Of a stretch of 64,000 bases of DNA, positions 1-64,000 are shown piece after piece. Both the position numbers and the translations under genes were made by a program. Position 1 is the first letter of the stretch, and each line of letters begins with the position of its first letter. The notes beneath the pieces are model-generated. The model saw only the letters and a list, made by a program, of their open reading frames with translations. It ran no database searches and was not told the DNA's origin. Source of the stretch: Cytobacillus oceanisediminis (GTDB lineage: Bacteria; Bacillota; Bacilli; Bacillales; Cytobacillaceae); assembly GCF_004366035.1 (NCBI RefSeq), contig NZ_SOEE01000001.1:434001-498000 (forward strand). The letters run 5' to 3'.

Positions 1-1098
1 TCCAGCTACATCTGTCGCTGTGCTGTCAACCTGTGCAACTGCTTGTGTAGCAGTTAATTTACCAGCTAAATCAGAAGTAAGATTAACGATTTTAGACTGT
101 ACAATGCCACTAGGGATGCGACCTACATCAAAAGAACCTGTAGAAATATTACTGGCATCTTGTCCTGTTAGCGCATCGGCAGCAAGTTTAGCCTTTGTAA
201 TAGAACCATCAGCAACCGTTGCATTAGCTGCTGCATTATCTACATATTTTTTATTGGCTACCGCATCATCAGTAGCAGGAACATACCCAGTTTCCAAAAG
301 CACTTGACCATCTGTCTCTATTGTCATTCTTATTGTTGGCGCAATATCATTTGTTGAGTTTCTAGTCCCAAAAATGAGCCTACCCATATCAGACCCTGAA
401 CCTGATGTTTCTTGGTAGCCCATGACCCCTGCTGCATGGCTTGAATCTTCAGAATGACGATATCCGAAACCAATTAAACGATAAGAATTTGTATTGTATT
501 CCGTTCCTCCAAGATGAAGATAAACACTATCAAGATCAAATGTTGTAGGTGCATTATTATGACCTGTACCTGTTGGAAATTTAGTCAAAATAACTTTACT
601 GCGATTGTTTGGATCAGCGAAGACAAGAGGACCTGTCATTGTATCTCCAGCTTTATTAACTTTAGGATTAGCAAGTTTAACATCTGTTACTGCGCCATCC
701 ACAATATCTGCAGTTGTAACGCTGTCAGCCGGGATTATAACACTTCCGCTTATGGTTCCTGCCTCCCATATTACGGTTGCTACTTCTCCGCTCGCGACTG
801 CATTTGTTACATACCCAACACCCTCTGAACCGTCTACCACAGCAACAAGTTTACCGTCTACGCCGACATTTACATTAGAACCAGCATTAATATCTTCTCC
901 GGCTTCCACATTCCAAACAGGTTCGTTTTTTATAGTAACCAATACTTCTGAACCAGCTGTAATATCTCCATTTGATCTGAACACAGGAGTGTCCCCTGGC
1001 TGCGCAAGATTCAATTGAATTTCGGTTGCTGTACTTGTCTTTTTTAACAACCTATTTGCTGGAATATCTTCCATCACTTTTGCTTTAAATTGCACCAT
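1..1098 (-). CDS. Phage head/tail fibre-like protein, partial (C-terminus beyond left edge)
   Basis: The frame is open from ATG at 1098 to the window edge (366 codons, no stop), so the gene continues to the left. A GGAGGG ribosome site lies 7 nt before the ATG. The first ~120 residues are rich in Gly, Val, Thr and Asp and resemble small capsid-decoration proteins. Around residue 150 comes the motif GDTMTGPL, typical of phage tail-fibre and collar proteins, followed later by a segment reading VPATDDAVANKKYVDNA, another fibre-type signature. It lies directly downstream of the capsid gene, which favours a head fibre or decoration protein fused to fibre-like repeats over a true tail fibre. That assignment is inference; the fibre motifs are seen. 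Confidence 0.7.
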   Translation of the reverse strand, partial: MVQFKAKVMEDIPANRLLKKTSTATEIQLNLAQPGDTPVFRSNGDITAGSEVLVTIKNEPVWNVEAGEDINAGSNVNVGVDGKLVAVVDGSEGVGYVTNAVASGEVATVIWEAGTISGSVIIPADSVTTADIVDGAVTDVKLANPKVNKAGDTMTGPLVFADPNNRSKVILTKFPTGTGHNNAPTTFDLDSVYLHLGGTEYNTNSYRLIGFGYRHSEDSSHAAGVMGYQETSGSGSDMGRLIFGTRNSTNDIAPTIRMTIETDGQVLLETGYVPATDDAVANKKYVDNAAANATVADGSITKAKLAADALTGQDASNISTGSFDVGRIPSGIVQSKIVNLTSDLAGKLTATQAVAQVDSTATDVAG

Positions 1099-1177
1099 TA
1101 ACTTTCCCTCCTTGATTGATTTTTTCAGGGGAAATCATCGTATGATTAAATTCTAAAAATACTTTTATATCGTTCTA

Positions 1178-2485
1178 TCAACCAGTAACTGCTGGTGGTG
1201 TTACGTTAATAACAACGAATTTGTTATCATAAATAGGCTTACCATCATAACGAGCAGTACCTTTGAAAACTGTTTGATCTTGGATGAAACGGACATCAGT
1301 TGAAACCGCTAATTGAACTCCTCTGCGTTCTCCAAGTAAGTATTTTTTGAAGTCTCCAAGAACGATTGTGTTATCAGGAGTATATTGATTAAATACAATT
1401 CTAGTTCCATCTGGTAAACGAGGATTAGAAGTTCCGGCAATAACATATTGTCCTTGGTCATTAGCTAGGAATGTTTGTGGCGCAATTACACTGTAATAGA
1501 ATGAACGTTTCATTACTGCAATAACTTCTCCGATTGGTGGACCATCTTCTCCGGAATCAATAAGGGCCATTTTGCTCATGATATCTTTTAATGTTCCATC
1601 TGATGTCACAATTTGATCTGGAGCATTTGCAGTCAATTCTGTAATAATTCCCATTGGTTGCTTCTGAGCAGCTCCCTCGCCATTAAGAATTGCATCATCA
1701 ATAGCTTTAGCGATTGCCATAGCTAGTCGAGTTTCAAGGAAGTTAGCAAGGTTAATCATGCTATCTTCAAGTGTGGCATTACATACAGGGATAAATCCAC
1801 CAACTTTGAAACAATCTAATTCAGTCTGAGAGAATGCAGTAGCTAATTCTTCCACAGGATCACAACATTCAACCCAGATTGCTTCAGGGATAGCACCATC
1901 CATGATGATACGAGCTGTACCATTCAATTGTTCAACCATTACTTCACGGTAAAGAGTTCCATAATCACCCAGACGGTTCTGAATCATATTTACAACTTGC
2001 TCTGGGATTAAAACATCTGTACCGGACAATGCTCTCTTATCTTTTGCAGCAGAAGCAACGGTAGTGTAAAAATTTCGTACTTCTTCAATATCTAATCGTG
2101 CTAGCATTTGTGAACGTGTTTCAAATTTGTTAACCTTCATTCTTTCTTCCCCCTCAATTGGCGTGTTAGAATTATTTGGTTTTTGTATAGAACGTGATTC
2201 ATTATTTGGTTTAGGAGTTTCATTCAATTTTGATAATTCTTCTTCCAAACTACGAATTTCTTCTTCTAATGATAGTTTCTTTTCAGATACGCCATCGAAT
2301 TCAGCTTCTAATTTATCAATTTCGTCTTCTACAATCTGTGTTTCTTCTTCATTGGAAGCTTCTTCTAATGCCGCTGCTAATTCAGCTGATCTTTTTTCAT
2401 ATTCTTCATTGTTTTTTAGCATTTCAGCCAATGAAGCTTTGCGCTGCTCAATTTTTTTATTCAGTAACAACTGTTTTAAAGCCAT
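1178..2485 (-). CDS. Major capsid protein, HK97 fold, with N-terminal coiled-coil (delta) domain
   Basis: This is the 435-residue shell protein of the phage head. Residues about 1-90 are a highly charged Glu/Lys-rich coiled coil, like the scaffolding delta domain of HK97 gp5. A Pro/Asn/Ser-rich linker (about 92-112) follows. From about residue 115 the capsid domain shows typical family features, such as PEAIWVECCDPVEELATAF and a late ATTDVRF-like segment reading AVSTDVRFIQDQTVF. The prohead protease encoded just upstream presumably removes the first ~115 residues. Start ATG at 2485 overlaps the protease gene by 29 nt, with AAGGGAG upstream. The overlap and order portal-protease-capsid are standard for HK97-type heads. 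Confidence 0.93.
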   Translation of the reverse strand: MALKQLLLNKKIEQRKASLAEMLKNNEEYEKRSAELAAALEEASNEEETQIVEDEIDKLEAEFDGVSEKKLSLEEEIRSLEEELSKLNETPKPNNESRSIQKPNNSNTPIEGEERMKVNKFETRSQMLARLDIEEVRNFYTTVASAAKDKRALSGTDVLIPEQVVNMIQNRLGDYGTLYREVMVEQLNGTARIIMDGAIPEAIWVECCDPVEELATAFSQTELDCFKVGGFIPVCNATLEDSMINLANFLETRLAMAIAKAIDDAILNGEGAAQKQPMGIITELTANAPDQIVTSDGTLKDIMSKMALIDSGEDGPPIGEVIAVMKRSFYYSVIAPQTFLANDQGQYVIAGTSNPRLPDGTRIVFNQYTPDNTIVLGDFKKYLLGERRGVQLAVSTDVRFIQDQTVFKGTARYDGKPIYDNKFVVINVTPPAVTG

Positions 2486-3050
2486 TTTTTAATCGCTCCC
2501 TTAATTTCTTTTTTCTTAATTCTAATTGTCTTCTCTTATGCTGTTCTAAGTCGTTCTTCCTAGCTTGAACGGATGTATCACCATATGCCGGGAATGTAAC
2601 GACAGAAACCTCGAATAGTTCAACATCCTTCAATGTCCATTTGATAGTACCGTCATCATTGAATTCGGTTTCTTCTTCACGGATGTTAAAACCGAATGAA
2701 CATTGGTCTACATCACCACGCTGGACACGCTCATAAAGATTAACAGCATCAGTATCTTTAGGATTCACATTGATTGTCCCCCACAGCCCTCTACTATCAG
2801 TTCTGAGACTCAATGTTCCTGCTTTAGACCTTCCCAATACTAATCTATGGTCATGGTCTATTAACGCTCTGACATCGTTGCTTAGCGTATTGTCAAACGC
2901 TCCTGAATCAATTTCCTCGAATGCTCCTCTAAATAATTCAGTAGGAGAATTAAACACTGCAAAATATCCTTCAATGACCATATCATCATTTTCAGCACGT
3001 GTTTTTAATTCGCTATTCATAATAGTAGATTTGCGAGTTTCCATCTTCAT
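2457..3050 (-). CDS. Prohead maturation protease, HK97 family (peptidase U35)
   Basis: The 197-residue protein matches caudoviral prohead proteases. The N-terminal part reads MVIEGYFAVFNSPTELFRG, followed by a conserved DHD-like segment (ALIDHDHRLVLGRSKAGTL) that holds the catalytic His, and a later SFGFNI and FEVSVVTFPAYGDT segment with the catalytic Ser region. It cleaves the capsid delta domain during head maturation. The last ~25 residues are very basic and overlap the capsid start. The start is ATG at 3050 after GGTGGTG; a second ATG two codons later is possible. A terminator-like hairpin separates it from the portal gene. Confidence 0.92.
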   Translation of the reverse strand: MKMETRKSTIMNSELKTRAENDDMVIEGYFAVFNSPTELFRGAFEEIDSGAFDNTLSNDVRALIDHDHRLVLGRSKAGTLSLRTDSRGLWGTINVNPKDTDAVNLYERVQRGDVDQCSFGFNIREEETEFNDDGTIKWTLKDVELFEVSVVTFPAYGDTSVQARKNDLEQHKRRQLELRKKKLRERLKNGFKTVVTE

Positions 3051-3071
3051 ATATCACCACCTTTCAATCCA

Positions 3072-3101
3072 TAAAAAATAGAAGCTCAATTTAGGCTTCT
3101 A
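3072..3101 (-). terminator. Terminator-like hairpin between portal and protease genes
   Basis: A 7-bp stem (TAGAAGC with GCTTCTA) and 9-nt loop are followed on the minus strand by a T-rich tract (ATTTTTTAT). It sits between the portal stop and the protease ribosome site, inside the structural operon. It may be a partial terminator that tunes portal against capsid output, or be bypassed by antitermination. Confidence 0.5.
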
Positions 3102-3108
3102 AGGTTTT

Positions 3109-4320
3109 TTATTCTGCATCGACTTCGACATTACCAATTAATTTCTTTTGGTCACCTAATCTGTCAGCTGGCAAATAATTCTCGAGAATAAGCATTTCTT
3201 CCATATCATCATCAGGGCTTAAACCCATCCAATTTCTCCATTCATTACGTCTCAAAGACATTCTATCAACCATAATCGCTCCTACGTCCGCCAATTCTTT
3301 TAAATCATAGGCATATAAACTCCTTGAATTTAATTTAAAGTACATATCTGGAGCTAATATTAATCCTTTTGTTAATACTTGCTGAATAATTTGTGCCAAA
3401 GGGAGGATAGTAGAATTAATAAAATTGTTATATTCATCCTTGCTATAGCTTCCGACTCCAAGAAAAAAAGCAGGAACACCGAATATGCCTGCTACTGTCT
3501 TTTTATCCAGCTCTACTGCTTCGTTTAAGGCTAAGTCTTTTAAAGATAATGGTTTTACTTGTTGCACTTCTAAAAGGTCAGCAGGGATTATCCAAGGCTG
3601 TCCAGCTTCACTTGTTTCTAGGTACTTATTAAATACAGCGTTCCTTCCTTCTTCACTAGATAACTCTGCTGTATTAGCATCAACCTTAACAATTAATGAG
3701 GGCATATATTTATTAGACATAAACCCTTTTTTGGTATAACCGGCTTGCTTTAGGTTGTCCACAACATCTTTTAGGACTACTTTGTATCCTCTACCCAAAT
3801 ATGGTTTCTCAGGGTCAGGGTCAATTGCAAAATGCAATACTTCATTGTAGTTATATTCCTGTCCTCTAATCCAAACTTGATAAGTTTCGAAATCTAAATT
3901 CAAATCTGTAAAACTAAACATAGATGGAGGTATAGGAATCAGATTGTCAATTAATCCATTTCTTATTTTCGGAAGAACAACTGCATTTCCGTCACCTTCA
4001 AGCAACATGGTATGTACTATATTGTACATCCAGTTCTTTCTAGTCATAAGATTGTATGGATTAACGTCAATTTTTCTAGATAATGCATTATCAATCTTTA
4101 CATTTCCATTAGGTGTATTCAGCATAAGGTGTATACTCATTGATGAAACAAGATCCGCTATTTTATCAACGCATATCCTCACTTCTGGATTGTCTATTAA
4201 CCTAGTATAACCAACTACACATAAATCATTGAATGCAGTATCCGTTAATAAATAACCAATCTGAGGTGTTGGGGATGTGGAAGACCGATTATTATTATTC
4301 TTCCTTCTCTTTTTTTTCAT
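3109..4320 (-). CDS. Portal protein, HK97 family
   Basis: The 403-residue protein is the dodecameric DNA-entry vertex of the procapsid. It has a basic Asn/Lys-rich N-terminus followed by the family pattern: segments [18 protein letters not shown], a [20 protein letters not shown] strand-helix region, and ESSEAGQ-like [19 protein letters not shown] before the tunnel region. The C-terminal part carries [15 protein letters not shown] and [11 protein letters not shown], which usually close HK97-type portals (length 380-430). ATG at 4320 follows GGTGGTGAG. It lies 30 nt after the large terminase gene in transcription order, as expected for terminase-portal partners. Confidence 0.93.
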
Positions 4321-4350
4321 TCTCTCACCACCTTTCTAAATACCGATTGA

Positions 4351-6072
4351 TTAATTATTACCTAGCCATCCTTTTGCTGTACCGCTATTCTCCATGTTCT
4401 CAATTTTTCTAATCGCTCCGAATACAGTAGCATCAAACAAATCTATCCGCTGATTAACCATAACTTTTTCATATTGGATCATATCGTCTGTTTTCTCCAT
4501 TGCATGTACATTTTGGACGCAATATTCAAATGCGTCTGAGTGCAAGTAATAAAACTGTCCATCTTTTACTTTTTTCTCAATTCTTCTGAATCCTTTTGAC
4601 TTCTTATGGAAATATTGTGGTTGGTCAATCATCTTGAATCCTTCTTTTCGCATCATCAAGTAAAATTCATCAGCGAATTTCCTATCAAATCCAATTTGTT
4701 TAATCTTGAAGCCCATTTGTTTCATTTTCTTGAACCAATCAACAACATCTTTGTATTCCACTGTAGGTGTGTTTGATAATGTTAACCATCCATCATCTTT
4801 CCAACCAAATAAAGGTATGTTATCTTCCTCGGCTTTGGAAGCAGCAGCAGTGATAGGGAAGAATGCATGAGTTATCGAAATATCAACCCCGTTATATTCA
4901 CCATACAAAGAAGTTGCTGTTAAATCATGCATTTTTGATAGGTCAGCTCCGCCGTACCATTCAATATTCATCTTGGACAGTTCTTCCAATGTCCACTTAT
5001 ACTTTCCGTCACTAGCTTTGAATTCTTCAATGTCAAAGTATGCTCTAGTTGCAGAAGTATAGATATTCAACGATTTAGCAAAGAAGTCCTTACGCTGCTG
5101 AGGGTCATTCTGTGCCTGCTTAGCATCATTCAATATGTCCTGTGGTCGGATAGACACTCCGTAATTTGGATTAGCTTTTTCATGCTGTACAGGATCTAGG
5201 AAATCAACATTACCTTTTTCATCCTGGTCAGCTTTTGCAATGAAGATAAAGTATTGGTCATCTACAATCGACTTGTCTAAAACCTTCTTGCAATACTGTA
5301 ATCTGTTATAACAAAAGCTATTCATATTATCACCGGCAGTAGTAATCCCAATCATCAGCTTGTTTGTATAAGCTTTCATCGACTCTTTAATGATGTTGTA
5401 CTGTTTTGGTGTACGATACGCATGCATTTCATCAGCTATGCCGATATTACAATTCAAAGAATCCTGCTTATCTGGGTTTGCTGCTAATGCTTGGATGAAC
5501 AGACTTCCATCAGAAAAATTACCAGTAATGGAGTGTTCCATATTATTATCAATAATTCGGAAATTATCTTTCTCACCCATTTCATGAATGTTGTATTTGA
5601 TGAAATTAAAACTTTCCATAGATTGTTTAAGTGCAGCCGATACAACATATACTTTAGAACCAGATTTTCTTTCCAGGATTCCCAAAGCCCAAGCTAGTCC
5701 TGCTGCAAAGCTTGTTTTTACATTCTTCCTCGGCAGGAAAATGAAAACTTCCTTTGTCACACGAACTTTAGTACCTTTGTAGAAGAAGCAGAGGATACCG
5801 TAAACCATAAACTTCTGAAATGGTTCCAATAAAAAAGGCTCCCCACGTAATGGAGTGCCATCTAATCTCTCACCTTGCATATTTACAAATGTCTTCTCAA
5901 TAATGTTAATAACAAAATCAGCGTCATCAGTACGAAAATCAAAGTTATCCCTTGCTAAAAACTCCTTAAATCTATGTGCAGCTTGAATTATTTCTTTCCC
6001 AGCTATCTTTTTACCACTAATAACTGATTCTACATAATCCATTACTACTTCATAATTCGATAATTCATTCAT
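4351..6072 (-). CDS. terL: Terminase large subunit
   Basis: This is the 573-residue packaging motor. An ATPase domain holds a Walker A-like loop PRKNVKTS (residues about 114-121) and a Walker B segment GIADEMHAY near residue 215. The C-terminal nuclease domain shows an acidic metal site ([15 protein letters not shown]) near residue 345 and a second conserved acid DRKFADE. This is the Terminase_1/YmfN-like family found with P27 small subunits. The ATG at 6072 overlaps the small-subunit stop (TAATG), indicating translational coupling. It cuts concatemeric DNA and drives it into the prohead through the portal encoded next. Confidence 0.95.
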
Positions 6073-6422
6073 TATTTACCACCCATAACCATTTGCAGCT
6101 TTGTAAGTGGCTTTTTCACCTCTTTGTCCTCCACAACCTCTTTTCGTTTAGGAATCACCACATCTTTAACAGGCTTGTAAGACTTCGGATTCAGCAGCAA
6201 GTTAGTCGCATATGCATTAATATCTTTCCGTAACTTCTCCATTAATCTGTAATTCTTCTCGTCTATCACTTGATACCCATTCTCTGCTAATTCCTTCTCG
6301 AAAACTCTATATTGATGCAGCATTCCTGCGTAAATATCAATGAGTGAGTCAAATTCTTCCCGATACGTTCCCAGGTGTTGCATGTTCTTTATGACGTCCC
6401 TTTTTATCGTTTTAACGCTCAT
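6072..6422 (-). CDS. terS: Terminase small subunit, P27 family
   Basis: The 116-residue protein recognises the phage packaging site and loads the large subunit. It matches the P27 family: a helical region with [19 protein letters not shown], then [19 protein letters not shown] and a charged tail rich in Lys/Glu. I chose ATG at 6422 because AGGTGAT lies 6 nt upstream. A GTG at 6431 lies inside that ribosome site and would add three residues. The stop overlaps the terL start. The HNH gene upstream is a usual companion of cohesive-end packaging modules. Confidence 0.9.
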
Positions 6423-6431
6423 CTCTATCAC

Positions 6432-6676
6432 CTACCAATTATCTGACATTTTATTTCTTCCCGGAGAGGGAGAATGTTTCCCCCTCTCGTTCCCCGCTAA
6501 AGTCAAAAAAAATTAAAAAGGGTGGGGGGGTTCTTGAGTCTGAAATTTTTTATTTTAAACCAGAAAAATAATTTTTTTATCTATAATTTCGACTGCTGCA
6601 GTAAATTAATTTTAAAAATATTTTTTTTATTTTTTTAAATCAATACGAGTGTCACCAACCTGGCAACGTTTAGCTG
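6432..6676. other. Non-coding gap between HNH and terS; candidate cos region
   Basis: No gene is seen. The gap holds a 7-bp inverted repeat (GAGAGGG at 6464-6470, CCCTCTC at 6482-6488), C-rich and G-rich runs (about 6480-6530) and a long A/T-rich stretch (6537-6640). HNH-encoding phages with P27 small terminases usually have cohesive ends near this position, so this is where I would look for cos. That is inference; no cos sequence is recognised. Confidence 0.3.
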
Positions 6677-6976
6677 CTAGCATTCACATCCAGCATCCTT
6701 GCTGCGCAACTCTGCTCTTGTCATCCACAACATTCCGTCTAGTGTCAGCTCATTTGTTGTACGATCATGCATACCATTGTGACATTCAGTGCATAGGCTG
6801 ACTAAATTCCAGGACAGCAGCTTGTACGATTCATATCGTTCAAGAGGAAAGCAATGGTGTACGGTTGTAGCTTCTTTAGTCTTTCCATACCTTGCACATT
6901 CCTGGCACATGTAGTTGTCACGTCTTAGAATCTTTTTACGCTTGTTCTTCCACCGTGTAGTTTTATAGAAATTCAT
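6677..6976 (-). CDS. HNH endonuclease
   Basis: The 99-residue protein has a full HNH signature. A CxxC pair (MCQEC) precedes VHHCFPLERY, and LSWNLVSLCTECHNGMHD supplies the second CxxC, the Asn and the final His. Phage HNH proteins next to terminase genes stimulate cos cleavage by the large subunit in HK97-type phages, and the position here fits that role. ATG at 6976 has AGGTGAT 6 nt upstream; GTG at 6988 lies within that ribosome site. The last Cys-rich residues (DAGCEC) extend past the domain. Confidence 0.92.
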   Translation of the reverse strand: MNFYKTTRWKNKRKKILRRDNYMCQECARYGKTKEATTVHHCFPLERYESYKLLSWNLVSLCTECHNGMHDRTTNELTLDGMLWMTRAELRSKDAGCEC

Positions 6977-7217
6977 TATTAAAATCACCTAGTATATGTT
7001 TGTGCAACATTTTCTCATGCTGCTCTTCCAGTTCCTTTAATGCAGCTGTAGCATCCTTTGCTTCACGGGTTACGGCCTTTAAACCTTCGAGAGCATCAGA
7101 GCAATCGATATCAATTACTAATGAACCAACGCTTCTTGAAGGTTTTGTATCTCCAATCCTTGGACTATTACACTTTTCAGGTATACTAGTTCCGTTTGAC
7201 TCACGCGTATCTGCCAT
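6963..7217 (-). CDS. Hypothetical phage protein with helical C-terminus
   Basis: This 84-residue protein starts at ATG 7217, with GGAGAT 7 nt upstream. The longer frame back to 7253 has no ribosome site. A segment reading VIDIDCSDALEGLKAVTREA leads into an amphipathic, Glu/Lys-rich helix. Similar short proteins occur before HNH/terminase blocks in Bacillus phages, from memory. Its function is unknown. Its 3' end overlaps the HNH gene by 14 nt, so they are co-transcribed. Confidence 0.6.
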   Translation of the reverse strand: MADTRESNGTSIPEKCNSPRIGDTKPSRSVGSLVIDIDCSDALEGLKAVTREAKDATAALKELEEQHEKMLHKHILGDFNNEFL

Positions 7218-7244
7218 GTCACAACATCTCCTTTTATCCAAAAT

Positions 7245-7268
7245 AAAAAGCACTCAATAAATGAGTGC
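7245..7268 (-). terminator. Intrinsic terminator inside late operon
   Basis: On the minus strand GCACTCA pairs with TGAGTGC across a 5-nt loop, followed by TTTTTATTTT. It lies between the genes at 7276-7599 and 6963-7217, within one block of same-strand genes. This is one of several coding-strand terminators in the prophage. Confidence 0.7.
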
Positions 7269-7275
7269 CCTGCCT

Positions 7276-7599
7276 TTAATCGTCTTTCTCCATCAAGTGT
7301 CTGCAATACGCACAATAGTGGTCATCTAGTGCTAAAAACATTTCAGACCAAGGTATTTCTTCTGCACACCTATCACAGTATTCTACATAATTACCTTTGC
7401 TCAACCCGAAATCAATAAATGTTTTTATTTGTGCTTCAGTTAAACTGTCTGCACCTTTTGAAACTATCTGCTTAGCGATCCCGACGACTGCTGGCCCTTC
7501 AATAAGATCCCCTTGAAGTAATTCAGATACATATACTTCAAAATCTGTATCATGTTCATATTTAGTAAACATTCTACCTTTCAAGACACTTTTATCCAC
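7276..7599 (-). CDS. Hypothetical zinc-ribbon protein
   Basis: The 107-residue protein starts at GTG 7599, six nt after GGAGGG. The N-terminal half is helical and acidic. The C-terminal part carries two Cys pairs (YCDRCAEE and YCAYC) spaced as in a small treble-clef or zinc-ribbon domain, so metal binding is likely. No family is recognised. It is transcribed just before an intrinsic terminator at 7245-7268. Confidence 0.6.
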   Translation of the reverse strand: MDKSVLKGRMFTKYEHDTDFEVYVSELLQGDLIEGPAVVGIAKQIVSKGADSLTEAQIKTFIDFGLSKGNYVEYCDRCAEEIPWSEMFLALDDHYCAYCRHLMEKDD

Positions 7600-7647
7600 T
7601 TAAATCCCTCCTGCATTATAAATTATACAAAAGGGTATAAATTCCTG

Positions 7648-7863
7648 CTATTTCCTCCTAATTGCGCCACCCACACGCTTGTTAGTATCACGTCTAGTTC
7701 CCATGAGTTCTTCTAAGTCTCTGCGACTCAACACCTCATCAGGCTTTCGTATTGGCTCATTTTCAGGCTTTACTTCATTACCTATAGTCAAGGTACCAGA
7801 GAACCTTCTAATCTCGTTAAAACACCTAATTTCTTTAGCGTTTAAATGATCAGCGAACTTCAT
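7648..7863 (-). CDS. Hypothetical small basic protein
   Basis: This 71-residue frame starts at ATG 7863, and its ribosome site is weak (GAGGGATAAGTGA). The protein is charged, with a basic C-terminus (GTRRDTNKRVGGAIRRK) that could bind nucleic acid. No family is recognised. It is probably the first gene of the late block, right after the non-coding control gap at 7864-8230. Confidence 0.5.
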   Translation of the reverse strand: MKFADHLNAKEIRCFNEIRRFSGTLTIGNEVKPENEPIRKPDEVLSRRDLEELMGTRRDTNKRVGGAIRRK

Positions 7864-8230
7864 AATTGTTCACTTATCCCTCTGTTATGCTAATAGCTTA
7901 ATTGAATTTGCAATCGTTACTTTAACTCCGGGAGGAAATAACCAAGCAAAGTATGATTGCTGCCAAAAAAAACAACAAAACAGTACTTCATGATTCCCCG
8001 ATACGGTACCGCAGATAAACGCGTTCAGGCTCCAGATGTTCCTCCCTAAGGCTACATCCTTCAACACCTATAACTTAATATCGAGTACACCTTGATAAGG
8101 GAAAGATGCGTCTCCCAGGAATCACTTCCTGAGATTAATGGTATAAAAATGACCAGAAAAAAAAGGCAGGAACTTTGTCCGCCTTTTTCTCTTATAAATG
8201 TTCAGTTTTTGTCCGTTTTTTGTTCGGTTT
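7864..8230. promoter_or_regulatory. Late-gene control gap (candidate late promoter region)
   Basis: About 370 nt lie between the ArpU-like regulator and the late genes with no convincing gene. The gap holds the regulator's terminator (8157-8188) and a near-perfect hairpin (CAGGAA at 8116-8121, TTCCTG at 8126-8131, extended by TCTC/GAGA). The rest is unassigned. Its position downstream of a late regulator and upstream of packaging genes suggests the late promoter lies here; no clear sigma-A promoter is visible. Confidence 0.4.
8157..8188 (-). terminator. Terminator after the ArpU-like gene
   Basis: On the minus strand GGCGGA pairs with TCC-T-GCC (one bulged T), followed by eight Ts. Ts also follow on the plus strand, so it may work both ways. 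It separates the early/middle genes from the late block. Confidence 0.7.
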
Positions 8231-8614
8231 TTATATAATTCCTAGAGAAGAAGCAATCATGAATATTGCCGTTTTCTTTTTCTCATAATATGCAGTCTTC
8301 TGTAATCCGAGGTCTAAATAGATATTAAGGTCATTTTGTCTTTCAGTACTCAAATATTTCATTTCAATGATTTGTCTCTCCTGTTGATCAAGGCTATTAT
8401 TAAGAGCTCTTTCCATCTGGATAACCTTGAGCTCATTTTCTAAATCATTTTGTAATAGCTTTGGGAATATGTTACCTTGAATGCCCTTTTCATTCAATTC
8501 CAATTTATTCTGCTGCTGGATTTTTAAGGCTTTATATTTCTTTAATTCCTTCACAACAATTGACCGAACTTCTTTTTCGTTGATATCCGGAAAGAAAGAT
8601 AACTGAGCACTCAT
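8231..8614 (-). CDS. ArpU-like phage transcriptional regulator
   Basis: The 127-residue protein resembles the ArpU/RinA-type late regulators of Gram-positive phages. It is an N-terminal helical region followed by a sigma-70 region 4-like helix-turn-helix. The motif LNNSLDQQERQIIEMKYL precedes the recognition half (LDLGLQKTAYYEKKKTAIFMIA). These proteins activate late packaging and structural genes. Its place as the last middle gene, followed by a terminator and then the terminase block, fits. ATG at 8614 has GGGGGAG 5 nt upstream. Confidence 0.82.
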   Translation of the reverse strand: MSAQLSFFPDINEKEVRSIVVKELKKYKALKIQQQNKLELNEKGIQGNIFPKLLQNDLENELKVIQMERALNNSLDQQERQIIEMKYLSTERQNDLNIYLDLGLQKTAYYEKKKTAIFMIASSLGII

Positions 8615-8665
8615 CCATTCTCCCCCTATGGTATAATTGTATTAACCAAATACACACACACCATT

Positions 8666-8690
8666 GCCGGGAGAAATCCTGGCTTTTTTT
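8666..8690 (+). terminator. Plus-oriented terminator with GAAA tetraloop
   Basis: GCCGGGA, loop GAAA, TCCTGGC and then seven Ts on the plus strand form a textbook intrinsic terminator. It points against all neighbouring genes. A TATAAT hexamer sits upstream on the plus strand at 8632-8637 without a clear -35 box. It may end an antisense transcript or a very short RNA. Confidence 0.65.
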
Positions 8691-8727
8691 ATTTGCTTTT
8701 ATTGCGGAACATGTTCGTATTGCGTTT

Positions 8728-8958
8728 TTAATCTTTTAACGTCTTGTTTGCGAAATTTGTAACTTTTCCTAAAACATCACTACCTGACCATCCATCAAAT
8801 TCACAATAAGCAATCCTATTTAATGCTTTTTCGTATCGTTCAGCCTTTTCGGATTGTTCGATAAGCCATTGAACATGTTCTCTGTCCATATAAATTGAAC
8901 CATTCATGTTATAAACTTGGTCTGTGAATATCTTTTTTATATTTTCTAACTGACTCAT
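8728..8958 (-). CDS. Hypothetical small protein
   Basis: The 76-residue protein starts at the second of two close ATGs (8958), which sits 6 nt from AAGGAAG; the first ATG (8964) is too close to it. It is mostly helical with one Trp-rich turn (EFDGWSGSD). Phage proteins with the pattern QWLIEQSEKAERYEKAL are common accessory products in Bacillus phages. The function is unknown. Confidence 0.6.
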   Translation of the reverse strand: MSQLENIKKIFTDQVYNMNGSIYMDREHVQWLIEQSEKAERYEKALNRIAYCEFDGWSGSDVLGKVTNFANKTLKD

Positions 8959-8991
8959 TTTCATCTTCCTTTCTTATTGCGCAATATAGTT

Positions 8992-9327
8992 CTACTGCGC
9001 CTTAACCCTCTCTTCATTCAACCGTTCAATTCTCCTTTTTACTGATTTAATCGACCGACCTAATTTAATAGCAGCTTGATACCTTAATAGCTCACCATTC
9101 ATCACCTGTTCAATGACTTTCATTTCTTCATCCGTCCAGGGCTGATAAATTCGTTTCGGGCCTTTTTTGTTAAATCGGTCAGCTTCATATTTGACCACCG
9201 ATATATTCTCACCGCAACTCGGACAGAAATATTTCCTTGGTCTCCCATTTTGCTTTTTTCCGAAAGTCTGGAATACAAATATGCAATCCTCACACAACCA
9301 GTTCTTTATTTGTCTTCTGTCTATCAT
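8992..9327 (-). CDS. Zinc-ribbon and Myb/SANT-like DNA-binding protein
   Basis: This 111-residue protein has two recognisable parts. Residues about 12-45 hold a zinc ribbon (CEDC and CPSC). Residues about 62-105 form a Myb/SANT-like helix-turn-helix (QPWTDEEMKVIEQVMNGE, then AIKLGRSIKSVKRRIERL). It is probably a sequence-specific DNA-binding protein of the phage early program; its target is unknown. A second protein of similar architecture in reverse order (HTH then zinc ribbon) lies at 10884-11240. Confidence 0.7.
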   Translation of the reverse strand: MIDRRQIKNWLCEDCIFVFQTFGKKQNGRPRKYFCPSCGENISVVKYEADRFNKKGPKRIYQPWTDEEMKVIEQVMNGELLRYQAAIKLGRSIKSVKRRIERLNEERVKAQ

Positions 9328-9339
9328 GTTATTAACACC

Positions 9340-9594
9340 TTATATTTTGTGTTTATTTAATCTTCGATTATATATCTCAGCCATCTTTTCATAATAAGGT
9401 TCAAGTTTCTTTTCAAGTGTTTCAATGCTTGTTTCATCAATAAACACTTTTAATTGCTCATTTTCTTTTTTCAGCTTTTCAATTTCCTGCTGCTGTTCCT
9501 ATATAAAAGACTGAACCATTAAGATATCTTGCTTGGATAATCCTTGTTCGTAACATTCATCAAGAAGAGCTTTTATTTCTTTTGACTTTTTCAA
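9340..9594 (-). pseudogene. Small coiled-coil gene split by an in-frame amber codon
   Basis: A TTG at 9594 after AGGAGGAGTTAAT starts a frame of 31 residues ending in ILMVQSFI at a TAG (9499-9501). The same frame continues for 52 more codons as a Gln/Glu/Lys-rich coiled coil (EQQQEIEKLKKENEQLK) to a TAA at 9340. No start codon with a ribosome site precedes the second part, so it reads as one ~83-residue gene interrupted by an amber mutation. The first part (ALLDECYEQGLSKQDILMV) faintly resembles the SinI/SinR dimerisation helix pattern. Read-through or a sequencing error are alternatives. Confidence 0.6.
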
Positions 9595-9595
9595 A

Positions 9596-9772
9596 TTAAC
9601 TCCTCCTGTTGTTCGCTTCTGTAAGAGCATTAAAAGTTTGTCTTTTAATATCTTCAAGAACTGTAAAGGCTTCATGAGGTGACAATCCATTATCCTCCAC
9701 CATTCCTAGCAAGCCGGTAATAATCAACTTATGATTTAAATTATCTACATCTAAGGTTAAGCGTTTATCCAA
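9596..9772 (-). CDS. Small hypothetical phage protein (TTG start)
   Basis: The 58-residue frame starts with TTG at 9772, seven nt after AGGAGG. The upstream sequence AGGAGGAGTTAATTTG is repeated exactly at the start of the next gene, whose TTG lies 1 nt beyond this stop. The protein is helical, with the segment LLGMVEDNGLSPHEAFTVL, and ends NNRRS because its last codons overlap the next ribosome site. Its function is unknown. The clear ribosome site and tight spacing support a real gene. Confidence 0.6.
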   Translation of the reverse strand: MDKRLTLDVDNLNHKLIITGLLGMVEDNGLSPHEAFTVLEDIKRQTFNALTEANNRRS

Positions 9773-9793
9773 ATTAACTCCTCCTACCTTGTG

Positions 9794-10348
9794 TTAATCA
9801 AAAAGCTTAATAGTATTACGGAAAATATCTGCCAAATCATTGGAATACTTAAATCGTTTTTGATTAATTTCAATGGACTTCCCTATGTCTCCATCTTCAT
9901 GACGCATCGTGGCAGCTTTCCAATCGCAAATCATTTCTACAATGTCCATTAAGCTCATTTGACTAATATCAGATTCTTCTTGAAATTGACTATATCCGCA
10001 TGTGTAGCAGCTATGGCAAGGATTAGGATTTTTCACATATTCTCTGAAGCAACCGTTACAAATATATTTCTTATAGTGTTCTGGATGATGACTGTTGTTT
10101 TCATAGTGATGCTTCAAAGCTACTTGCATTTCTTTCAAGTAGGTTTTATATTCGTCCGAACCATAAGTACTATTCTTTAGCTTTGGTGTGTACTCAGTGA
10201 ATATTTCTATCTCTGGACTTTCTAATTTTGACTGATCATGAACCAAAGCCCTTTGAAGTAACTCATTTGCGAACATAATCATAAATTCTCTCACTTGAGA
10301 AATATGTTCTTTTGTATCCCGTATACAATCCTCTTGGGAATATGACAT
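9794..10348 (-). CDS. DUF5662 family protein
   Basis: The 184-residue protein matches the phage family DUF5662. It has an HD-like metal site (ALVHDQSKLESPE), the HHYENNSHHPEHY histidine cluster and a final MICDWKAATMRHEDG. A Cys-rich insertion (CNGCFREY, then CHSCYTCGY) adds a zinc finger. An HD-type phosphohydrolase role is plausible but unproven. I prefer ATG at 10348, because the ATG at 10354 directly abuts the AGGAGGA ribosome site. Confidence 0.75.
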   Translation of the reverse strand: MSYSQEDCIRDTKEHISQVREFMIMFANELLQRALVHDQSKLESPEIEIFTEYTPKLKNSTYGSDEYKTYLKEMQVALKHHYENNSHHPEHYKKYICNGCFREYVKNPNPCHSCYTCGYSQFQEESDISQMSLMDIVEMICDWKAATMRHEDGDIGKSIEINQKRFKYSNDLADIFRNTIKLFD

Positions 10349-10389
10349 CTTCATTTCCTCCTATTCAACTGATCTATCATTTTGTTTCA

Positions 10390-10539
10390 CTAAATTATCG
10401 AAATTACAGCTTTAATTAAAATGTTTAATACATCTTCAATATCATTTATATCTTCAATTCTTTCCCCGTTTACCAATACATTCCCGTTCTCTAATGCTTC
10501 AATGACAGTATCATCTACTGTAATCTGATTTTCTTCCAT
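10390..10539 (-). CDS. Small acidic hypothetical protein
   Basis: The 49-residue frame starts at ATG 10539, seven nt after AGGAGGG (an earlier ATG at 10545 touches the ribosome site). The product is acidic, with segments DDTVIEALENGNVLVNGERI and a hydrophobic C-terminal helix. No family is recognised. The strong ribosome site and location within the same-strand gene run are the main support. Confidence 0.55.
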   Translation of the reverse strand: MEENQITVDDTVIEALENGNVLVNGERIEDINDIEDVLNILIKAVISII

Positions 10540-10579
10540 CTTCATCCCTCCTGTGTCGCTAAATGTTCGTACTGCGACA

Positions 10580-10840
10580 TTAACTCCAAACCTTCTGAAA
10601 CTGAAAATACTTGTTAGGCGTACCTATATAAACACCGCCGTTATTACGTTCAAAATAGAAATACGGCTGTCTTATAAACCAATGAAAGTAGCACCATTGC
10701 TTATGCGGTCTTATGCTAAATCTGTGGTTTTTCACTATCTTTCCTTTGTGCCAAAACATCACTTTTGAATGTTGTTTAAAGAAATAAATCTTTTTAGACA
10801 ACTTATAAACTGTGTGTTCTTTATGATTGTAAATATCCAT
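10580..10840 (-). CDS. Hypothetical aromatic-rich protein
   Basis: The 86-residue frame starts with ATG at 10840 close to GGGTGAGG. Its composition is unusual: many Tyr, Phe, Trp, His and Lys residues (for example CYFHWFIRQPYFYF) and hardly any acidic residues. It could be a small surface-interacting or nucleic-acid-binding protein. It could also be a non-coding stretch that happens to be open. It fits the operon orientation. Confidence 0.4.
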   Translation of the reverse strand: MDIYNHKEHTVYKLSKKIYFFKQHSKVMFWHKGKIVKNHRFSIRPHKQWCYFHWFIRQPYFYFERNNGGVYIGTPNKYFQFQKVWS

Positions 10841-10883
10841 TTCCTCACCCTTTCAATATGTCGCTTTTTATGTCTAATGTTCA

Positions 10884-11240
10884 CTAACCAATTTTCTTTT
10901 CATCAACTTTTAATTTATTGATCCCAATTTCTATTAAGTGTTCTTTTTCCCAGCAGAAAGGGCAAGTGGCATCATTTTGAATTTCTATATTGTTCTCAAT
11001 TGCAAATAAAGCAGAGCAATCACAGCAGTTATAAACCTGGACTTCAATAGTTAACGGTTCAATGTAATTACGCACACGCGGCCATTGGTCAGGCTCTTTT
11101 TGCCTGTACAATCTAACGCTATGGCCTACAGCTGCAGCATTACTTCCAATAGTTTCAGCGATTTCTTTATAAGAATTTCCCTGCATAAACATTTCATGAA
11201 TTAATTGCTTTTTTTTCCTTCTGACACCTTGATTTTGCAC
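10884..11240 (-). CDS. HTH and zinc-ribbon DNA-binding protein
   Basis: The 118-residue protein starts at GTG 11240, seven nt after GGAGGG. Residues about 8-45 form a helix-turn-helix (EMFMQGNSYKEIAETIGSN). Residues about 70-95 form a zinc ribbon (CCDC and CPFC). It is the mirror image, in domain order, of the protein at 8992-9327. A DNA-binding regulatory or packaging-associated role is likely; no named family is recognised. Confidence 0.65.
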   Translation of the reverse strand: MQNQGVRRKKKQLIHEMFMQGNSYKEIAETIGSNAAAVGHSVRLYRQKEPDQWPRVRNYIEPLTIEVQVYNCCDCSALFAIENNIEIQNDATCPFCWEKEHLIEIGINKLKVDEKKIG

Positions 11241-11254
11241 GTTGCTGCCCTCCT

Positions 11255-11377
11255 CTATTTATCTTGTAAAACCCCAGCCTTAACGAATAGGTTTCTCCAA
11301 GCCCTGGATAATCGTTCTTTGCGACGGCGGGCAAGAGATTTGCCCAACCGTCTTTTCTGTTTAGTTTTATTGGCCAT
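11255..11377 (-). CDS. Small highly basic protein
   Basis: This 40-residue frame starts at ATG 11377, overlapping the upstream stop (TAATG), which indicates translational coupling. It is extremely basic: KTKQKRRLGKSLARRRKER then LSRAWRNLF. Such composition suggests binding to nucleic acid or to an acidic partner. It ends two nt before the ribosome site of the next gene. Confidence 0.6.
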   Translation of the reverse strand: MANKTKQKRRLGKSLARRRKERLSRAWRNLFVKAGVLQDK

Positions 11378-11694
11378 TATTCAACCTGACCCTCTGGGAC
11401 ATTCACCGTTCCATTGCCGTCCACAGAATACTCAATTCCTTCATGGTCATCTTCAATACTCATTTGTCCTTCTGGTACACTATCACTTTGTGGACGACTC
11501 TCCATAACTTCTTTAGGAGTTTGACAAGCGAACGTTAAATCAATTAAGAAATACTGACCGTACTTGTTATATTTTTCAGTTATTTTGTGCATTTGAAGAT
11601 TGTTATTTTCTTTAGCAACTGAAACAATTTCCTCTGCTTCTTCACGTGTATCTGCGTAATGTTGTTCCTTTTGATTAAGTTGTACTTTAGACAT
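11377..11694 (-). CDS. Hypothetical phage protein
   Basis: The 105-residue protein starts at ATG 11694 after AAGGGAGATTAATA. The longer frame to 11730 lacks a ribosome site. The first half looks like a small alpha/beta domain (ADTREEAEEIVSVAKEN, then YNKYGQYFLIDLTF). The last 30 residues are acidic and low in complexity, with the segments VPEGQMSIEDD and NVPEGQVE forming a short repeat. Its function is unknown. Confidence 0.6.
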   Translation of the reverse strand: MSKVQLNQKEQHYADTREEAEEIVSVAKENNNLQMHKITEKYNKYGQYFLIDLTFACQTPKEVMESRPQSDSVPEGQMSIEDDHEGIEYSVDGNGTVNVPEGQVE

Positions 11695-11971
11695 TATTAA
11701 TCTCCCTTTCTTCTTCAATTTGTTCTGCAATGGCTACTGCGACAGCTGCAACTTGAATTAACTCTTTATAAAGATCATTAGCATCTGAACCTTTTCCCCA
11801 GCCTTGACCTGTTTGCATAGCCTGGGCGACTTCCCCGACTTCCTCAACAAGGATCTTTAGCCAATCACCATACGAATGTCTTTGCCTTCCCCATTTCGCA
11901 TTTTGGCGAAAACGTTCTTTTTCAACTGCAAGCAATGCATTATTTTTTAAATGATCATCAAGTTTTCTCAA
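11687..11971 (-). CDS. MazG-like nucleotide pyrophosphohydrolase
   Basis: The 94-residue protein starts with TTG at 11971 after AGGTGG. It has the all-alpha NTP-PPase pattern: RFRQNAKWG, then the metal-binding helix VEEVGEVAQAM (ExxE), and a later ELIQVAAVAVA helix with its acid. Such phage enzymes hydrolyse NTPs or dNTPs and may alter host nucleotide signalling during infection. It overlaps both neighbours by a few bases, so translation is coupled. Confidence 0.78.
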   Translation of the reverse strand: MRKLDDHLKNNALLAVEKERFRQNAKWGRQRHSYGDWLKILVEEVGEVAQAMQTGQGWGKGSDANDLYKELIQVAAVAVAIAEQIEEEREINNV

Positions 11972-12182
11972 CTTCTACCACCTCAAAATATTCTCTGCCG
12001 AAATGATTCACGATCTTTTCCATCAGTTTCGGTCCAATGCCTGGTACTTCTTGCAACCCTTCGAACTTAGAAGCAAAGATTAAGCAGGCATTATCCTGTC
12101 CCATTTCTACTCCTTTTTTAAAACCTTTGTTGTAAGCCTCTTGCCTGGCCTTTTCTAATACCGGATTAGGTTTCTTTGCCAT
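11958..12182 (-). CDS. Helix-hairpin-helix protein
   Basis: The 74-residue protein starts at ATG 12182 after GGTGG. It has a basic helical N-terminus and one canonical helix-hairpin-helix motif (LQEVPGIGPKLMEKIVNHFG), the non-specific DNA-binding element of many repair and recombination proteins. On its own it may be an accessory factor for the ERCC4-type nuclease encoded at 12623-13162. That pairing is inference from proximity. Confidence 0.65.
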   Translation of the reverse strand: MAKKPNPVLEKARQEAYNKGFKKGVEMGQDNACLIFASKFEGLQEVPGIGPKLMEKIVNHFGREYFEVVEVEKT

Positions 12183-12206
12183 TAGTACCACCCATTTTCA
12201 GCATTA

Positions 12207-12347
12207 TTAAGTTATCTTTCTAGAAAACTTAGAATGTAAAACAAAGTCACAGCCACAAGAGCATTTAAACTTGTATTTATTCTTCATGGATGCTCGTTTA
12301 GATGAGTAAACAATGTATTTACATCTTGGACAGAAGGCCGAATACAT
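12207..12347 (-). CDS. Small zinc-ribbon protein
   Basis: The 46-residue frame starts at ATG 12347 just after the upstream stop, with AGGGTGTG as ribosome site. It carries CPRC near the N-terminus and CSCGC about 25 residues later, a compact zinc-ribbon pattern, with several Lys and Arg residues. Too small to classify, but the Cys pairing argues for a real gene. Confidence 0.6.
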   Translation of the reverse strand: MYSAFCPRCKYIVYSSKRASMKNKYKFKCSCGCDFVLHSKFSRKIT

Positions 12348-12353
12348 TATTGT

Positions 12354-12596
12354 TCACACCCTAAGTTTATTTAATTGGTTTTTATAGTAATCTCGCTGGG
12401 ACTGAGTACGTTTTAAAGCTTCTTCTAATGCCAGATTTTCTTTGGCCATTTCCATATAGTTTTTATAGCGCGACTTTTGCTTGATTTCTTTATTTATCTC
12501 CCTTTGGCTTTCAAGCTCTGTTACCAGCCAATTGATACTTCTCAAAGGTAACCGTCCGCGCTTAATATCAGCTTTAATTTCTGATAATTTATCCAC
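12354..12596 (-). CDS. Hypothetical coiled-coil protein
   Basis: The 80-residue protein starts with GTG at 12596, about 9 nt after GGGGA. It is helical and charged: an N-terminal basic part (ADIKRGRLPLRSINWLV) and a Gln/Lys-rich coiled coil to the end. No family is recognised. It sits among the small middle genes next to the ERCC4 nuclease gene. Confidence 0.55.
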   Translation of the reverse strand: MDKLSEIKADIKRGRLPLRSINWLVTELESQREINKEIKQKSRYKNYMEMAKENLALEEALKRTQSQRDYYKNQLNKLRV

Positions 12597-12622
12597 AACT
12601 TATCCCCACTTTCAGGTTAGGT

Positions 12623-13162
12623 TCAGAAAGCACCTGTCCTAAGATAATGTTTCGCCTGGTAATAAAAATGGTGATAGATCCAATTGCCAGAGTATTTTTG
12701 GTCTAAATACACGATTTCGAAATTGTATTTGGCTTTAAAGGTATTCAGCCTGCCGAGCAATGCCAATGGATTGTATTTGGAACGATACTCACCCTTAAGC
12801 ATTTTTTCGTATCCGTGTAGATCTTCCACAATTAGAGTGAAGGGAATGTCCTTTGAACGAATCAATTCATTTTCAAAAGCTGTTTGGGTATCCTTCTGGA
12901 GATTCCCTGTGATTTCATCCATGTGGGCTTTACGCTCTACCCGGCTTTTTAAAAATATGTCACGGGTTATTCCCAGTTCTTCATTCTTCGGAATCATGCA
13001 GCCATAATCACCGGTATCTAATTTTTGAATTTTTATCGGTATATCCTTCTGGCGCAAATAATCAAGAATATGGCCGTTTACATTCTCCCGGGTGTCTACA
13101 ACAATCGTGAGAGTTTTAAGGATTTTGTTTAATTCTGTGTCTGAGTAATGATAGGAGATCAT
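12623..13162 (-). CDS. ERCC4/XPF-type nuclease domain protein
   Basis: The 179-residue protein carries the XPF/ERCC4 nuclease fold. It shows VVDTREN, the LDTGDYG strand, VERKAHMDEI (the ERK-type catalytic triad) and a later FTLIVED segment. Phage members process branched DNA or act as resolvase-like nucleases during replication and packaging. ATG at 13162 follows GGAGGCAGCTAA. It overlaps the YopX gene by 4 nt, so both are translated together. Confidence 0.85.
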   Translation of the reverse strand: MISYHYSDTELNKILKTLTIVVDTRENVNGHILDYLRQKDIPIKIQKLDTGDYGCMIPKNEELGITRDIFLKSRVERKAHMDEITGNLQKDTQTAFENELIRSKDIPFTLIVEDLHGYEKMLKGEYRSKYNPLALLGRLNTFKAKYNFEIVYLDQKYSGNWIYHHFYYQAKHYLRTGAF

Positions 13163-13605
13163 TTAGCTGCCTCCAGTAATTCTGGGTTTTCGTATATGTT
13201 GCCGATAATCTCGAACTGCTCTAAATATGTCGGCAAATCAAAGATGTACTTTTCTTGGTGGACTTTTCGTTTATTTCCCTCTTTATCAAACTCGAATTTC
13301 TTGTGCCATTTACTGCAGAAACCACCATTATGGAATATTACCTCGGTAATTTGTTCGACGATTTTATAACCTCTTAATCCGATTATTTCCCGTTGTAAAA
13401 TATCCCCTTCATAGATCTCCTTGCCGTTTTTATCTTTTAAACCGGTGTATTGACCAACTGAGTCCCATTCAACAGGAACCGTTCCTTGATAATCAGCTTC
13501 AATGTAAGCCAACTTATCATCGTTACTTGAAATAAGACTTCCAAAAAACCATTTAATATCACCGTAATCTTCAAGGGGTTTACCACGAAACTTAATTTCT
13601 CTCAT
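13159..13605 (-). CDS. YopX family protein
   Basis: The 148-residue protein matches the YopX family first seen in SP-beta. It begins MREIKFRGKPLEDYG and contains the signature VGQYTGLKDKNGKEIYEGDI, then IGNIYENPELL near the end. The biochemical role is unknown; family members are common early or middle phage proteins. ATG at 13605 follows GGGAGCAGGGGC and overlaps the preceding gene by 4 nt. Confidence 0.9.
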   Translation of the reverse strand: MREIKFRGKPLEDYGDIKWFFGSLISSNDDKLAYIEADYQGTVPVEWDSVGQYTGLKDKNGKEIYEGDILQREIIGLRGYKIVEQITEVIFHNGGFCSKWHKKFEFDKEGNKRKVHQEKYIFDLPTYLEQFEIIGNIYENPELLEAAK

Positions 13606-14054
13606 GCCCCTGCTCCCTTCTTGGCATATGTAACAGCATTGATGTATAGTTCTTTTGCCAATTTATTAGATTCATCATTTTCAAATTGTCGGTAATCCTC
13701 ATAGATGTCTTTCCAGCCGTTATTAGCGAGTACTTCTGTCCAATCGATAAGCAATAATGCAGATTCTGTATCTTCACACATCCATTTATTTAGCTTTTCA
13801 TTCTGTTCCCAGTTGCATAAATAATGCAGTGCTTTACGAATTGTGACTTGTTCTGCACCTGCACCTTTCCAGGACTTAAACCAATCGTCAATTGATTGGA
13901 AATTCTGTTCAGCAGCTTGCATAACTTCAGCTGGGATTAAATTTTGATTCTTTATCGCAACCCGATCATCAGTATCAAGATAGATATTTGCACCTGATTT
14001 CCAAATTTGACTGAGTATCATTAATACTTGCATGGAAGTAACTTCACTCCCCAT
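13602..14054 (-). CDS. Hypothetical protein with TubC-like N-terminal docking pattern
   Basis: The frame gives 150 residues from ATG 14054; an ATG at 14033 (seven codons in) is also possible because GGGGAG lies between them. The N-terminal segment NIYLDTDDRVAIKNQNLIP, then AAEQNFQSIDDWFKSW, resembles the small TubC-type docking domains attached to many phage primases. The remainder is helical and acidic. It may dock with the replication proteins encoded nearby; this is inference. Confidence 0.55.
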   Translation of the reverse strand: MGSEVTSMQVLMILSQIWKSGANIYLDTDDRVAIKNQNLIPAEVMQAAEQNFQSIDDWFKSWKGAGAEQVTIRKALHYLCNWEQNEKLNKWMCEDTESALLLIDWTEVLANNGWKDIYEDYRQFENDESNKLAKELYINAVTYAKKGAGA

Positions 14055-14260
14055 CTGCCGTTTTCATACACATAATTTTTCATCCTTCGGTGTTTTTTGC
14101 CGCAATTATATTTGTTTAGTCGTATACCGAATTTTTGTTTTGAAAAGGTTTCTAGCTGATGAAATTTACAAAATTTCTTGTATCTTTCATACAAATCTTC
14201 ATTTGTTTCAAAACTCTTAATATCGCGTTCGATATTTTCTTGAATGAATTTTTCTATCAA
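14021..14260 (-). CDS. Small protein resembling the C-terminal domain of D5-like primases
   Basis: The 79-residue protein starts with TTG at 14260 after AGGTGAG. The pattern LYERYKKFCKFHQLETFSKQ followed by FGIRLNKYN and WGVKLLP matches the winged-helix domain that often ends D5-type primase-helicases. Here it is a separate gene, about 320 nt after the primase gene in transcription order. It may bind the candidate origin that lies between them. Confidence 0.5.
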   Translation of the reverse strand: MIEKFIQENIERDIKSFETNEDLYERYKKFCKFHQLETFSKQKFGIRLNKYNCGKKHRRMKNYVYENGRWGVKLLPCKY

Positions 14261-14576
14261 AATCTCACCTACTTTTTAGTTATCGAGATTTGAGAAAGTT
14301 GTTATAAAGTAACGAAAAACGACCTTTTAACAACTAAAAGTTACTTTAATAACTTGCCTTCATACCTAGAGCCACAAGGGCTGAGCTTAATTTGGGTTAT
14401 TTTCGTTATCAGCATTTTTAGTTTCGGCTCTATATATACTTATATATTTTTTATTTTTTTAAAATTATAGAAAACCAAATAACTAAAATAACTAAATAAC
14501 AATAAAAGTTAACTCAAACCCTTGATACGGCTGGATTTCTTGAAAGTTATTAAAAGTTATTTAAGCCCCAAAAACG
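14261..14576. other. Candidate phage replication origin
   Basis: This AT-rich 316-nt gap follows the primase-helicase gene and has no gene. It contains many copies of a short motif, ATAACT or its complement AGTTAT: three spaced ATAAC copies at about 14478-14500, and two AGTTAT copies at about 14545-14562 in the other orientation. More scattered AGTTA/GTTAT copies occur at 14278-14410. An AT-only stretch (about 14430-14475) lies between clusters. Short iterons plus an AT-rich stretch beside the replication gene suggest an origin; function is not shown. Confidence 0.45.
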
Positions 14577-16919
14577 TTATTGAACTACTTTAAAAAAGCC
14601 GTTTTCCTCGTTTTCGGTAACCCCTTTAGTAACTGGCTGGCGCTCTTTTAAGGTAATTCCTGTCAAAAACGTTTTATTTCCAGCGCCTTTCATTTTTCCG
14701 AAGCCTTTCGTTTCTAACATTCGGTAAAATGACCTGTTCCCTAAAGTGCGTTCTCCAGACTTGAAGCACCAATTGTCGTAAACCGTATATAATTCTTTGG
14801 CCTCGATTTTAATTGCTTCGTTTTTCGGCTCGTCGATGTAGCAAACTTCACCTAAGAATGGAGCCAAGATGTCCATTTCCTCTTTATAATTGCCAGTTGC
14901 ATCCACCACTACTTTAGGTTCTTTCAAGCCTGACTGTTGCCACTTTAAGCAGCCCTCGATTGCCCAATTGAGTATGCCCGGCATTTCAAAAGACAATTTC
15001 TCTTCGAGTTTCTTATCACGTTCATGAGGTTTAAGGCTTAATGTAAATGGAATAATCTTTACGCGTCTCCAGATACCATCATCCACCCCACCGATGATTG
15101 GCTTATGGTTTGTCGTGAAAAATACTTTAAATTCTGGAATAAACTCGAAATATTCTTGTCGTAAGAATCGCGCTAGAATCGGCTCACCACCGGTAATTGT
15201 CTTAACTAATGATTCCTGTAATTTTTCACCTTCTTCTGACTCCACTGCCGAAACAAACCTTGCATTTACCAACCGAGCAATATCATTGTTGGCGCCAGTA
15301 TCTTTTTTCTTAATGAACGTATCTGATTTTGTTTGTGAACCGTAATCGCCCATTAATTTTTTGATAGTATTTACAAAAGTGGACTTTCCGTTGGATCCAC
15401 CGCCGACTAAGAAATACATCGATTGCTCTGAAATATCTCCTGTGAGGGAGTAACCAACAAGTCGCTGCATGTAATCGATTAAATCTTTATCACCCTTGAA
15501 AATCTGCTCCAAAAAAATTGACCACGTTGGATATTCTGCTTTCTCATCAAATTCAACATTGGTGATTTTTGTTATTCCGAGTTCCCGATCATGCGGCTGC
15601 AGTTTACCTGTTTTTAAATCAACAATTCCGTTTTCAACATTGAGTAAATATTTATGCCGGTCAAAGTCTTCACGTTCTCCTGGAACCAATGGCATAAGGT
15701 CCTTAATGCTGTTCATCCGGATATTTCTTCTTTCGCACATTCGCGCCCATTTCGTTTCAGCTTCATCCTCTGATTTATATAAACCACGTAATACTTTAGC
15801 TGTAATCCGTTCAATTTCTTTTTTTGTATCAACTTTCCACCGTTTGCCGTCCCATATCAGCCAGCCCATATCCGATACATATTTGATTACATGGCCATAT
15901 TCATGAGCGATTCTTTCAGCATTTCCAAGCTCAGTTAATCGGAATTTCTTCTTCGTCTTTCCATCCACAACTGCAGCTGCATCTCCAACATGGAAGTCAA
16001 AAGAGAATCCTTCAAATTGCTCTTTATTATCTAATATCGTTGTAGAAGTGGAAGAAATGGCAGTTGCTATTGTTCTTTCTCCGTATGTTTCATTGGTATC
16101 TCTGAAGTGGATTACGTCCCATTTATCACGCATAAGCCCAGATTCCCGAAACATGGTATCCATTCGAGTGGAGGATTTACCTGTCCAGAATGCCAAGTGG
16201 TTACACAAGGCCAGGTCACTTGCCGAGTGATCATTTTTAATTAAGCTGCCGTTAAACAATGAGCGAATTTCATCACCGTTCTTACTGCGAAACATTCTTT
16301 CCCAAAGAGCATCATTTGAAATTTTAATTTCGTCTTTTTCAAAGTCTACTAAGTTCACGCGGCCTTGAATATCGCTGTCATCAAAATATTGTTCAAACAC
16401 TTCTGCCAGTTCGTCGGTCCGATCATAGACATCATTAGAATTTTCTCGATTGCCGGTAAAGCTGAAGTAACGGCCATAAGAATAAATCTCTAATCCATGT
16501 TTTGTATTTTTTCGGCCAGTCCCTAAAACAGATTGTGGAAGGCCACCTTTGATAATGATGTGAAGGCCGGTTCCAGAAGGAGAAAACTCTGTATAGCTGT
16601 CTAATGTATCAATAATCTCGTTTGCAAATGAATTAACCTTTCCATCCACAACACACTTATCAATATCAATTCCGATGTAGTTATCCTGTCTGCTAAATAC
16701 GAAACCTATGCCGTCATAGTCACCTTCTAAATAGAATTTGACTGCAGTTGCAAATGTTGACCAGGTACGCCTATTGTTTGCCTGGGCCATTTCACCATTT
16801 ACCTGATATGGAACCTTTGTCGGTTTTCCACCTCGTTCCTCTTTTCGCCATAAAATCCATTGAGGAAGGGCTTTTAATTCGGCAGGGATTTCGTTGAAGT
16901 TGTATGGATTTTCTTTCAT
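14577..16919 (-). CDS. D5-type DNA primase-helicase (Prim-Pol plus SF3 helicase)
   Basis: The 780-residue protein unites two activities. The N-terminal ~200 residues form a primase-polymerase domain: WILWRKEERGGKPTKVPYQ, the catalytic acids in YIGIDIDKC, and FSPSGTGLHIIIKGG. The central D5_N region leads to an SF3 helicase with Walker A VGGGSNGKSTF, a B-type segment and FFTTNHKP (sensor/motif C). The enzyme primes and unwinds phage DNA. I chose ATG at 16919 with GGAGGGA upstream; a TTG at 16931 overlaps the ribosome site. It is the main replication initiator candidate for the adjacent AT-rich gap. Confidence 0.93.
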   Translation of the reverse strand: MKENPYNFNEIPAELKALPQWILWRKEERGGKPTKVPYQVNGEMAQANNRRTWSTFATAVKFYLEGDYDGIGFVFSRQDNYIGIDIDKCVVDGKVNSFANEIIDTLDSYTEFSPSGTGLHIIIKGGLPQSVLGTGRKNTKHGLEIYSYGRYFSFTGNRENSNDVYDRTDELAEVFEQYFDDSDIQGRVNLVDFEKDEIKISNDALWERMFRSKNGDEIRSLFNGSLIKNDHSASDLALCNHLAFWTGKSSTRMDTMFRESGLMRDKWDVIHFRDTNETYGERTIATAISSTSTTILDNKEQFEGFSFDFHVGDAAAVVDGKTKKKFRLTELGNAERIAHEYGHVIKYVSDMGWLIWDGKRWKVDTKKEIERITAKVLRGLYKSEDEAETKWARMCERRNIRMNSIKDLMPLVPGEREDFDRHKYLLNVENGIVDLKTGKLQPHDRELGITKITNVEFDEKAEYPTWSIFLEQIFKGDKDLIDYMQRLVGYSLTGDISEQSMYFLVGGGSNGKSTFVNTIKKLMGDYGSQTKSDTFIKKKDTGANNDIARLVNARFVSAVESEEGEKLQESLVKTITGGEPILARFLRQEYFEFIPEFKVFFTTNHKPIIGGVDDGIWRRVKIIPFTLSLKPHERDKKLEEKLSFEMPGILNWAIEGCLKWQQSGLKEPKVVVDATGNYKEEMDILAPFLGEVCYIDEPKNEAIKIEAKELYTVYDNWCFKSGERTLGNRSFYRMLETKGFGKMKGAGNKTFLTGITLKERQPVTKGVTENEENGFFKVVQ

Positions 16920-16958
16920 TTCTCCCTCCAATGAAGCTTATTTACCTAATTTGGGTAT

Positions 16959-16991
16959 AAAAAAGAGAAGCTGGGCAAAACCAACTTCTCT
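16959..16991 (-). terminator. Strong intrinsic terminator inside replication operon
   Basis: On the minus strand AGAGAAGTTGG pairs with CCAGCTTCTCT (11 bp, one wobble) around TTTTGC, followed by five Ts. It lies between the DUF669 gene and the primase gene. Without read-through it would cut primase expression, so partial termination or antitermination is implied. Confidence 0.75.
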
Positions 16992-17002
16992 ATTTAGTTA
17001 TT

Positions 17003-17482
17003 TTAGAACGGAATTTCATCATCTGAGATTGTTATTGATGGTCCTACCTGTTCAGGTGGGTTAACTTTAGATTCATCAAAGAATCTTGCTTTTGGGTATT
17101 TTTTTGTTGAGTCATTTTTATCTACTTGATGCTTAACTGTAATTACTAAGTTTTTATTAAAAAGCTGTTTTGCCATATCGTCAGCATCCTTAAATTCCAC
17201 TCCATTAGGAAACCCACAGGCCTTTATCAGACTATTGATGCGCTTAATATTGTTTTCTTTATACTCAGGATTATCATTGTGGAAGTAGAGTGTATTGTAC
17301 AAAATTTTTGCGCCTTGATGATCTTGTGGAACATCTGAACGAATTTCAAAATCTAAATTCAATGTTGGATGACCTTGGAAATCTTGTGCATTAGCATTAA
17401 TAACGATTGCTTCATACTTTCCTTCAGCTACTAATTCAAATCCTGTGCTTACATTTTCTTGATCAAATTTAAAGAAACTCAT
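17003..17482 (-). CDS. DUF669 protein, SSB-like
   Basis: The 159-residue protein belongs to DUF669, found beside phage RecA-like ATPases. It has an OB-fold-like beta pattern (YEAIVINANAQDF, LNLDFEIRSDV, NLVITVKHQVD). It ends in SDDEIPF, the acidic tail with terminal Phe that is diagnostic of bacterial single-strand DNA-binding proteins. It therefore probably coats phage ssDNA and recruits replication partners. ATG at 17482 follows AGGGGGAA. It precedes the primase gene across a terminator. Confidence 0.85.
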   Translation of the reverse strand: MSFFKFDQENVSTGFELVAEGKYEAIVINANAQDFQGHPTLNLDFEIRSDVPQDHQGAKILYNTLYFHNDNPEYKENNIKRINSLIKACGFPNGVEFKDADDMAKQLFNKNLVITVKHQVDKNDSTKKYPKARFFDESKVNPPEQVGPSITISDDEIPF

Positions 17483-17502
17483 TATTTATTTCCCCCTGTT
17501 TT

Positions 17503-18174
17503 CTACTTTGCGGATGACACTAATAATTCTTCTTGAATGCAGCCTTTACGTTGATCCAAATGGTTCTTGGCAAAAATGCTTTGGTTACCTTCTAGTAGAA
17601 AGCCTCTTGTACCATCTGCTTTTCTTACCAATCGAGCTACAACATGCACAATTCCCATGACATGATTGACGATTTTATCTCGAATATCCGGAATGAATTG
17701 GTTATATTGCTGGCCATCGTCATGGATGATACTGCGTGTAGTTTCCCAAGCAGTATAGAGAACGTTGGCATCCAGTCCATTGAAAGTTTCAACAACCTTA
17801 AGTAAGTGATTGTCGTACAAGGCATAATCTTTTAATTCCGGCATTCCACTCTTTGTTTTTTCGCCTCTGTGCATCAGCCAAAGTTTCTGGTAGTGGGTGA
17901 GGTTATCTACGAAGATATTGTCATAGTTTCCGAGATTCGCTTTCGCATAAGCATAGAAATCTAAAATACTTTGGTGGGGATCAGCCACGTTAATCTTGGC
18001 GACATCGACATTTGCATATCCTTCTAACACCTGGCTGGTTCCATCAATATCAAGTACCAATGTTTTACCTGGTAATAAACCGGCCACTGTGGTTTTTCCA
18101 TCACCAGGCTTTGAATAGATGATGATTTTTGCTTTCTTACTTTTTTTAATCTCAGACCCATTTGTGATTTCCAC
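17503..18174 (-). CDS. RecA-like AAA ATPase (AAA_24, Sak4-type single-strand annealing)
   Basis: The 223-residue protein has a Walker A (YSKPGDGKTTVAG, residues about 20-32), a Walker B (NIFVDNLTH) and the conserved TLVLDIDGTS strand of the AAA_24/Sak4 family. Sak4 proteins are minimal RecA-like recombinases acting with an SSB partner; the DUF669 gene next door fits that role. The start is GTG at 18174 after GGAGGTG. With the Gam-like protein upstream it forms a recombination cassette. Confidence 0.88.
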   Translation of the reverse strand: MEITNGSEIKKSKKAKIIIYSKPGDGKTTVAGLLPGKTLVLDIDGTSQVLEGYANVDVAKINVADPHQSILDFYAYAKANLGNYDNIFVDNLTHYQKLWLMHRGEKTKSGMPELKDYALYDNHLLKVVETFNGLDANVLYTAWETTRSIIHDDGQQYNQFIPDIRDKIVNHVMGIVHVVARLVRKADGTRGFLLEGNQSIFAKNHLDQRKGCIQEELLVSSAK

Positions 18175-18176
18175 TT

Positions 18177-18836
18177 TTACACCTCCTTGCTATTCTGATA
18201 ATCACAGTAAGCTTGGCATTCTTCCTTAGTTTTGAAGAAAGTACTATATGCTCCTAAGTCGTCAAACTTCATTTTTGGAGAATAAATGTCATCCACAAAA
18301 ATGGAGCTATCTGATGTAAATCCATCTTCATCATCACGATATTGTCTATACCATGCTGTCAAACCGTTTTTTTCTCTGTTTAATCTGAATTCATAAAGCA
18401 TAAATTCATGAGGATAATAAACTCTTTTACCTTCACTACATAAGCAATCTTCTTTTGCCTTTTTACCAAGTGGAGTAATGTATTCAATTCTTCTGTATTC
18501 ATCGCACTTATTGCATTTTGGCGGTCGTTTCATTTTTGAGTAAGCTTTATAAAGGATGACTTTATGATCTTTCATTAGATCGACCAGACGCTCTCTACGT
18601 ACATTCCTTTTAAGTGTTTGATATTCACTTTCTAATTGCTGTTTCTTATTCTCGTAATCACGTACAATCGAATCGAAGCTTAACTTAACACCTTGAAGTT
18701 TTTCATTTTCATCTCTAAGTCGTTTCATTTCTGAAAGAAAATCCTCTTTAACAGATTTCATTAGACTTTCTTTAAACTGATCAACCTGGATATCAAACTC
18801 GCTAGGTTCTTGATAAAAATCCTCATAGTAGCCCAA
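18177..18836 (-). CDS. Hypothetical protein with coiled coil and zinc-binding centre
   Basis: The 219-residue protein starts with TTG at 18836 after GGAGGTG. Residues about 20-90 form a charged coiled coil. A four-Cys metal site follows (PPKCNKCDEYRR and EDCLCSEGK). The C-terminal ~70 residues are acidic and aromatic. It sits between the Gam-like and RecA-like genes, so a role in phage recombination is likely, but no family is recognised. Confidence 0.65.
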   Translation of the reverse strand: MGYYEDFYQEPSEFDIQVDQFKESLMKSVKEDFLSEMKRLRDENEKLQGVKLSFDSIVRDYENKKQQLESEYQTLKRNVRRERLVDLMKDHKVILYKAYSKMKRPPKCNKCDEYRRIEYITPLGKKAKEDCLCSEGKRVYYPHEFMLYEFRLNREKNGLTAWYRQYRDDEDGFTSDSSIFVDDIYSPKMKFDDLGAYSTFFKTKEECQAYCDYQNSKEV

Positions 18837-18839
18837 ACT

Positions 18840-19397
18840 TTACACCTCCAAGCTAAAGGAAATGGACTCTGGCTTAACTGTCATCCCTGGCACCAGCTGT
18901 CCGTTTTCATCCACAACTGTCTTTTCACCCGCAATTTCAACAATCTTTACTGCCTTTTTAAGATCAGACCATTTTAGGCTTGTTTTAATATAATCATCCA
19001 TGCCATTTTCAATAACATGCTGCAGGATAGCTTCTTCATTTTCCTTCTCTGGAGCTTCCTTAGATTTTCTAGATTTGGACTTTCCGTAAGGAGTGCTGAT
19101 GGTTTTAGCCTTAGGATCCTCTTCCAACTGTTTGGCATGATATGCAGCAACCATAGTTTCAAAGAATGATAGGCTGTTAGAAATTGTGGATAGCTCACTG
19201 CGCTCCCATTCAGAGATACGTTCACGTTCTGCATCAGCCAGCTGCTTAATTTCCTTTTCCTGAGCTTTTAAAGCTGAAACTTTACGGAAAGCCCAGTTCA
19301 AGCTGTTCTTATCCGTGATTTCAAACTTTGTTTCCTCTGGAGATAGGGACGTTACCTCTTCAACTTCCATAAGTTCAATTTTTTGTAGCTGGTTCAT
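18840..19397 (-). CDS. Gam-like host-nuclease inhibitor
   Basis: The 185-residue protein resembles Mu/lambda-type Gam proteins that shield linear phage DNA from host exonucleases. The N-terminal ITDKNSLNWAFRKVSALKA leads to a long coiled coil (EKEIKQLADAERERISEWER). A small domain follows around the TPYGKSKSRKS segment, and the end reads VKPESISFSLEV. ATG at 19397 follows GGAGG and overlaps the upstream gene by 23 nt. Confidence 0.85.
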   Translation of the reverse strand: MNQLQKIELMEVEEVTSLSPEETKFEITDKNSLNWAFRKVSALKAQEKEIKQLADAERERISEWERSELSTISNSLSFFETMVAAYHAKQLEEDPKAKTISTPYGKSKSRKSKEAPEKENEEAILQHVIENGMDDYIKTSLKWSDLKKAVKIVEIAGEKTVVDENGQLVPGMTVKPESISFSLEV

Positions 19398-19572
19398 TAT
19401 TTTTTTCCTCCTTCATAACTTGGTCTAAGTATTCATAGGTATCTAATAATTCATCAAAAAAGTTACTTCCGCTTAATATTTTTTGGTACTGTTCAAGAAA
19501 ACTATAGAACGGCTCCAACTTTGAGTTCTGTGGACTGAACACCGTCCGATCTTTCGATTCAAAATAAGGCAT
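19375..19572 (-). CDS. Hypothetical small protein
   Basis: The 65-residue protein starts at ATG 19572 with GGAGG 8 nt upstream. It is acidic and helical, with the segments LEPFYSFLEQYQKILSG and FFDELLDTYEYLDQVMKEE. It overlaps the Gam-like gene and is probably co-translated. No family is recognised. Confidence 0.6.
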   Translation of the reverse strand: MPYFESKDRTVFSPQNSKLEPFYSFLEQYQKILSGSNFFDELLDTYEYLDQVMKEEKNNEPATKN

Positions 19573-19586
19573 TTTCTATCCTCCAG

Positions 19587-19615
19587 TTGATTTTTTAAAA
19601 AACATCACATAAACT
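19587..19615 (+). promoter_or_regulatory. Possible antisense promoter
   Basis: TTGATT, a 17-nt spacer and TAAACT (4/6 matches each) lie on the plus strand, opposite to the genes. A plus-strand terminator follows at 19642-19672, so a ~50-nt antisense RNA is conceivable. The boxes are weak and may occur by chance. Confidence 0.25.
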
Positions 19616-19641
19616 GAAGATGCTTAGTTATACATTTTCTG

Positions 19642-19672
19642 AGACCTACTGTTGCAGCAGTTGGTCTTTTTT
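19642..19672 (+). terminator. Plus-oriented terminator in antisense position
   Basis: AGACC-T-ACTG pairs with CAGT-T-GGTCT around TTGCAG, followed by six Ts on the plus strand; no T tract follows on the minus strand. All neighbouring genes are on the minus strand. Confidence 0.6.
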
Positions 19673-19772
19673 AATGCAAGATTTTCTTTGTAAAATTGGA
19701 GCACCAATCTATCTTCACACCCTGTTCCTGAAGCTTTTTGATTAGAGCATTAAGTTTTTCTTTTTTACTCAC
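19671..19772 (-). CDS. Small lysine-rich protein
   Basis: The 33-residue frame starts with GTG at 19772. GGAGGTGAT lies 5 nt upstream, one of the best ribosome sites in the region, and the start overlaps the preceding stop (GTGA). The sequence runs KKEKLNALIKKLQEQGVKID, then a Cys and a basic end. It is too short to classify. Confidence 0.5.
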   Translation of the reverse strand: MSKKEKLNALIKKLQEQGVKIDWCSNFTKKILH

Positions 19773-19918
19773 GTCTCATCACCTCCTATAATAGGATTTT
19801 CAATCATATCTTCCACAGTGACGATTTCACGTAAGCTAGTAGAATGTTTCACATTAGATAGTTTTAAATGCTCATCACCGTCAGCAACATATTTTAATAA
19901 TTCTTTACTGACTCCCAA
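19769..19918 (-). CDS. Small hypothetical protein
   Basis: The 49-residue frame starts with TTG at 19918, six nt after GAGAGGTG. The segment HLKLSNVKHSTSLREIVTVE and an acidic end are visible. It is coupled to the next gene by a 4-nt overlap. No family is recognised; support comes from the ribosome site, overlap and orientation. Confidence 0.5.
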   Translation of the reverse strand: MGVSKELLKYVADGDEHLKLSNVKHSTSLREIVTVEDMIENPIIGGDET

Positions 19919-19945
19919 CGAGTGCACCTCTCTTAATCCTTTTAA

Positions 19946-20188
19946 TTAAATTTTCATGCTTTCAAAAATTTCATCCAACTTCCGACACACGTCATGTTGC
20001 CAATCATGATCGTTTGACAAGTGAGCAACAAACGATTCATTTTGTAATCTTGCTATCTGTAAGCATCGAAACATATTAGCATCCAGACACTGTTGGAGTT
20101 CCATTTCCTCTTGAGAATTTAATTCTCTTGTCCTTTGCTTCTGTCGTAACTCTGCGAGGCGTTTATGAACGGACCAGATGATAACCAT
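19946..20188 (-). CDS. DUF7667-like phage protein
   Basis: The 80-residue helical protein begins IIWSVHKRLAELR and contains LNSQEEMELQQCLDANMF and a closing HDWQHDVCRKLDEIF. This pattern recurs in a phage family that I remember as DUF7667, with unknown function. ATG at 20188 sits 5 nt after AAGGA. Confidence 0.65.
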   Translation of the reverse strand: MVIIWSVHKRLAELRQKQRTRELNSQEEMELQQCLDANMFRCLQIARLQNESFVAHLSNDHDWQHDVCRKLDEIFESMKI

Positions 20189-20196
20189 CCCCTTCC

Positions 20197-20292
20197 TTAT
20201 CTAAGTTTCACTTTTCCTTTTGATGCAGCATACAGAACCATTAAACGATGTTCTAATGACATGGAAAGCCATTGTTTTGATGTTGTTTTCAT
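20197..20292 (-). CDS. Very small basic protein
   Basis: The 31-residue frame starts at ATG 20292 with AGGAGG 7 nt upstream. It reads TTSKQWLSMSLEHRLMVLYA then a Lys-rich end. The strong ribosome site and fitting position between same-strand genes support it. An overlapping 60-codon frame (20201-20383) lacks such a site. Confidence 0.5.
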   Translation of the reverse strand: MKTTSKQWLSMSLEHRLMVLYAASKGKVKLR

Positions 20293-20336
20293 TCCGTTTC
20301 CTCCTTTCTCTTGAGTCCAACAAATTTTCAAAAATT

Positions 20337-20474
20337 TTATGCTGTTTTGATTTCCTCCAATTTCTTCTTTCTTTCAGCTTCAATAATTCGAGGGATTGAA
20401 GTCCTCATGAAGAACTTTGCCATTTCTTTCATTGTGTTTTCGCTGATCTGTGGAGGTTTGATTTCAATTTTCAT
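20337..20474 (-). CDS. Small conserved phage protein
   Basis: The 45-residue frame starts at ATG 20474 after GAGGTGG. It begins MKIEIKPPQISENTMKEMA and continues FFMRTSIPRIIEAERKKK. Near-identical short proteins occur downstream of antirepressor genes in Bacillus phages, from memory. The function is unknown. Confidence 0.6.
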   Translation of the reverse strand: MKIEIKPPQISENTMKEMAKFFMRTSIPRIIEAERKKKLEEIKTA

Positions 20475-20484
20475 TTTTACCACC

Positions 20485-21207
20485 TCAATCAAAACGCATT
20501 TGACTATTACAACTATCTATTTCCATCTGCATGCTTGTAGCAGGCCTCCACAACTTAATGAATCGAATCGCTTCTTCATGTTTTGATTTTGGAATATCTC
20601 CATAACGAGGAACTTTAAAATACTTCTTGAATTCATTCCAGAACGTTGAAAATACTTTGCGACTAATTTGTTGGTAAGCAAGAGAATCACTTCCACCTAA
20701 CGCTTGTATGATAGAGCTCTTTGCTTCTTGCTGGATTTCTTGTTGTTGAAGTGAATCCACCCTCATGTTGCCTTTTAGGTAGTCCACATCAGATTTAATG
20801 TTTTTAATTTCACGTTCATGTTCAAGTGCCGCTTGAAGAGCTAACTCTAATGATTGTGGAGGTGAAGGTAATTGGTCTTTAATGTTGTAATATTCATCGA
20901 CCAACATTTCATAGGCATCCCAAGCTTCATCAGTATTCAATGATTTTGCATGGAGCCAGGCTCCTTTTTCTGTCCATAGATATAGTTTGCTTACTCTTTC
21001 GACTGATACGGAATTTGCGTATTGCTTACCGAAATCTTTTAAATCCTGACCTTCTAATAAGAAAAAATGTTTTCCCTCTTTATAGCGATGCTTATTAGAA
21101 TTGAAGTTTTCAGAAATTCGTCTATTATCCGTTCCATACGAAACCGCTAATTGTGCTGTTGTTAAAATTCTTGTTCCGTTATGTTCCATGATTTTTGGTG
21201 TGTTCAT
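20485..21207 (-). CDS. Phage antirepressor with ORF6N and ORF6C domains
   Basis: The 240-residue protein has an N-terminal ORF6N domain (NGTRILTTAQLAVSYGTDNR, residues about 10-85) and a C-terminal ORF6C domain (about 140-230, KVFSTFWNEFKKYFKVPRYG). Such proteins act early to relieve or modify repression. It sits directly downstream of the Cro-like gene at the head of the early operon. ATG at 21207 follows AGAGGAGAAC. Its exact partner here is unproven. Confidence 0.88.
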   Translation of the reverse strand: MNTPKIMEHNGTRILTTAQLAVSYGTDNRRISENFNSNKHRYKEGKHFFLLEGQDLKDFGKQYANSVSVERVSKLYLWTEKGAWLHAKSLNTDEAWDAYEMLVDEYYNIKDQLPSPPQSLELALQAALEHEREIKNIKSDVDYLKGNMRVDSLQQQEIQQEAKSSIIQALGGSDSLAYQQISRKVFSTFWNEFKKYFKVPRYGDIPKSKHEEAIRFIKLWRPATSMQMEIDSCNSQMRFD

Positions 21208-21220
21208 AAAGTTCTCCTCT

Positions 21221-21403
21221 CTAGATATTTAAAATTTTTCTAATGTGTTTAACGTGTTCCTGAGCTTTCGGTCCATCTTTACGACCATTGATAATGTCAG
21301 ATAAGTAAGCATTTGAAATCCCAAGAATTTCAGCTAACTCTTTTTGTCTCATCTTTTTCTTGTAAAGTTCAGAGCGAACTCGGATACTTAAATCTTCTGG
21401 CAT
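21221..21403 (-). CDS. Cro-like helix-turn-helix regulator
   Basis: The 60-residue protein is a single XRE-type helix-turn-helix domain: KKMRQKELAEILGISNAYLS, then IINGRKDGPKAQEH. It is the first gene of the minus-strand early operon and faces the repressor gene across the control region, so it probably plays the Cro part. ATG at 21403 follows AGGATT. A 7-1-7 palindrome (CTTAAAA-T-TTTTAAG, 21440-21454) and a TTAAGCTAA motif upstream are possible operators. Confidence 0.85.
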   Translation of the reverse strand: MPEDLSIRVRSELYKKKMRQKELAEILGISNAYLSDIINGRKDGPKAQEHVKHIRKILNI

Positions 21404-21486
21404 AATTAATCCTCATTTCTAAATATTTGATTTCTTAATCTTAAAATTTTTAAGCTAATTGTTTTTATACAATTCCTCTCATTTTG

Positions 21487-21492
21487 TATAAT
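21487..21492 (+). promoter_or_regulatory. -10 box for the lone plus-strand gene
   Basis: A perfect TATAAT lies 29 nt before the ATG of the gene at 21516. The best -35 (TTGTTT at 21459) is 22 nt away, which is too far, so the promoter may need an activator or be weak. Confidence 0.35.
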
Positions 21493-21515
21493 CTCCATGG
21501 GAGGAGGTGATTAAT

Positions 21516-21815
21516 ATGAAACTAATTTCATTGTCTGAAAAGCTATTGAAATACATGGTTACCGAATATAAGAAAACTGGCAAAGAGGTATTCACATTCG
21601 AAAAAATACAAAATGAGTTGCCAGAAATCGAAGAGCATTTTCTTAACAAATCTTTATTTAAACTTAAATCCGATGGTCTTATCAAAATTTTCGAAGCCGA
21701 TAACATCGCCTATACTTCCACTTTGCTACCGCAAGCGATAATTCATGTGGAAGAAAATACTTTGTTAAAAAAGGGATATACAGCTATTAAAGAAATCAAG
21801 TCCTTGCTGGTTTAA
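21516..21815 (+). CDS. YjcQ-like winged-helix protein
   Basis: The 99-residue protein is encoded against the direction of its neighbours. GGAGGAGGTGAT lies upstream of ATG 21516; a GTG at 21507 is inside that site. The N-terminal helices and EHFLNKSLFKLKSDGLIKIF form a winged-helix pattern. The end, LLKKGYTAIKEIKSLL, resembles the end of the B. subtilis YjcQ family. It has its own -10 box and so may be expressed in the lysogen as an accessory gene. Function unknown. Confidence 0.6.
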   Translation: MKLISLSEKLLKYMVTEYKKTGKEVFTFEKIQNELPEIEEHFLNKSLFKLKSDGLIKIFEADNIAYTSTLLPQAIIHVEENTLLKKGYTAIKEIKSLLV

Positions 21816-22045
21816 TCAACTACAATCCAATCGTTAGCCACAATGTCTGACGCACTGGGCTGCCACCCTCTGCGTTGGGCATTTGGTTTTGTTTTGCTTA
21901 CTTTCGGTCCATCAATAACTACCAATATACATCTGTCACTTGAATCAGTTGGTTTAATTTTTATACATTCCCATCCACCATCTGTATCTCTCTGAATATG
22001 CTTACCTTGCTCTTTTGCTTTCTTCGCAGCTTCTTGAATATTCAT
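21812..22045 (-). CDS. tad2: Tad2-like anti-Thoeris protein (DUF2829)
   Basis: The 77-residue protein matches the DUF2829 family. It begins MNIQEAAKKAKEQGKHI, has a central strand reading CIKIKPTDSSDRCILVV, and ends in the family hallmark RGWQPSASDIVANDWIVVD. Characterised Tad2 proteins bind the cyclic ADP-ribose-type signal made by Thoeris ThsB and so block host defence. It is the first gene left of the operator region, from a promoter at 22255-22283. ATG at 22045 follows GGAGGTGA; GTG at 22054 lies within that site. Function is inferred from family membership. Confidence 0.75.
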   Translation of the reverse strand: MNIQEAAKKAKEQGKHIQRDTDGGWECIKIKPTDSSDRCILVVIDGPKVSKTKPNAQRRGWQPSASDIVANDWIVVD

Positions 22046-22072
22046 CTCTTTCACCTCCTCCCCATTAACGAA

Positions 22073-22092
22073 TTAGCTAAATAGTTAGCTAA
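22073..22092. promoter_or_regulatory. Operator A: two TTAGCTAA palindromes
   Basis: Two copies of the perfect 8-bp palindrome TTAGCTAA lie 12 bp apart, centre to centre, just upstream of the plus promoter and in the tad2 leader. Related sites occur at 22134-22140 (TAGCTAA) and 22231-22254 (GGCTAACTAAATAGCTTACC). Confidence 0.6.
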
Positions 22093-22097
22093 AAGTA

Positions 22098-22126
22098 TTG
22101 ACAAAAATTAAAACTAGTTTTAATAT
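22098..22126 (+). promoter_or_regulatory. Promoter toward the repressor, with operator O1 inside
   Basis: A consensus -35 TTGACA (22098-22103), a 17-nt spacer and -10 TAATAT (22121-22126) point toward the immR-like gene. The 16-bp perfect palindrome TTAAAACTAGTTTTAA (22108-22123) covers the spacer and touches the -10, so a bound repressor would block it. Confidence 0.65.
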
Positions 22127-22230
22127 ATACCCATAGCTAAATAAGACTTTAAAAGCCTGTAAATAATACACTTATCCGTTCCCCAACGTCTAAAATTGTA
22201 TTTGTATAGGTCTTCTTTTTTGTAATATTT

Positions 22231-22254
22231 TGGCTAACTAAATAGCTTACCTAA
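22231..22254. promoter_or_regulatory. Operator B: degenerate TTAGCTAA pair
   Basis: GGCTAACTAAATAGCTTACC carries two imperfect AGCTAA/GCTAAC half-patterns with the same spacing as operator A. It overlaps the predicted start point of the minus-strand promoter at 22255-22283. Confidence 0.5.
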
Positions 22255-22283
22255 AGTTTATTAAAACTACTTTTAAAAGTCAA
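22255..22283 (-). promoter_or_regulatory. Promoter toward tad2, with operator O2 inside
   Basis: On the minus strand TTGACT, a 17-nt spacer and TAAACT point toward tad2. The spacer is almost entirely TTAAAACTACTTTTAA (22261-22276), one mismatch from the O1 palindrome. The promoter faces the one at 22098, so the two are convergent. Confidence 0.6.
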
Positions 22284-22290
22284 CAAAAAA

Positions 22291-22306
22291 TTTAAATTAG
22301 TTTTAA
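22291..22306. promoter_or_regulatory. Operator O3 before the repressor gene
   Basis: TTTAAATTAGTTTTAA differs from the O1 palindrome at two positions. It lies 32 nt before the repressor ATG, between the tad2 promoter and the ribosome site, and could allow autoregulation. Confidence 0.5.
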
Positions 22307-22338
22307 AAACAGGTGGGCGAACGAAAGGAAACGTTGAT

Positions 22339-22662
22339 ATGACTGCTTTTGATCGCTTAAAAAAACTTTGTGACAGTCAAGGAATATCTGTAAATAAATT
22401 GGAGGAAAAAATCGGATTAAGCAAAAATACCCTTTATTCTTGGAAGAAAAACACACCAAAAGGAAGCAACCTTATCAAAGTAAGTGATTACTTCGATGTA
22501 TCAACAGATTATCTTCTTGGTCGTACTGATAAAAAGAGGATTGATGAAATAAAGAATGATCCTTATAAAGTAATCGCTGCCCATATAGATGATGATGTAA
22601 CTGACAAAGAATTAGAAGATATTAAGAATTTTATCGAATTTGTAAAAAGTAAACGTAAATAG
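22339..22662 (+). CDS. ImmR-like phage repressor (XRE family)
   Basis: The 107-residue protein has an N-terminal XRE helix-turn-helix (FDRLKKLCDSQGISVNKLEE, then KNTLYSWKKNTPKG) and the typical NYFDVSTDYLLGRT-type transition (here SDYFDVSTDYLLGRTDKK). The C-terminal ~40 residues are an acidic helix. It lacks a LexA-type peptidase domain; instead the next gene encodes an ImmA-like protease. That pairing is the ICEBs1/phi105 style of immunity, with repressor cleavage triggering induction. ATG at 22339 follows AAAGGAAACG. Three palindromic operators lie upstream. Confidence 0.88.
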   Translation: MTAFDRLKKLCDSQGISVNKLEEKIGLSKNTLYSWKKNTPKGSNLIKVSDYFDVSTDYLLGRTDKKRIDEIKNDPYKVIAAHIDDDVTDKELEDIKNFIEFVKSKRK

Positions 22663-22683
22663 TCTCTTTCTCGGGGGTCACCT

Positions 22684-23154
22684 ATGAACAAATTAGAAAA
22701 ATTAATGGATAAATATAATCACTTAAATTTTACTTTTACTAATGATATGCCTAATAAATTGAGAGGGCTATGTATTGGTAATGACATTTACATTAATAAT
22801 CAAACAAATAAAACAATCTCAGAAAAGATAGTAACTATAAGTGAAGAAATTGCTCATTTTGAAACGACCATAGGAAATATAATTGACCAGCAGTCTTTAA
22901 TGAATAGAAAACAAGAACATCTTGCTCGAAAATTAGGAGGAGAACGCTTATTTACTTTAGATGATTTAATTAGATGTTGGCAAAATGGAATTAGAGCACC
23001 TTGGGATATTGCTGAGGAATTAGACATTACAGTTGAAAGTGTATTAGCCACTATAGAAAATTATAGGAATTCTTTAGGAGTCCGCTTTCGATATAAGGAT
23101 TATTGTATAAGATTTATATCTGATATGAATGTGAGAATTAAAAAAAAAATATGA
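22684..23154 (+). CDS. ImmA/IrrE-like metallopeptidase
   Basis: The 156-residue protein belongs to the ImmA/IrrE (DUF955) family. The metal-binding helix reads VTISEEIAHFETT, the variant in which the first His of HExxH is replaced by Glu, as is common in phage members. It is followed by NRKQEHLARKLGG. The C-terminal half holds a helix-turn-helix-like segment (PWDIAEELDITVESVLATIE). Members cleave the partner repressor to induce excision. It lies 21 nt after the repressor gene and 16 nt before integrase, in one transcript. Confidence 0.82.
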   Translation: MNKLEKLMDKYNHLNFTFTNDMPNKLRGLCIGNDIYINNQTNKTISEKIVTISEEIAHFETTIGNIIDQQSLMNRKQEHLARKLGGERLFTLDDLIRCWQNGIRAPWDIAEELDITVESVLATIENYRNSLGVRFRYKDYCIRFISDMNVRIKKKI

Positions 23155-23170
23155 AGGGAGACAAATTGTA

Positions 23171-24586
23171 ATGACTGTAGGAATATACATACGTGTTTCT
23201 ACTATCGAACAAGCCAAAGAGGGTTATTCTATCGCAGCACAAAAAGAACGCTTAACAGCCTATTGTGCTGCTCAAGGGTGGTCTGATATTCGCTTTTATG
23301 TAGATGAAGGTGTTTCTGCAAAGGATACGAACCGTCCACAATTGCAACTTCTCCTAGAACATGTGAAGTCTGAGAAAATTTCCACTATCTTAGTTTATCG
23401 CCTGGACCGATTCACTCGTTCTGTAATTGATTTATATAATTTATTGAACCTTTTAGAAAAACATAAATGTACATTCAAATCAGCTACAGAGATATACGAC
23501 ACATCCAGTGCTATGGGGAGGATGTTTATAGGACTTGTAGCGCTTCTTGCACAATGGGAAAGGGAAAACCTCTCTGAGCGTGTAAAAATGGCTCTAGAGG
23601 AAAAGGTGTCGTCTGGAGAACGTGTAGGGAATGTTCCTTATGGATTTGATTTGAGTGATGAAGAAAAACTTATTAAAAATGATAAGGCAACTGTAGTCCT
23701 AGATATGATCGACAAAGTTAAAAAGGGGATGTCTGCCTCGAAATTGGCAGCTTACTTGAATAAAACAAATAACGATAGAACCTGGCACCCTCAAGGTGTA
23801 CTAAGGATTTTAAAAAATCCTGCTTTATATGGAGCTACATATTGGCAGGGGAAAATATACGAAAATACACATCCAAAAGAAGCGATTATAAGCAAAGATG
23901 AGTTTAACCGCCTACAAAATATGCTTAATGATCGCTCTATCCACCACAGGAGGGATGTGGAAAGCCATTACTTATTCCAAGGAAAGCTTATATGCCCTAA
24001 TTGCCAGAAACCTTTATCTGTCAATAGATATGTCAGAAAGCGTAAAGATGGTAGTCAGTATCAAGGCTGCATTTATAAATGCCAGAACTGTTGGAAACAA
24101 GGAAAGACTATGCTTTCAATTGGAGAGCAAAGATTTGTGGATGCCTTATATGAATACATGAAAAATGTAGAAATAACTAACATCGAAAAGCCAATCGAAT
24201 CTAATCATGACAGTAAGCCTTTAATAGATCAGTTAGACCAAATTGAAAAAATGCGCGAAAAATACCAAAGAGCCTGGGCAATGGATAAAATGACAGACGA
24301 AGAATTTGATAAAAGAATGGATGAAACTCGAGAAGTCAGTGAGGATTTAAAAAGAAGGCTAAAAGAAATAGAATCCCCTGAATCAATCGATACAGAGGCC
24401 ATAAAAAAGATGATATTTACTTTTAATGAATCATTTAGATACCTTAATCAAGAAGAGAAATCAATGTATGTATCTCAATTTATTAGAAGAATAGAATTTA
24501 ATCTAAAACCTCAACCTCCGCAAAGACCTGATAAAGCCAAGAAGGGAAAGGATTTAGTGGTTATTACGAATGTAGAATTTTATTAG
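23171..24586 (+). CDS. int: Large serine recombinase (prophage integrase)
   Basis: The 471-residue protein has a resolvase N-domain with catalytic Ser in YIRVSTIEQAKEGYSI (Ser at about residue 10) and the conserved LVYRLDRFTRS and GRMFIGLVALLAQWERE segments. A recombinase domain and a zinc ribbon (CPNC, then CQNC, residues about 275-310) follow. A coiled coil is embedded near residues 345-400. Such integrases cut att sites with a 2-nt overhang and need a directionality factor to excise. The gene ends 3 nt before the comGA fragment, so attachment DNA starts at its stop. No terminator follows it. Confidence 0.95.
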   Translation: MTVGIYIRVSTIEQAKEGYSIAAQKERLTAYCAAQGWSDIRFYVDEGVSAKDTNRPQLQLLLEHVKSEKISTILVYRLDRFTRSVIDLYNLLNLLEKHKCTFKSATEIYDTSSAMGRMFIGLVALLAQWERENLSERVKMALEEKVSSGERVGNVPYGFDLSDEEKLIKNDKATVVLDMIDKVKKGMSASKLAAYLNKTNNDRTWHPQGVLRILKNPALYGATYWQGKIYENTHPKEAIISKDEFNRLQNMLNDRSIHHRRDVESHYLFQGKLICPNCQKPLSVNRYVRKRKDGSQYQGCIYKCQNCWKQGKTMLSIGEQRFVDALYEYMKNVEITNIEKPIESNHDSKPLIDQLDQIEKMREKYQRAWAMDKMTDEEFDKRMDETREVSEDLKRRLKEIESPESIDTEAIKKMIFTFNESFRYLNQEEKSMYVSQFIRRIEFNLKPQPPQRPDKAKKGKDLVVITNVEFY

Positions 24587-24614
24587 TCTTTATCTAACGT
24601 TAGGAGTTGGGCCT
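24587..24614. other. Prophage/host junction (attL or attR)
   Basis: Reading the minus strand, comGA-type sequence encodes LIIFTGPT down to about 24605 and then departs from the expected GSGKTTT, giving PNVR and a stop. The recombination core must therefore lie in or just before about 24605-24614. A perfect 10-bp palindrome, CTAACGTTAG (24594-24603), sits on the phage side and may be part of the integrase arm site. The exact crossover dinucleotide cannot be fixed from one junction. Confidence 0.75.
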
Positions 24615-25042
24615 GTGAAAATAATTAATCCATGAGCATGTTTCAGTAATGCTAGCATTTTTCTTGTCATGTCTGGAAAAAGGCTGATTTGAAAAAAAGG
24701 AATCTGTTCTTGCTGGGGCAGAATTCTGATAACGAGGCTTTCGCTGTGGCTTGATGGGAGGGTTGAAAACCGCAGTCCAATCATTTGTCCATCCACTTCA
24801 AGGGAATAAGCACCGCTTTGCGGCCGTCTTTTTTCACCAATGTCCATCGAAGCGGTAAATTTAAAATGAGAAATCAGTCTGTCGCACTCTTCTTTGGGAA
24901 GATAAAGCCTGGGAGTCAATTGGCTGCCGAACCTCAGCTGAATTAGAGTGTCTTTTCTTCGGGGAATAATGTGGATGTCGGAAGCATGGCTCCTGACGGC
25001 GTCTTTGATAATTCGTTCTGCCATTCTTTCAATTATACTCAA
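24590..25042 (-). pseudogene. comGA: comGA, 5' fragment interrupted by the prophage
   Basis: ComGA is the traffic ATPase that powers assembly of the competence pseudopilus for DNA uptake. The fragment encodes 150 residues of the usual ~350. It contains ASDIHIIPRRKDTLIQLRFG, then MDIGEKRRPQSGAYSLEVDG and STLPSSHSESLVIRILPQ, all standard for the N-domain. It stops exactly inside Walker A (FTGPT, then PNVR instead of GSGKT), so it has no ATPase core. The start is TTG at 25042 after GGTGGTG. An AT-box resembling half a ComK site (AAAA-N5-ATTT at 25144-25156) lies upstream. Precise excision should restore the gene. Confidence 0.93.
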
Positions 25043-25189
25043 CTAATTATGCACCACCTTTATTAATTGTTATAGATAATAATTCGACTAATCCCGAGTA
25101 TAACCTCCATATTCCGGCAAATCTTTTTGACGAATTTGTGAATAAATAATTCTTTTCTTTTCATAATAAAAGTGTACCAAATGAATTGA

Positions 25190-25261
25190 TGGGCTATAGC
25201 CAAGCGGTAAGGCACCGGACTTTGACTCCGTCATGCGCAGGTTCGAATCCTGCTAGCCCAG
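25190..25261 (+). tRNA. trnQ: tRNA-Gln (TTG)
   Basis: The 72-nt sequence folds as a cloverleaf. TGGGCTA pairs with TAGCCCA (acceptor), the anticodon loop is CTTTGAC (anticodon TTG), and the T loop is GTTCGAATCC. G is the discriminator base; CCA is not encoded. It stands alone upstream of the comG operon and is followed by its own terminator. Confidence 0.97.
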
Positions 25262-25268
25262 TAATTAT

Positions 25269-25298
25269 GGAAGGACACCAGTTGTTCCTTCCTTTTTT
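25269..25298 (+). terminator. Terminator of tRNA-Gln
   Basis: GGAAGGA pairs with TCCTTCC around a 10-nt loop, followed by six Ts. Confidence 0.85.
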
Positions 25299-25303
25299 AC
25301 CTC

Positions 25304-25337
25304 AAAAAAAGAGAATGCGCAATTTATGCGCATTCTC
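25304..25337 (-). terminator. Terminator of mgsR
   Basis: On the minus strand GAGAATGCGC pairs perfectly with GCGCATTCTC, followed by seven Ts. Confidence 0.9.
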
Positions 25338-25344
25338 ATATAAT

Positions 25345-25698
25345 CTATTTGGCAATATTCTTAAATGCATCCGGATTGTAGCCTATGACAATTTTATCTC
25401 CATTTGTCAGTATGGGCCTCCGCAGCAGTTTTGGCTCCTTTATTACCATTTGCACCACTTCTGATAAAGATAATTCCTCAAGGTTCTGTTCCAGTTTTTT
25501 ATAGGTCTGGCTGCGGGTAGCGAGCAGCTCATCAAGGCCGCTTGTTGTTAAGGAAAGTATTTTTAGTAATTCTCTTGATGATGGAGTCTCCCTGAAGAGA
25601 TGCCTTTCTTCAAAATCAATTGAATGGGCTGTCAGCCATTTTTTCGTCTTTCTGCAGGAAGTACAGCTGGGATATGTGAAAAATGTCAATTGGCTCAT
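25345..25698 (-). CDS. mgsR: MgsR/Spx-family stress regulator
   Basis: The 117-residue protein belongs to the ArsC/Spx superfamily and corresponds by sequence and position to B. subtilis YqgZ/MgsR, which modulates part of the general stress regulon through RNA polymerase. The redox motif TYPSCTSCRKTKKWL gives a CxxC (residues about 12-15). The family signature LRRPILTNGDKIVIGYNPD is intact. ATG at 25698 follows AGGTGAAGAGG. Twin TTGTACAATA repeats lie upstream at 25738-25762. Confidence 0.88.
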   Translation of the reverse strand: MSQLTFFTYPSCTSCRKTKKWLTAHSIDFEERHLFRETPSSRELLKILSLTTSGLDELLATRSQTYKKLEQNLEELSLSEVVQMVIKEPKLLRRPILTNGDKIVIGYNPDAFKNIAK

Positions 25699-25737
25699 AC
25701 CTCTTCACCTCACAAAATTCAATATTATTTCACCCTT

Positions 25738-25762
25738 ATTGTACAATATTTGTACAATAAAT
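25738..25762. promoter_or_regulatory. Tandem TTGTACAATA repeats between mgsR and HTH gene
   Basis: TATTGTACAATA, a perfect palindrome, is followed directly by a second TTGTACAATA, with a more degenerate TGTATACA after it. It may be the -10 region of mgsR (TACAAT) and/or the binding site of a regulator; the partner is unknown. Confidence 0.4.
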
Positions 25763-25851
25763 GTATACACATTCGTATAAGTGATTAAACTTAATTTGTG
25801 AACATTTTCTAAACTTATAGTGATTACAGTGTTAACCTCTATCGACTGTAT

Positions 25852-25935
25852 TATAATGGAAGCAGGCCAGGAAGGCGCCAGCTCATTCATATAAGTGACA
25901 GCTGATGGCCTCGGGAATAAATAACCCTTCTGAGG
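25852..25935 (+). promoter_or_regulatory. Promoter and structured leader of the HTH regulator gene
   Basis: A TATAAT box (25852-25857) is followed by a leader that can fold two ways. In one, AGGCC (25864-25868) pairs with GGCCT (25907-25911) and CAGCT with AGCTG. In the other, CCTCGGG (25909-25915) pairs with CCC (25925-25927) and with GAGG (25932-25935), which is the ribosome site of the next gene. The folds share bases and exclude each other. This looks like translational control by a ligand or by the protein itself. Confidence 0.4.
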
Positions 25936-25944
25936 TGACAATAA

Positions 25945-26643
25945 ATGGAGCAAACATTAAAAATAACTAATGTGTTATCCGATCCAACCCGCTATTATAT
26001 TTATCAATACATTACAAAAAGACATAAAGATGTGACCGTACAGGAGATTGCAGATAATTTCAGCATTCATCCCAATGTTGCAAGATTGCATTTATCGAAG
26101 CTTGAAGATGTCAACATGCTTGTATCTGAAACAAAAAAAACAGGCAAAGGCGGAAGGCCAAGCCGGTTATATCGTTTATCTGATGATGTGATTCAGCTGC
26201 ATTTTCCTTACAGGGATTATCAGCTGCTTGCCAAAATAGCTATGGAGACAATGCTGGAGTTAGGTGAAGAAGGCAGAAAGGCACTATATTCAACAGGAAA
26301 GAAATTTGGCAGAGAACTGATCCAGCAAGAGCTTAAAAGATTTGCAGGGACAGAAAAACTTACCTTTGACCAGAAATTAAACATCCTAAAGCATGCTGCT
26401 GATATGTCAGGTTTTCAACCTGAATTTGATGCAAATGCCGAAAAGACTATTGTCTATTTTCAAATTTATAATTGCCCATTTAAAGAGGTTGCAGCTCGCC
26501 ACGCAGAGCCTGTGTGCAATATGCATTATGAATATTTGAAGGGTATGTTCGAAAGTTTGTTTGATTCTATTCAGCTGGTGGAAAAGCAAAATATGCTGAC
26601 TGGCTGTGACGCATGCTCCTATCAGGCAATTGTTGGAAACTAA
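25945..26643 (+). CDS. Helix-turn-helix regulator with C-terminal Cys cluster (SufR/ArsR-like)
   Basis: The 232-residue protein has an N-terminal winged helix (VLSDPTRYYIYQYI, EIADNFSIHPNVARLHLSKL, then GKGGRPSRLYRLS wing). The C-terminal half carries Cys residues in YNCPFKEVA, PVCNMHYEY and GCDACSYQA. The arrangement resembles SufR-type Fe-S regulators and methanogen-type 4VR domains. It may sense metal, iron-sulfur or redox state. It lies between mgsR and a DUF2626 gene. ATG at 25945 follows GAGGTGAC in a structured leader. The ligand is unknown. Confidence 0.75.
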   Translation: MEQTLKITNVLSDPTRYYIYQYITKRHKDVTVQEIADNFSIHPNVARLHLSKLEDVNMLVSETKKTGKGGRPSRLYRLSDDVIQLHFPYRDYQLLAKIAMETMLELGEEGRKALYSTGKKFGRELIQQELKRFAGTEKLTFDQKLNILKHAADMSGFQPEFDANAEKTIVYFQIYNCPFKEVAARHAEPVCNMHYEYLKGMFESLFDSIQLVEKQNMLTGCDACSYQAIVGN

Positions 26644-26794
26644 AGAACACTTGAATAAGAAAAACCAGCTCAAGAAGCATATTGTTTTTTCCTGCTCTTT
26701 TCTGGACTATTTTGAAACCATTATTTACTTTTATTAAGCATTTACTTTATAATATTGTAGTGATGGACTTGTAAGGGTAAAAGGAGGGATACAT

Positions 26795-27040
26795 ATGGAT
26801 CGTATGTACAGAGTATTAGGCTTCTGGACGGGAATTTTCGCCGTTATGTTTTACCTTGGCGACATGTATACAACGTCCTTGATTTTCTTCGGCCAAACAG
26901 GATTTTTCCTGCTTTTAAGCTACTTAAAGCTTTCCGAACGTATGTATATTTATGTTTTTGGAGCATACTTGACTGTTTTCTTCGTAGGCTTCACTTATTG
27001 GTCAACATTTATGATGACACCTGGCGCGGGCGGCCACTAA
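26795..27040 (+). CDS. yqgY: DUF2626 membrane protein (YqgY)
   Basis: The 81-residue protein matches the YqgY/DUF2626 family of Bacillaceae. It begins MDRMYRVLGFWTGIFAVMF and has three hydrophobic segments (about 8-25, 28-45 and 50-68), ending MMTPGAGGH. No function is known. ATG at 26795 follows AAGGAGGG and a terminator lies 10 nt after the stop. Confidence 0.88.
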   Translation: MDRMYRVLGFWTGIFAVMFYLGDMYTTSLIFFGQTGFFLLLSYLKLSERMYIYVFGAYLTVFFVGFTYWSTFMMTPGAGGH

Positions 27041-27050
27041 TTGCCGATAT

Positions 27051-27078
27051 AAAAAAGCGATGAAACCATCGCTTTTTT
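27051..27078. terminator. Bidirectional terminator
   Basis: AAAAAAGCGATG pairs with CATCGCTTTTTT, serving both the plus-strand yqgY and the minus-strand methyltransferase gene. Confidence 0.9.
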
Positions 27079-28147
27079 ATTTTTCACATATTTTCTTTGC
27101 CTGAAGAACTAGGTGAAATGCTGAACTCATGCCTGAAGGTATAATCAGACTTCTGATTGCCCTGTTTCTTTTGCTGATAGGAGAAAACGGGTTAGGATCA
27201 TAATGATCTTCAAGTTCCTGTAAAATGCCCGCAGAAAGCAAGAATTCGTCCTGCCTCATTTTAAAATGGAAGTTCAGCCCTTCTTTTTCTCCAATGCGGA
27301 TCAGGGAATCGAAATGGATATGGCTGGTTATATCCATCTTTCCAGGTTGCTCGAGTACATTACTCATTAAGGAATGCTTGTAATAACCTCTTAGACTCCC
27401 ATCCCTTCTCATCGGCTCTTGCCATTCCTCATCTGTATACCCATAATCGGCAGTCAGTACAATGCCTTTATTCAGAGCAGCCGACAAGCTCTGGATCATC
27501 TGTTCCATTTGCAGAGGAATTTCTATTCTTTGGCCATTACTAAGTGACAGACCGCTTTCTTCAAGAAATAAGCAGATATCTCCATTTGTTAATGGCACAG
27601 CTTTCTCTGCCAGCTCTCCTTCTTTTACGGTTACCATAATTTCATGCAATTGATCATTCTTTTTCTCCACCACATGCACGGGCAAGGCATCAAACAGCTC
27701 ATTTGAAAAAATCATGCCGCAAAATGGGATGATTTCATTCCAGCTATCTATTTGTCTTATATTTTCAGAAAATGCAATCTGTTCCTGCTGCAGCTTTCTG
27801 TGATAGGGACTTGTTTCAAAAATGCAGTAATGAATCTCTTCATCAGCAATAACCTTCCATTCATCAATGAAAGCTCTGGCGAAACGCCCATTTCCGCCCC
27901 CTATTTCGCAGACCTGAAAAGGCAGCTTATACTCCTTTGCCTTCTGAAAAAACCACTTTGAAATCGTCCTTCCATATATATCAGAAATATTGCTGCTTGT
28001 TATAAAATCTCCTGCCGGCCCAATTTTTGGCGTGTTTTTCATATAATAACCATATTCGGAATGATACAAGGCCTGCTGGATATATTCAGCATAGCTGATC
28101 ATTTGTTGAGGAGTATTTTCTATAAAATCCATTATAAAATTCCGCAT
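27077..28147 (-). CDS. SAM-dependent methyltransferase, MidA/NDUFAF7 family
   Basis: The 356-residue protein belongs to the DUF185/MidA family. The SAM-binding motif appears as CEIGGGNGRFARAFIDEW (residues about 78-95). Conserved segments YMKNTPKIGPAGDFITSSN, FSNELFDALPVHVV and LTADYGYTDEEWQEPMR follow. NDUFAF7, its mitochondrial relative, methylates an arginine in respiratory complex I; the bacterial substrate is unknown. ATG at 28147 follows AAGGGAG. Confidence 0.88.
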   Translation of the reverse strand: MRNFIMDFIENTPQQMISYAEYIQQALYHSEYGYYMKNTPKIGPAGDFITSSNISDIYGRTISKWFFQKAKEYKLPFQVCEIGGGNGRFARAFIDEWKVIADEEIHYCIFETSPYHRKLQQEQIAFSENIRQIDSWNEIIPFCGMIFSNELFDALPVHVVEKKNDQLHEIMVTVKEGELAEKAVPLTNGDICLFLEESGLSLSNGQRIEIPLQMEQMIQSLSAALNKGIVLTADYGYTDEEWQEPMRRDGSLRGYYKHSLMSNVLEQPGKMDITSHIHFDSLIRIGEKEGLNFHFKMRQDEFLLSAGILQELEDHYDPNPFSPISKRNRAIRSLIIPSGMSSAFHLVLQAKKICEK

Positions 28148-28309
28148 AAGAACTCCCTTTATTAAAAAATTCCAGCTTATTGAAAACAGCCATTTTATCT
28201 AGTTTTGATCCCTGTTTTCACTATTGACATAGTGTTTTCTCTGTTATATTGTTAATGTAGTAGCTTAACTATATCCCCTCCCATTTTTATATGAATAAAA
28301 CATCCCCCA

Positions 28310-28341
28310 GAAAAGCCCTTCTCATTGGAGAAGGGCTTTTC
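28310..28341. terminator. Bidirectional terminator
   Basis: GAAAAGCCCTTCTC pairs with GAGAAGGGCTTTTC around ATTG, downstream of the minus-strand yqgX gene. Confidence 0.9.
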
Positions 28342-28351
28342 TATTTTTCAT

Positions 28352-28987
28352 TCAGAACCCATTCAGGAAGGGATTTGAATCCATTTCCTGCCCAATTGTC
28401 GTTACCGGTCCGTGTCCAGGGAGTACTTCTGTTTGTTCAGGCAATGTTAAAAGCTTATTATGTATACTTTCAAGAAGCTGCTGATGATTGCCGCCCGGCA
28501 GGTCTGTGCGTCCAATGCTCCCGCTGAATAAAGCATCTCCGGCAACCACGAGATCAGCCTCTTCAAAATATAATGAAATACTGCCCGGAGAATGGCCTGG
28601 TGTCTCTAAAATTTTAAAGTGAAATTCACCTATATTCAACTCTTGTTCCCCTGTTATAATATGGTCGGCGGGCCTTGCTTTTATCAGCTTGCCTATTTTA
28701 AAAAGATGAGAACCATTTAAGGCTGGATCTGGAAGCCATGCTGCTTCTTTTTCATGTATGTATACAGGAATAGAAAATGTATCCCTTATTTCGTCTACAG
28801 CGCCAATATGATCAAAGTGAGCATGAGTAAGAATAACAGCTTGAGGTTTTAGTCCTTTTTGTTCAATAATACCGCTTAGTTTCCCGCTCTCTTCACCCGG
28901 ATCGAAGATTAAACAATCTTTGTTTTCATTCGAAAGAACATAACAATTTGTTTGCAATGGGCCAAGAGGGATCTGATTCCATTCCAT
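28352..28987 (-). CDS. yqgX: Metallo-beta-lactamase-fold hydrolase (YqgX)
   Basis: The 211-residue protein has the glyoxalase II-type metal site THAHFDHIGA (residues about 55-64), a second His in ETPGHSPGSISLY, VVAGDALFSGSIGRTDLPGG and the final PGHGP. It probably hydrolyses a thioester such as a bacillithiol or glutathione-like adduct; the substrate is unproven. ATG at 28987 follows GGAGGTG. The position matches YqgX in B. subtilis. Confidence 0.9.
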   Translation of the reverse strand: MEWNQIPLGPLQTNCYVLSNENKDCLIFDPGEESGKLSGIIEQKGLKPQAVILTHAHFDHIGAVDEIRDTFSIPVYIHEKEAAWLPDPALNGSHLFKIGKLIKARPADHIITGEQELNIGEFHFKILETPGHSPGSISLYFEEADLVVAGDALFSGSIGRTDLPGGNHQQLLESIHNKLLTLPEQTEVLPGHGPVTTIGQEMDSNPFLNGF

Positions 28988-29073
28988 TGCTTACACCTCC
29001 AGTATTGGTTTAATTGTTTATTATTTTACACTATATCAGAATAGAATGCCTTAAATCTGCAAAGGAGAATAAG

Positions 29074-29553
29074 ATGAAAATCCTATTTGGCGTTGAAGCC
29101 AGCTATATTATTCAAGATGTGCCCGAATTCATGAATCTAATAAAAAGAGAGACCGAACTGTTCGATTTTCAGCAGAGCACCTTTCTGTTTGAGCAGATGG
29201 CTCATGCAGAATTTACAAGAAGTGTACTTGCCGAAGCCGGGCTTTTCGAAGAGTTTTTTACCCTCTGGTACATAAAATCTGGTGTAAAGGGAGAAACTTT
29301 TGATGACTTTGCCATAGAAACAGACAGCGGATTCTGCTTGTTCACTGAGTTCCTTAGCGCCTTTACTATAACCGGGGGAAGTGCGGTAGATATCCGGATG
29401 GCTGTCTATCAATTTCAGGAACATTTGGTCTTTACGGCAAAAGACGAGGAAGTACCATTGGTTTATTTTTCAGAACTTCACCTAAAGGATTTAATAATCG
29501 GCATTGCTGAAGCATATGACATACAAGTGTCATTTTTAGACCTCGACAAATAG
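29074..29553 (+). CDS. Conserved hypothetical protein
   Basis: The 159-residue protein starts at ATG 29074 with AAAGGAG 5 nt upstream; the longer frame from 29014 has none. It begins MKILFGVEASYIIQDVPEF. It is acidic and aromatic with no transmembrane or catalytic signature. It lies divergent from yqgX and upstream of a DUF2759 gene. I do not recognise a family. Confidence 0.6.
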   Translation: MKILFGVEASYIIQDVPEFMNLIKRETELFDFQQSTFLFEQMAHAEFTRSVLAEAGLFEEFFTLWYIKSGVKGETFDDFAIETDSGFCLFTEFLSAFTITGGSAVDIRMAVYQFQEHLVFTAKDEEVPLVYFSELHLKDLIIGIAEAYDIQVSFLDLDK

Positions 29554-29680
29554 AAGAAAAAAATATAAAATAAAGGACGAATGTATATACTTGGGTTTTA
29601 CATAATGGGTATATAACCTGAAGAATGATTTTGATATGGCTTTTTGCCTGCTGATCACGAAATTAAAGGGGGCTGTTTTA

Positions 29681-29854
29681 ATGGGACTACCAATCATTTT
29701 TGCATTAGTCGCAGTTCTTGCAGCTTTTGGTGCGTTTAGCGCACTAAAAAACAAGAACTTCCTTGGCTTGGTTTTTGCTGTAGGAACACTTGCCGTTTTC
29801 GGATGGTTCTCTGTAATGACCATAATTAATAGTGGATATCCTGCTGTTCACTAA
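29681..29854 (+). CDS. yqgW: DUF2759 membrane protein (YqgW)
   Basis: The 57-residue protein starts at ATG 29681 with AAAGGGGG upstream; the longer frame adds an unsupported N-terminus. Two hydrophobic segments (IIFALVAVLAAFGAFSAL and LGLVFAVGTLAVFGWFSVMT) are joined by KNKN. Length and position fit the YqgW/DUF2759 family of Bacillaceae. The function is unknown. Confidence 0.82.
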   Translation: MGLPIIFALVAVLAAFGAFSALKNKNFLGLVFAVGTLAVFGWFSVMTIINSGYPAVH

Positions 29855-29861
29855 GGAAAGC

Positions 29862-29908
29862 GCAACGTGCCCGCTAAGCATTAGCAGACGGTACTTGGAG
29901 CTTGACAC
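29862..29908 (-). repeat. Degenerate dispersed repeat
   Basis: On the minus strand a TGTCAAGCTCC end runs into a GCGGGCACGTTGCGC end. It resembles the TGTCTAGCTCCAGCGC-type intergenic repeat seen at 44671-44700 and, from memory, scattered in Bacillaceae genomes. Confidence 0.35.
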
Positions 29909-29918
29909 TTAAAAAAAT

Positions 29919-29950
29919 AAAAGGGCTTCCCTCAATGGGGAGCCCTTTTA
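29919..29950. terminator. Bidirectional terminator
   Basis: AAAAGGGCTTCCC pairs with GGGGAGCCCTTTT around a short loop, between yqgW and yqgV. Confidence 0.88.
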
Positions 29951-29951
29951 T

Positions 29952-30266
29952 TTAGCGATTTAACTGGCTTTCAACCCTTCTTACCTTTTCTTCCATTTTC
30001 CTTTTGACATCACGTCTGTCATCAATGCGGATATTGGTCGCCACCCTCATTAGGCCTTTTTCAAAAGGGACTTCATGCATTGCCTGGATGACCTCAAACA
30101 AATCAGGAAGCTCCCCTTCAATAATGGTATTCATGGGTGTCAGCTGAAATCGGATTTTTCCGCTTTCTTCATATTTTTTTAATACACGCTGAATGTCTGC
30201 CACATAACTGCTGACACTCGGAGTTTCCGTTCCAATTGGAATAACAGTAACGTCTGCAATAGCCAT
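29952..30266 (-). CDS. yqgV: MTH1187-type thiamine-binding protein (YqgV)
   Basis: The 104-residue protein belongs to the MTH1187/YkoF-like family: IADVTVIPIGTETPSVSSYV, the LTPMNTIIEGELPDLFEVI strand-helix, and VATNIRIDDRRD. Members bind thiamine or its hydroxymethylpyrimidine part, and in B. subtilis the protein is YqgV. ATG at 30266 follows AGAGGGG. It is transcribed after the lipoprotein gene yqgU. Confidence 0.87.
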   Translation of the reverse strand: MAIADVTVIPIGTETPSVSSYVADIQRVLKKYEESGKIRFQLTPMNTIIEGELPDLFEVIQAMHEVPFEKGLMRVATNIRIDDRRDVKRKMEEKVRRVESQLNR

Positions 30267-30281
30267 ATCTTACCCCTCTAT

Positions 30282-31445
30282 CTAACTTGATTTATCGTTA
30301 AGTTCTACTAACCCAAAGATCTCTCTTCTGTCATGCATTATTAATTTTTCGAGATAAAAACCCGCTAAACAGGCTGTCCCATTGGGTGAGCAGCTGAGCG
30401 GCGCATTTTCCATGTCCTCCAGAAGCACTTCCTTATCTCCTGTTTCACCGTCAACGGATATAAGCTGAAATCCCCCTGCATACATATCACTTTCAGCGCT
30501 GTACAATGGCTGAAAAGTTATGATGCCCTGAGGAGTCCAGTCATAATACGGTACCAGCCAATCCGAAAACCTTGTCAAATGAGGTACCGAGATTGAAGAT
30601 AACTTTCTGAAATCCTTATCCATAAAAGTATACATAGCCTGGTCTGACTGATCTGCCGGCACAGTGATGGTCATTAGCCTGTCTTTGGCAGCATCGAATT
30701 GAAAAATGTCTGCCTTAACCATGGTTTCATTATTTCCATCAATAGATTGTTTAACCAGCGGTGCAAAAAGTGACGGGTTTTCATTGTCCCAATCAAGGAA
30801 GTAAAGATGATTTGAATCCCCCCATTTGGCAAAAGGCTCCCTTAGGTTTAATTCTTCTAATGTTCCTTTTGCGATGTCGATATAATAGGAAGTAAAATCC
30901 CAGTCTTCAGTAAATGAAGCAATTAATAATGATTCTTCATGATAAGGGTTCCACTCAACAGCAAAGTCAAAGCCTGAAATGTTTTTCTGCCAAACAACTT
31001 TCCCATTTGCTTTTATAGCGGTTAAAGTTCCTTCATAAGTTCCAGGTGATGTTCGAATCAGAATGTATTTCCCAGCTGGACTGACCGTTACGGACGCAAT
31101 CGGATGTGAACTTTCATAGAGAAGATTTTGATCGCCTGAAAAAAGGTTATAAGAAAAAACCCTGGAAGCTGTTCCCTCATTTACAGTGTAAACAATTTTA
31201 TCATCGCTGAGCCAGCCATTTGCTCCCTGAAATTCCCCTTCTTTAATCTGTATAGGCTTAACTCTCTTATTTTCAGCATTGTCAGGTGGTGCGGACGGTT
31301 CAGAGGTTTCTGTTTCTTGATTCTTCTTCTGCTGCATCTCTGCTTTTTCCGGCTGTTCACAGCCGGTTATTAAAAATAGGGAAACCATCATAATAAAAAA
31401 TAAAAAAAGAAACTTCCCTATATATGTAGATTGTGTGTCCAACAA
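30282..31445 (-). CDS. yqgU: YqgU-like lipoprotein with beta-propeller-like domain
   Basis: The 387-residue protein starts with TTG at 31445, seven nt after AGGAGG. A signal sequence (FLFLFFIMMVSLFLITGC) has a lipobox, so the Cys is lipidated. A Glu/Pro-rich linker follows. The remainder repeats WD-like strands, such as GWLSDDKIVYTVNEGTASRV and ASVTVSPAGKYILIRTSPG, suggesting a TolB/WD-type propeller on the outer face of the membrane. In B. subtilis it is YqgU, of unknown function. Confidence 0.85.
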   Translation of the reverse strand: MLDTQSTYIGKFLFLFFIMMVSLFLITGCEQPEKAEMQQKKNQETETSEPSAPPDNAENKRVKPIQIKEGEFQGANGWLSDDKIVYTVNEGTASRVFSYNLFSGDQNLLYESSHPIASVTVSPAGKYILIRTSPGTYEGTLTAIKANGKVVWQKNISGFDFAVEWNPYHEESLLIASFTEDWDFTSYYIDIAKGTLEELNLREPFAKWGDSNHLYFLDWDNENPSLFAPLVKQSIDGNNETMVKADIFQFDAAKDRLMTITVPADQSDQAMYTFMDKDFRKLSSISVPHLTRFSDWLVPYYDWTPQGIITFQPLYSAESDMYAGGFQLISVDGETGDKEVLLEDMENAPLSCSPNGTACLAGFYLEKLIMHDRREIFGLVELNDKSS

Positions 31446-31532
31446 ATCCGCACCTCCTTTTCTCCCTAAATATAAGTACGTAAACAGCATGAAAATGTTT
31501 CAAAAATAATAGAATTAATGTGTTTAATAGGA

Positions 31533-31571
31533 AAAAGCCGTTTTTCCGTCTTCGATTTGGAAAAGCGGCTG
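31533..31571 (-). terminator. Possible weak terminator upstream region of yqgU/yqgT
   Basis: AGCCGTTTTTCC and GGAAAAGCGGCT can pair around an 11-nt loop with mismatches; no long T tract follows. It may be a stem-loop remnant rather than an active terminator. Confidence 0.3.
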
Positions 31572-31669
31572 GTTACCATAGAACTATTGGCTTATGAAGT
31601 TAGTATGATAGTTATTTTAATGTCTGTTTAATTAAAATACAATAAAGAAACATATTCAAGGTTAATTTT

Positions 31670-32857
31670 TCACATATAAAGCGATGCAAGAAAAATGCCC
31701 AGCACTTCTTCATAAATATCATCATATTGTGACAGGGGAAGCGGATTGACGCCTCTTCCAAGTTCAATGGTGAATCCCGGTCTCCGGAAGTCCTGTATGA
31801 ACCAATCCTTATAACCCGCAAAACTATCAATATATTGAACTGCTTTATACCCGCTGACACGCTCGAACTCAAGTGCGAGTACCTGTGATTCCGGCGGCTC
31901 CAATCCCTCGAATCCCCAATAAAATTCAGCTCCTTGTGTATGAAAGGCAAGCATTCGATCGAATTGATTATCTTTTGCCAGTTCTGCCATTGCTATAGCT
32001 TCTGGTTCCGTTAATGGGGCTTCCCCAAGATAATCTCTTGGTGCCGGAGCATTTTGTTCAGTTCTCTCTTTCTCAAAATCCCATTTAGCAGGATACTGAT
32101 TATTTAAATCTACACCCCTAATATTGGCCTTCCAGCCTGTGAAATCAGTGCTTCCCCTATTTATGGCAATCACTTCTTCCCTGAGTTCTGGAGGTGGCCC
32201 ATTCAAGACAAGATCTACTCCATCAGGATTCACCATTGGAACTATGGAAAGGTCAACTGAATTATATAAAGGCATGGTTGACACCCCTCTTATCGGCCGG
32301 ACATTTGTAATGGATAAGAGAAAGCTGTTCAGCAAAGCCATTAATATAGGGGTTGTAATCCATTCATTTGCATGAAAGGATGCATTAATTTGCACTTTCT
32401 TATTCCCTTTTCCCAGACGTATCTCCTGAATTGGCTTCCCAAGGACACTTTTGCCAATTGTATTTACCTTTATGAACGGATAAATATCCGACAGCATGGT
32501 AATATCAGCTGTTAAAGCTTTGTAATCATAATTTCTCCTGCCTGATACAATTGGAGTTATTACCCGCCTTGGCAGATTTATGGCTGTACCAGGGACCAGA
32601 CTGTTTGGGTTAAGGGATTGATTAACCAGGAGAAGAGCATCTACAGAGAGGTTTCGGGAAGAACTCAGCTTCCAAAAGGTGTCTCCTGGTCTTACCGTAT
32701 AGTTTTGCCGTGTAAAGCCGGGAATATTAATTTCCTGGCCTATCTGCAGCGATACAGGATTAACGCCGGGATTGGAATCAGCAATGAGATTGATTGGAAC
32801 CATAAAGAGCTGACTGTAATACCAGATGGAGTCACCGGACCGGACTTTGACTTTCAT
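31670..32857 (-). CDS. yqgT: LysM plus M14 zinc carboxypeptidase, cell-wall endopeptidase (YqgT)
   Basis: The 395-residue protein has two LysM domains (VRSGDSIWYYSQLF and YTVRPGDTFWKLSS) and an M14 peptidase domain. Zinc ligands lie in FHANEWITTP (His, Glu) and in AFHTQGAEFYWG (His); the catalytic Glu is in FTIELGRG. It resembles the gamma-D-glutamyl-L-diamino acid endopeptidase that cuts peptidoglycan stem peptides. No signal peptide is visible. ATG at 32857 follows GGGGGAG. Confidence 0.9.
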   Translation of the reverse strand: MKVKVRSGDSIWYYSQLFMVPINLIADSNPGVNPVSLQIGQEINIPGFTRQNYTVRPGDTFWKLSSSRNLSVDALLLVNQSLNPNSLVPGTAINLPRRVITPIVSGRRNYDYKALTADITMLSDIYPFIKVNTIGKSVLGKPIQEIRLGKGNKKVQINASFHANEWITTPILMALLNSFLLSITNVRPIRGVSTMPLYNSVDLSIVPMVNPDGVDLVLNGPPPELREEVIAINRGSTDFTGWKANIRGVDLNNQYPAKWDFEKERTEQNAPAPRDYLGEAPLTEPEAIAMAELAKDNQFDRMLAFHTQGAEFYWGFEGLEPPESQVLALEFERVSGYKAVQYIDSFAGYKDWFIQDFRRPGFTIELGRGVNPLPLSQYDDIYEEVLGIFLASLYM

Positions 32858-32980
32858 CTTTCTCCCCCTTTCCATCATTTTAATTTTATGAGAAAAAGAA
32901 AAAAAGATGACTGTTTACCTGTGTAAAATATGAAATCCGTATCGGCAGTGTCTAAAGGCTCTCGCAGTTTTAGGGTAAAG

Positions 32981-33008
32981 AAAAAAGCACCTGCACGCAA
33001 TCAGGCAC
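32981..33008 (-). terminator. Terminator of glcK
   Basis: On the minus strand GTGCCTG pairs with CAGGTGC using two G-T wobbles, followed by six Ts. Confidence 0.7.
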
Positions 33009-33020
33009 TTTTATTTCAAT

Positions 33021-33983
33021 TTATTTATTTTTAGCAAGCCAGGCTGCTCCAATTACGCCGGCGTCATTGCCCAATTTGGCAATATCAATGACGGTGGATT
33101 CCTTCACTCCTGGAAACGCAAATTTAAGGAAGTTTTCAATAACAGGCTTCAGCAGTACATCCCCTGCTTTGGACACTCCTCCGCCTAATACTATTTTTTC
33201 CGGATTTAAGGTATTTGCAATGTTTGCCAATGCCAGTCCCAGATGCATAGCTGTTTCATTGACTACCAGAAGAGATCCTTCATCCCCATTCCTTGCTGAA
33301 TCGAAAACATCTTTTGCTGTGATAAATCCATTCTCCTTATATAAATTGGAAAGGCCCCCTTCTCCTCCCGATTTTAGGTTTTCAAGAGCCTGCCGGACAA
33401 TGCCTGTAGCTGATGCTATTGTTTCAAGACAGCCCGTTTTTCCGCAATTGCACTGAGCCCCGCCAAAAGGAACGGAAGTAATGTGGCCAATCTCACCAGC
33501 AGCTCCGCTGACTCCCTGCACAATATCTCCGTTGGCAATTACGCCGCCGCCGACACCTGTGCCAAGTGTGACACATACAAGATCTTTAGCGCCATTTCCG
33601 GCTCCCTTCCACATTTCGCCCAGAGCAGCGCAGTTAGCATCATTATCAATGATGACTGAAAGCGATGTTTCCACTTCAAGCAAATCCTTCAGAGGGTAAT
33701 TATCTTTCCAGCCCAAATTAACAGTGTTATATACAACACCTGTTGCCAGATTTACAGGACCTGGGGCACCCATGCCAATACCGATGATTTTATCCTTGCT
33801 TAAATCCAGTTCCTCCAATTTATGATCGATGGCTTTAGCTATATTTATGGTAATATTTTTTCCTTCTTCACTATTGTCAGTGGGAATTTCCCATTTATGA
33901 ATGATTTCCCCATAATAGTTGATAAAAGCAAGTTTTGTAGTTGTTCCGCCTAAATCTACCCCAACCAGCCATTTTTCTGCCAA
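33021..33983 (-). CDS. glcK: Glucokinase (ROK family)
   Basis: The 320-residue enzyme phosphorylates glucose with ATP. The phosphate-binding loop is [13 protein letters not shown] (residues about 8-20), the active-site Asp is in [12 protein letters not shown], and the ROK zinc site is [10 protein letters not shown]. Start is TTG at 33983 after AGGTGATGGAG. It is followed in transcription by its terminator and preceded by yqgQ, the conserved Bacillus arrangement yqgQ-glcK. Confidence 0.95.
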
Positions 33984-33989
33984 ACTCCA

Positions 33990-34202
33990 TCACCTTTTCT
34001 GTCTATTTTTCTCTTTTAGATTCTGAATTTCAGTCCGTAAAATCAAGATGCTGCTCTGGTAATCTTTCACATCAATAAGCTGAGAATCATATAGCTCTTT
34101 TAATTCGGCAGCCATAAGCTCCAAATCAGCTTCACGATCCCCTATGTAGATGATTGTCCCATATTTCTTCAGGAATTGCTGTATATCATAAATGGTTTTC
34201 AT
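33990..34202 (-). CDS. yqgQ: YqgQ family protein
   Basis: The 70-residue protein matches the YqgQ/DUF910 family: YDIQQFLKKYGTIIYIGDRE, ADLELMAAELKELYDSQLID. It is a small helical bundle that I recall binding single-stranded nucleic acid weakly. It ends 6 nt before glcK and is co-transcribed. ATG at 34202 follows AGAGGTAC. Confidence 0.9.
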   Translation of the reverse strand: MKTIYDIQQFLKKYGTIIYIGDREADLELMAAELKELYDSQLIDVKDYQSSILILRTEIQNLKEKNRQKR

Positions 34203-34311
34203 TCTGTACCTCTGCTTTTTCGATAAGTTTATACCACCATAAAGTATAATCTAAATTTCTACCCTTCTCAAGATGGACAAGCTTCCTGAAGTAAGATTCC
34301 TGGACTAATGT

Positions 34312-34353
34312 AAAAAATCCCTTCCAGGCACAGCAGCCAGTGAGGGATTTTTA
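34312..34353 (-). terminator. Terminator of the GerA-like gene
   Basis: On the minus strand AAAAATCCCT pairs with AGGGATTTTT and the inner ACTGGC/GCCTGG helps; a T tract ends the stem. Confidence 0.8.
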
Positions 34354-34356
34354 CAT

Positions 34357-35817
34357 TTAGCGATCCGGATCTTTTGGATGCAGGAAACGCGGCCGCCTGT
34401 TCTTTAATGGTATTGGCGACCTGAGCAATACATCCCTGAATGCTCTCAGATTAAAAGGGATGAATGGCCACAGGTATGGCACTCCAAAAGACTTCATTCT
34501 AGCCAGCATGATTATCAGCAGCAGGATGCCGGCTACATATCCATAAGTATGGAAAATACTGGTTGAAATCAACAGAGCGATTCTTATCAGCCTGTTGGCC
34601 AGGCTCATTTCATAGCTTGGTGTTGAAAATGTTCCAATTGCTGCTATTGCTAAATAAAGAATTACTTCATTTATGAACAATCCAACTTCAACAGCTACCT
34701 GTCCAATCATAAGGGCAGCCACCAGTCCGAGTGCAGTAGCCAGCGCGGATGGAGTATGGATCGCAGCCATCCTCAGCATATCCAAACCGAGCTCTATCAT
34801 AAGAAACTGAATGACTAATGGCAGCTGTCCTGTTTCATTCGGTCCAATATATGATAATGCATCAGGCAATAGCTGTGGCTGTATTGCAAATAAGTACCAT
34901 AAAGGCAAAAGAAAAATGGAAGCCCAGACAGCCAAAAATCGGACAAATCGCAAATAAGCACCCACAAGAGGCTTATTTCGGTATTCCTCAGCATGCTGCA
35001 GGTGATGCCAGAAGGTTGTCGGTGTTATGATCACACTGGGTGAACCATCAACGATGATGCAGACATGCCCTTCATAAAGATGGGTTGCAGCTGTATCAGG
35101 CCTTTCGGTATATCTCACCATTGGATATGGATTCCAATGCCGGCCAGAAATGAATTCCTCTATTGATTTTTCGGCCATTGGCAATCCATCAGTGTCAATC
35201 TTAGAAATTGATTCCTTTATTTTTTTGACCATTTCAGGATCGGCAATGTCTTCAATATAACTGACAACAATATCTGTTTTAGAACGTCTTCCCACTTGCA
35301 TATATTCCATGCGAAGTGTCCGGTCTCTAATTCTTCTCCTTGTTAAAGCCGTATTAAAGACGAGTGTTTCTACAAAACCATCCCTTGAACCGCGGACAAC
35401 ACGTTCGATATCAGGCTCCTGTGGTCCTCTCACGGGATATGTACGTGCATCAATGAGAATCACTTCATCGACACCATCCACGACTAATGCAGTTGGGCCA
35501 GCCAGCACCGTATCCACAACTTTATCCAGATCATCAGAGGTTTCAACCTCTACATAGGGTATATACGTTTTTATTAGCCGGGAAAGTGTATCCCCTTCCA
35601 GCTGGCCGGCATCCAATCCAGCAAGCATTTTCATCAAATAGTGCAATATATCATCTTTTACAAAGCCATCTACAAGATATAGAGCCATTTCCCTTTCTGC
35701 ATATTCAACATCCAGCTGAATCACATCAAAGCTTTTTTCTACTCCAAGTGCATCTCTAAGATATTCTATATTTTCTTTCAGTGAAACCTTTACAGGCTCT
35801 CTTCTGACTTTCTCCAA
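34357..35817 (-). CDS. GerA-family spore germination protein, SpoVAF-like
   Basis: The 486-residue protein belongs to the GerA A-subunit family. An N-terminal soluble domain (about 1-280) includes VDGFVKDDILHYLMKMLAG and the conserved ALVVDGVDEVILIDARTYP and RTLRMEYMQVGRRSKTDIVV. At least four transmembrane segments follow (about 290-450). Starts with TTG 35817 after GAGGTGG. No GerB or GerC partner gene lies nearby. In SpoVAF-type proteins the partner is encoded elsewhere, so this is an orphan A subunit. Function in spore germination is inferred. Confidence 0.88.
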   Translation of the reverse strand: MEKVRREPVKVSLKENIEYLRDALGVEKSFDVIQLDVEYAEREMALYLVDGFVKDDILHYLMKMLAGLDAGQLEGDTLSRLIKTYIPYVEVETSDDLDKVVDTVLAGPTALVVDGVDEVILIDARTYPVRGPQEPDIERVVRGSRDGFVETLVFNTALTRRRIRDRTLRMEYMQVGRRSKTDIVVSYIEDIADPEMVKKIKESISKIDTDGLPMAEKSIEEFISGRHWNPYPMVRYTERPDTAATHLYEGHVCIIVDGSPSVIITPTTFWHHLQHAEEYRNKPLVGAYLRFVRFLAVWASIFLLPLWYLFAIQPQLLPDALSYIGPNETGQLPLVIQFLMIELGLDMLRMAAIHTPSALATALGLVAALMIGQVAVEVGLFINEVILYLAIAAIGTFSTPSYEMSLANRLIRIALLISTSIFHTYGYVAGILLLIIMLARMKSFGVPYLWPFIPFNLRAFRDVLLRSPIPLKNRRPRFLHPKDPDR

Positions 35818-35988
35818 AATCCCACCTCAGCATTCTGTTCCATTCTTTTCCTTGCATACTATTCAACATCATAGACATGCAAAAAAAAAATCATACCAAT
35901 GATTGGCATGATTCATGAAAATTAGCCGGAAATGAAGAATTATTTCCCGGGTAGTAAGCTGAATATTCAGTATAATATTAGCTGTACT

Positions 35989-37521
35989 CTATTCTATTTG
36001 GTTTAATAGCTTTTGATACTCTTTCTGTTCCGGTTTAAGATCAGCGGCTATTTGAGCATGATGCCTTGCTTTTTTCGTGTTATCTTCTTCTAAATAGATC
36101 AGTGCCAGATTATAATGTGCTTCGTGGAAAGAACCTTCTTCCTTAACGACATGGAGAAGATGTTCTTTTGCTTCCTCCAGTTGTCCCGCTTTTATTTCCG
36201 CATATGATAACAGAAAATAAGCCTCTGGAGAGGCATTCCCTTCGTTAACAAAATCAGCAAGCATTGAACGAGCCTTTTCATACTCTTCAGCACTAATATG
36301 TTCCTGGGCCATCACTATTGCAGTCTGTTCATTTAAAAGCCTTCCAGGATCATTAAAACCATATTTCAACAATCCAGCCGCCAGACAGAATGATGCTGCT
36401 AAAAACAGGAACTGGAGCAATGGCCGTTTCTTCTTGGGAAAATGCACAATGCCAGTAGCAAGAAATCCGCCAATCAGCCCGCCGATATGGCCTGCGTTAT
36501 CAATTCCTGGAATGGTAAACCCAAATGCAAGGTTGATTCCCAATACGACAAGTATATTAAATCCTATTGTTCGGAAGAAAAGGCTTGGATAAATGAGCCC
36601 AAAATATAAAAGTGCTCCAAAGCAGCCAAAAATAGCTCCGCTTGCCCCAGCTGAAAGGGTAGGGCTAAAAATGAAACTGGCTAATGTCCCGCCAAAACCA
36701 GCTGCCAAATAGATAAACAGGAACCTTATATTTCCATAGACGCGTTCTACTGCCGAACCAAGATAAAATAAGGCAAGTGTATTCATTAATAAATGCAGCA
36801 GCCCAATATGAAGAACAATCGGGGTCAAAAATCTCCACCATTCCCCATCAAGAATTAATGGGTTAAATTTAGCTCCATACCTAATTAAAGTCGATGTATC
36901 CGTGCTCCCGCCCATTGCTTCCAAAACTAAAAAAACAGCAACTTGAATAAAAATGAATATATACGTAAAAAGGGGCTTCCCAAAATTAAACATTTCCTTT
37001 TCTTTCTTTGCTGTTTTTACTGCTTTAGAAAGAGCAGCATGTTTCAGTGAATCAACATCCATCTCCGTATAATTTCCGGACAGAAGCGTTAACGGCTTTT
37101 CAAAAATGGCCTCAACAGCACTTAGGCTATCCGGTTTTCCAGGCTCAATTATTAGGGTTTGGACAGAGGCTTTCTCATTTTCAGGCATGAAGGGGACTCT
37201 GATGCGGAATTCATAGTCATCTACAGGCAGGTACGAAGAGACATAGATATTTAATACCGGCATCTCCCTATTGCCAAGCTGCTTCCTCACAGATTCTGCT
37301 TTTTGGGCAGTAACCTCAATATCCCGCTGCATCCAATTGCTCCAGTCAAGATTATATTTTAAGAGCCTGATTGCCTTAATCGTTTTATGCTCCATCTTTT
37401 CAAGCCATAATTCATCATGATCTCCAGATAGCTGAATCATTCTGTACCCCTGATCAGATATGAAATAATCCGCAAGTTTCCAAAATACATAATCCTCTTG
37501 AACGGCCAATTCTTCCCCCAC
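35989..37521 (-). CDS. gluP: Rhomboid intramembrane protease GluP with TPR tail
   Basis: The 510-residue protein has three parts. An N-terminal soluble domain (about 1-180) precedes a rhomboid domain of about seven membrane segments with catalytic Ser in SAGASGAIFGC and His in NAGHIGGLIGG. The C-terminus (about 390-505) is a TPR region (YFLLSYAEIKAGQLEEAKEH, YNLALIYLEEDNTKKARHH). B. subtilis GluP/YqgP cleaves the magnesium transporter MgtE. GTG at 37521 has only a weak ribosome site; TTG at 37509 after GGGGGAAGAA is an alternative. Confidence 0.92.
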   Translation of the reverse strand: MGEELAVQEDYVFWKLADYFISDQGYRMIQLSGDHDELWLEKMEHKTIKAIRLLKYNLDWSNWMQRDIEVTAQKAESVRKQLGNREMPVLNIYVSSYLPVDDYEFRIRVPFMPENEKASVQTLIIEPGKPDSLSAVEAIFEKPLTLLSGNYTEMDVDSLKHAALSKAVKTAKKEKEMFNFGKPLFTYIFIFIQVAVFLVLEAMGGSTDTSTLIRYGAKFNPLILDGEWWRFLTPIVLHIGLLHLLMNTLALFYLGSAVERVYGNIRFLFIYLAAGFGGTLASFIFSPTLSAGASGAIFGCFGALLYFGLIYPSLFFRTIGFNILVVLGINLAFGFTIPGIDNAGHIGGLIGGFLATGIVHFPKKKRPLLQFLFLAASFCLAAGLLKYGFNDPGRLLNEQTAIVMAQEHISAEEYEKARSMLADFVNEGNASPEAYFLLSYAEIKAGQLEEAKEHLLHVVKEEGSFHEAHYNLALIYLEEDNTKKARHHAQIAADLKPEQKEYQKLLNQIE

Positions 37522-37616
37522 TCTCTATATGTTGCAATGAATTAAAATACTTATCTAACTATAGGCAAAAAGGAAACCTTTTGTAAAAGAAAAAGCACCT
37601 ATATATTTATCCAAAA

Positions 37617-37640
37617 TAAAAAGACCATTACGGTCTTTTT
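37617..37640 (-). terminator. Terminator of yqgO
   Basis: AAAAAGACC pairs with GGTCTTTTT around ATTAC. Confidence 0.85.
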
Positions 37641-37646
37641 ACTTCT

Positions 37647-37847
37647 TTATTGCCGCCCTTCCGATGGCCCAGAAGAGAAAACAGAGCTCATCATCCTGTC
37701 GCGGACAAGCGGAAAACTCATTATTGAAGTGACTAGCAGTTTACGCAAAAAGACGTTCCCAAAAATAACATTAATCAATCGATAACGGTTATGATAGGCA
37801 AAATAAGTGCCAAGCCCTATCATAAATATGGATAGTAATCGAGACAT
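37647..37847 (-). CDS. yqgO: YqgO-like small protein
   Basis: The 66-residue protein starts at ATG 37847 after AGGAGGG. It has one hydrophobic stretch (IFMIGLGTYFAYH) and a basic, hydrophobic segment (IFGNVFLRKLLVTSIM). Size and location just before gluP in the map fit B. subtilis YqgO. Function unknown. Confidence 0.7.
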   Translation of the reverse strand: MSRLLSIFMIGLGTYFAYHNRYRLINVIFGNVFLRKLLVTSIMSFPLVRDRMMSSVFSSGPSEGRQ

Positions 37848-37940
37848 TAAAAATCCCTCCTCTTCCTTATTGTGAGAAGAGGAAATAATTTTTATCCATG
37901 CTTCAGAACAAAATAAAATCCGCCGCCCAATGCAAGCTGG

Positions 37941-38933
<993 letters not shown>

Positions 38934-38942
38934 TTAGTCCCT

Positions 38943-39731
38943 CTATGTTAATAGAATATATAGAAGCATTCCCACCGTGGCAGAAGCTAAACCTGAACAA
39001 AAATTAACAAAGTCATTATCTGCAAAACGCCTGCCTTTTACCAAAAAGGCAGGCTGCCCGCAATGTTCGGTTTTTTCAACATTTTCTTTGCACACCAGGC
39101 ACTTGTATTCAGCCTGAAAAAAAGCACCTAATATAGAATCAATCAGATTTCCCGCAAATCCAAAGGTCCCAATCAGCAAACCTTCATAAAGTGAAACGCT
39201 GAACAACATAAATGACAGAAGAGCTATAGTAAAAGAACCTGACAAAGCTGCAATTGTGCCCAGAATGCTGACAGCACCTGAAGTTCCAGTCTCTACTGGC
39301 TTCCAGGTCCTTAACGAAATGGGAGGTTTTCGACTTAATGAGCCAATTTCTGATGCCCAGGTGTCCGAGTTCGCTGCAGCCAGGCCAATTAGAAATGCTA
39401 ACAGCCAAACCGGTGATGGTATCAAAAGATGGAATATACTGGAAATAGCTGCTATTCCTCCATTTGCTGCCACCTGCTGCCAATCCCTTCTTGACCCTTT
39501 TGCATGCTTATTTTCTAATGTCTCTTTTCTATGGCTTTTAAATTTTGACCAAAAGCTTGAGCTCCCAAAAAAGAACCCCAGCACAAGGAGACCGTAAAAA
39601 CCAAATCCCCATCCTGTTGCAGCACCCACAATGAATGCGGCTATACTGCCTGAAAAGGTCAGTAATCGGAAATAATATCCAGCTAGCGCTGTGATCAATA
39701 TTAAAATAACAATAACAATAGATTCAAGCAT
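38943..39731 (-). CDS. DUF92 (TIGR00297) family membrane protein
   Basis: The 262-residue protein has about six hydrophobic segments and the family motifs GAATGWGFGFYGLLVLGFFF, FLIGLAAANSDTWASEIG (conserved DTWASE) and GNLIDSILGAFFQAEYKC. The family is related to VTE6-type phytyl-phosphate kinases, so a CTP-dependent prenyl-phosphate kinase is possible but unproven. An inserted zinc-type CLVCKE and EHCG pair lies near the end. It overlaps yqgN by 8 nt. Confidence 0.85.
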   Translation of the reverse strand: MLESIVIVILILITALAGYYFRLLTFSGSIAAFIVGAATGWGFGFYGLLVLGFFFGSSSFWSKFKSHRKETLENKHAKGSRRDWQQVAANGGIAAISSIFHLLIPSPVWLLAFLIGLAAANSDTWASEIGSLSRKPPISLRTWKPVETGTSGAVSILGTIAALSGSFTIALLSFMLFSVSLYEGLLIGTFGFAGNLIDSILGAFFQAEYKCLVCKENVEKTEHCGQPAFLVKGRRFADNDFVNFCSGLASATVGMLLYILLT

Positions 39732-40299
39732 TGCCGGATGCCCAAACCTGCTGTTCGGTAATAATCATTTCCACCGGCTTGTCATGGTTTTCCACTTGAA
39801 AGCCGGTTATGACCTGCAGTTCAAAAGCCAGTGAAACGGTTCTTCCTTTATATTGCTCGAGAAAACGATCATAATAGCCTCCTCCAAACCCCAGGCGGAA
39901 GCCATTCTTCATGTATGCCAGCCCGGGTACGATTAAAGTTTCGATTTCCTCACTGCGAACTTCATCTGTCTTTTCTGGATTTGGCTCCCATAATCCATAG
40001 TACACAGACTCCAATTCCCTGAAGCTTTTCAGTTCACGGAACACCATTTGCTTTGCTTTAGGAATGCACTTCGGGACAGCAACCCTCTTTCCATCTTCCC
40101 ATGCTTTTCTGATAATCTGCCACGTATCCGCCTCAGGCGGCTTTGAAACCGTTATTCCTATCGTTTTAGCCTGAAGCCATAAAGGACTGCTATAAAGGCT
40201 GCTGGCAATTTCATAGGATAGCTGTTCATACTCAGGTTTGCTCAATTCCTTCATTCTATCCAGCATTTGCTTTCTAAGCGCCTTTTTATCCATTTTCAT
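39724..40299 (-). CDS. yqgN: 5-formyltetrahydrofolate cyclo-ligase
   Basis: The 191-residue enzyme converts 5-formyl-THF to 5,10-methenyl-THF with ATP. It carries KKALRKQMLDRM at the start, a central YYGLWEPNPEKTDEV, and the signature LIVPGLAYMKNGFRLGFGGG with YYDRFLEQY (residues about 125-155). I chose ATG at 40299, six nt after GGAGGG. It is the folate-salvage gene called yqgN in B. subtilis. Confidence 0.93.
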   Translation of the reverse strand: MKMDKKALRKQMLDRMKELSKPEYEQLSYEIASSLYSSPLWLQAKTIGITVSKPPEADTWQIIRKAWEDGKRVAVPKCIPKAKQMVFRELKSFRELESVYYGLWEPNPEKTDEVRSEEIETLIVPGLAYMKNGFRLGFGGGYYDRFLEQYKGRTVSLAFELQVITGFQVENHDKPVEMIITEQQVWASGNA

Positions 40300-40386
40300 A
40301 TCAAACCCTCCAACAGAAGATGACATATGCAATTCCCCTCAATAATTTATCCAAAAAAGGGAAGTATACCCATGAAAAAAGTCAAC

Positions 40387-40415
40387 AAAAAAAGCAGTAG
40401 GAATGATCCTACCGC
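40387..40415 (-). terminator. Terminator of rpmG
   Basis: On the minus strand GCGGTAGGA pairs with TCCTACTGC around ATCAT, followed by seven Ts. Confidence 0.9.
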
Positions 40416-40565
40416 TTATTTTGTTTCACGATGTGTAGTCGAACGCTTATCTCTTGGGCAATATTTTTTAAGCTCAAGACGATCTGGATTATTTCGTTTA
40501 TTTTTTTTAGAAATATAGTTACGATCTCCACATTCTGTGCAAGCTAACGTAATGTTTACACGCAT
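40416..40565 (-). CDS. rpmG: 50S ribosomal protein L33
   Basis: The 49-residue protein is L33 of the RpmGA type: [19 protein letters not shown], then [14 protein letters not shown]. It keeps a CxxC and one later Cys but has Asp in place of the fourth, as in B. subtilis RpmGA, so zinc binding may be incomplete. ATG at 40565 follows GGAGGG. It lies upstream of yqgN in the conserved order. Confidence 0.95.
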
Positions 40566-40642
40566 GTAATTTCCCTCCAAACTATGTTCAAACTAGTTCG
40601 TTCATACGACTTTTCTATAATATCACTTTTTAAATCGAAATG

Positions 40643-41284
40643 CTAGTACGTTTTTTTAAAAGTATCCTCTTTAACCCTGCCTATTAGCAGGTTGTTATAT
40701 TGAAGGATTTCTGATTTGCTGTCCCCTTTAATAATCCATGATTCCCCTTCAATTGTCCCTCTGCCATTGAATACTGCACTAAGCGAGAAGACGCTTATTG
40801 CATTTCCCTGGACCATAGGGTGGTATTTCAATGTTCCTTTCTTTCTGCAGTTCCAAATTTGGTCACTGTATACGTTCCAATAAGGCTGAATTGTACACTC
40901 TTCCATCTTTTTGCCGTTTAGCTGGCCATTAACCAAAAACAGCTTGGAATCAGCCAAATGAAAGATGACATTCTCTGCGGGAGAAATGAACGAAAGATGT
41001 TCACGGGATGAATACTCATGTCTGTGCTGCAATAAGAGCTTAATCATTCTGGGCTCGTCCACATGGTTAGTGATATAGCTTTTAAAATATGAAATTTTCG
41101 AGTGTATTTTTTCTGTCTTAATTTGGACAGAAATTTTCTCATCAGGAAATACCTCTTTACTTCCGTTCTCCATCCAGAAAGTTTTCCCGTCTATCCATAA
41201 ACCCGGAATCATCTTCAATTTCCCAATCGGCGCTTTCTCCATTTCTTCATAAAAATCAGATTGAATCCAATTTAATGTATTCAT
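40643..41284 (-). CDS. Conserved hypothetical protein
   Basis: The frame gives 213 residues from ATG 41284, seven nt after AAGGTG (the ATG at 41290 is too close). It is a soluble, mixed alpha/beta protein with many Lys and Ile, including KMIPGLWIDGKTFWMENGSK and an aromatic CTIQPYWNVYSDQIWNCRK. I recognise no family. It lies between rpmG and a dispersed repeat next to yqgM. Confidence 0.6.
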   Translation of the reverse strand: MNTLNWIQSDFYEEMEKAPIGKLKMIPGLWIDGKTFWMENGSKEVFPDEKISVQIKTEKIHSKISYFKSYITNHVDEPRMIKLLLQHRHEYSSREHLSFISPAENVIFHLADSKLFLVNGQLNGKKMEECTIQPYWNVYSDQIWNCRKKGTLKYHPMVQGNAISVFSLSAVFNGRGTIEGESWIIKGDSKSEILQYNNLLIGRVKEDTFKKTY

Positions 41285-41351
41285 CTTCATGCACCTTTTT
41301 CTTTATATTTTTTAAGAATTTTAATAAAAGGTTTGTACTTATATTTTACCC

Positions 41352-41474
41352 GTTGATTTCAGCACGGGTCACTTGGTTTCCGCGGGGAGGAACGAGAGCC
41401 TCCTCGGCTCTGTCTGCAGGGTCTCCGCTCCATATCCTCCCCTAAGACATTGATTACTCTTCCCGGAAATCAAC
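41352..41474. repeat. Dispersed intergenic repeat with GTTGATTTC/GAAATCAAC ends
   Basis: A 123-nt element begins with GTTGATTTC and ends with GAAATCAAC as terminal inverted repeats. Inside it is GC-rich, with TTTCCGCGGGGAGGAAC and GCCTCCTCGGC. Very similar intergenic elements recur in many Bacillaceae genomes, from memory. It contains no gene and may be a REP-type or miniature mobile element. One copy is seen here, so repetition is not shown in this window. Confidence 0.6.
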
Positions 41475-41574
41475 AGCGCTCGAAGAAAATGCTAATGCAT
41501 TTTCTAGGATCAAGGCCCTCAGCTGCAATCAACTCAATGCTTAGTGGTTTAAAACTGCTAATACTGCAAAAGCT

Positions 41575-42810
41575 TTAAACAAGGTCTTCAAGCTTCTGGC
41601 TAATTAGGGTTTCTTGGAATACTCTTTTGGTTTCCTCCGCAATGCGTCCCCAGCTGAATAGGCTTTCTGCGACCCTTTGACCTTGTCTGCCAATTGTAAG
41701 GGCTGCTTTGGGATCTTCAAGGAGAGCGGATGCCTGCTCTGCGAAACTGCCAGGATCTCCAGGGGTCATGAACAAGCCGGAAAATCCATGTTTTACTATC
41801 CCCTTTAGCCCGCCCGTGTTCGATACTATCGCCGGTTTTCCGGCAATCATTGCTTCAAGGGCAACAATGCCAAATGGCTCATAATGACTTGGAAAAACAG
41901 CGAACTCACACTTCATAAAGAGAGCTACTCTCTGCATATCATTAATAAATCCTGGAAAATGAATTACATCGTCAACATTCAGTTCTTTCGCTCTTTTTCT
42001 GTGCGCTTCAAGCATAGGTCCTTTGCCGGCTATAATCAAATAAGTATCCGGGTGCTTTTCTTTAATAATAGGCGCTGCCTCAATTAAGGTATCAAACCCT
42101 TTTTCCCTGACCATCCTCCCAATCGAAAATATCAGCCTTCCTCCTGGTTTCACCTGCAGCCCCTCCAATAAAGAGTCAGGGTCATCAAGAAGGGTTTCTT
42201 TGCTGATTCCGTTTGCGATAACAGACATTTTTTCGCTTTCGACAGCAAATTGCTGAAGTACTTCTTCCTTCATATAGTCACTGCAGACAATAACCTGATC
42301 TGACCCTAGTATCAGCTGTTCTTCTTTTCTATGGATAAACTTCTGCAATTCTGTGTAAATCCCATTATTTCTTCCATATTCGGTTGCATGTATAGTCGTG
42401 ATTAGAGGACACTGTAAACTCTCCTTTAGTGACAGGCCGCATGCACCTACAAGCCAGTCATGTGCGTGGATGAGCTCGAAGTGGTGGAAGGATGATAGTT
42501 CATTGGCCTTTTGCTCCATCGCCAAATTCAATCCTAATATCCAATGCAAAAAGTTAGGATCTTTTTCATTAAGCGGCTTAACCCGGTGTATATAGATACC
42601 ATCTTTAAGTTCAGAACTGGAAAGATTCCCCGGATTAGCCGTCAGAATATGGACCTCATAATCCTGTTTCAAGCCTCCTGCGAGTCCATGTACATGTCTT
42701 GATAGGCCTCCTACAACATGTGGAGGATATTCCCACGTAAGGAGGAGGATCTTAGGTAAACCTTTATGGCAGTTACTTTTATTTCGCTCAGCAGTTGCCG
42801 TATCCATCAT
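41575..42810 (-). CDS. yqgM: Glycosyltransferase family 4 (YqgM)
   Basis: The 411-residue protein has the GT-B fold of GT4. The N-domain shows ILLLTWEYPPHVVGGLSRHV, a glycogen-synthase-like start, with HAHDWLVG. The C-domain holds IFSIGRMVREKGFDTLIEAA and the donor-site ExxxxxE in EPFGIVALEAMIAGKPAIVS. It overlaps the DUF4912 gene by 4 nt. The substrate is unknown; a storage or surface polysaccharide is likely. Confidence 0.9.
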   Translation of the reverse strand: MMDTATAERNKSNCHKGLPKILLLTWEYPPHVVGGLSRHVHGLAGGLKQDYEVHILTANPGNLSSSELKDGIYIHRVKPLNEKDPNFLHWILGLNLAMEQKANELSSFHHFELIHAHDWLVGACGLSLKESLQCPLITTIHATEYGRNNGIYTELQKFIHRKEEQLILGSDQVIVCSDYMKEEVLQQFAVESEKMSVIANGISKETLLDDPDSLLEGLQVKPGGRLIFSIGRMVREKGFDTLIEAAPIIKEKHPDTYLIIAGKGPMLEAHRKRAKELNVDDVIHFPGFINDMQRVALFMKCEFAVFPSHYEPFGIVALEAMIAGKPAIVSNTGGLKGIVKHGFSGLFMTPGDPGSFAEQASALLEDPKAALTIGRQGQRVAESLFSWGRIAEETKRVFQETLISQKLEDLV

Positions 42811-43445
42811 TCTTTACCTTCTCCTTCACTCATTGATTCATAATAAGTGTATGTACTCACATTCACAGTCCATTCAGCAGGCTGCCTCTCAGCTTCGCCA
42901 TTTCCGGATGATTGATAAAGCATTTCCTCAGAAGTATGAATTGCTTCTGAGCGAAGAAATGGGAAGAAATGAGTTTCTGTCAATTTTATGCCCAGCTCTA
43001 CACAATACACCTTGCCAGGTTTGAGCCCTTTGAAGATCCATTCTGATTGATGGGACAGGATTACTTCATGATCAGAGACCGCATTGGCGCCATCAAAATT
43101 AATCCCGCTAACATCATAGATTCTTAAAGATTTTCTCATGGAAGTGACAGGCTCGTGCAAATAAAGTGAAGCCATTTTCTCCTTATGATTAGATAATTTC
43201 CATAGTACTTTTACCTTATCAGATGTTAATCGTGATAATATCAATTGATCTTTCGGCTGTTTGGGAACGGCATTTTCTTCAGCTGTCAAATTATTCTCGG
43301 CAGACTCCTCGCTGTCGCGTTTTGCTTTATTTTGGATAAGTTTGGTCCATTGGTATTGCACTTTTCCTACTGTTGTCTCAAGCTCACTGGCAATTTTGCG
43401 AAATGAAAGCCCCCTGCGGCGAAGCTTAATAATTTCATCGATCAT
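42807..43445 (-). CDS. DUF4912 protein with N-terminal helix-turn-helix
   Basis: The 212-residue protein starts at ATG 43445 (GTG at 43454 lies in the AGAGGTG site). Residues 1-40 form a helix-turn-helix (IIKLRRRGLSFRKIASELET). The rest is DUF4912: LTSDKVKVLWKLSNHKEKMA, SLRIYDVSGINFDG and LKPGKVYCVELGI, a fibronectin-like beta sandwich. DUF4912 genes often sit beside GT4 and branching-enzyme genes, as here, so a carbohydrate-related regulatory role is likely. Confidence 0.82.
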   Translation of the reverse strand: MIDEIIKLRRRGLSFRKIASELETTVGKVQYQWTKLIQNKAKRDSEESAENNLTAEENAVPKQPKDQLILSRLTSDKVKVLWKLSNHKEKMASLYLHEPVTSMRKSLRIYDVSGINFDGANAVSDHEVILSHQSEWIFKGLKPGKVYCVELGIKLTETHFFPFLRSEAIHTSEEMLYQSSGNGEAERQPAEWTVNVSTYTYYESMSEGEGKE

Positions 43446-43771
43446 ACCCGGCACCTCTTGGATTTAGTTTCATAAGCCAATAAAAAAGGGATATATATGA
43501 CAAAAAGCAAAATTTTATGACTATTTATATAACTCAATGTTATCACTGATATGGATAGCCTACAATGAACGGAAATTGTCGCTTCTTGCGAATGCACATG
43601 CCTGCTTGAATATAAATCAGAAAAAATTTTTTCAAAGTTTGCCGGGAAGCTTTTTCGACAGAGCTCCAGCGACAAATATCTTTAATTTTCACCTGTTTAT
43701 GGATTACATATCGAAATTTGTCAATTTTGATGGTAAAATATTTCTGTTCAATGAATATGAGGTGACTTTTT
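43446..43771. other. Divergent intergenic region
   Basis: About 326 nt of AT-rich DNA separate the minus-strand DUF4912 gene from a plus-strand membrane-protein gene. It must hold both promoters, but no near-consensus pair is obvious. Small open frames here lack ribosome sites. Nothing else is recognised. Confidence 0.5.
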
Positions 43772-44164
43772 TTGGAATCAATCATCCTGGCATTATTGAT
43801 CTTTTCTATAGGGCTATTTATTCTTTCAGTGTTCTTGAAAGATCCTTATAAAGAGCTGCGAGAAGAAATGGACCAAATGTCCATGCAGCAGATTCAGGAA
43901 ATGTATCAGATTAAAAAGAAATTAAAAGTATTGGAAGAAGAACTGCTGGTGGCTGAAGAACCCTTTATTCAGCACGTTCCTGCAGACTCTTCTGCTCATT
44001 CCTTAGTGAAAAGGGAAGTTCACGAAATTATAAAAAATCAGGTGATGCTGCTTACCAGACAAGGATTGTCAGTAGATCAAATTGCCAGACAATCATCACT
44101 CTCTCCTGATGAAGTAAGGACTATTCAAACAGAAATGAAATTTAGAGGTCATGGCCATGAATAA
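43772..44164 (+). CDS. Membrane-anchored protein with C-terminal helix-turn-helix
   Basis: The 130-residue protein starts with TTG at 43772 after GAGGTGAC. A single transmembrane segment (ILALLIFSIGLFILSVFL) is followed by a coiled coil (about 30-60) and a sigma-region-4-like HTH (LLTRQGLSVDQIARQSSLSPDEV). The arrangement suggests a membrane-tethered DNA-binding or structural protein. It overlaps the next gene by 8-14 nt. Confidence 0.7.
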   Translation: MESIILALLIFSIGLFILSVFLKDPYKELREEMDQMSMQQIQEMYQIKKKLKVLEEELLVAEEPFIQHVPADSSAHSLVKREVHEIIKNQVMLLTRQGLSVDQIARQSSLSPDEVRTIQTEMKFRGHGHE

Positions 44165-44642
44165 AAGAAATACCCGGGCATTTGCATTTGGCATCCTTAC
44201 GGCTGTCATAGCCTTCGGTACACCCTATTTTTTCATAAAACCGAAGCAGTCTGAATATAGAAAAATTGATGATAACAGCGCGAAAGAGTTTCTTCAGGCA
44301 AACGGCTATACTGTTATGACAGACGAAGAATATACTCTATTGCAGCAGACTAAAGCCGAGGATCCGGCAAATAAGAATACGGAAGAAAAAGAAGAACCTG
44401 CTGAAAAAAATGCGAAGCCCGAAGAAGGTTCACAGGAATTCTATCAGCTTACAATTGAGAGCGGCATGACACCTGGGGAAATCGCAGCACAGCTTGAAAA
44501 GGCAAATGTAATCGATCAGGCAGCAGATTTCGGCATTTACCTTGAAGAATACGGATACAGCAAAAAAATACAACAGGGCACATTTGAACTGACCACTGAT
44601 ATGAGCTATAAAGAAATCGCAAAAATCATAACAAAAAGCTAA
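44157..44642 (+). CDS. MltG/YceG-like small membrane protein
   Basis: The 161-residue protein has an N-terminal membrane segment (FAFGILTAVIAFGTPYFFI), a Glu/Lys/Pro-rich linker, and a C-terminal domain like the LysM-like N-domain of MltG (LTIESGMTPGEIAAQLEKAN, ending FELTTDMSYKEIAKII). It lacks the MltG catalytic region, so it is not itself a lytic transglycosylase. I prefer ATG at 44157 (AGAGGTC upstream). It is followed by a terminator. Confidence 0.75.
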   Translation: MNKRNTRAFAFGILTAVIAFGTPYFFIKPKQSEYRKIDDNSAKEFLQANGYTVMTDEEYTLLQQTKAEDPANKNTEEKEEPAEKNAKPEEGSQEFYQLTIESGMTPGEIAAQLEKANVIDQAADFGIYLEEYGYSKKIQQGTFELTTDMSYKEIAKIITKS

Positions 44643-44669
44643 AAGGAGCTGAATCCTTTTAGCTTTTTT
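44634..44669. terminator. Bidirectional terminator
   Basis: AAAAAGCTAAAAGGA pairs with TCCTTTTAGCTTTTT, ending the plus-strand pair and facing phoU. Confidence 0.88.
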
Positions 44670-44670
44670 A

Positions 44671-44700
44671 CTGTCTAGCTCCAGCGCGGCAAGGCGCTTC
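44671..44700 (+). repeat. Truncated dispersed repeat (TGTCTAGCTCCAGCGC type)
   Basis: TGTCTAGCTCCAGCGC followed by GCAAGGCGCTTCTGC can form a GCGC-based hairpin. This 5' end is common to an intergenic repeat that I remember from many Bacillaceae genomes; here only the end is present. Confidence 0.45.
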
Positions 44701-44711
44701 TGCTTTCTTGT

Positions 44712-45374
44712 TTAATTATTCAAATCATACTGACGCCCTTTAACCAGGTAAAAAATATGTTCTGAGATATTGGTAACATGATCAGCTGCTCTTTCTAAAT
44801 ATCGGCAAACAAAAGACAGCTGAGTGATCTGAGGAAGATATTCCGGTTTCTGCAGGTTGATCTGCAGCAGCTCTTTAATTGTTTCACCATATAGGTCGTC
44901 TACCTGATCATCCATATCAGCAACTTTTTTTGCCTTTGCAATATCTTCATCAGTGAAAGCCTCCAGGGATAGACGCAGCATTTCTGTAGAAATTTCGTAC
45001 ATTTCTTTTATATGTTCAATCGGCTTAATAAGAGGCTCTGATCCAATCCGTATGGTAGACTTTGCAATATTCACTCCAAAGTCAGCAATCCGTTCAATGT
45101 CTGTTGCGATTTTTATAGCGACAATGATGCGGCGAAGGTCAATGGCCACAGGCTGCTGTTTGGCAATTAGCAGAATGGCTAAATCATTTATTTCCTCATA
45201 TAAAATATCAGCCTGATTATCGTCATCAATGATCTCTAGTGCCAATTCTATATTTTGTGTTTCAAGCGCTTCAACCGATCTATGCAGGGCCTCTACTGCA
45301 AAATTGCCAATTTCAATCAGTTTCTTTTGAAGCTCCTGCAGATCATAATCAAACCTTTCACGTACTGCCATCAT
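44712..45374 (-). CDS. phoU: Phosphate-specific transport accessory protein PhoU
   Basis: The 220-residue protein is two PhoU helical repeats. It starts with FDYDLQELQKKLIEIGNFAV and has the metal-binding segments ATDIERIADFGVNIA and YLERAADHVTNISEHIFYL. PhoU links the Pst transporter with Pho signalling and limits phosphate uptake. It is the last gene of the pst operon. B. subtilis lacks phoU in its pst operon, so this differs. Confidence 0.95.
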   Translation of the reverse strand: MMAVRERFDYDLQELQKKLIEIGNFAVEALHRSVEALETQNIELALEIIDDDNQADILYEEINDLAILLIAKQQPVAIDLRRIIVAIKIATDIERIADFGVNIAKSTIRIGSEPLIKPIEHIKEMYEISTEMLRLSLEAFTDEDIAKAKKVADMDDQVDDLYGETIKELLQINLQKPEYLPQITQLSFVCRYLERAADHVTNISEHIFYLVKGRQYDLNN

Positions 45375-45436
45375 GGTAATCCCCCTTCATCCATTCAAGA
45401 ATGATTCTATTCTTTCATAAAACCTGCACACAATAA

Positions 45437-46264
45437 TTAACCGAATCTTCCTGTGATATAATCTTCAGTCCGCTTATCTGAAGGAGTGGAGAAAATCTTA
45501 TCAGTTTCGGCAAACTCGATTACTTCACCATTTAAAAAGAAAGCTGTTTTATCAGAAATACGGGCTGCCTGCTGCATATTATGCGTAACGATGATGATGC
45601 TGAATTCTTCCTTAAGCTCCTGCACCAGCTCCTCTACCTTTAAAGTGGAAATGGGGTCAAGTGCAGAAGTAGGCTCATCCATTAAAATGACATCCGGTTC
45701 AATTGCAAGACAGCGTGCAATGCAAAGACGCTGCTGCTGCCCGCCTGATAAGCCGTACGCATTCTGGTTAAGGCGATCCTTAACTTCATCCCAGATTGCC
45801 GCTCCCCTTAAGCTTTTTTCAACAATTTCATCCAGGGTTTTTTTATCACGGATTCCGTGTATTTTCGGTCCATATGCCACATTTTCATAAATGGACTTTG
45901 GAAAAGGATTAGGCTTTTGGAAAACCATTCCTACACTTGTTCTTAAATCCTCCACTTTAAATGATTTATCAAGAATATTACGCTCGCGGTATAAAATTTC
46001 ACCGGAAATCTTCACAGAAGGAACCAGCTCGACCATGCGGTTCAGGGTTTTGATATATGTGGACTTTCCACATCCGGATGGTCCGATAATGGCCGTTACT
46101 TCATTTTCATTAATGGCCAGATTTATATTTTTTAACGCATGGCCTTCCCCGTACCAAAGGTTAAGATCTTTTGTATGATAAACAACTTTTTTATTCTCTT
46201 TTGCTTTTTGGACTAGATTAGCTGTTTTAGTATTCAGATTGGCTTTTTCTGTAACTACAGGCAT
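45437..46264 (-). CDS. pstB: Phosphate ABC transporter ATP-binding protein PstB
   Basis: The 275-residue ATPase has Walker [10 protein letters not shown], signature [12 protein letters not shown], Walker [14 protein letters not shown] and the H-loop IVTHNM. It powers high-affinity phosphate import together with PstA/PstC. Residues 1-30 are a non-conserved extension. Only one pstB gene is present, whereas B. subtilis has two. ATG at 46264 follows GGGAGG. Confidence 0.97.
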
Positions 46265-46282
46265 TTTATTAAACCTCCCAGA

Positions 46283-47167
46283 CTAATATCTTTTTTGGAA
46301 TTTATTGCGGATTAAAATAGCGATTGAATTCATCGCAAACAATACAATCAATAATATAACGATCGTTGCTGCTGCCAGGTTGGCATATTCTGCTACAAGA
46401 GCAGAGTCAATTGTCCAATAATAAATCTGAACCGGCAAAATCGTAAATTTATCAAAAATTCCATCAGGAACGGGAATTAACAATGCCGGAATACCGATAA
46501 CAACCAATGGCGCTGTTTCCCCGATTGCCCGGGACAGTGCAAGAATAACACCCGTAAGAATTCCCGGCAGAGCTGCGGGAAGGACCACATTTTTAATAGT
46601 TTGCCACTTTGTCGCGCCCATACCGTAAGAGGCTTCTCTTAAGAATTGAGGAACTGCACGAATGGCTTCCTGGCTTGCAACTACTACAACAGGAAGAACC
46701 AGCAGTGCCATCGTAAGACCTCCTGCCAGAACTACAGAACCCAAATCCATTGCTCTTGCAAAAACAGTTAAACCAAGGATTCCAAATACAACTGACGGAA
46801 CGCCTGCCAGGTTGGAGATATTCGTTTTAATAAATGAAGAAATGCGTCCCTTAGCTGCATATTCTTCAAGATAAATTGCTGTGCCTACTCCTAAAATCAT
46901 CGTGACAGGTGCAACAACAAGCATCAGCCATAGTGTTCCTGTTATTGCTCCCCAGATACCGGCTCTTTCAGGATCCGTCGATAAACGATTCATCAGAAAA
47001 TCCATGTTGATCCAGCCTAAACCATCAGCAAGAACCCGATAGATCAAAACAATTAATACGATAAGGCCAAATAAAGTGGCCATAAAGAAGAGTGTTTTAG
47101 CAAGGTTATTGGCTAGCAGGCGGCTGCCCATCTTTTTATGCACTTGTTCTGAATCCACATATTTCAT
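46283..47167 (-). CDS. pstA: Phosphate ABC transporter permease PstA
   Basis: The 294-residue protein has six hydrophobic segments. The permease coupling loop EAIRAVPQFLREASYGMGAT, with KWQTIKNVVLPAALPGI, matches PstA. It forms the membrane channel with PstC. It lies 1 nt after pstC and 18 nt before pstB in the operon. ATG at 47167 follows AGGAA. Confidence 0.96.
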   Translation of the reverse strand: MKYVDSEQVHKKMGSRLLANNLAKTLFFMATLFGLIVLIVLIYRVLADGLGWINMDFLMNRLSTDPERAGIWGAITGTLWLMLVVAPVTMILGVGTAIYLEEYAAKGRISSFIKTNISNLAGVPSVVFGILGLTVFARAMDLGSVVLAGGLTMALLVLPVVVVASQEAIRAVPQFLREASYGMGATKWQTIKNVVLPAALPGILTGVILALSRAIGETAPLVVIGIPALLIPVPDGIFDKFTILPVQIYYWTIDSALVAEYANLAAATIVILLIVLFAMNSIAILIRNKFQKRY

Positions 47168-47168
47168 A

Positions 47169-48125
47169 TTAATATTCCTCCCTGAACTTGCGAGAGATAT
47201 ACTGAGCGAGCAGGTTCATAATCAGCGTAAACACAAACAAGGTCATAGCAACAGCATAAAGACTATAATATAATGTTGTTCCAGCTGCCGCTTCCCCACC
47301 TGTAACTTCCACGATATAAGCAGTCATGGTCTGCATGGACTGTGTTACGTCAAATGTAAAGTTCTTTGAACTTCCGCTTGCAATGGTAACGATCATCGTC
47401 TCCCCGATTGCTCTTGATATACCGAGCACAAAAGAAGCAATGATACCTGAAATAGCTGCCGGAACAACTACCTTCCAGGTTACTTCCAGCTTAGTGGCAC
47501 CTAATGCAAGGGCACCTTCCCTCATTGCATTTGGCACAGAACTCATCGCATCTTCTGAAAGTGACGCTACCATCGGAATAATCATAATTCCCATTACAAT
47601 CCCAGGGCTCAAAATATTCGTAGGTTCAAGTCCTGGAATAAAGGATCTCAGTAAAGGTGTTACAAATGTAAAAGCAAAAAATCCATAGACAATAGTAGGG
47701 ATACCTGCCAGGATTTCAAGAAGAGGCTTTAATGCCTTTCTTGTTTTTTCAGATGCGTATTCACTTAAAAATATCGCTGTCATCAGTCCCACCGGAATCG
47801 CAACAAGCATGGCGATTAGTGTGGAAATGATTGTTCCCGTCAGTAAGGGAAGTACACCAAAAACAGCATTTTCTCCTAAAGGCTTTAATTCAGTGCCTGT
47901 AAAGAAATCTATAAAAGGAACGTCTTTAAAAAAGGCGATTGTTTCCGTTATTAAGGTAAGTACAATACCAATAGTAGTGAAAACTGATATTGCGGCTATG
48001 CCGAATAAAATTTTTGGTATTAATTTTTCAGTGTAATTATTAACACTTCGAGATTTTTTCTTTTGTTGAATGATTTCACGTACATTCAGCTTTTTGTTAT
48101 CGTGTTGAACAGCACTTTTTGCCAA
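47169..48125 (-). CDS. pstC: Phosphate ABC transporter permease PstC
   Basis: The 318-residue protein has six hydrophobic segments and the coupling loop EDAMSSVPNAMREGALALGA followed by TKLEVTWKVVVPAAISGI. I chose TTG at 48125, eight nt after AAAGGGG; ATG at 48152 precedes that ribosome site and would add nine residues. It follows pstS across a stable stem-loop. Confidence 0.95.
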   Translation of the reverse strand: MAKSAVQHDNKKLNVREIIQQKKKSRSVNNYTEKLIPKILFGIAAISVFTTIGIVLTLITETIAFFKDVPFIDFFTGTELKPLGENAVFGVLPLLTGTIISTLIAMLVAIPVGLMTAIFLSEYASEKTRKALKPLLEILAGIPTIVYGFFAFTFVTPLLRSFIPGLEPTNILSPGIVMGIMIIPMVASLSEDAMSSVPNAMREGALALGATKLEVTWKVVVPAAISGIIASFVLGISRAIGETMIVTIASGSSKNFTFDVTQSMQTMTAYIVEVTGGEAAAGTTLYYSLYAVAMTLFVFTLIMNLLAQYISRKFREEY

Positions 48126-48207
48126 GTGTAAAACCCCTTTCAGCCTTCTCATCCAAAGAAGTACTCTTTAGCTCATACTACAAAGGAAAAAACAAGTATC
48201 ATCACAA

Positions 48208-48236
48208 GAAGATGAGAAGGCAAACTTCTCATCTTC
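48208..48236 (-). promoter_or_regulatory. Stem-loop between pstS and pstC
   Basis: A perfect 12-bp stem (GAAGATGAGAAG with CTTCTCATCTTC) closes a 5-nt loop, without a directly following T tract. In pst operons such a stem after pstS stabilises the pstS message and lowers downstream expression. Confidence 0.75.
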
Positions 48237-48258
48237 CCATGACAATACTTTCAATCAC

Positions 48259-49218
48259 TTACTTCAATCCGTTCAAAGCATCTAGAGAAGCCTGGATATC
48301 TTCATCGGATAATGGCGCAAATCCAGTTTCTGCTGCAACATCCTGTGCATTTTCCATTGTATAGATAGCATAATCAAGCACTTGAGGCTTTTCTTTAGCC
48401 ATATTTGTATTCAAGTATGTGAATACCGGTCGAGTAAATGGAGCATAATCTCCGTCTTCTTTGATTGTATCTAATGATGGCTCAACAGGTCCGTTGCCAA
48501 AGTCTACTTTTACTGCAGTCAATTTATCTTTGTTGCTGTCATAGTATCCGTAGCCAAAGAAACCGATGGCGTTTTTATCTTTTGAGACAAGATCAACTAA
48601 AGTTGAGTAGTCCTGCTGTAAGTTGATATTTTCAGGAAGGTCCTGTTCTTCTAGGATATTTTCAAACATAAATTCATAAGTGCCATGGTTTTCATTCGGG
48701 CCATAGGTTTGAATTTCTTCATCCGGGAAGTCAGGGCGAACATCTGACCATTTTTTCTTTCCAGCGCTGGCAAGGAAAATATCGATAACTTCTTGCTGAG
48801 TAAGTTCAGCAGCCCAGTCATTTTCCTTATTTATTACAATCGTGATGCCATCCAAAGCAACCTTCATTTCCTGTACATCAATGCCAAGATCTTCAGCTGA
48901 AGCTTTCTCTTCATCTTTGATTTGGCGGGAAGCATCATTAAAATCTGTTCCGTCTTCTGCAAGGAATTTCTTAAAGCCAGCTGATGTTCCGGAACGGCTT
49001 ACTTCAACTGATACATTTTCCTGTTCTCCCATATAATTCTCAGCCATGCGGGCCATGAATGGATAAACTGTACCAGAACCGTCTATAACCACACTGCCTT
49101 CTAACTCTTCACTTTTATCTCCATTTGCACTAGTGCCTTCATCGCCTCCGCATGCTGCAGTGAATGCCATTACAGCTGACAGCATTAGTAATAGGCTCAT
49201 TTTTTTAAGACGTTTCAT
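48259..49218 (-). CDS. pstS: Phosphate-binding lipoprotein PstS
   Basis: The 319-residue protein has a lipoprotein signal (LLLMLSAVMAFTAACGG; lipobox TAAC). The ligand loops VIDGSGTVYPFMARM, SRSGTSAGFKKFL and GPNENHGTYEFMFEN match PstS. It captures phosphate outside the membrane for PstCAB. PhoP-type direct repeats lie upstream. ATG at 49218. Confidence 0.97.
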   Translation of the reverse strand: MKRLKKMSLLLMLSAVMAFTAACGGDEGTSANGDKSEELEGSVVIDGSGTVYPFMARMAENYMGEQENVSVEVSRSGTSAGFKKFLAEDGTDFNDASRQIKDEEKASAEDLGIDVQEMKVALDGITIVINKENDWAAELTQQEVIDIFLASAGKKKWSDVRPDFPDEEIQTYGPNENHGTYEFMFENILEEQDLPENINLQQDYSTLVDLVSKDKNAIGFFGYGYYDSNKDKLTAVKVDFGNGPVEPSLDTIKEDGDYAPFTRPVFTYLNTNMAKEKPQVLDYAIYTMENAQDVAAETGFAPLSDEDIQASLDALNGLK

Positions 49219-49301
49219 TCCTGAATTCCCCCTAAGAAATTTGGTTGTTTTGTCCTACGTGTTTAGAATAAGGGTTGACTATTAACCCGGTTTTAACCGA
49301 A

Positions 49302-49339
49302 TGTAAAGCTTTTGTAAATGTAGGCGATATTTGTGTAAA
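49302..49339 (-). promoter_or_regulatory. PhoP boxes upstream of pstS
   Basis: On the minus strand TTTACA occurs at 49339-49334, 49318-49313 and 49307-49302, with start distances of 21 and 11 nt. An 11-nt spacing of TT(A/T)ACA direct repeats is the B. subtilis PhoP box pattern, so phosphate-starvation control is expected. Confidence 0.75.
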
Positions 49340-49389
49340 TTTGTCGGCAGTTGGGGAATATATTAAGTTCAGTAAAAGAAAGCGGGTAT

Positions 49390-49417
49390 AAAAAAAAGCC
49401 TCCCATCAAGGGAGACT
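49390..49417 (-). terminator. Terminator of pbpA
   Basis: On the minus strand AGTCTCCC pairs with GGGAGGCT around TTGAT, followed by eight Ts. Confidence 0.85.
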
Positions 49418-51609
49418 CATTCATCTTCTTTACGGGCATCTTCCTGCCCTTCAAGTACTTCATCTATATTTTCCACTTTTTGAACAGATTCTTTAGCATC
49501 ATCGCCCTTTTTATGACGTTCCTTTTTAAGATCAAAATAAGCGTCCAGGACTCGCTGTCCAATTTCTTTATTGGCACCGTGGTCTACGCTTCCCTGGTAA
49601 GCCCATGGAACTAAAACTGCCATAGCAACCTCGGGGTTTTCAGACGGCGCATAGCTTACAAGACTAAGGTTCATCACTTCTGGCGGCTCTTTGCCAAACT
49701 TGCTTCGTTCCGGTCCATCATAAAATGCCTCGGCAGTACCGGTTTTTCCTGCGGGCTTATAGTCCTTATTGCCAAACAAACCGTAAGCTGTTCCGCCTTT
49801 TTCCTGCATGACTCTGCGGAAGCCTTCTTGGACACGGTCCATCCAGCCATCTTCAAGTTCTACCCGATTAAGGACTTTCGGCTCCATTTCCTGGACAATA
49901 GGACCAAGTTCATTATTTTCCATCAATGGCTCGCGGATTTCCTTTACTATATGAGGCTCCATTCTGTTTCCGCCATTGGCTATGACCGAAACATATTGGG
50001 CAAGCTGCATGTTGGAATAAGTATCATACTGGCCAATCGAAAGGTCAAGCATGAAACCTGGCAATGTACTCATTCCTTTAAAGCCCGTTTGCTCATTCGG
50101 CAAATCAATTCCTGTCCGTACCCCAAGCCCGAATTGAGCGAAGGAATCCCTTACAGTACTAAAAGCTTTTTCATTTATCCGCAACGGCTGCTCATACTCA
50201 TATTTACCGCCGCCTATATTGATGACAGTTTCAAACATATAAACGTTGGAAGAAAATTTAAGCGCATTAATATCATTTAAAGGACCAAAATTTCTCCAGG
50301 ATTTTTTTACAGGTGTGCCTTTAATTTTTAGAGGCCTATCATAAAAAACGGTTCCTGGGTTAATGGCGCCCGTCTTATATCCGGTAAGAATTGTAGCACC
50401 CTTCACAGCAGAACCCACATTATAAGTAGTAGTGATATTGCCCAATGCATCGTCCTGCATGACTGATTGGCCTGTCTCTTTATCCTTCACAATCTTTTTG
50501 CCAGCCATTGAAAGAACCTCTCCGGTATGAGGATCCATCAGCACTACGTATGCTCTGTCCAATAATGCAGTCCCAGCTGATGCCTTGGCTTCACGCAATT
50601 CCTCTTCAATGATTTTCTCTACTTCCTTCTGAAGATCCATATCAATGCTCAGCACAAGGTCCTTTCCTCTTTGTCCATCAGTGATGGGTACAGTTTCAAG
50701 GACATTCCCGGCTTTATCTGTAACATTTTTCACTTTTGCCTTTTGGCCGTGAAGCACTTCTTCGTATTGCATCTCAATATAACTCTTTCCAACACGGTCA
50801 TTACGGCTGTAATCACGGGCCATATAGTATTCAAGCTGTTCAGCCGGCAGCCCTTCATCAGAGCTTGTCACATTACCCAGCACTGATTTCAATGTATCCC
50901 CGAAGGCGTAATACCTTTCCCAGTCGGTTGTTGTATCCACCCCCTGAAGTATTTGAAGATTTTCACTGACAACTGCGAATTCCTCGGGAGTGACTTCTTT
51001 ATTTTTGACAATTTGCGGTGTTAATGCGTATCCGCTTGTAAACTCTCTGTAGATGGCAAGTACTTCTAGATCATCTTTTGTCAATTCGCTTAATTCATCT
51101 TCTGTAATTCGATCCAATGTGAGCTGATAGATGGCTTTGTCCAATTCTTTCTGGTCGCCTTCATACTTTTTTTCAAGCTTTTCCTTGTCTTTTTTTGAGA
51201 TCTTTTTTTCAGCCTCTTCTGGATTTTTCATAATCCAGTAATCTTTCTTATCGCGTTCCTGAACTTTTTCGGTGTCTTTGTGTATGAGCTTGGCCAGCCT
51301 TTCTGCCACCTCAAGCATTTCGTCCTGCTTGTATCCATTATTAGTAAATGTAATGGCATTTTGCGGAGTATTATCGACAATCACCTGGCCATTTCTGTCA
51401 AACATCTTTCCTCTCGGCACCGGGCTGTTGACTGTAACATCTTCCGTTCTTTCAATCTCTCGCTTATAATCATCACCATATACTATCTGAACCATTCCAA
51501 GCCTGAGGATCAGCATGGAAAACAATAAAAACACAGCAAAGAAGAGCATATTCAGACGGAAAGGAACATGGGTCTTCTTCTTTTTTTTCCTATTCAAAAT
51601 TAAGCACAC
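49417..51609 (-). CDS. pbpA: Penicillin-binding protein 2 (class B transpeptidase)
   Basis: The 730-residue protein has one N-terminal membrane segment (MLFFAVFLLFSMLILRLGM), a dimerisation domain (SPVPRGKMFDRNGQVIVDN) and a transpeptidase domain with SxxK in VGSAVKGATI, SSN in KFSSNVYMFE and KTGTA in AGKTGTAEAF. It corresponds to B. subtilis PBP2A, which acts in lateral wall synthesis. Start GTG 51609 abuts AAAGGAA; TTG four codons on is possible. The C-terminal tail is very acidic. Confidence 0.93.
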   Translation of the reverse strand: MCLILNRKKKKKTHVPFRLNMLFFAVFLLFSMLILRLGMVQIVYGDDYKREIERTEDVTVNSPVPRGKMFDRNGQVIVDNTPQNAITFTNNGYKQDEMLEVAERLAKLIHKDTEKVQERDKKDYWIMKNPEEAEKKISKKDKEKLEKKYEGDQKELDKAIYQLTLDRITEDELSELTKDDLEVLAIYREFTSGYALTPQIVKNKEVTPEEFAVVSENLQILQGVDTTTDWERYYAFGDTLKSVLGNVTSSDEGLPAEQLEYYMARDYSRNDRVGKSYIEMQYEEVLHGQKAKVKNVTDKAGNVLETVPITDGQRGKDLVLSIDMDLQKEVEKIIEEELREAKASAGTALLDRAYVVLMDPHTGEVLSMAGKKIVKDKETGQSVMQDDALGNITTTYNVGSAVKGATILTGYKTGAINPGTVFYDRPLKIKGTPVKKSWRNFGPLNDINALKFSSNVYMFETVINIGGGKYEYEQPLRINEKAFSTVRDSFAQFGLGVRTGIDLPNEQTGFKGMSTLPGFMLDLSIGQYDTYSNMQLAQYVSVIANGGNRMEPHIVKEIREPLMENNELGPIVQEMEPKVLNRVELEDGWMDRVQEGFRRVMQEKGGTAYGLFGNKDYKPAGKTGTAEAFYDGPERSKFGKEPPEVMNLSLVSYAPSENPEVAMAVLVPWAYQGSVDHGANKEIGQRVLDAYFDLKKERHKKGDDAKESVQKVENIDEVLEGQEDARKEDE

Positions 51610-51700
51610 TTCCTTTAAAAAAGTCTCATAATCCCATTCTAAAAGAAAATAACAATAAATTCTATAAAGAACCCTTTTTCGACAGAGATATTTTTACTGG

Positions 51701-51730
51701 TAAAAAAAGAGAGAGGATTTCCCCTCTCTC
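51701..51730 (-). terminator. Terminator of the MFS gene
   Basis: On the minus strand GAGAGAGG and CCTCTCTC pair around a short loop, followed by seven Ts; it overlaps the last codon. Confidence 0.82.
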
Positions 51731-52946
51731 ATGCAGACTGAAATTGTATTTTCCTGACGAAGAAATATATAACCGAATGTCCGGCCCCAATGATTAAGAG
51801 AAGAATAGGGATGCTTTTTTCTTCATTGAAAAAAGATACCACAGCTAAAAAACCTAAAATGGATACTATACGTCCTGCATTTAAGAAGATTTCCCTTACT
51901 ACGATATACTCAATTCTCATCTCTGCAGCCTTCCAGCCTCTGCCAATGACATCATATGTTAATGAGATATAAGGCACTAGCAGGAGAGGATACGCAATAG
52001 CAATAGTGGCTGCATACATCAGCAGCTTTTGATACGTAACCTCAAAGACGATAAAGAATATGGCACCATACAGTAATAACCCGCCAATAAGAATGGCCCT
52101 TTTCCGATACTCTTTCTTTAAAAGCCTGGATACAAGAAAATACCCCAAAAAAGATATACTTGAGTTGACCAGTCCGTATGTACCAAGAGCCAATTCACTG
52201 CCAGTTGAAATAAAAACATAAACTGATATGACAAAAATAAAGGTTCCCTCTCTGAGTCCCTGAAAAAAATGGGCATTAGTAATCATACGCCAGTTCAGGC
52301 TGTTTTTACGTTCTGCAAGGATTCTTCCAAACAAATACCTTCCGTCAGCTGGCCTCCTTTTAAGAAAAAAGCTTAAAAATACAGCTATTGAAAAAAGTGT
52401 CAGGGAGATGCCGAAGATAACGGAATAGCCCGTGAACTTTTCCATCCTTGAAATAATGAAACCCGCTGCTATCGGTCCGATCATACCCCCAACGGATGTT
52501 AGTATTCCAAGGAAGCCATTAAAGAAATCGCGATTCTCCGGCTCAGTTATTTCAAAAGTAAGAACATTGAATGCAAGCCAGTAGAAACCATACCCGACCC
52601 CCAGCAGAGCCCCAAGAAGCAATAGAAATTTTGAGGCATTCGTTCCAATGAAAAGCACTGTCAGATAAAATAGAGCCAAAAAAATCACGCCGATTCTCAG
52701 CACAATGACACGGTCAATTTTTTTCGCCCATCTCCCTGCCAGGATAAACGTCAAAGGCTGAAGCACTACAATGGCCAGATTATATAAAGCCAGATCGCTG
52801 AACTCACCAGACTGCTTCCAGAGATAAATATTAACAAATGTGTTTGAAAGGGCAGCACTTAAAGAATAAAGCCCCCCTATAAATAATAGCAATGTTAAGT
52901 CTTTGGTTAAATCGACATCACCGATCAGTTTTTTAAATCTGCTCAT
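51729..52946 (-). CDS. yqgE: MFS transporter (YqgE-like)
   Basis: The 405-residue protein has about 12 hydrophobic segments and an MFS-type loop between the second and third (GRWAKKIDRVIVLRIGV). LTFEITEPENRDFFNGFLGI lies mid-protein. The substrate is unknown. Location between pbpA and sodA matches B. subtilis YqgE. ATG at 52946 follows GGGGAG. Confidence 0.88.
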   Translation of the reverse strand: MSRFKKLIGDVDLTKDLTLLLFIGGLYSLSAALSNTFVNIYLWKQSGEFSDLALYNLAIVVLQPLTFILAGRWAKKIDRVIVLRIGVIFLALFYLTVLFIGTNASKFLLLLGALLGVGYGFYWLAFNVLTFEITEPENRDFFNGFLGILTSVGGMIGPIAAGFIISRMEKFTGYSVIFGISLTLFSIAVFLSFFLKRRPADGRYLFGRILAERKNSLNWRMITNAHFFQGLREGTFIFVISVYVFISTGSELALGTYGLVNSSISFLGYFLVSRLLKKEYRKRAILIGGLLLYGAIFFIVFEVTYQKLLMYAATIAIAYPLLLVPYISLTYDVIGRGWKAAEMRIEYIVVREIFLNAGRIVSILGFLAVVSFFNEEKSIPILLLIIGAGHSVIYFFVRKIQFQSA

Positions 52947-53055
52947 AAAAAAACTCCCCTTTGGTTCTAAGGGTAGTCTCCTACAAAGACAGTTCGGTTA
53001 TGCAATGATTTAGAAATTAGGGGAAAGCCTCCGGAAATTCAATTTAATTTAAAGC

Positions 53056-53091
53056 AAAAAAACACGGCAGATGTAATCTGCCGTGTTTTTT
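53056..53091. terminator. Terminator of sodA
   Basis: AAAAAACACGGCAGAT pairs with ATCTGCCGTGTTTTTT around GTA; works in both directions. Confidence 0.92.
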
Positions 53092-53095
53092 CATT

Positions 53096-53704
53096 TTATT
53101 TTGCAGCGCTGTAACGCTTAGAAACCTCATCCCAGTTAACAACATTCCAGAAAGAATTGATGTATTCAGGACGGCGGTTTTGATATTTTAAGTAATAAGC
53201 ATGCTCCCAGACATCAAGGCCAAGGATAGGAGTCTTGCCTTCCATTAAAGGAGAATCCTGGTTAGGTGTGCTTGTAACTTCCAATTCGCCATTGTTTACT
53301 GCCAGCCAAGCCCATCCAGAACCGAAGCGAGTTGTAGCTGCTTTAGCAAATTCTTCTTTGAAGCTGTCATAGCTTCCGAATTTGCTGCTGATAGCGTCTG
53401 CTAATTCACCTGTAGGCTCACCTCCGCCATTTGGAGAAATGATCTGCCAGAATAGAGAATGGTTTGCATGGCCGCCGCCGTTATTTCGTACTGCAGTGCG
53501 AGCAGCTTCTGGTACGGCATCCAGGTTAGAAATAACTTCTTCAACAGTTTTAGAAAGAAGCTCTTCGTTTCCTTCTAAAGCATTGTTAAGGTTGGTTACA
53601 TAAGTATTGTGATGCTTTGTATGATGAATATTCATCGTTTCTTTGTCGATGTTTGGCTCCAATGCATCATAAGCGTAAGGTAATTGCGGTAATTCGAATG
53701 CCAT
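53096..53704 (-). CDS. sodA: Superoxide dismutase [Mn]
   Basis: The 202-residue enzyme carries the four metal ligands in [22 protein letters not shown], and [28 protein letters not shown] and the overall sequence are of the Mn type. It removes superoxide in the cytoplasm. Two perfect palindromes lie upstream (53778-53792 and 53824-53840). ATG at 53704 follows GGGAGGAA. Confidence 0.96.
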
Positions 53705-53777
53705 AATAAAATTCCTCCCTATGTATCTGTTTTAGTAAGCCCTCTAAAACACTCCAATCATTTATAAAATTCTGATT

Positions 53778-53840
53778 TTAGAATGTTTCTAAGGTCTTTA
53801 GTTTAAGATTACCAAAGTTGGTTTTTTGTTTCAAACAAAA
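53778..53840. promoter_or_regulatory. Two palindromes upstream of sodA
   Basis: TTAGAATGTTTCTAA (53778-53792, 6-3-6) and TTTTGTTTCAAACAAAA (53824-53840, 8-1-8) are perfect inverted repeats. The first recalls the size of PerR/Fur-type 7-1-7 sites but does not match them. Regulators are unassigned. Confidence 0.4.
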
Positions 53841-53913
53841 TGCTTTGCTACATATATACAATATCCTAATTTGTTTTTATTATTCCATTAAATTCAAACA
53901 TTCGAGCGGGCCA

Positions 53914-54396
53914 TCAAAGGACTGCAAATAGAAAATAAATAATCATTACCCCTTGTATCACCGCTTTGGCTGCTGCACTGCTGACAAAGCCGATTACCGA
54001 TCCGAAACCGATCTTCAATGCATCATTGAAGCTGGCCTTATTTACTGCGAGTTCAGCAATGAATGCTCCCAAAAAAGGCCCAATTAATATTCCCAATACA
54101 GGGATGACAAATGGACCTGCCAACAGGCCGATTGTGCTTCCCCAGATACCCGCTTTTGATCCGCCATACTTTTTTACCCCAATCATATTTGCTACGTAGT
54201 CTGCACCAAATAGCAGCAGGACAAATAGCACCTGTATCGTCCAGAAAAGCCAGTTAAAAGGTTCGAAAGAAAAAAGAATTCCATACAGGATAAAACCGCC
54301 CAGCAAAAACAGCACACTTGGAATAATCGGAAAAACCAGGCCCGCAAAAGCGATAATAAATAACAGAATGATCAGTGTCCAATAAATGATTTCCAT
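53914..54396 (-). CDS. yqgC: DUF456 membrane protein (YqgC)
   Basis: The 160-residue protein starts at ATG 54396 after AAAGGATG. It has about four membrane segments and Gly-rich motifs (LVFPIIPSVLFLLGGFILYG and GIWGSTIGLLAGPFVIPVLG) typical of DUF456. Function unknown. It is transcribed toward sodA. Confidence 0.88.
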   Translation of the reverse strand: MEIIYWTLIILLFIIAFAGLVFPIIPSVLFLLGGFILYGILFSFEPFNWLFWTIQVLFVLLLFGADYVANMIGVKKYGGSKAGIWGSTIGLLAGPFVIPVLGILIGPFLGAFIAELAVNKASFNDALKIGFGSVIGFVSSAAAKAVIQGVMIIYFLFAVL

Positions 54397-54419
54397 GATC
54401 AGCATCCTTTTATCAAAAT

Positions 54420-54450
54420 AAATAAGCAAGGGATTCCCCCTTGCTTATTT
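54420..54450. terminator. Terminator of the Na/Pi cotransporter gene
   Basis: AAATAAGCAAGGG pairs with CCCTTGCTTATTT around a short loop. Confidence 0.85.
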
Positions 54451-54456
54451 TACCAC

Positions 54457-56088
54457 TTAATCTTCTCCTAAAACAGCTTCAGCAATATTCACCGCGTGAT
54501 CACCGATACGCTCAAGGTTGCTGACAATGTCTACATATACAATGCCGGCCTGGCCAGAGCAGACTCCTTCATTTAACCGAAGAATATGCTGTTTTCGGAG
54601 CTTTCTTTCCATTTTATCTATTTCTTCTTCTTTTTTCACCACATGCTCGGCTGCAATTTTATCATTGTGATCCAGTGCCTGAAGGGCTTCTTTTACAGTA
54701 GAAATGGTTAATTTGAACATCTGTTCTAAATCAGCCATGGCTGAATCAGTAATGGACACTTTATTTGCCTGTTTATAATCAATCAGTTCTATTACATTTT
54801 CGAAATGATCACCAATACGCTCAATATCTCTTACCGTATCCATCAGCACAGTGTGCTCAGCAGACTCATGTGCTGAAAGTGAACTTGTAGATAACTTTAT
54901 TAGGTAGTCCGTAATTTTACGGTCAAGGTTATTGATCGCGTCCTCTAGCTGGTATGCACTTTCTGAATGTTTTTGATTGCCTGTTTTCAAATATTGAACC
55001 GTTTCTTCAAGTCCTCTTACAGAGAATGTTCCCATCCGAAGCACTTCTTCTTTAGCTTGTCCAAGTGCAATCGAGGGTGATTGTTCTATAAAAACAGGAT
55101 CCAAATGTTTTGCTTTATATTCAGCAACTGCATCTTCACCCGGAATAAGCTTTGTTACAATCCATGCTAGTGCTGCTACAAATGGCAGCTGTAAAAGTGT
55201 ATTAGTACTATTAAAAATTCCATGTGCAAAGGCAATGGTCATTTCAGGATTTAGATCTATATTCCCCTGCAGTGTTTCAATTAATAATGTAAATGGCTTT
55301 AATAAAATTAAGAAGATAGTAGTACCAATTAAGTTAAACAATACATGCACGGCTGCGGCTCTTCTTGCAGCAACAGACGCTCCAATAGCAGCTAATACCG
55401 CTGTAATGGTCGTTCCAATATTATCTCCAAACAGAACTGGCAATGCCGCATCCAGGTTAATAAGTTCTTCAGAAAACAAACCTTGAAGAATGCCGATTGT
55501 GGCACTTGAGCTCTGAACAATAACAGTAAACACTGTCCCGACGACCACACCTAGAATTGGATTTGAACTCATGCTTACAGTCAAGTCATGAAAAGCTTCC
55601 AAAGAACGCAGAGGCTTCATCCCCCCGCTCATTAATTCAAGTCCATAGAATAAGGCACCAAAGCCAAAGACAATTTGACCGAAATTATTAACTTTTTTAT
55701 TTTTAAAGAAAAACAATAGGATAGAGCCTAAAGCAATAATCGGCAAAGCGTATTCCCCGATATCAATCCCGATGATGAAAGCAGTTACCGTGGTTCCAAT
55801 ATTGGCTCCCATAATAACACCTATTGCCTGGCGCAATGTCATGAATCCGGCAGATACTAATCCAACTGTAATAACAGTGGTTGCAGAGCTGCTCTGTATA
55901 AGAATGGTGACAAGAATACCTGCCAGCACTCCCATTAAAGGATTCGTAGTAAAGCGATCTAATAAATCCCTCAGCCGGTCACCAGCTGATTTTTGGAGCC
56001 CATCACCCATGAACTTGATTCCATAAAGGAAAATACCAAGCCCGCCCAAAAACTCAAAAAGCATTTGCTGAACATTAAGTTCCACCAT
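54457..56088 (-). CDS. Na/phosphate cotransporter with C-terminal PhoU domain
   Basis: The 543-residue protein belongs to the NptA/YjbB family. Two inverted repeats each carry the QSSSAT signature (QSSSATTVITVGLVSAG and QSSSATIGILQGLFSEE), and eight or so membrane segments fill residues about 1-340. The last ~200 residues are a PhoU-like helical domain (DTVRDIERIGDHFENVIEL, SNLERIGDHAVNIAEAVLG). It likely moves phosphate with sodium. ATG at 56088 follows AGGGG. Confidence 0.92.
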   Translation of the reverse strand: MVELNVQQMLFEFLGGLGIFLYGIKFMGDGLQKSAGDRLRDLLDRFTTNPLMGVLAGILVTILIQSSSATTVITVGLVSAGFMTLRQAIGVIMGANIGTTVTAFIIGIDIGEYALPIIALGSILLFFFKNKKVNNFGQIVFGFGALFYGLELMSGGMKPLRSLEAFHDLTVSMSSNPILGVVVGTVFTVIVQSSSATIGILQGLFSEELINLDAALPVLFGDNIGTTITAVLAAIGASVAARRAAAVHVLFNLIGTTIFLILLKPFTLLIETLQGNIDLNPEMTIAFAHGIFNSTNTLLQLPFVAALAWIVTKLIPGEDAVAEYKAKHLDPVFIEQSPSIALGQAKEEVLRMGTFSVRGLEETVQYLKTGNQKHSESAYQLEDAINNLDRKITDYLIKLSTSSLSAHESAEHTVLMDTVRDIERIGDHFENVIELIDYKQANKVSITDSAMADLEQMFKLTISTVKEALQALDHNDKIAAEHVVKKEEEIDKMERKLRKQHILRLNEGVCSGQAGIVYVDIVSNLERIGDHAVNIAEAVLGED

Positions 56089-56173
56089 TATCCAACCCCT
56101 ATAAATGTTTATTCGACATGATTCATCAAACCCCATACAATTATTAATGGAAACCTATAGAAATGTAAACCTG

Positions 56174-56231
56174 TTACGAACTAATTTTACAATTCCTTAA
56201 CATTACATACTTATATTACATTTTTGTTACA
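56174..56231 (+). promoter_or_regulatory. TTACA direct repeats (possible PhoP boxes)
   Basis: TTACA-like motifs lie on the plus strand at 56174 (TTACG), 56187, 56197 (TTAACA), 56203, 56216 and 56227; the last two are 11 nt apart. They lie between the Na/Pi gene and the DUF1189 gene. Spacing is only partly right for PhoP. Confidence 0.35.
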
Positions 56232-56322
56232 AATACCTGAAAAACTTGCAAACAAGTTTGTCTTGTAACATCTGGATATTTGGCTAAAATATAATAGTGA
56301 ATCTCAAAAAGGGTGTGTCCAA

Positions 56323-57090
56323 ATGAATCTTTTTCTTCAGTTTTATAAAAGCTTGTATTCTCCAAAAGATATCGCTTTATTTCGTCATCAGGGTATAGGA
56401 AAAACTATTTTGTATGTGTTTTTCCTTACCCTGCTATCAGTACTTCCAACCGTTTTTTATTCCGGATCGGCAATTATTAATGGCTTAAATGCTATTGATG
56501 AAACAATTGACAGTGATTTACCGGATTTTGAAATTGCAGAAGGACAGCTTCACACAGAGGAGGAAGTACCTGTAACCATCAATAAAGATAACTTTACAAT
56601 CATTGTTGATTCGACAGGAGCAGTTAACCCTTCTGTTTTATCCGAAAGCGGCAATACGATTGCCTTATTAAAAAATGAGGTCTACATACATGCTGAAGGA
56701 CAGGAACAGACATATCCATACACATTGCTGACAAGCGGCACAACCAAAAATGACTTATCAGACTTCCTTGCTTCAGCAGAATCCCTTATGCCGATTATTG
56801 TTCCCATAATAGCGATTGTCATTTATATTTTTGCAGCGGGCATTCGATTTATCGAGATTTCCCTGTTAGCATTTGCAGGTCTGCTTATCAAAAAGGCTCT
56901 GGTAAAAAAATTGGAGTATCGTCATTTATGGCGTATGTCTGCCTACAGCATTACTTTGCCAGCCATTTTCTTTGCTATCATGTCAGCCCTGCATACTTCA
57001 GTGCAAAACGGGGCGATTATTAACTGGTTTGTTTCTCTTATCATCCTCCTCTTGTCCATAAAGGAAGTTGCATCTCATAACTCTAAATAA
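56323..57090 (+). CDS. yqgB: DUF1189 membrane protein (YqgB)
   Basis: The 255-residue protein matches DUF1189. It begins FLQFYKSLYSPKDIALFRHQ, has one membrane segment near residue 30, an extracytoplasmic beta-rich domain (about 60-150) and four more membrane segments to the end. Function unknown. ATG at 56323 follows AAGGGTG. Its neighbourhood matches YqgB. Confidence 0.88.
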   Translation: MNLFLQFYKSLYSPKDIALFRHQGIGKTILYVFFLTLLSVLPTVFYSGSAIINGLNAIDETIDSDLPDFEIAEGQLHTEEEVPVTINKDNFTIIVDSTGAVNPSVLSESGNTIALLKNEVYIHAEGQEQTYPYTLLTSGTTKNDLSDFLASAESLMPIIVPIIAIVIYIFAAGIRFIEISLLAFAGLLIKKALVKKLEYRHLWRMSAYSITLPAIFFAIMSALHTSVQNGAIINWFVSLIILLLSIKEVASHNSK

Positions 57091-57259
57091 AAGCGTGCCA
57101 ATTGCGCGTTTTTATTTTTGCAATTAAAAAGAGGAGTTATTTCATAAATAAAGCAGTTATTAATGCAGAATAATAAAAATAGAGGGCTTTTTTGGTCTAA
57201 TCATATTTGGACAAGCATACATATTGGGTAAACATGCTATTTGCAGGGGGTTTGCCAGT

Positions 57260-57586
57260 ATGAAGAAGCTTGCGGGCGTAATACTTTCAATTCTAGTTAT
57301 ATATGTAATCTATTATGATCTTAATCATGGGACATTGCCCGCTGGACAAAAGCAAGCATTGGAGGCTAGTACGCTGCCCACAGAAACAGGTGAACCCTAT
57401 TTTGAAAAAAAGGTCAATCCTGGAGAAACAGTTCTTTCAATTATAGAACTAAACCTTGATGGCCCAATTCCTGTTGGCATAGACCAGGTAGTGTCAGACT
57501 TCACGGAATTAAATAATGGAATGCAGCCTGAAGACATTAAGTCAGGGGAGACCTATAAATTTCCAAAATATACTCAGAACAACTAA
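57260..57586 (+). CDS. yqfZ: YqfZ-like LysM-type protein
   Basis: The 108-residue protein starts at ATG 57260 after GGGGG. A membrane anchor (AGVILSILVIYVIYYDL) leads to a LysM-like domain with KKVNPGETVLSIIELNLDG and EDIKSGETYKFP. It matches YqfZ in position and layout. It may bind cell wall or spore peptidoglycan. Confidence 0.82.
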   Translation: MKKLAGVILSILVIYVIYYDLNHGTLPAGQKQALEASTLPTETGEPYFEKKVNPGETVLSIIELNLDGPIPVGIDQVVSDFTELNNGMQPEDIKSGETYKFPKYTQNN

Positions 57587-57694
57587 TCATCATTCTTGTC
57601 AACTTCAGCGGTTCATTGATACAATAAAGTGAACCTTCTCTAACAGCATACATCTCAGCTGTTATATGAAAAGATAAAAAGGAGCGAATCTCCA

Positions 57695-58816
57695 TTGAGT
57701 GAAATTATACATCGCACTAAAACAAGGCCTGTTAAAGTTGGGCCTTTAACAATTGGCGGAAGCAATGAGCTGTTCATCCAGAGTATGACCACTACGAAAA
57801 CACATGACGTTGATGCGACTGTAGCTGAAATAAAAAGGCTGGAAGAAGCAGGATGTCAAATCGTGCGTGTTGCCTGCCCGGATGAAAGAGCTGCAAATGC
57901 CATAGCAGATATTAAAAGACAAATTAATATACCGCTTGTTGTTGATATCCACTTTGACTACAAACTGGCATTGAAGGCAATCGAAGGCGGAGCGGATAAA
58001 ATCCGCATTAATCCGGGGAATATTGGCAAACGTGAAAAAGTGGAAGCAGTCGTCAAGGCTGCAAAAGAAAAAGGCATCCCTATCCGCATTGGTGTAAATG
58101 CAGGTTCCCTTGAAAAAAGAATCCTTGAGAAATATGGATACCCTACAGCAGATGGCATGGTTGAAAGCGCCCTGCATCATATCAAAATTTTAGAAGACCT
58201 TGATTTCCATGACATCATCGTTTCTATGAAAGCATCTGATGTTAATTTGGCCATTGAGGCTTATGAGAAAGCAGCACAAGCATTTGACTACCCTCTCCAT
58301 TTGGGTATAACAGAATCAGGCACACTTTTTGCCGGTACTGTAAAAAGTGCCGCTGGACTTGGTGCAATCTTAAGCAAAGGAATAGGAAATACGTTAAGAA
58401 TTTCACTTAGCGCAGATCCCGTTGAGGAAGTTAAGGTTGCCCGTGAACTTCTTAAAGTGTTTGGTTTATCCTCCAATGCTGCAACACTGATTTCCTGTCC
58501 AACATGCGGAAGGATCGAGATTGACTTAATCAGCATCGCAAATGAAGTGGAAGAATATATTCAAAAAATTAAAGCACCAATTAAGGTTGCTGTATTGGGC
58601 TGTGCTGTTAACGGACCTGGTGAAGCCAGGGAAGCTGATATCGGCATTGCAGGCGCCCGCGGAGAAGGCCTTCTGTTCCGCAAAGGCCAGATTGTAAGGA
58701 AAGTTCCAGAAGAAACAATGGTTGAAGAACTTAAGATTGAAATCGACAAAATCGCTGAAGAATATTTTGCCAAACAGGAAGAGGAAAAAGCACAAGCAGA
58801 AGGCCTGCTGCCATAA
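57695..58816 (+). CDS. ispG: 4-hydroxy-3-methylbut-2-enyl diphosphate synthase
   Basis: The 373-residue iron-sulfur enzyme catalyses the penultimate step of the MEP isoprenoid pathway. The TIM-barrel N-domain begins [18 protein letters not shown] and contains [18 protein letters not shown]. The cluster Cys residues lie in [14 protein letters not shown] and [11 protein letters not shown]. The start is TTG at 57695 after AAAGGAG. It has its own terminator. Confidence 0.97.
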
Positions 58817-58842
58817 TGCGATAATTGCCTCTTTCCGAATTA

Positions 58843-58887
58843 GAAAAAGCCTGGCACCAAATAATTTTGGGAGCCAGGCTTTTTTTC
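58843..58887. terminator. Bidirectional terminator
   Basis: AAAAAGCCTGGC pairs with GCCAGGCTTTTT across a 17-nt loop, between ispG and yqfX. Confidence 0.9.
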
Positions 58888-58892
58888 TTTTT

Positions 58893-59453
58893 CTAAAAAA
58901 ACGGCAGAATAAACATACCGACGATAATGGATATAGCCCCTATTGCAATCGCCCAGCCCCCAAGGCTTTCTGAACCCCTGCGGCGTGCGATAAAACCAAG
59001 GACAATTCCTGTTGCTCCAAAAAGAACCGGCAGCACAAACAAAGATAAAATGGAAAGTGCCAGGGCAGCATATCCGACTCCTCTGCCGGCTGCAGCTGTT
59101 TCATCTTCTTCATCCCTGTTCACTGATCTATTATAGACACCAGGCGCTGCTATTTCGGCAGAGGTTTCCTCAGAATAATCTGCATGAACTGCAGCTGTTT
59201 CGTTTTCCTCGTCCCGATCCAGCGATCTGCTGTAAACACCAGGCGCTGCTATTTCGGCAGAGGTTTCCTCAGAATAACCTGCATGAACTGCAGCAGTTTC
59301 GTTTTCCTCGTCCTGATCCTGCGGTCTGCCGTAGACACCTGGAGCTGCTATTTCTGCAGAGGCTTCTTCGGAATAATCCGCATCTGCTTCGCCAATCCTC
59401 TCACTGTATCGAAGGTCATACTCTTCATTCCTGCGCTCTTGGTCTGCCATCAT
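58893..59453 (-). CDS. yqfX: YqfX-like membrane protein with three 33-residue repeats
   Basis: The 186-residue protein has a hydrophilic N-terminus carrying three near-identical 33-residue tandem repeats (residues 25-123; unit core YSEETSAEIAAPGVYSR then DEENETAAVH). The C-terminus has two or three membrane segments (ALALSILSLFVLPVLFG, GGWAIAIGAISIIVGMF), as in YqfX. Function unknown. The repeated part is probably exposed outside or in the cytosol as a flexible acidic region. Confidence 0.82.
   Translation of the reverse strand: MMADQERRNEEYDLRYSERIGEADADYSEEASAEIAAPGVYGRPQDQDEENETAAVHAGYSEETSAEIAAPGVYSRSLDRDEENETAAVHADYSEETSAEIAAPGVYNRSVNRDEEDETAAAGRGVGYAALALSILSLFVLPVLFGATGIVLGFIARRRGSESLGGWAIAIGAISIIVGMFILPFF
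59085..59381 (-). repeat. Three 99-nt tandem repeats inside yqfX
   Basis: Three in-frame 99-nt units encode 33 residues each. They differ at a few positions, for example GVYGRP, GVYSRS and GVYNRS. Unit number could vary between strains. Confidence 0.88.
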
Positions 59454-59635
59454 GATCCCTCGCTTCCTTAGCTGTGTTACTAAAAAGTACTGCTTAATGG
59501 AGCATTTATAGTGTTTGCGTTATAAGCCTTTTTTAAGATGTAAATGTTTTACTTTCATACCTGCTCAGGCATCACCCTTTTGCAAGGCCGGGACTTTTGT
59601 TAAGATAAGGGATATATGCATTAAAGGAGATCATA

Positions 59636-60241
59636 ATGATGAAGAAGCGTTTTGGCATTGATATAGACGGAACAGTTACTTGCCCTGAAGCCATGGTTCC
59701 GTATTTAAATGAAGCATTTAATCTGAATATTACTTTAAATGATATTAAGCAATATGATTTAACACCTTTGGTGACGATTTCAGAAGAACAATTTGCACAT
59801 TGGTTTTATGAAAATGAGCCCCTCATTTACAAAGAATCTCCAATTGCGGAAGGCGCGAAGGAAGTTTTGACCAACTGGAAACGCATGCATGAATTGTACT
59901 TTATAAGTGCCAGGGGTTCTCACCTGCAGCAAATAACAGAGGAATGGTTTCTAGAAAACACATTGGAGTTCGATCATATTGAACTGATCGGGAGCCATGA
60001 TAAAATCGAAGCTGCAAAAAAATATGAGGTGGATATCTTTTTTGAAGATAAACATGATAATGCAGTCATGATTCATGAGGCCTGTGGAATTCCTGTCATC
60101 TTATTTGATACACCCTATAACCAGGAACCCCTTCCCAATGGTGTCATTAGAGTTAGAAATTGGAAGGAAGCGAATGCATGGGTGGAAGACTGGCTGCAGG
60201 AACAAAAGCGAAAGCGCATTGATCAGATGAACTCCAACTAA
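59636..60241 (+). CDS. yqfW: HAD-type 5'-nucleotidase-like protein (YqfW)
   Basis: The 201-residue protein has HAD motif I FGIDIDGTVTC, motif II in ELYFISARG and motif IV in VDIFFEDKHDNAVMI. It belongs to the NT5C-type group to which B. subtilis YqfW belongs. It probably dephosphorylates a nucleotide or small phosphate ester. ATG at 59636 follows GGAGATC; a second ATG follows directly. Confidence 0.9.
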   Translation: MMKKRFGIDIDGTVTCPEAMVPYLNEAFNLNITLNDIKQYDLTPLVTISEEQFAHWFYENEPLIYKESPIAEGAKEVLTNWKRMHELYFISARGSHLQQITEEWFLENTLEFDHIELIGSHDKIEAAKKYEVDIFFEDKHDNAVMIHEACGIPVILFDTPYNQEPLPNGVIRVRNWKEANAWVEDWLQEQKRKRIDQMNSN

Positions 60242-60242
60242 A

Positions 60243-60370
60243 GACCGCCACGTCCAGTGGCGAACGTTGAAGCCAGCCCAACTTGTGCAAGTCCGACAGG
60301 CATAAAGACGAATCACGCAGGAAATCCTGATGTCTGGAGTGTTTTGGCTAGGCGATTTAGCTGGAATTAT
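60243..60370. repeat. Candidate dispersed intergenic repeat
   Basis: The segment starts with a perfect hairpin (CGCCAC, loop GTCCA, GTGGCG) and includes ACTTGTGCAAGTCCGACAGG and GCATAAAGACGAATCACGC. It is GC-richer than its surroundings and resembles intergenic repeats that I recall from Bacillaceae. No gene is seen in it. A structured RNA is the alternative. Confidence 0.4.
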
Positions 60371-60420
60371 TTCTCCACAAAGTTATCCACATCGTCATAT
60401 TTTATTATTTCCTAACTTAC

Positions 60421-60466
60421 AAAAAGAAGCATGGGGCTATAATAAATAGCTCCATGCTTCTTTTTT
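60421..60466. terminator. Terminator of zur
   Basis: AAAAAGAAGCATGGGGCTA pairs with TAGCTCCATGCTTCTTTTTT around TAATAAA; works both ways. Confidence 0.92.
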
Positions 60467-60472
60467 AGTTTT

Positions 60473-60886
60473 TTATTGAAAACACTCCGGGCACTTCCCA
60501 TATATTTCGAACTTATGCCCAGAAACGTCATAGCCCTTCAGATTTTCCTGTACCTGCTTCATGGGACAGACTTCGATTTCTTTCGTCTTGCCGCAATCCA
60601 GACATATAAAATGATGATGATGATGTTCATGTGAGCAAGTAAAGCGGAAGTGTTTTTCCCCTGATAGCTCTGTCATTTCAAAAATATCAAGATCCACAAA
60701 TAAAGATAAGTTTCTGTAGATAGTATCAAAGCTGAGTCCAGGGTAGTTATCCTTCATTATTTCCAGCACATCTTTTGCCGTTAAATATTTATCGCTGTCA
60801 GCAAATAGCTGAAGCATTTCTTCCCTCTTCCCTGTATGCTTATAGCCTTTATCCTTTAAAAGCTGCATGGCTTCATCAACATTCAT
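60473..60886 (-). CDS. zur: Zinc uptake regulator Zur (Fur family)
   Basis: The 137-residue repressor has a winged helix ([27 protein letters not shown]) and metal sites: [20 protein letters not shown] and CPECF at the end. Its position directly behind znuB and the presence of a Zur-type box before znuC indicate Zur. ATG at 60886; GTG 9 nt upstream lies inside the GAGGTGA site. Operon autoregulation is expected. Confidence 0.93.
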
Positions 60887-60938
60887 ACTTTTCACCTCAT
60901 TTTTCTGCTCTGAAATAACCTCGGATAGAAGTCCTCAT

Positions 60939-61781
60939 TTATGCTGGCCTCAGGCCTGCCATCTTTTTAAGGAAGATTGTCACAATCAATATTAACACGG
61001 CAATCATGACGATAGTTCCGCCTGGAGCTAAATCTATATAATAAGAAATCGTCAGTCCGCCTAAAACTGAAATTTCACCGAAAAACATGGACAGGAAAAT
61101 CGTCTGTTTGAATCCTTTTGCGATTCTGATGCTGGCAGCAACCGGCAAAGTCATAAGTGATGAAACCAATAAAATACCCACTATTCTCATGGAAGCAGCT
61201 ATGACCAAAGCTACCATGACAATAAATATAAAGTGGACACTTTTAGCAGCTATTCCAGATGCCTTGGCATGCTCTTCATCAAATGACAGCAGAAACAATT
61301 CTTTATAGAGAAGCACCACAAGTGCTATAACAAACACGCTGATGATTAAAATCGTCCATAAATCCAGCCGGCTGACTGCACTGACACTGCCAAACAGATA
61401 ACTGAATAAATCAGTATTGAACCCGTCAGCGAGAGAAATGAATATCACTCCAAGCCCAATGCCTCCAGATAAAATAATAGGAATAGCAAGCTCCTGATAA
61501 TGTTTATAAACAGCCCTTAATTTTTCAATAAACAATGACCCGGCTACTGAAAAAGCCATCCCCATATATAACGGATTCAACCCGCTCAATCCGATAAATT
61601 TCTTTTCAAGCAGCAGGCTTGCAGCGATGCCAGCAAGTGTTACATGACTTAAAGCATCGGCAATTAAAGACAGCCTCCTGACAACAATGAACACACCCAG
61701 TAGAGGAGCAATGATTCCGATGATTATTCCCGTTAAAAAAGCATTTTGTAAAAATTCATATTGAAGGATTCCTGCAATCAT
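60939..61781 (-). CDS. znuB: Zinc ABC transporter permease (ZnuB/AdcB)
   Basis: The 280-residue protein has eight or nine hydrophobic segments and the family motifs LLGVFIVVRRLSLIADALSH and VALVIAASMRIVGILLVSSL. It forms the zinc channel with ZnuC and overlaps znuC by 4 nt. B. subtilis names its homologous zinc permease AdcB/YceA; the gene at this position is YqfU or similar in some maps. No binding-protein gene lies in the window. Confidence 0.92.
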   Translation of the reverse strand: MIAGILQYEFLQNAFLTGIIIGIIAPLLGVFIVVRRLSLIADALSHVTLAGIAASLLLEKKFIGLSGLNPLYMGMAFSVAGSLFIEKLRAVYKHYQELAIPIILSGGIGLGVIFISLADGFNTDLFSYLFGSVSAVSRLDLWTILIISVFVIALVVLLYKELFLLSFDEEHAKASGIAAKSVHFIFIVMVALVIAASMRIVGILLVSSLMTLPVAASIRIAKGFKQTIFLSMFFGEISVLGGLTISYYIDLAPGGTIVMIAVLILIVTIFLKKMAGLRPA

Positions 61782-62566
61782 CTGCCTGCTCCTTTATCGT
61801 GGTGGTGATGGTCATGATTATGTGTCAGAACATGTACATCATGCCCATAGATCTCTGACATTTCATTTATATTTAAGCTTTCAAATTCTGCTGTATTTCC
61901 ATGGAAATGCAAATTCTTATTCAGGCAAGCCACATGGGTGACTTTATCAGAAATTGTGCCAATGTCGTGTGTAACCAGCAATAGAGTAATACCAAGCTTC
62001 TTATTTAAATCATCAAGCATCTCGTAGAAAGACTGGACATTTTTTACATCTACGCCTACTGTGGGTTCATCCAATATTAATAATTTTGGATCGCTTACCA
62101 ATGCGCGTGCAATGAAAACACGCTGCTGCTGCCCGCCTGAAAGCTCGCCTATATTGCGTCCGGCAAACTCTTGCATGCCAACTGATTCAATAGCGTGCAG
62201 AACTTTTGCCTGATCGGCCTTGCCCATAAATTTAAAAAGACCCAGCTTCTTTGTAAGGCCGCTTGAAACGACTTCAAAGACCGTTGCCGGGAATCCTGTG
62301 TTAAATGAATTTGCCTTTTGAGAAACAAACCCAATGTTCTGCCAATCCTTAAAGCGGCTTATTTCCTGGCCAAACAGTTTGACGCTCCCCTTCTGCACTT
62401 TAAGCAAATTCAGGATAAGCTTTAGCAGGGTTGATTTTCCCGAACCATTCGGCCCGACGATTCCGAGGAAATCTCCTGAATTAATGGTCAGATTAATATC
62501 CTCAAGGACATTTTCTTTCTCATATCTATAAGAAACATGATTTATTTCAATAATTGGCTGTGCCAT
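61778..62566 (-). CDS. znuC: Zinc ABC transporter ATP-binding protein (ZnuC/AdcC)
   Basis: The 262-residue ATPase has Walker A GPNGSGKST, signature [12 protein letters not shown], Walker B PKLLILDEPTVGVD and H-loop LVTHDI. The C-terminus is His-rich (HNHDHHHHDKG), typical of zinc systems. ATG at 62566 follows AAGGTGA (GTG nine nt upstream lies inside it). It heads the znuC-znuB-zur operon behind a Zur box. Confidence 0.94.
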   Translation of the reverse strand: MAQPIIEINHVSYRYEKENVLEDINLTINSGDFLGIVGPNGSGKSTLLKLILNLLKVQKGSVKLFGQEISRFKDWQNIGFVSQKANSFNTGFPATVFEVVSSGLTKKLGLFKFMGKADQAKVLHAIESVGMQEFAGRNIGELSGGQQQRVFIARALVSDPKLLILDEPTVGVDVKNVQSFYEMLDDLNKKLGITLLLVTHDIGTISDKVTHVACLNKNLHFHGNTAEFESLNINEMSEIYGHDVHVLTHNHDHHHHDKGAGR

Positions 62567-62585
62567 TTTTATCACCTTACATATT

Positions 62586-62602
62586 AAGAATCATTACGAT
62601 TT
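62586..62602. promoter_or_regulatory. Zur box upstream of znuC
   Basis: AAGAATCATTACGATTT (minus strand AAATCGTAATGATTCTT) keeps one perfect TCGTAAT half-site and a degenerate second half, close to the B. subtilis Zur consensus. It sits 20 nt before the znuC start. Confidence 0.72.
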
Positions 62603-62725
62603 ACTAACACAGTATACAGGAACCTGCATTTAAAGTAAAGGTACATGCTTATTTATCGGCATTTCAAAACTTATTGTCACTATTCACATTCTTAACTCAT
62701 AAAGTACTGAGGAGGAGTGATGAAC

Positions 62726-62980
62726 ATGAAAATATTCGAAAACATCATTAATCACAAACTAAGCAATATTACAGCAGACGAATTATTAAAATATGGAGAG
62801 CAGTTCAACATCAGGATTACAAAAGCACAGGCGCAAAAAATTGCAGACCATTTGAGAGGCAAGCAAGTAAATATCTTTGATGATCGGGAACGGACAAAAA
62901 TAATAAAAGAAATAGCCAGGATTGCCGGCCCGGAAACAGCAAGAGAAGTAAACAGGCTGTTTTTGCAATTTACAAAATAG
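62726..62980 (+). CDS. yqfT: DUF2624 family protein (YqfT)
   Basis: The 84-residue protein matches DUF2624: NIINHKLSNITADELLKYGE, then ITKAQAQKIADHLRGKQVNI. It is a small helical protein of unknown function. I chose ATG at 62726, about 8 nt after GGAGGAG; GTG 62717 and ATG 62720 are closer to that site. A terminator follows, shared with nfo. Confidence 0.85.
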   Translation: MKIFENIINHKLSNITADELLKYGEQFNIRITKAQAQKIADHLRGKQVNIFDDRERTKIIKEIARIAGPETAREVNRLFLQFTK

Positions 62981-63011
62981 GACTTAGCTTCTAATACTTA
63001 ATTTCTCATGC

Positions 63012-63043
63012 AAAAAGCTGTGCAAACTCGGGCACAGCTTTTT
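63012..63043. terminator. Bidirectional terminator
   Basis: AAAAAGCTGTGC pairs with GCACAGCTTTTT around AAACTCGG, between yqfT and nfo. Confidence 0.92.
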
Positions 63044-63050
63044 ATTATGG

Positions 63051-63944
63051 TTATCCAGCCGTAATGGCTTCTAATAGATTTTCATTGAATTCCTGGCTGC
63101 GCAGCATATTAATTTCATGCTTATAAGGCGCTTTTTTATTGTTTTTATCTTCGCCAACATAAGGAGTCTCCAGAATTTTAGGGATATCCTGTAATTGCGG
63201 ATGATGAACAATGCAGTTTAACGCACTGAAGCCAATGTGGCCAAATCCGATATTCGCATGACGGTCTTTACGCATTCCGCGCTCATTCTTACTGTCATTA
63301 ATATGGAGCACTTTCAGGCGATCAAGACCAATAATCTTATCGAATTCTTCCAACACACCATCGAAATCATTCACAATATCATATCCTGCATCATGCGTAT
63401 GGCAAGTATCAAAGCATACAGATAAATGGTTGTTATAATTGACTCCCTCTATGATCATAGCCAGCTCTTCAAAGGATTTCCCGCACTCCGAGCCTTTTCC
63501 GGCCATGGTTTCAAGTGCGATCTGCACATTTTCTTCGCCATTTAGGACTTCATTCAAGCCCTCCACGATTTTTTTGATGCCGGCCTCTGTTCCTGCTCCT
63601 ACATGTGCACCTGGATGAAGAACAATCTGTTTAGCTCCAATCGCTTCGGTGCGGTCGATTTCAGAGCGAAGGAAATTAACGCCTAATTCAAATGTTGAAG
63701 GATTTGAAGTATTTCCGATATTGATAATATAAGGAGCATGTACAACAATATCAGTAATCCCGTTCTCTGCCATATGCTTCAGCCCGGCCTCAATGTTCAG
63801 ATCTTCGATTTTTTTTCTTCTTGTGTTTTGAGGGGCTCCTGTATAGATCATAAATGTATTGGAGCCATATGAAACAGCTTCTTCACTTGCTGCTAAAAGC
63901 ATTTTTTTTCCACTCATGGAAACATGTGATCCAATTTTCAGCAT
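63051..63944 (-). CDS. nfo: Endonuclease IV (AP endonuclease)
   Basis: The 297-residue TIM-barrel enzyme nicks DNA at abasic sites. Zinc ligands sit in [57 protein letters not shown] and [13 protein letters not shown] at 63944 follows GAGAGGT. In B. subtilis it is yqfS and belongs to the SigG regulon for spore DNA repair; no such promoter was identified here. Confidence 0.96.
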
Positions 63945-64000
63945 GACGATACCTCTCCCTTTAATATTTCTTTTAAAAATTGTTTTACTTATAAAGCATG

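Follow-up and report, generated by a model that had tools for sequence, protein, structure and literature searches.

ComGA is the pilus motor ATPase of DNA uptake. According to the accessible part of PMC7029219, this ATPase drives the assembly of the DNA-uptake pseudopilus, the com genes are essential for uptake, and the SpST71A prophage splits comGA in Staphylococcus pseudintermedius at 509 of its 988 bp. Prophages and islands in comYC, comFA, comK and comM, including one Bacillus cereus case with an insertion in comFA, have been discussed together with a model of intragenomic conflict (PMC4774983); in the accessible text of that paper comGA appears within a reference title only. Newer work on insertions in com genes is available, as judged from its accessible parts (PMC11472951, PMC12637031).

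The window, i.e., the 64,000-nucleotide stretch of Cytobacillus oceanisediminis analyzed here (GCF_004366035.1, contig NZ_SOEE01000001.1, positions 434,001 to 498,000), carries a split comGA gene. In our reading, which as a whole is very probably correct, a 36.4-kb prophage of temperate siphovirus type would have entered the Walker A codons of comGA by means of its own large serine integrase, through a crossover at an AC dinucleotide, so that the motor would be lost to the host and the phage would benefit.

The split comGA gene and the prophage within it

The coding sequence of the competence gene comGA is interrupted by a prophage in this genome. The initial annotation had described a comGA frame that is normal up to FTGPT and then breaks, 3 nt from the stop codon of a large serine integrase, and both points were borne out. 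The 5′ ORF (24590-25042, minus strand, 150 aa) reads as ComGA up to FTGPT and continues through phage DNA as PNVR to a stop at 24590, the NCBIfam ComGA profile aligns to it over positions 2-137 of 267, and 3 nt separate it from the end of the integrase ORF at 24586. The 5′ part of the gene proper, from codon 1 to the Walker A threonine, covers 24605-25042 (minus strand), as delimited by the translation, the NCBIfam match and the join. The codons from GSGKTTT onward and a matching core, sought to the left of the window, were both found: the remainder of comGA, from TGSGKTTT on, is located 36.4 kb leftward at G000:C1 421545-422182 (minus strand; G000 is the window's own genome), where it forms a 232-aa ORF for which the phage DNA supplies an in-frame ATG. 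The two junctions have the 5-bp core CAACT in common (24605-24609, minus strand, with its partner at G000:C1 422178-422182), which delimits an inserted element of 36,427 bp. When the flanks were joined in silico at this core, FTGPT-GSGKTTT was obtained in frame (...FTGPTGSGKTTTLYS...), which agrees with the earlier claims that the prophage interrupts comGA inside its Walker A codons and that precise excision would re-form the frame.

Nor was an intact comGA seen elsewhere, or a loss of the comG genes past the far phage end, either of which would have spoken against the initial annotation. Downstream of the C part lie comGB, comGC, comGD and comGF, each above the NCBIfam cut-off, an ORF with a ComGE match below the cut-off, an ORF without match in the place of comGG, and a shikimate kinase gene. 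A T2SSE family search of G000 returned four places, namely both comGA parts (the C-terminal one matched at C1:421611-422201, minus strand) and two other ATPases with frames of 514 aa and of 871 aa (the latter under the cut-off), and a ComGA-like protein query matched the two comGA pieces only, so that neither search found a second comGA in the 61-contig assembly. That comGA is in truth whole and that the prophage was misjoined to it during assembly is extremely improbable: we saw no point in its favor, both junctions lie within one 872,687-bp contig, the same integrase-side junction is present in an independent metagenome-assembled genome (L016, integrase 91% identical), and prophage insertion at the same codons was also found in other genera and in another family. 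Just past comGA, the window holds a tRNA-Gln gene (25190-25261, plus strand), which is not used by the phage, and a gene for a Spx/MgsR-family regulator (25348-25698, minus strand).

The prophage occupies positions 1-24604 of the window, as defined by the junctions and the PHROG matches, and its rest, with the tail genes, holin, endolysin and a lipoprotein gene, lies together with the comGA 3′ part left of the window (G000:C1 421545-434000). A PHROG scan took in twenty proteins of the element. The lysogeny genes comprise the 471-aa large serine integrase (23171-24586, plus strand; PHROG 95), an adjoining metallo-protease (22684-23154, plus strand; PHROG 87, no match in Pfam or NCBIfam), which we read as ImmA-like, a phage repressor-type transcription regulator (22339-22662, plus strand; PHROG match), a second phage transcription regulator (21812-22054, minus strand; PHROG 643) and an antirepressor (20485-21207, minus strand; PHROG 373). 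These are followed, all on the minus strand, by genes for a Sak4-like single-strand annealing protein (17503-18174, PHROG 124), a DNA primase/helicase (14577-16931, PHROG 1829), an ERCC4-type nuclease (12623-13162, PHROG 3490), the terminase small (6072-6431, PHROG 361) and large (4351-6072, PHROG 9) subunits, the portal protein (3109-4320, PHROG 12), the head maturation protease (2457-3050, PHROG 80) and the major head protein (1178-2485, PHROG 10). Besides these head, packaging, replication and lysogeny genes, the matches include a major tail protein, a tape measure protein, a holin and an endolysin. A complete gene set of the temperate siphovirus type (packaging, head, tail, lysis, replication, lysogeny) is thus present between two att sites, and judged by its genes the prophage appears complete. 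At its left end, at the junction, a lipoprotein-like gene (L007 7300-7914, plus strand; weak DUF4352 match, below the cut-off) is perhaps cargo. With megablast, window bases 1-24586 gave one match in 50,697 phage records, over 13% of the query and with 78% identity.

Integrase relatives and other elements in comGA

The integrase carries the Resolvase (PF00239, 138.4 bits) and, after it, the Recombinase (PF07508, 48.6 bits) domain, both above the Pfam cut-off; its zinc ribbon match (PF13408, 21.9 bits) falls below the cut-off of 25.3, and CxxC pairs are visible in the alignment. Its nearest relatives in phage records are the integrases of phi105 and AP45 (47-49% identity across 94% of the protein). 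Integrases with 60% identity or more to that of the window were found at 12 loci (the window itself, L016, G156, G167, G173, G556, a genome from a different family within the order, and six IMG/VR records), and beyond the integrase comGA is broken at Walker A in nine of the nine readable ones. Three records (L096, L097, L099) stop at the integrase stop codon and are unreadable, one side of comGA was read in L016, L095 and L100, and L095 and G167 may represent strains of one species. In two loci, L098 (G577) and L100 (G579), the integrase end adjoins the C half of comGA instead of the N half, and the insert is therefore reversed in orientation. G021 encodes an integrase with 50% identity and has an intact comGA, so that integrases at the distance of phi105 and AP45 need not share the site. 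At E ≤1e-140 an integrase was found in two of 397 genomes drawn from the order, G000 and G556.

comGA was found in all 36 genomes of the genus and in all 193 family genomes searched, and it is split by an element in 23 of the 193. Three sites are used: site A, at Walker A (FTGPT/GSGKTTT), in ten genomes (G000, G146, G121, G135, G048, G156, G047, G167, G173, G124); site B (ALTGHLV/LSTMHT) in nine (G148, G140, G088, G191, G183, G184, G129, G027, G033); and site C, near AVYRL/AEFG, in four (G122, G054, G019, G016). The number is a lower bound for comGA, the one gene that was counted, because insertions at the 3′ end or those hidden by long open frames escape detection. It includes G129, which lacks a convincing C half, and G054, whose halves lie 485 kb apart, both counted on the N-side junction; G047, G191, G183, G184 and G016, with comGA halves on different contigs; and the decayed G124. 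It excludes G078 (assembly gap) and three frameshifted genes without insert (G009, G020, G162), and G013 and G035, with intact comGA in the genus-level search, were absent from the later family-wide examination of splits. Thus, the picture of a single prophage stood as far as the split itself is concerned and was too narrow otherwise, since comGA is entered at three or more sites, by means of several unrelated recombinases. Two scans of viral contigs with comGA halves gave two loci each. In one IMG/VR record, L192, which is outside the count and was seen on one side, comGA breaks near residue 213 (about position 1452), by our reading in the Walker B region, and this is possibly a fourth insertion site. 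The paralogue pilB, which shares the Walker A motif, has an unbroken frame of at least 490 aa in 22 of the 22 matching genus genomes, too few to speak of avoidance.

Among the site A inserts, those of G000, G156, G167 and G173 measure 36-45 kb and carry the window-type integrase; phage annotation was made for that of G000 alone among the four. A second serine-integrase family, with 48-51% identity within it and 22-26% to that of the window, is encoded by the inserts of G146, G121 and G048 (about 6, 10 and 22 kb). The G048 island has type I restriction, specificity and methylase genes (L061, 3196-9218). In the Walker A insert of G135 neither family was found. This element (L059, 932-14600; 13.7 kb) has genes for proteins of 444, 839 and 606 aa without Pfam match, which are possibly an undescribed recombinase trio, and one G135 gene gives a weak XerA-type (tyrosine-recombinase) match. 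The integrase was seen in eight of the nine site B genomes (G191 stops at contig ends), and these eight form a third clade, 48-96% identical within and 32-39% identical to the integrase of the window; the same type of integrase is present at site B in the IMG/VR record L190. At site C, the elements of G019 and G122 have TGT...ACA ends and 5-bp target duplications, and that of G122 encodes a TniQ protein, and therefore these elements look like Tn7-like transposons. When such 5-bp duplications were looked for, a suitable pair was present in G019 and G122 and absent from G016 and G135. The site C cargo includes a SIR2 protein (LmuA/ThsA-like) in G122 (L069/L070) and RES and PIN domains in G019 (L084/L085).

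The variety of these elements bears on whether the disruption is passive, comGA being used because it fits the recombinases and is dispensable, and competence loss being worthless to the element. This is possible, although we would lean against it. In G009, G020 and G162, comGA is present as two adjoining overlapping frames, which are probably frameshifts, and from these three insert-free broken genes it follows that competence loss is tolerated; furthermore, the strict match of the integrase clade to its site is what recombinase fit would give. However, at least two serine-integrase families, the G135 type and Tn7-like elements are all found in comGA, and published elements strike other com genes (accessible part of PMC4774983).

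Attachment sites and conservation of the target codons

From the two junctions of each element a short attP stretch was reconstructed, and 31 offsets were compared for the one that best centres a palindrome. At site A, 11 of the 11 serine-integrase-type elements, seven of the window's type and four of the second, were centred on the AC of the threonine codon in Walker A; the integrase was seen beside comGA in nine of them, and G047 and G124 were assigned by their att arms only. The best centre of G135, which is among the ten site A genomes and outside the 11 elements, was one base off this AC. At site B, eight of the eight elements with both sides were centred on the CA within the GHLV histidine codon, and two of them have junctions that match around this centre in exactly that CA. 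In the window, the integrase-side attP arm TCCTAACGTTAGATAAAGACTAATA, defined by junction comparison, covers 24570-24604 (minus strand) and overlaps the 3′ end of the integrase gene, and the crossover dinucleotide AC, placed by the centre of the rebuilt attP, would be at 24606-24607 (minus strand), on positions 1 and 2 of the threonine codon in Walker A. Inverted attP arms round a putative 2-bp crossover and a short shared core, which characterize a large serine integrase, are present here. The palindrome scores at site A were 15-20 and the maxima of 300 shuffles 15-16, a modest difference for single elements (the score of G000, 16, equals its shuffle maximum), and this shuffle control covers site A; it is the agreement of the centres, and not single palindrome scores, that carries the weight.

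By this attP geometry, the crossover of the window prophage would occur at the AC of the invariant threonine codon in GPT/GSGK. Serine integrases cross over at the central dinucleotide, and therefore the obligatory match would fall on positions 1 and 2 of a codon that is invariant. The codon-phase pattern of the crossover, with two integrase families at A and one at B, is suggestive only, because there are three cases and each has a 1 in 3 probability by chance.

The initial annotation had called the target highly conserved, and this did not hold for the DNA. When 28 intact copies of comGA from the genus were compared, the 42-bp stretch at site A ranked at the 59th percentile of conservation within the gene, with codon positions 1 and 2 at the 82nd and the third positions at the 14th. 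The corresponding stretches at sites B and C rank at the 30th and 9th percentile (60th and 19th for positions 1 and 2). DNA conservation as the reason for the choice of the sites was thus rejected, the nucleotide-level ranks of the three sites giving it no support. The comGA gene looks like a shared landing site, since unrelated mobile elements in relatives use the same few codons. We tentatively propose, at a little short of an even balance, that in this bacterial family comGA is a shared landing platform on which crossovers would fall on two wobble-poor bases of invariant codons, that the elements would have converged there because motor loss protects them from transformation, and that the two-base coding constraint, and not wide conservation, would keep the target usable across genera. 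The finding bears on how serine integrases keep a protein-coding target despite third-position drift.

Competence of the lysogen and comparison with known insertions

From the known role of ComGA, splitting the P-loop should abolish DNA uptake, and the lysogen would be without its DNA-uptake motor; a partial product from the 150-aa or the 232-aa ORF is conceivable, because both halves still form ORFs. In addition, comGB and the genes after it are 36 kb away from the start of the operon. With the motor lost and these genes cut off, the lysogen would not be transformable unless the prophage leaves. The likely advantage to the prophage is that, when no DNA is taken up, it would be safe from recombination with incoming DNA carrying the empty site. 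The pathway is otherwise kept, since in the 24 interrupted genomes (the 23 plus G556) the comEC frame is open (762-810 aa) in all but G124, where it is broken, and ComK matches are above the cut-off in all 24.

These observations also bear on active lysogeny, in which the prophage would leave in a regulated, reversible manner when competence is called for and thereby re-form comGA, as with the comK prophages of Listeria. The excision geometry restores the frame in silico, the integrase and phage genes look intact, comK and comEC are retained, and the split comGA of G000 has not decayed (dN/dS to the nearest intact relative 0.066, against 0.025-0.097 for 13 intact pairs). However, a recent insertion accounts for the same facts, no directionality factor was identified, and G124 indicates that such loci can decay. 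Furthermore, among the split genes for which dN/dS could be computed (four of five, against 13 of 28 intact ones), G019 (0.083) and G027 (0.077) lie within the intact range and G016 (0.112) lies above it, so that the values fit either a recent insertion or a gene that is restored often enough for selection. Regulated excision is thus possible as far as the intact parts go, and we consider active lysogeny unlikely. As comGA is split in 23 of the 193 species genomes sampled from one family, a lack of transformability in such bacteria may often be due to an element and might be undone when that element is lost, which is relevant to the retention and loss of competence in terms of intragenomic conflict.

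Prophages in com genes, comGA included, are already known (PMC7029219 and PMC4774983, in their accessible parts). Like the window prophage, SpST71A bears an integrase and splits comGA, with competence loss inferred, whereas its hosts are staphylococci and its split point, estimated from length alone, differs from both Walker A and site B (PMC7029219). The Listeria comK prophages A118 and phi10403S also interrupt a competence gene that would be restored by precise excision; there, however, the target is the regulator comK and regulated excision is reported, whereas here the excision geometry was obtained in silico only (PMC7029219, PMC4774983). The insertions in comYC, comFA and comM are likewise recurrent strikes on transformation genes, although the genes differ (PMC4774983), and prophage phiMC1 lies at the comG locus of Macrococcus, with competence loss presumed, as here (PMC6008420). 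In the passages of open-licence papers that were examined, we met neither a prophage inserted into the Walker A codons of comGA nor a report that several recombinases use this gene, nor a description of the codon-centred geometry. What was an observation in one genome becomes a testable pattern, in which unrelated elements repeatedly break the gene of the DNA-uptake motor at a few fixed codons. Within the known kind of a prophage in a competence gene, the integrase clade and its Walker A site are new, and so are two further points, namely that several lineages of recombinases have repeatedly and independently used comGA and that the geometry is centred on codons.
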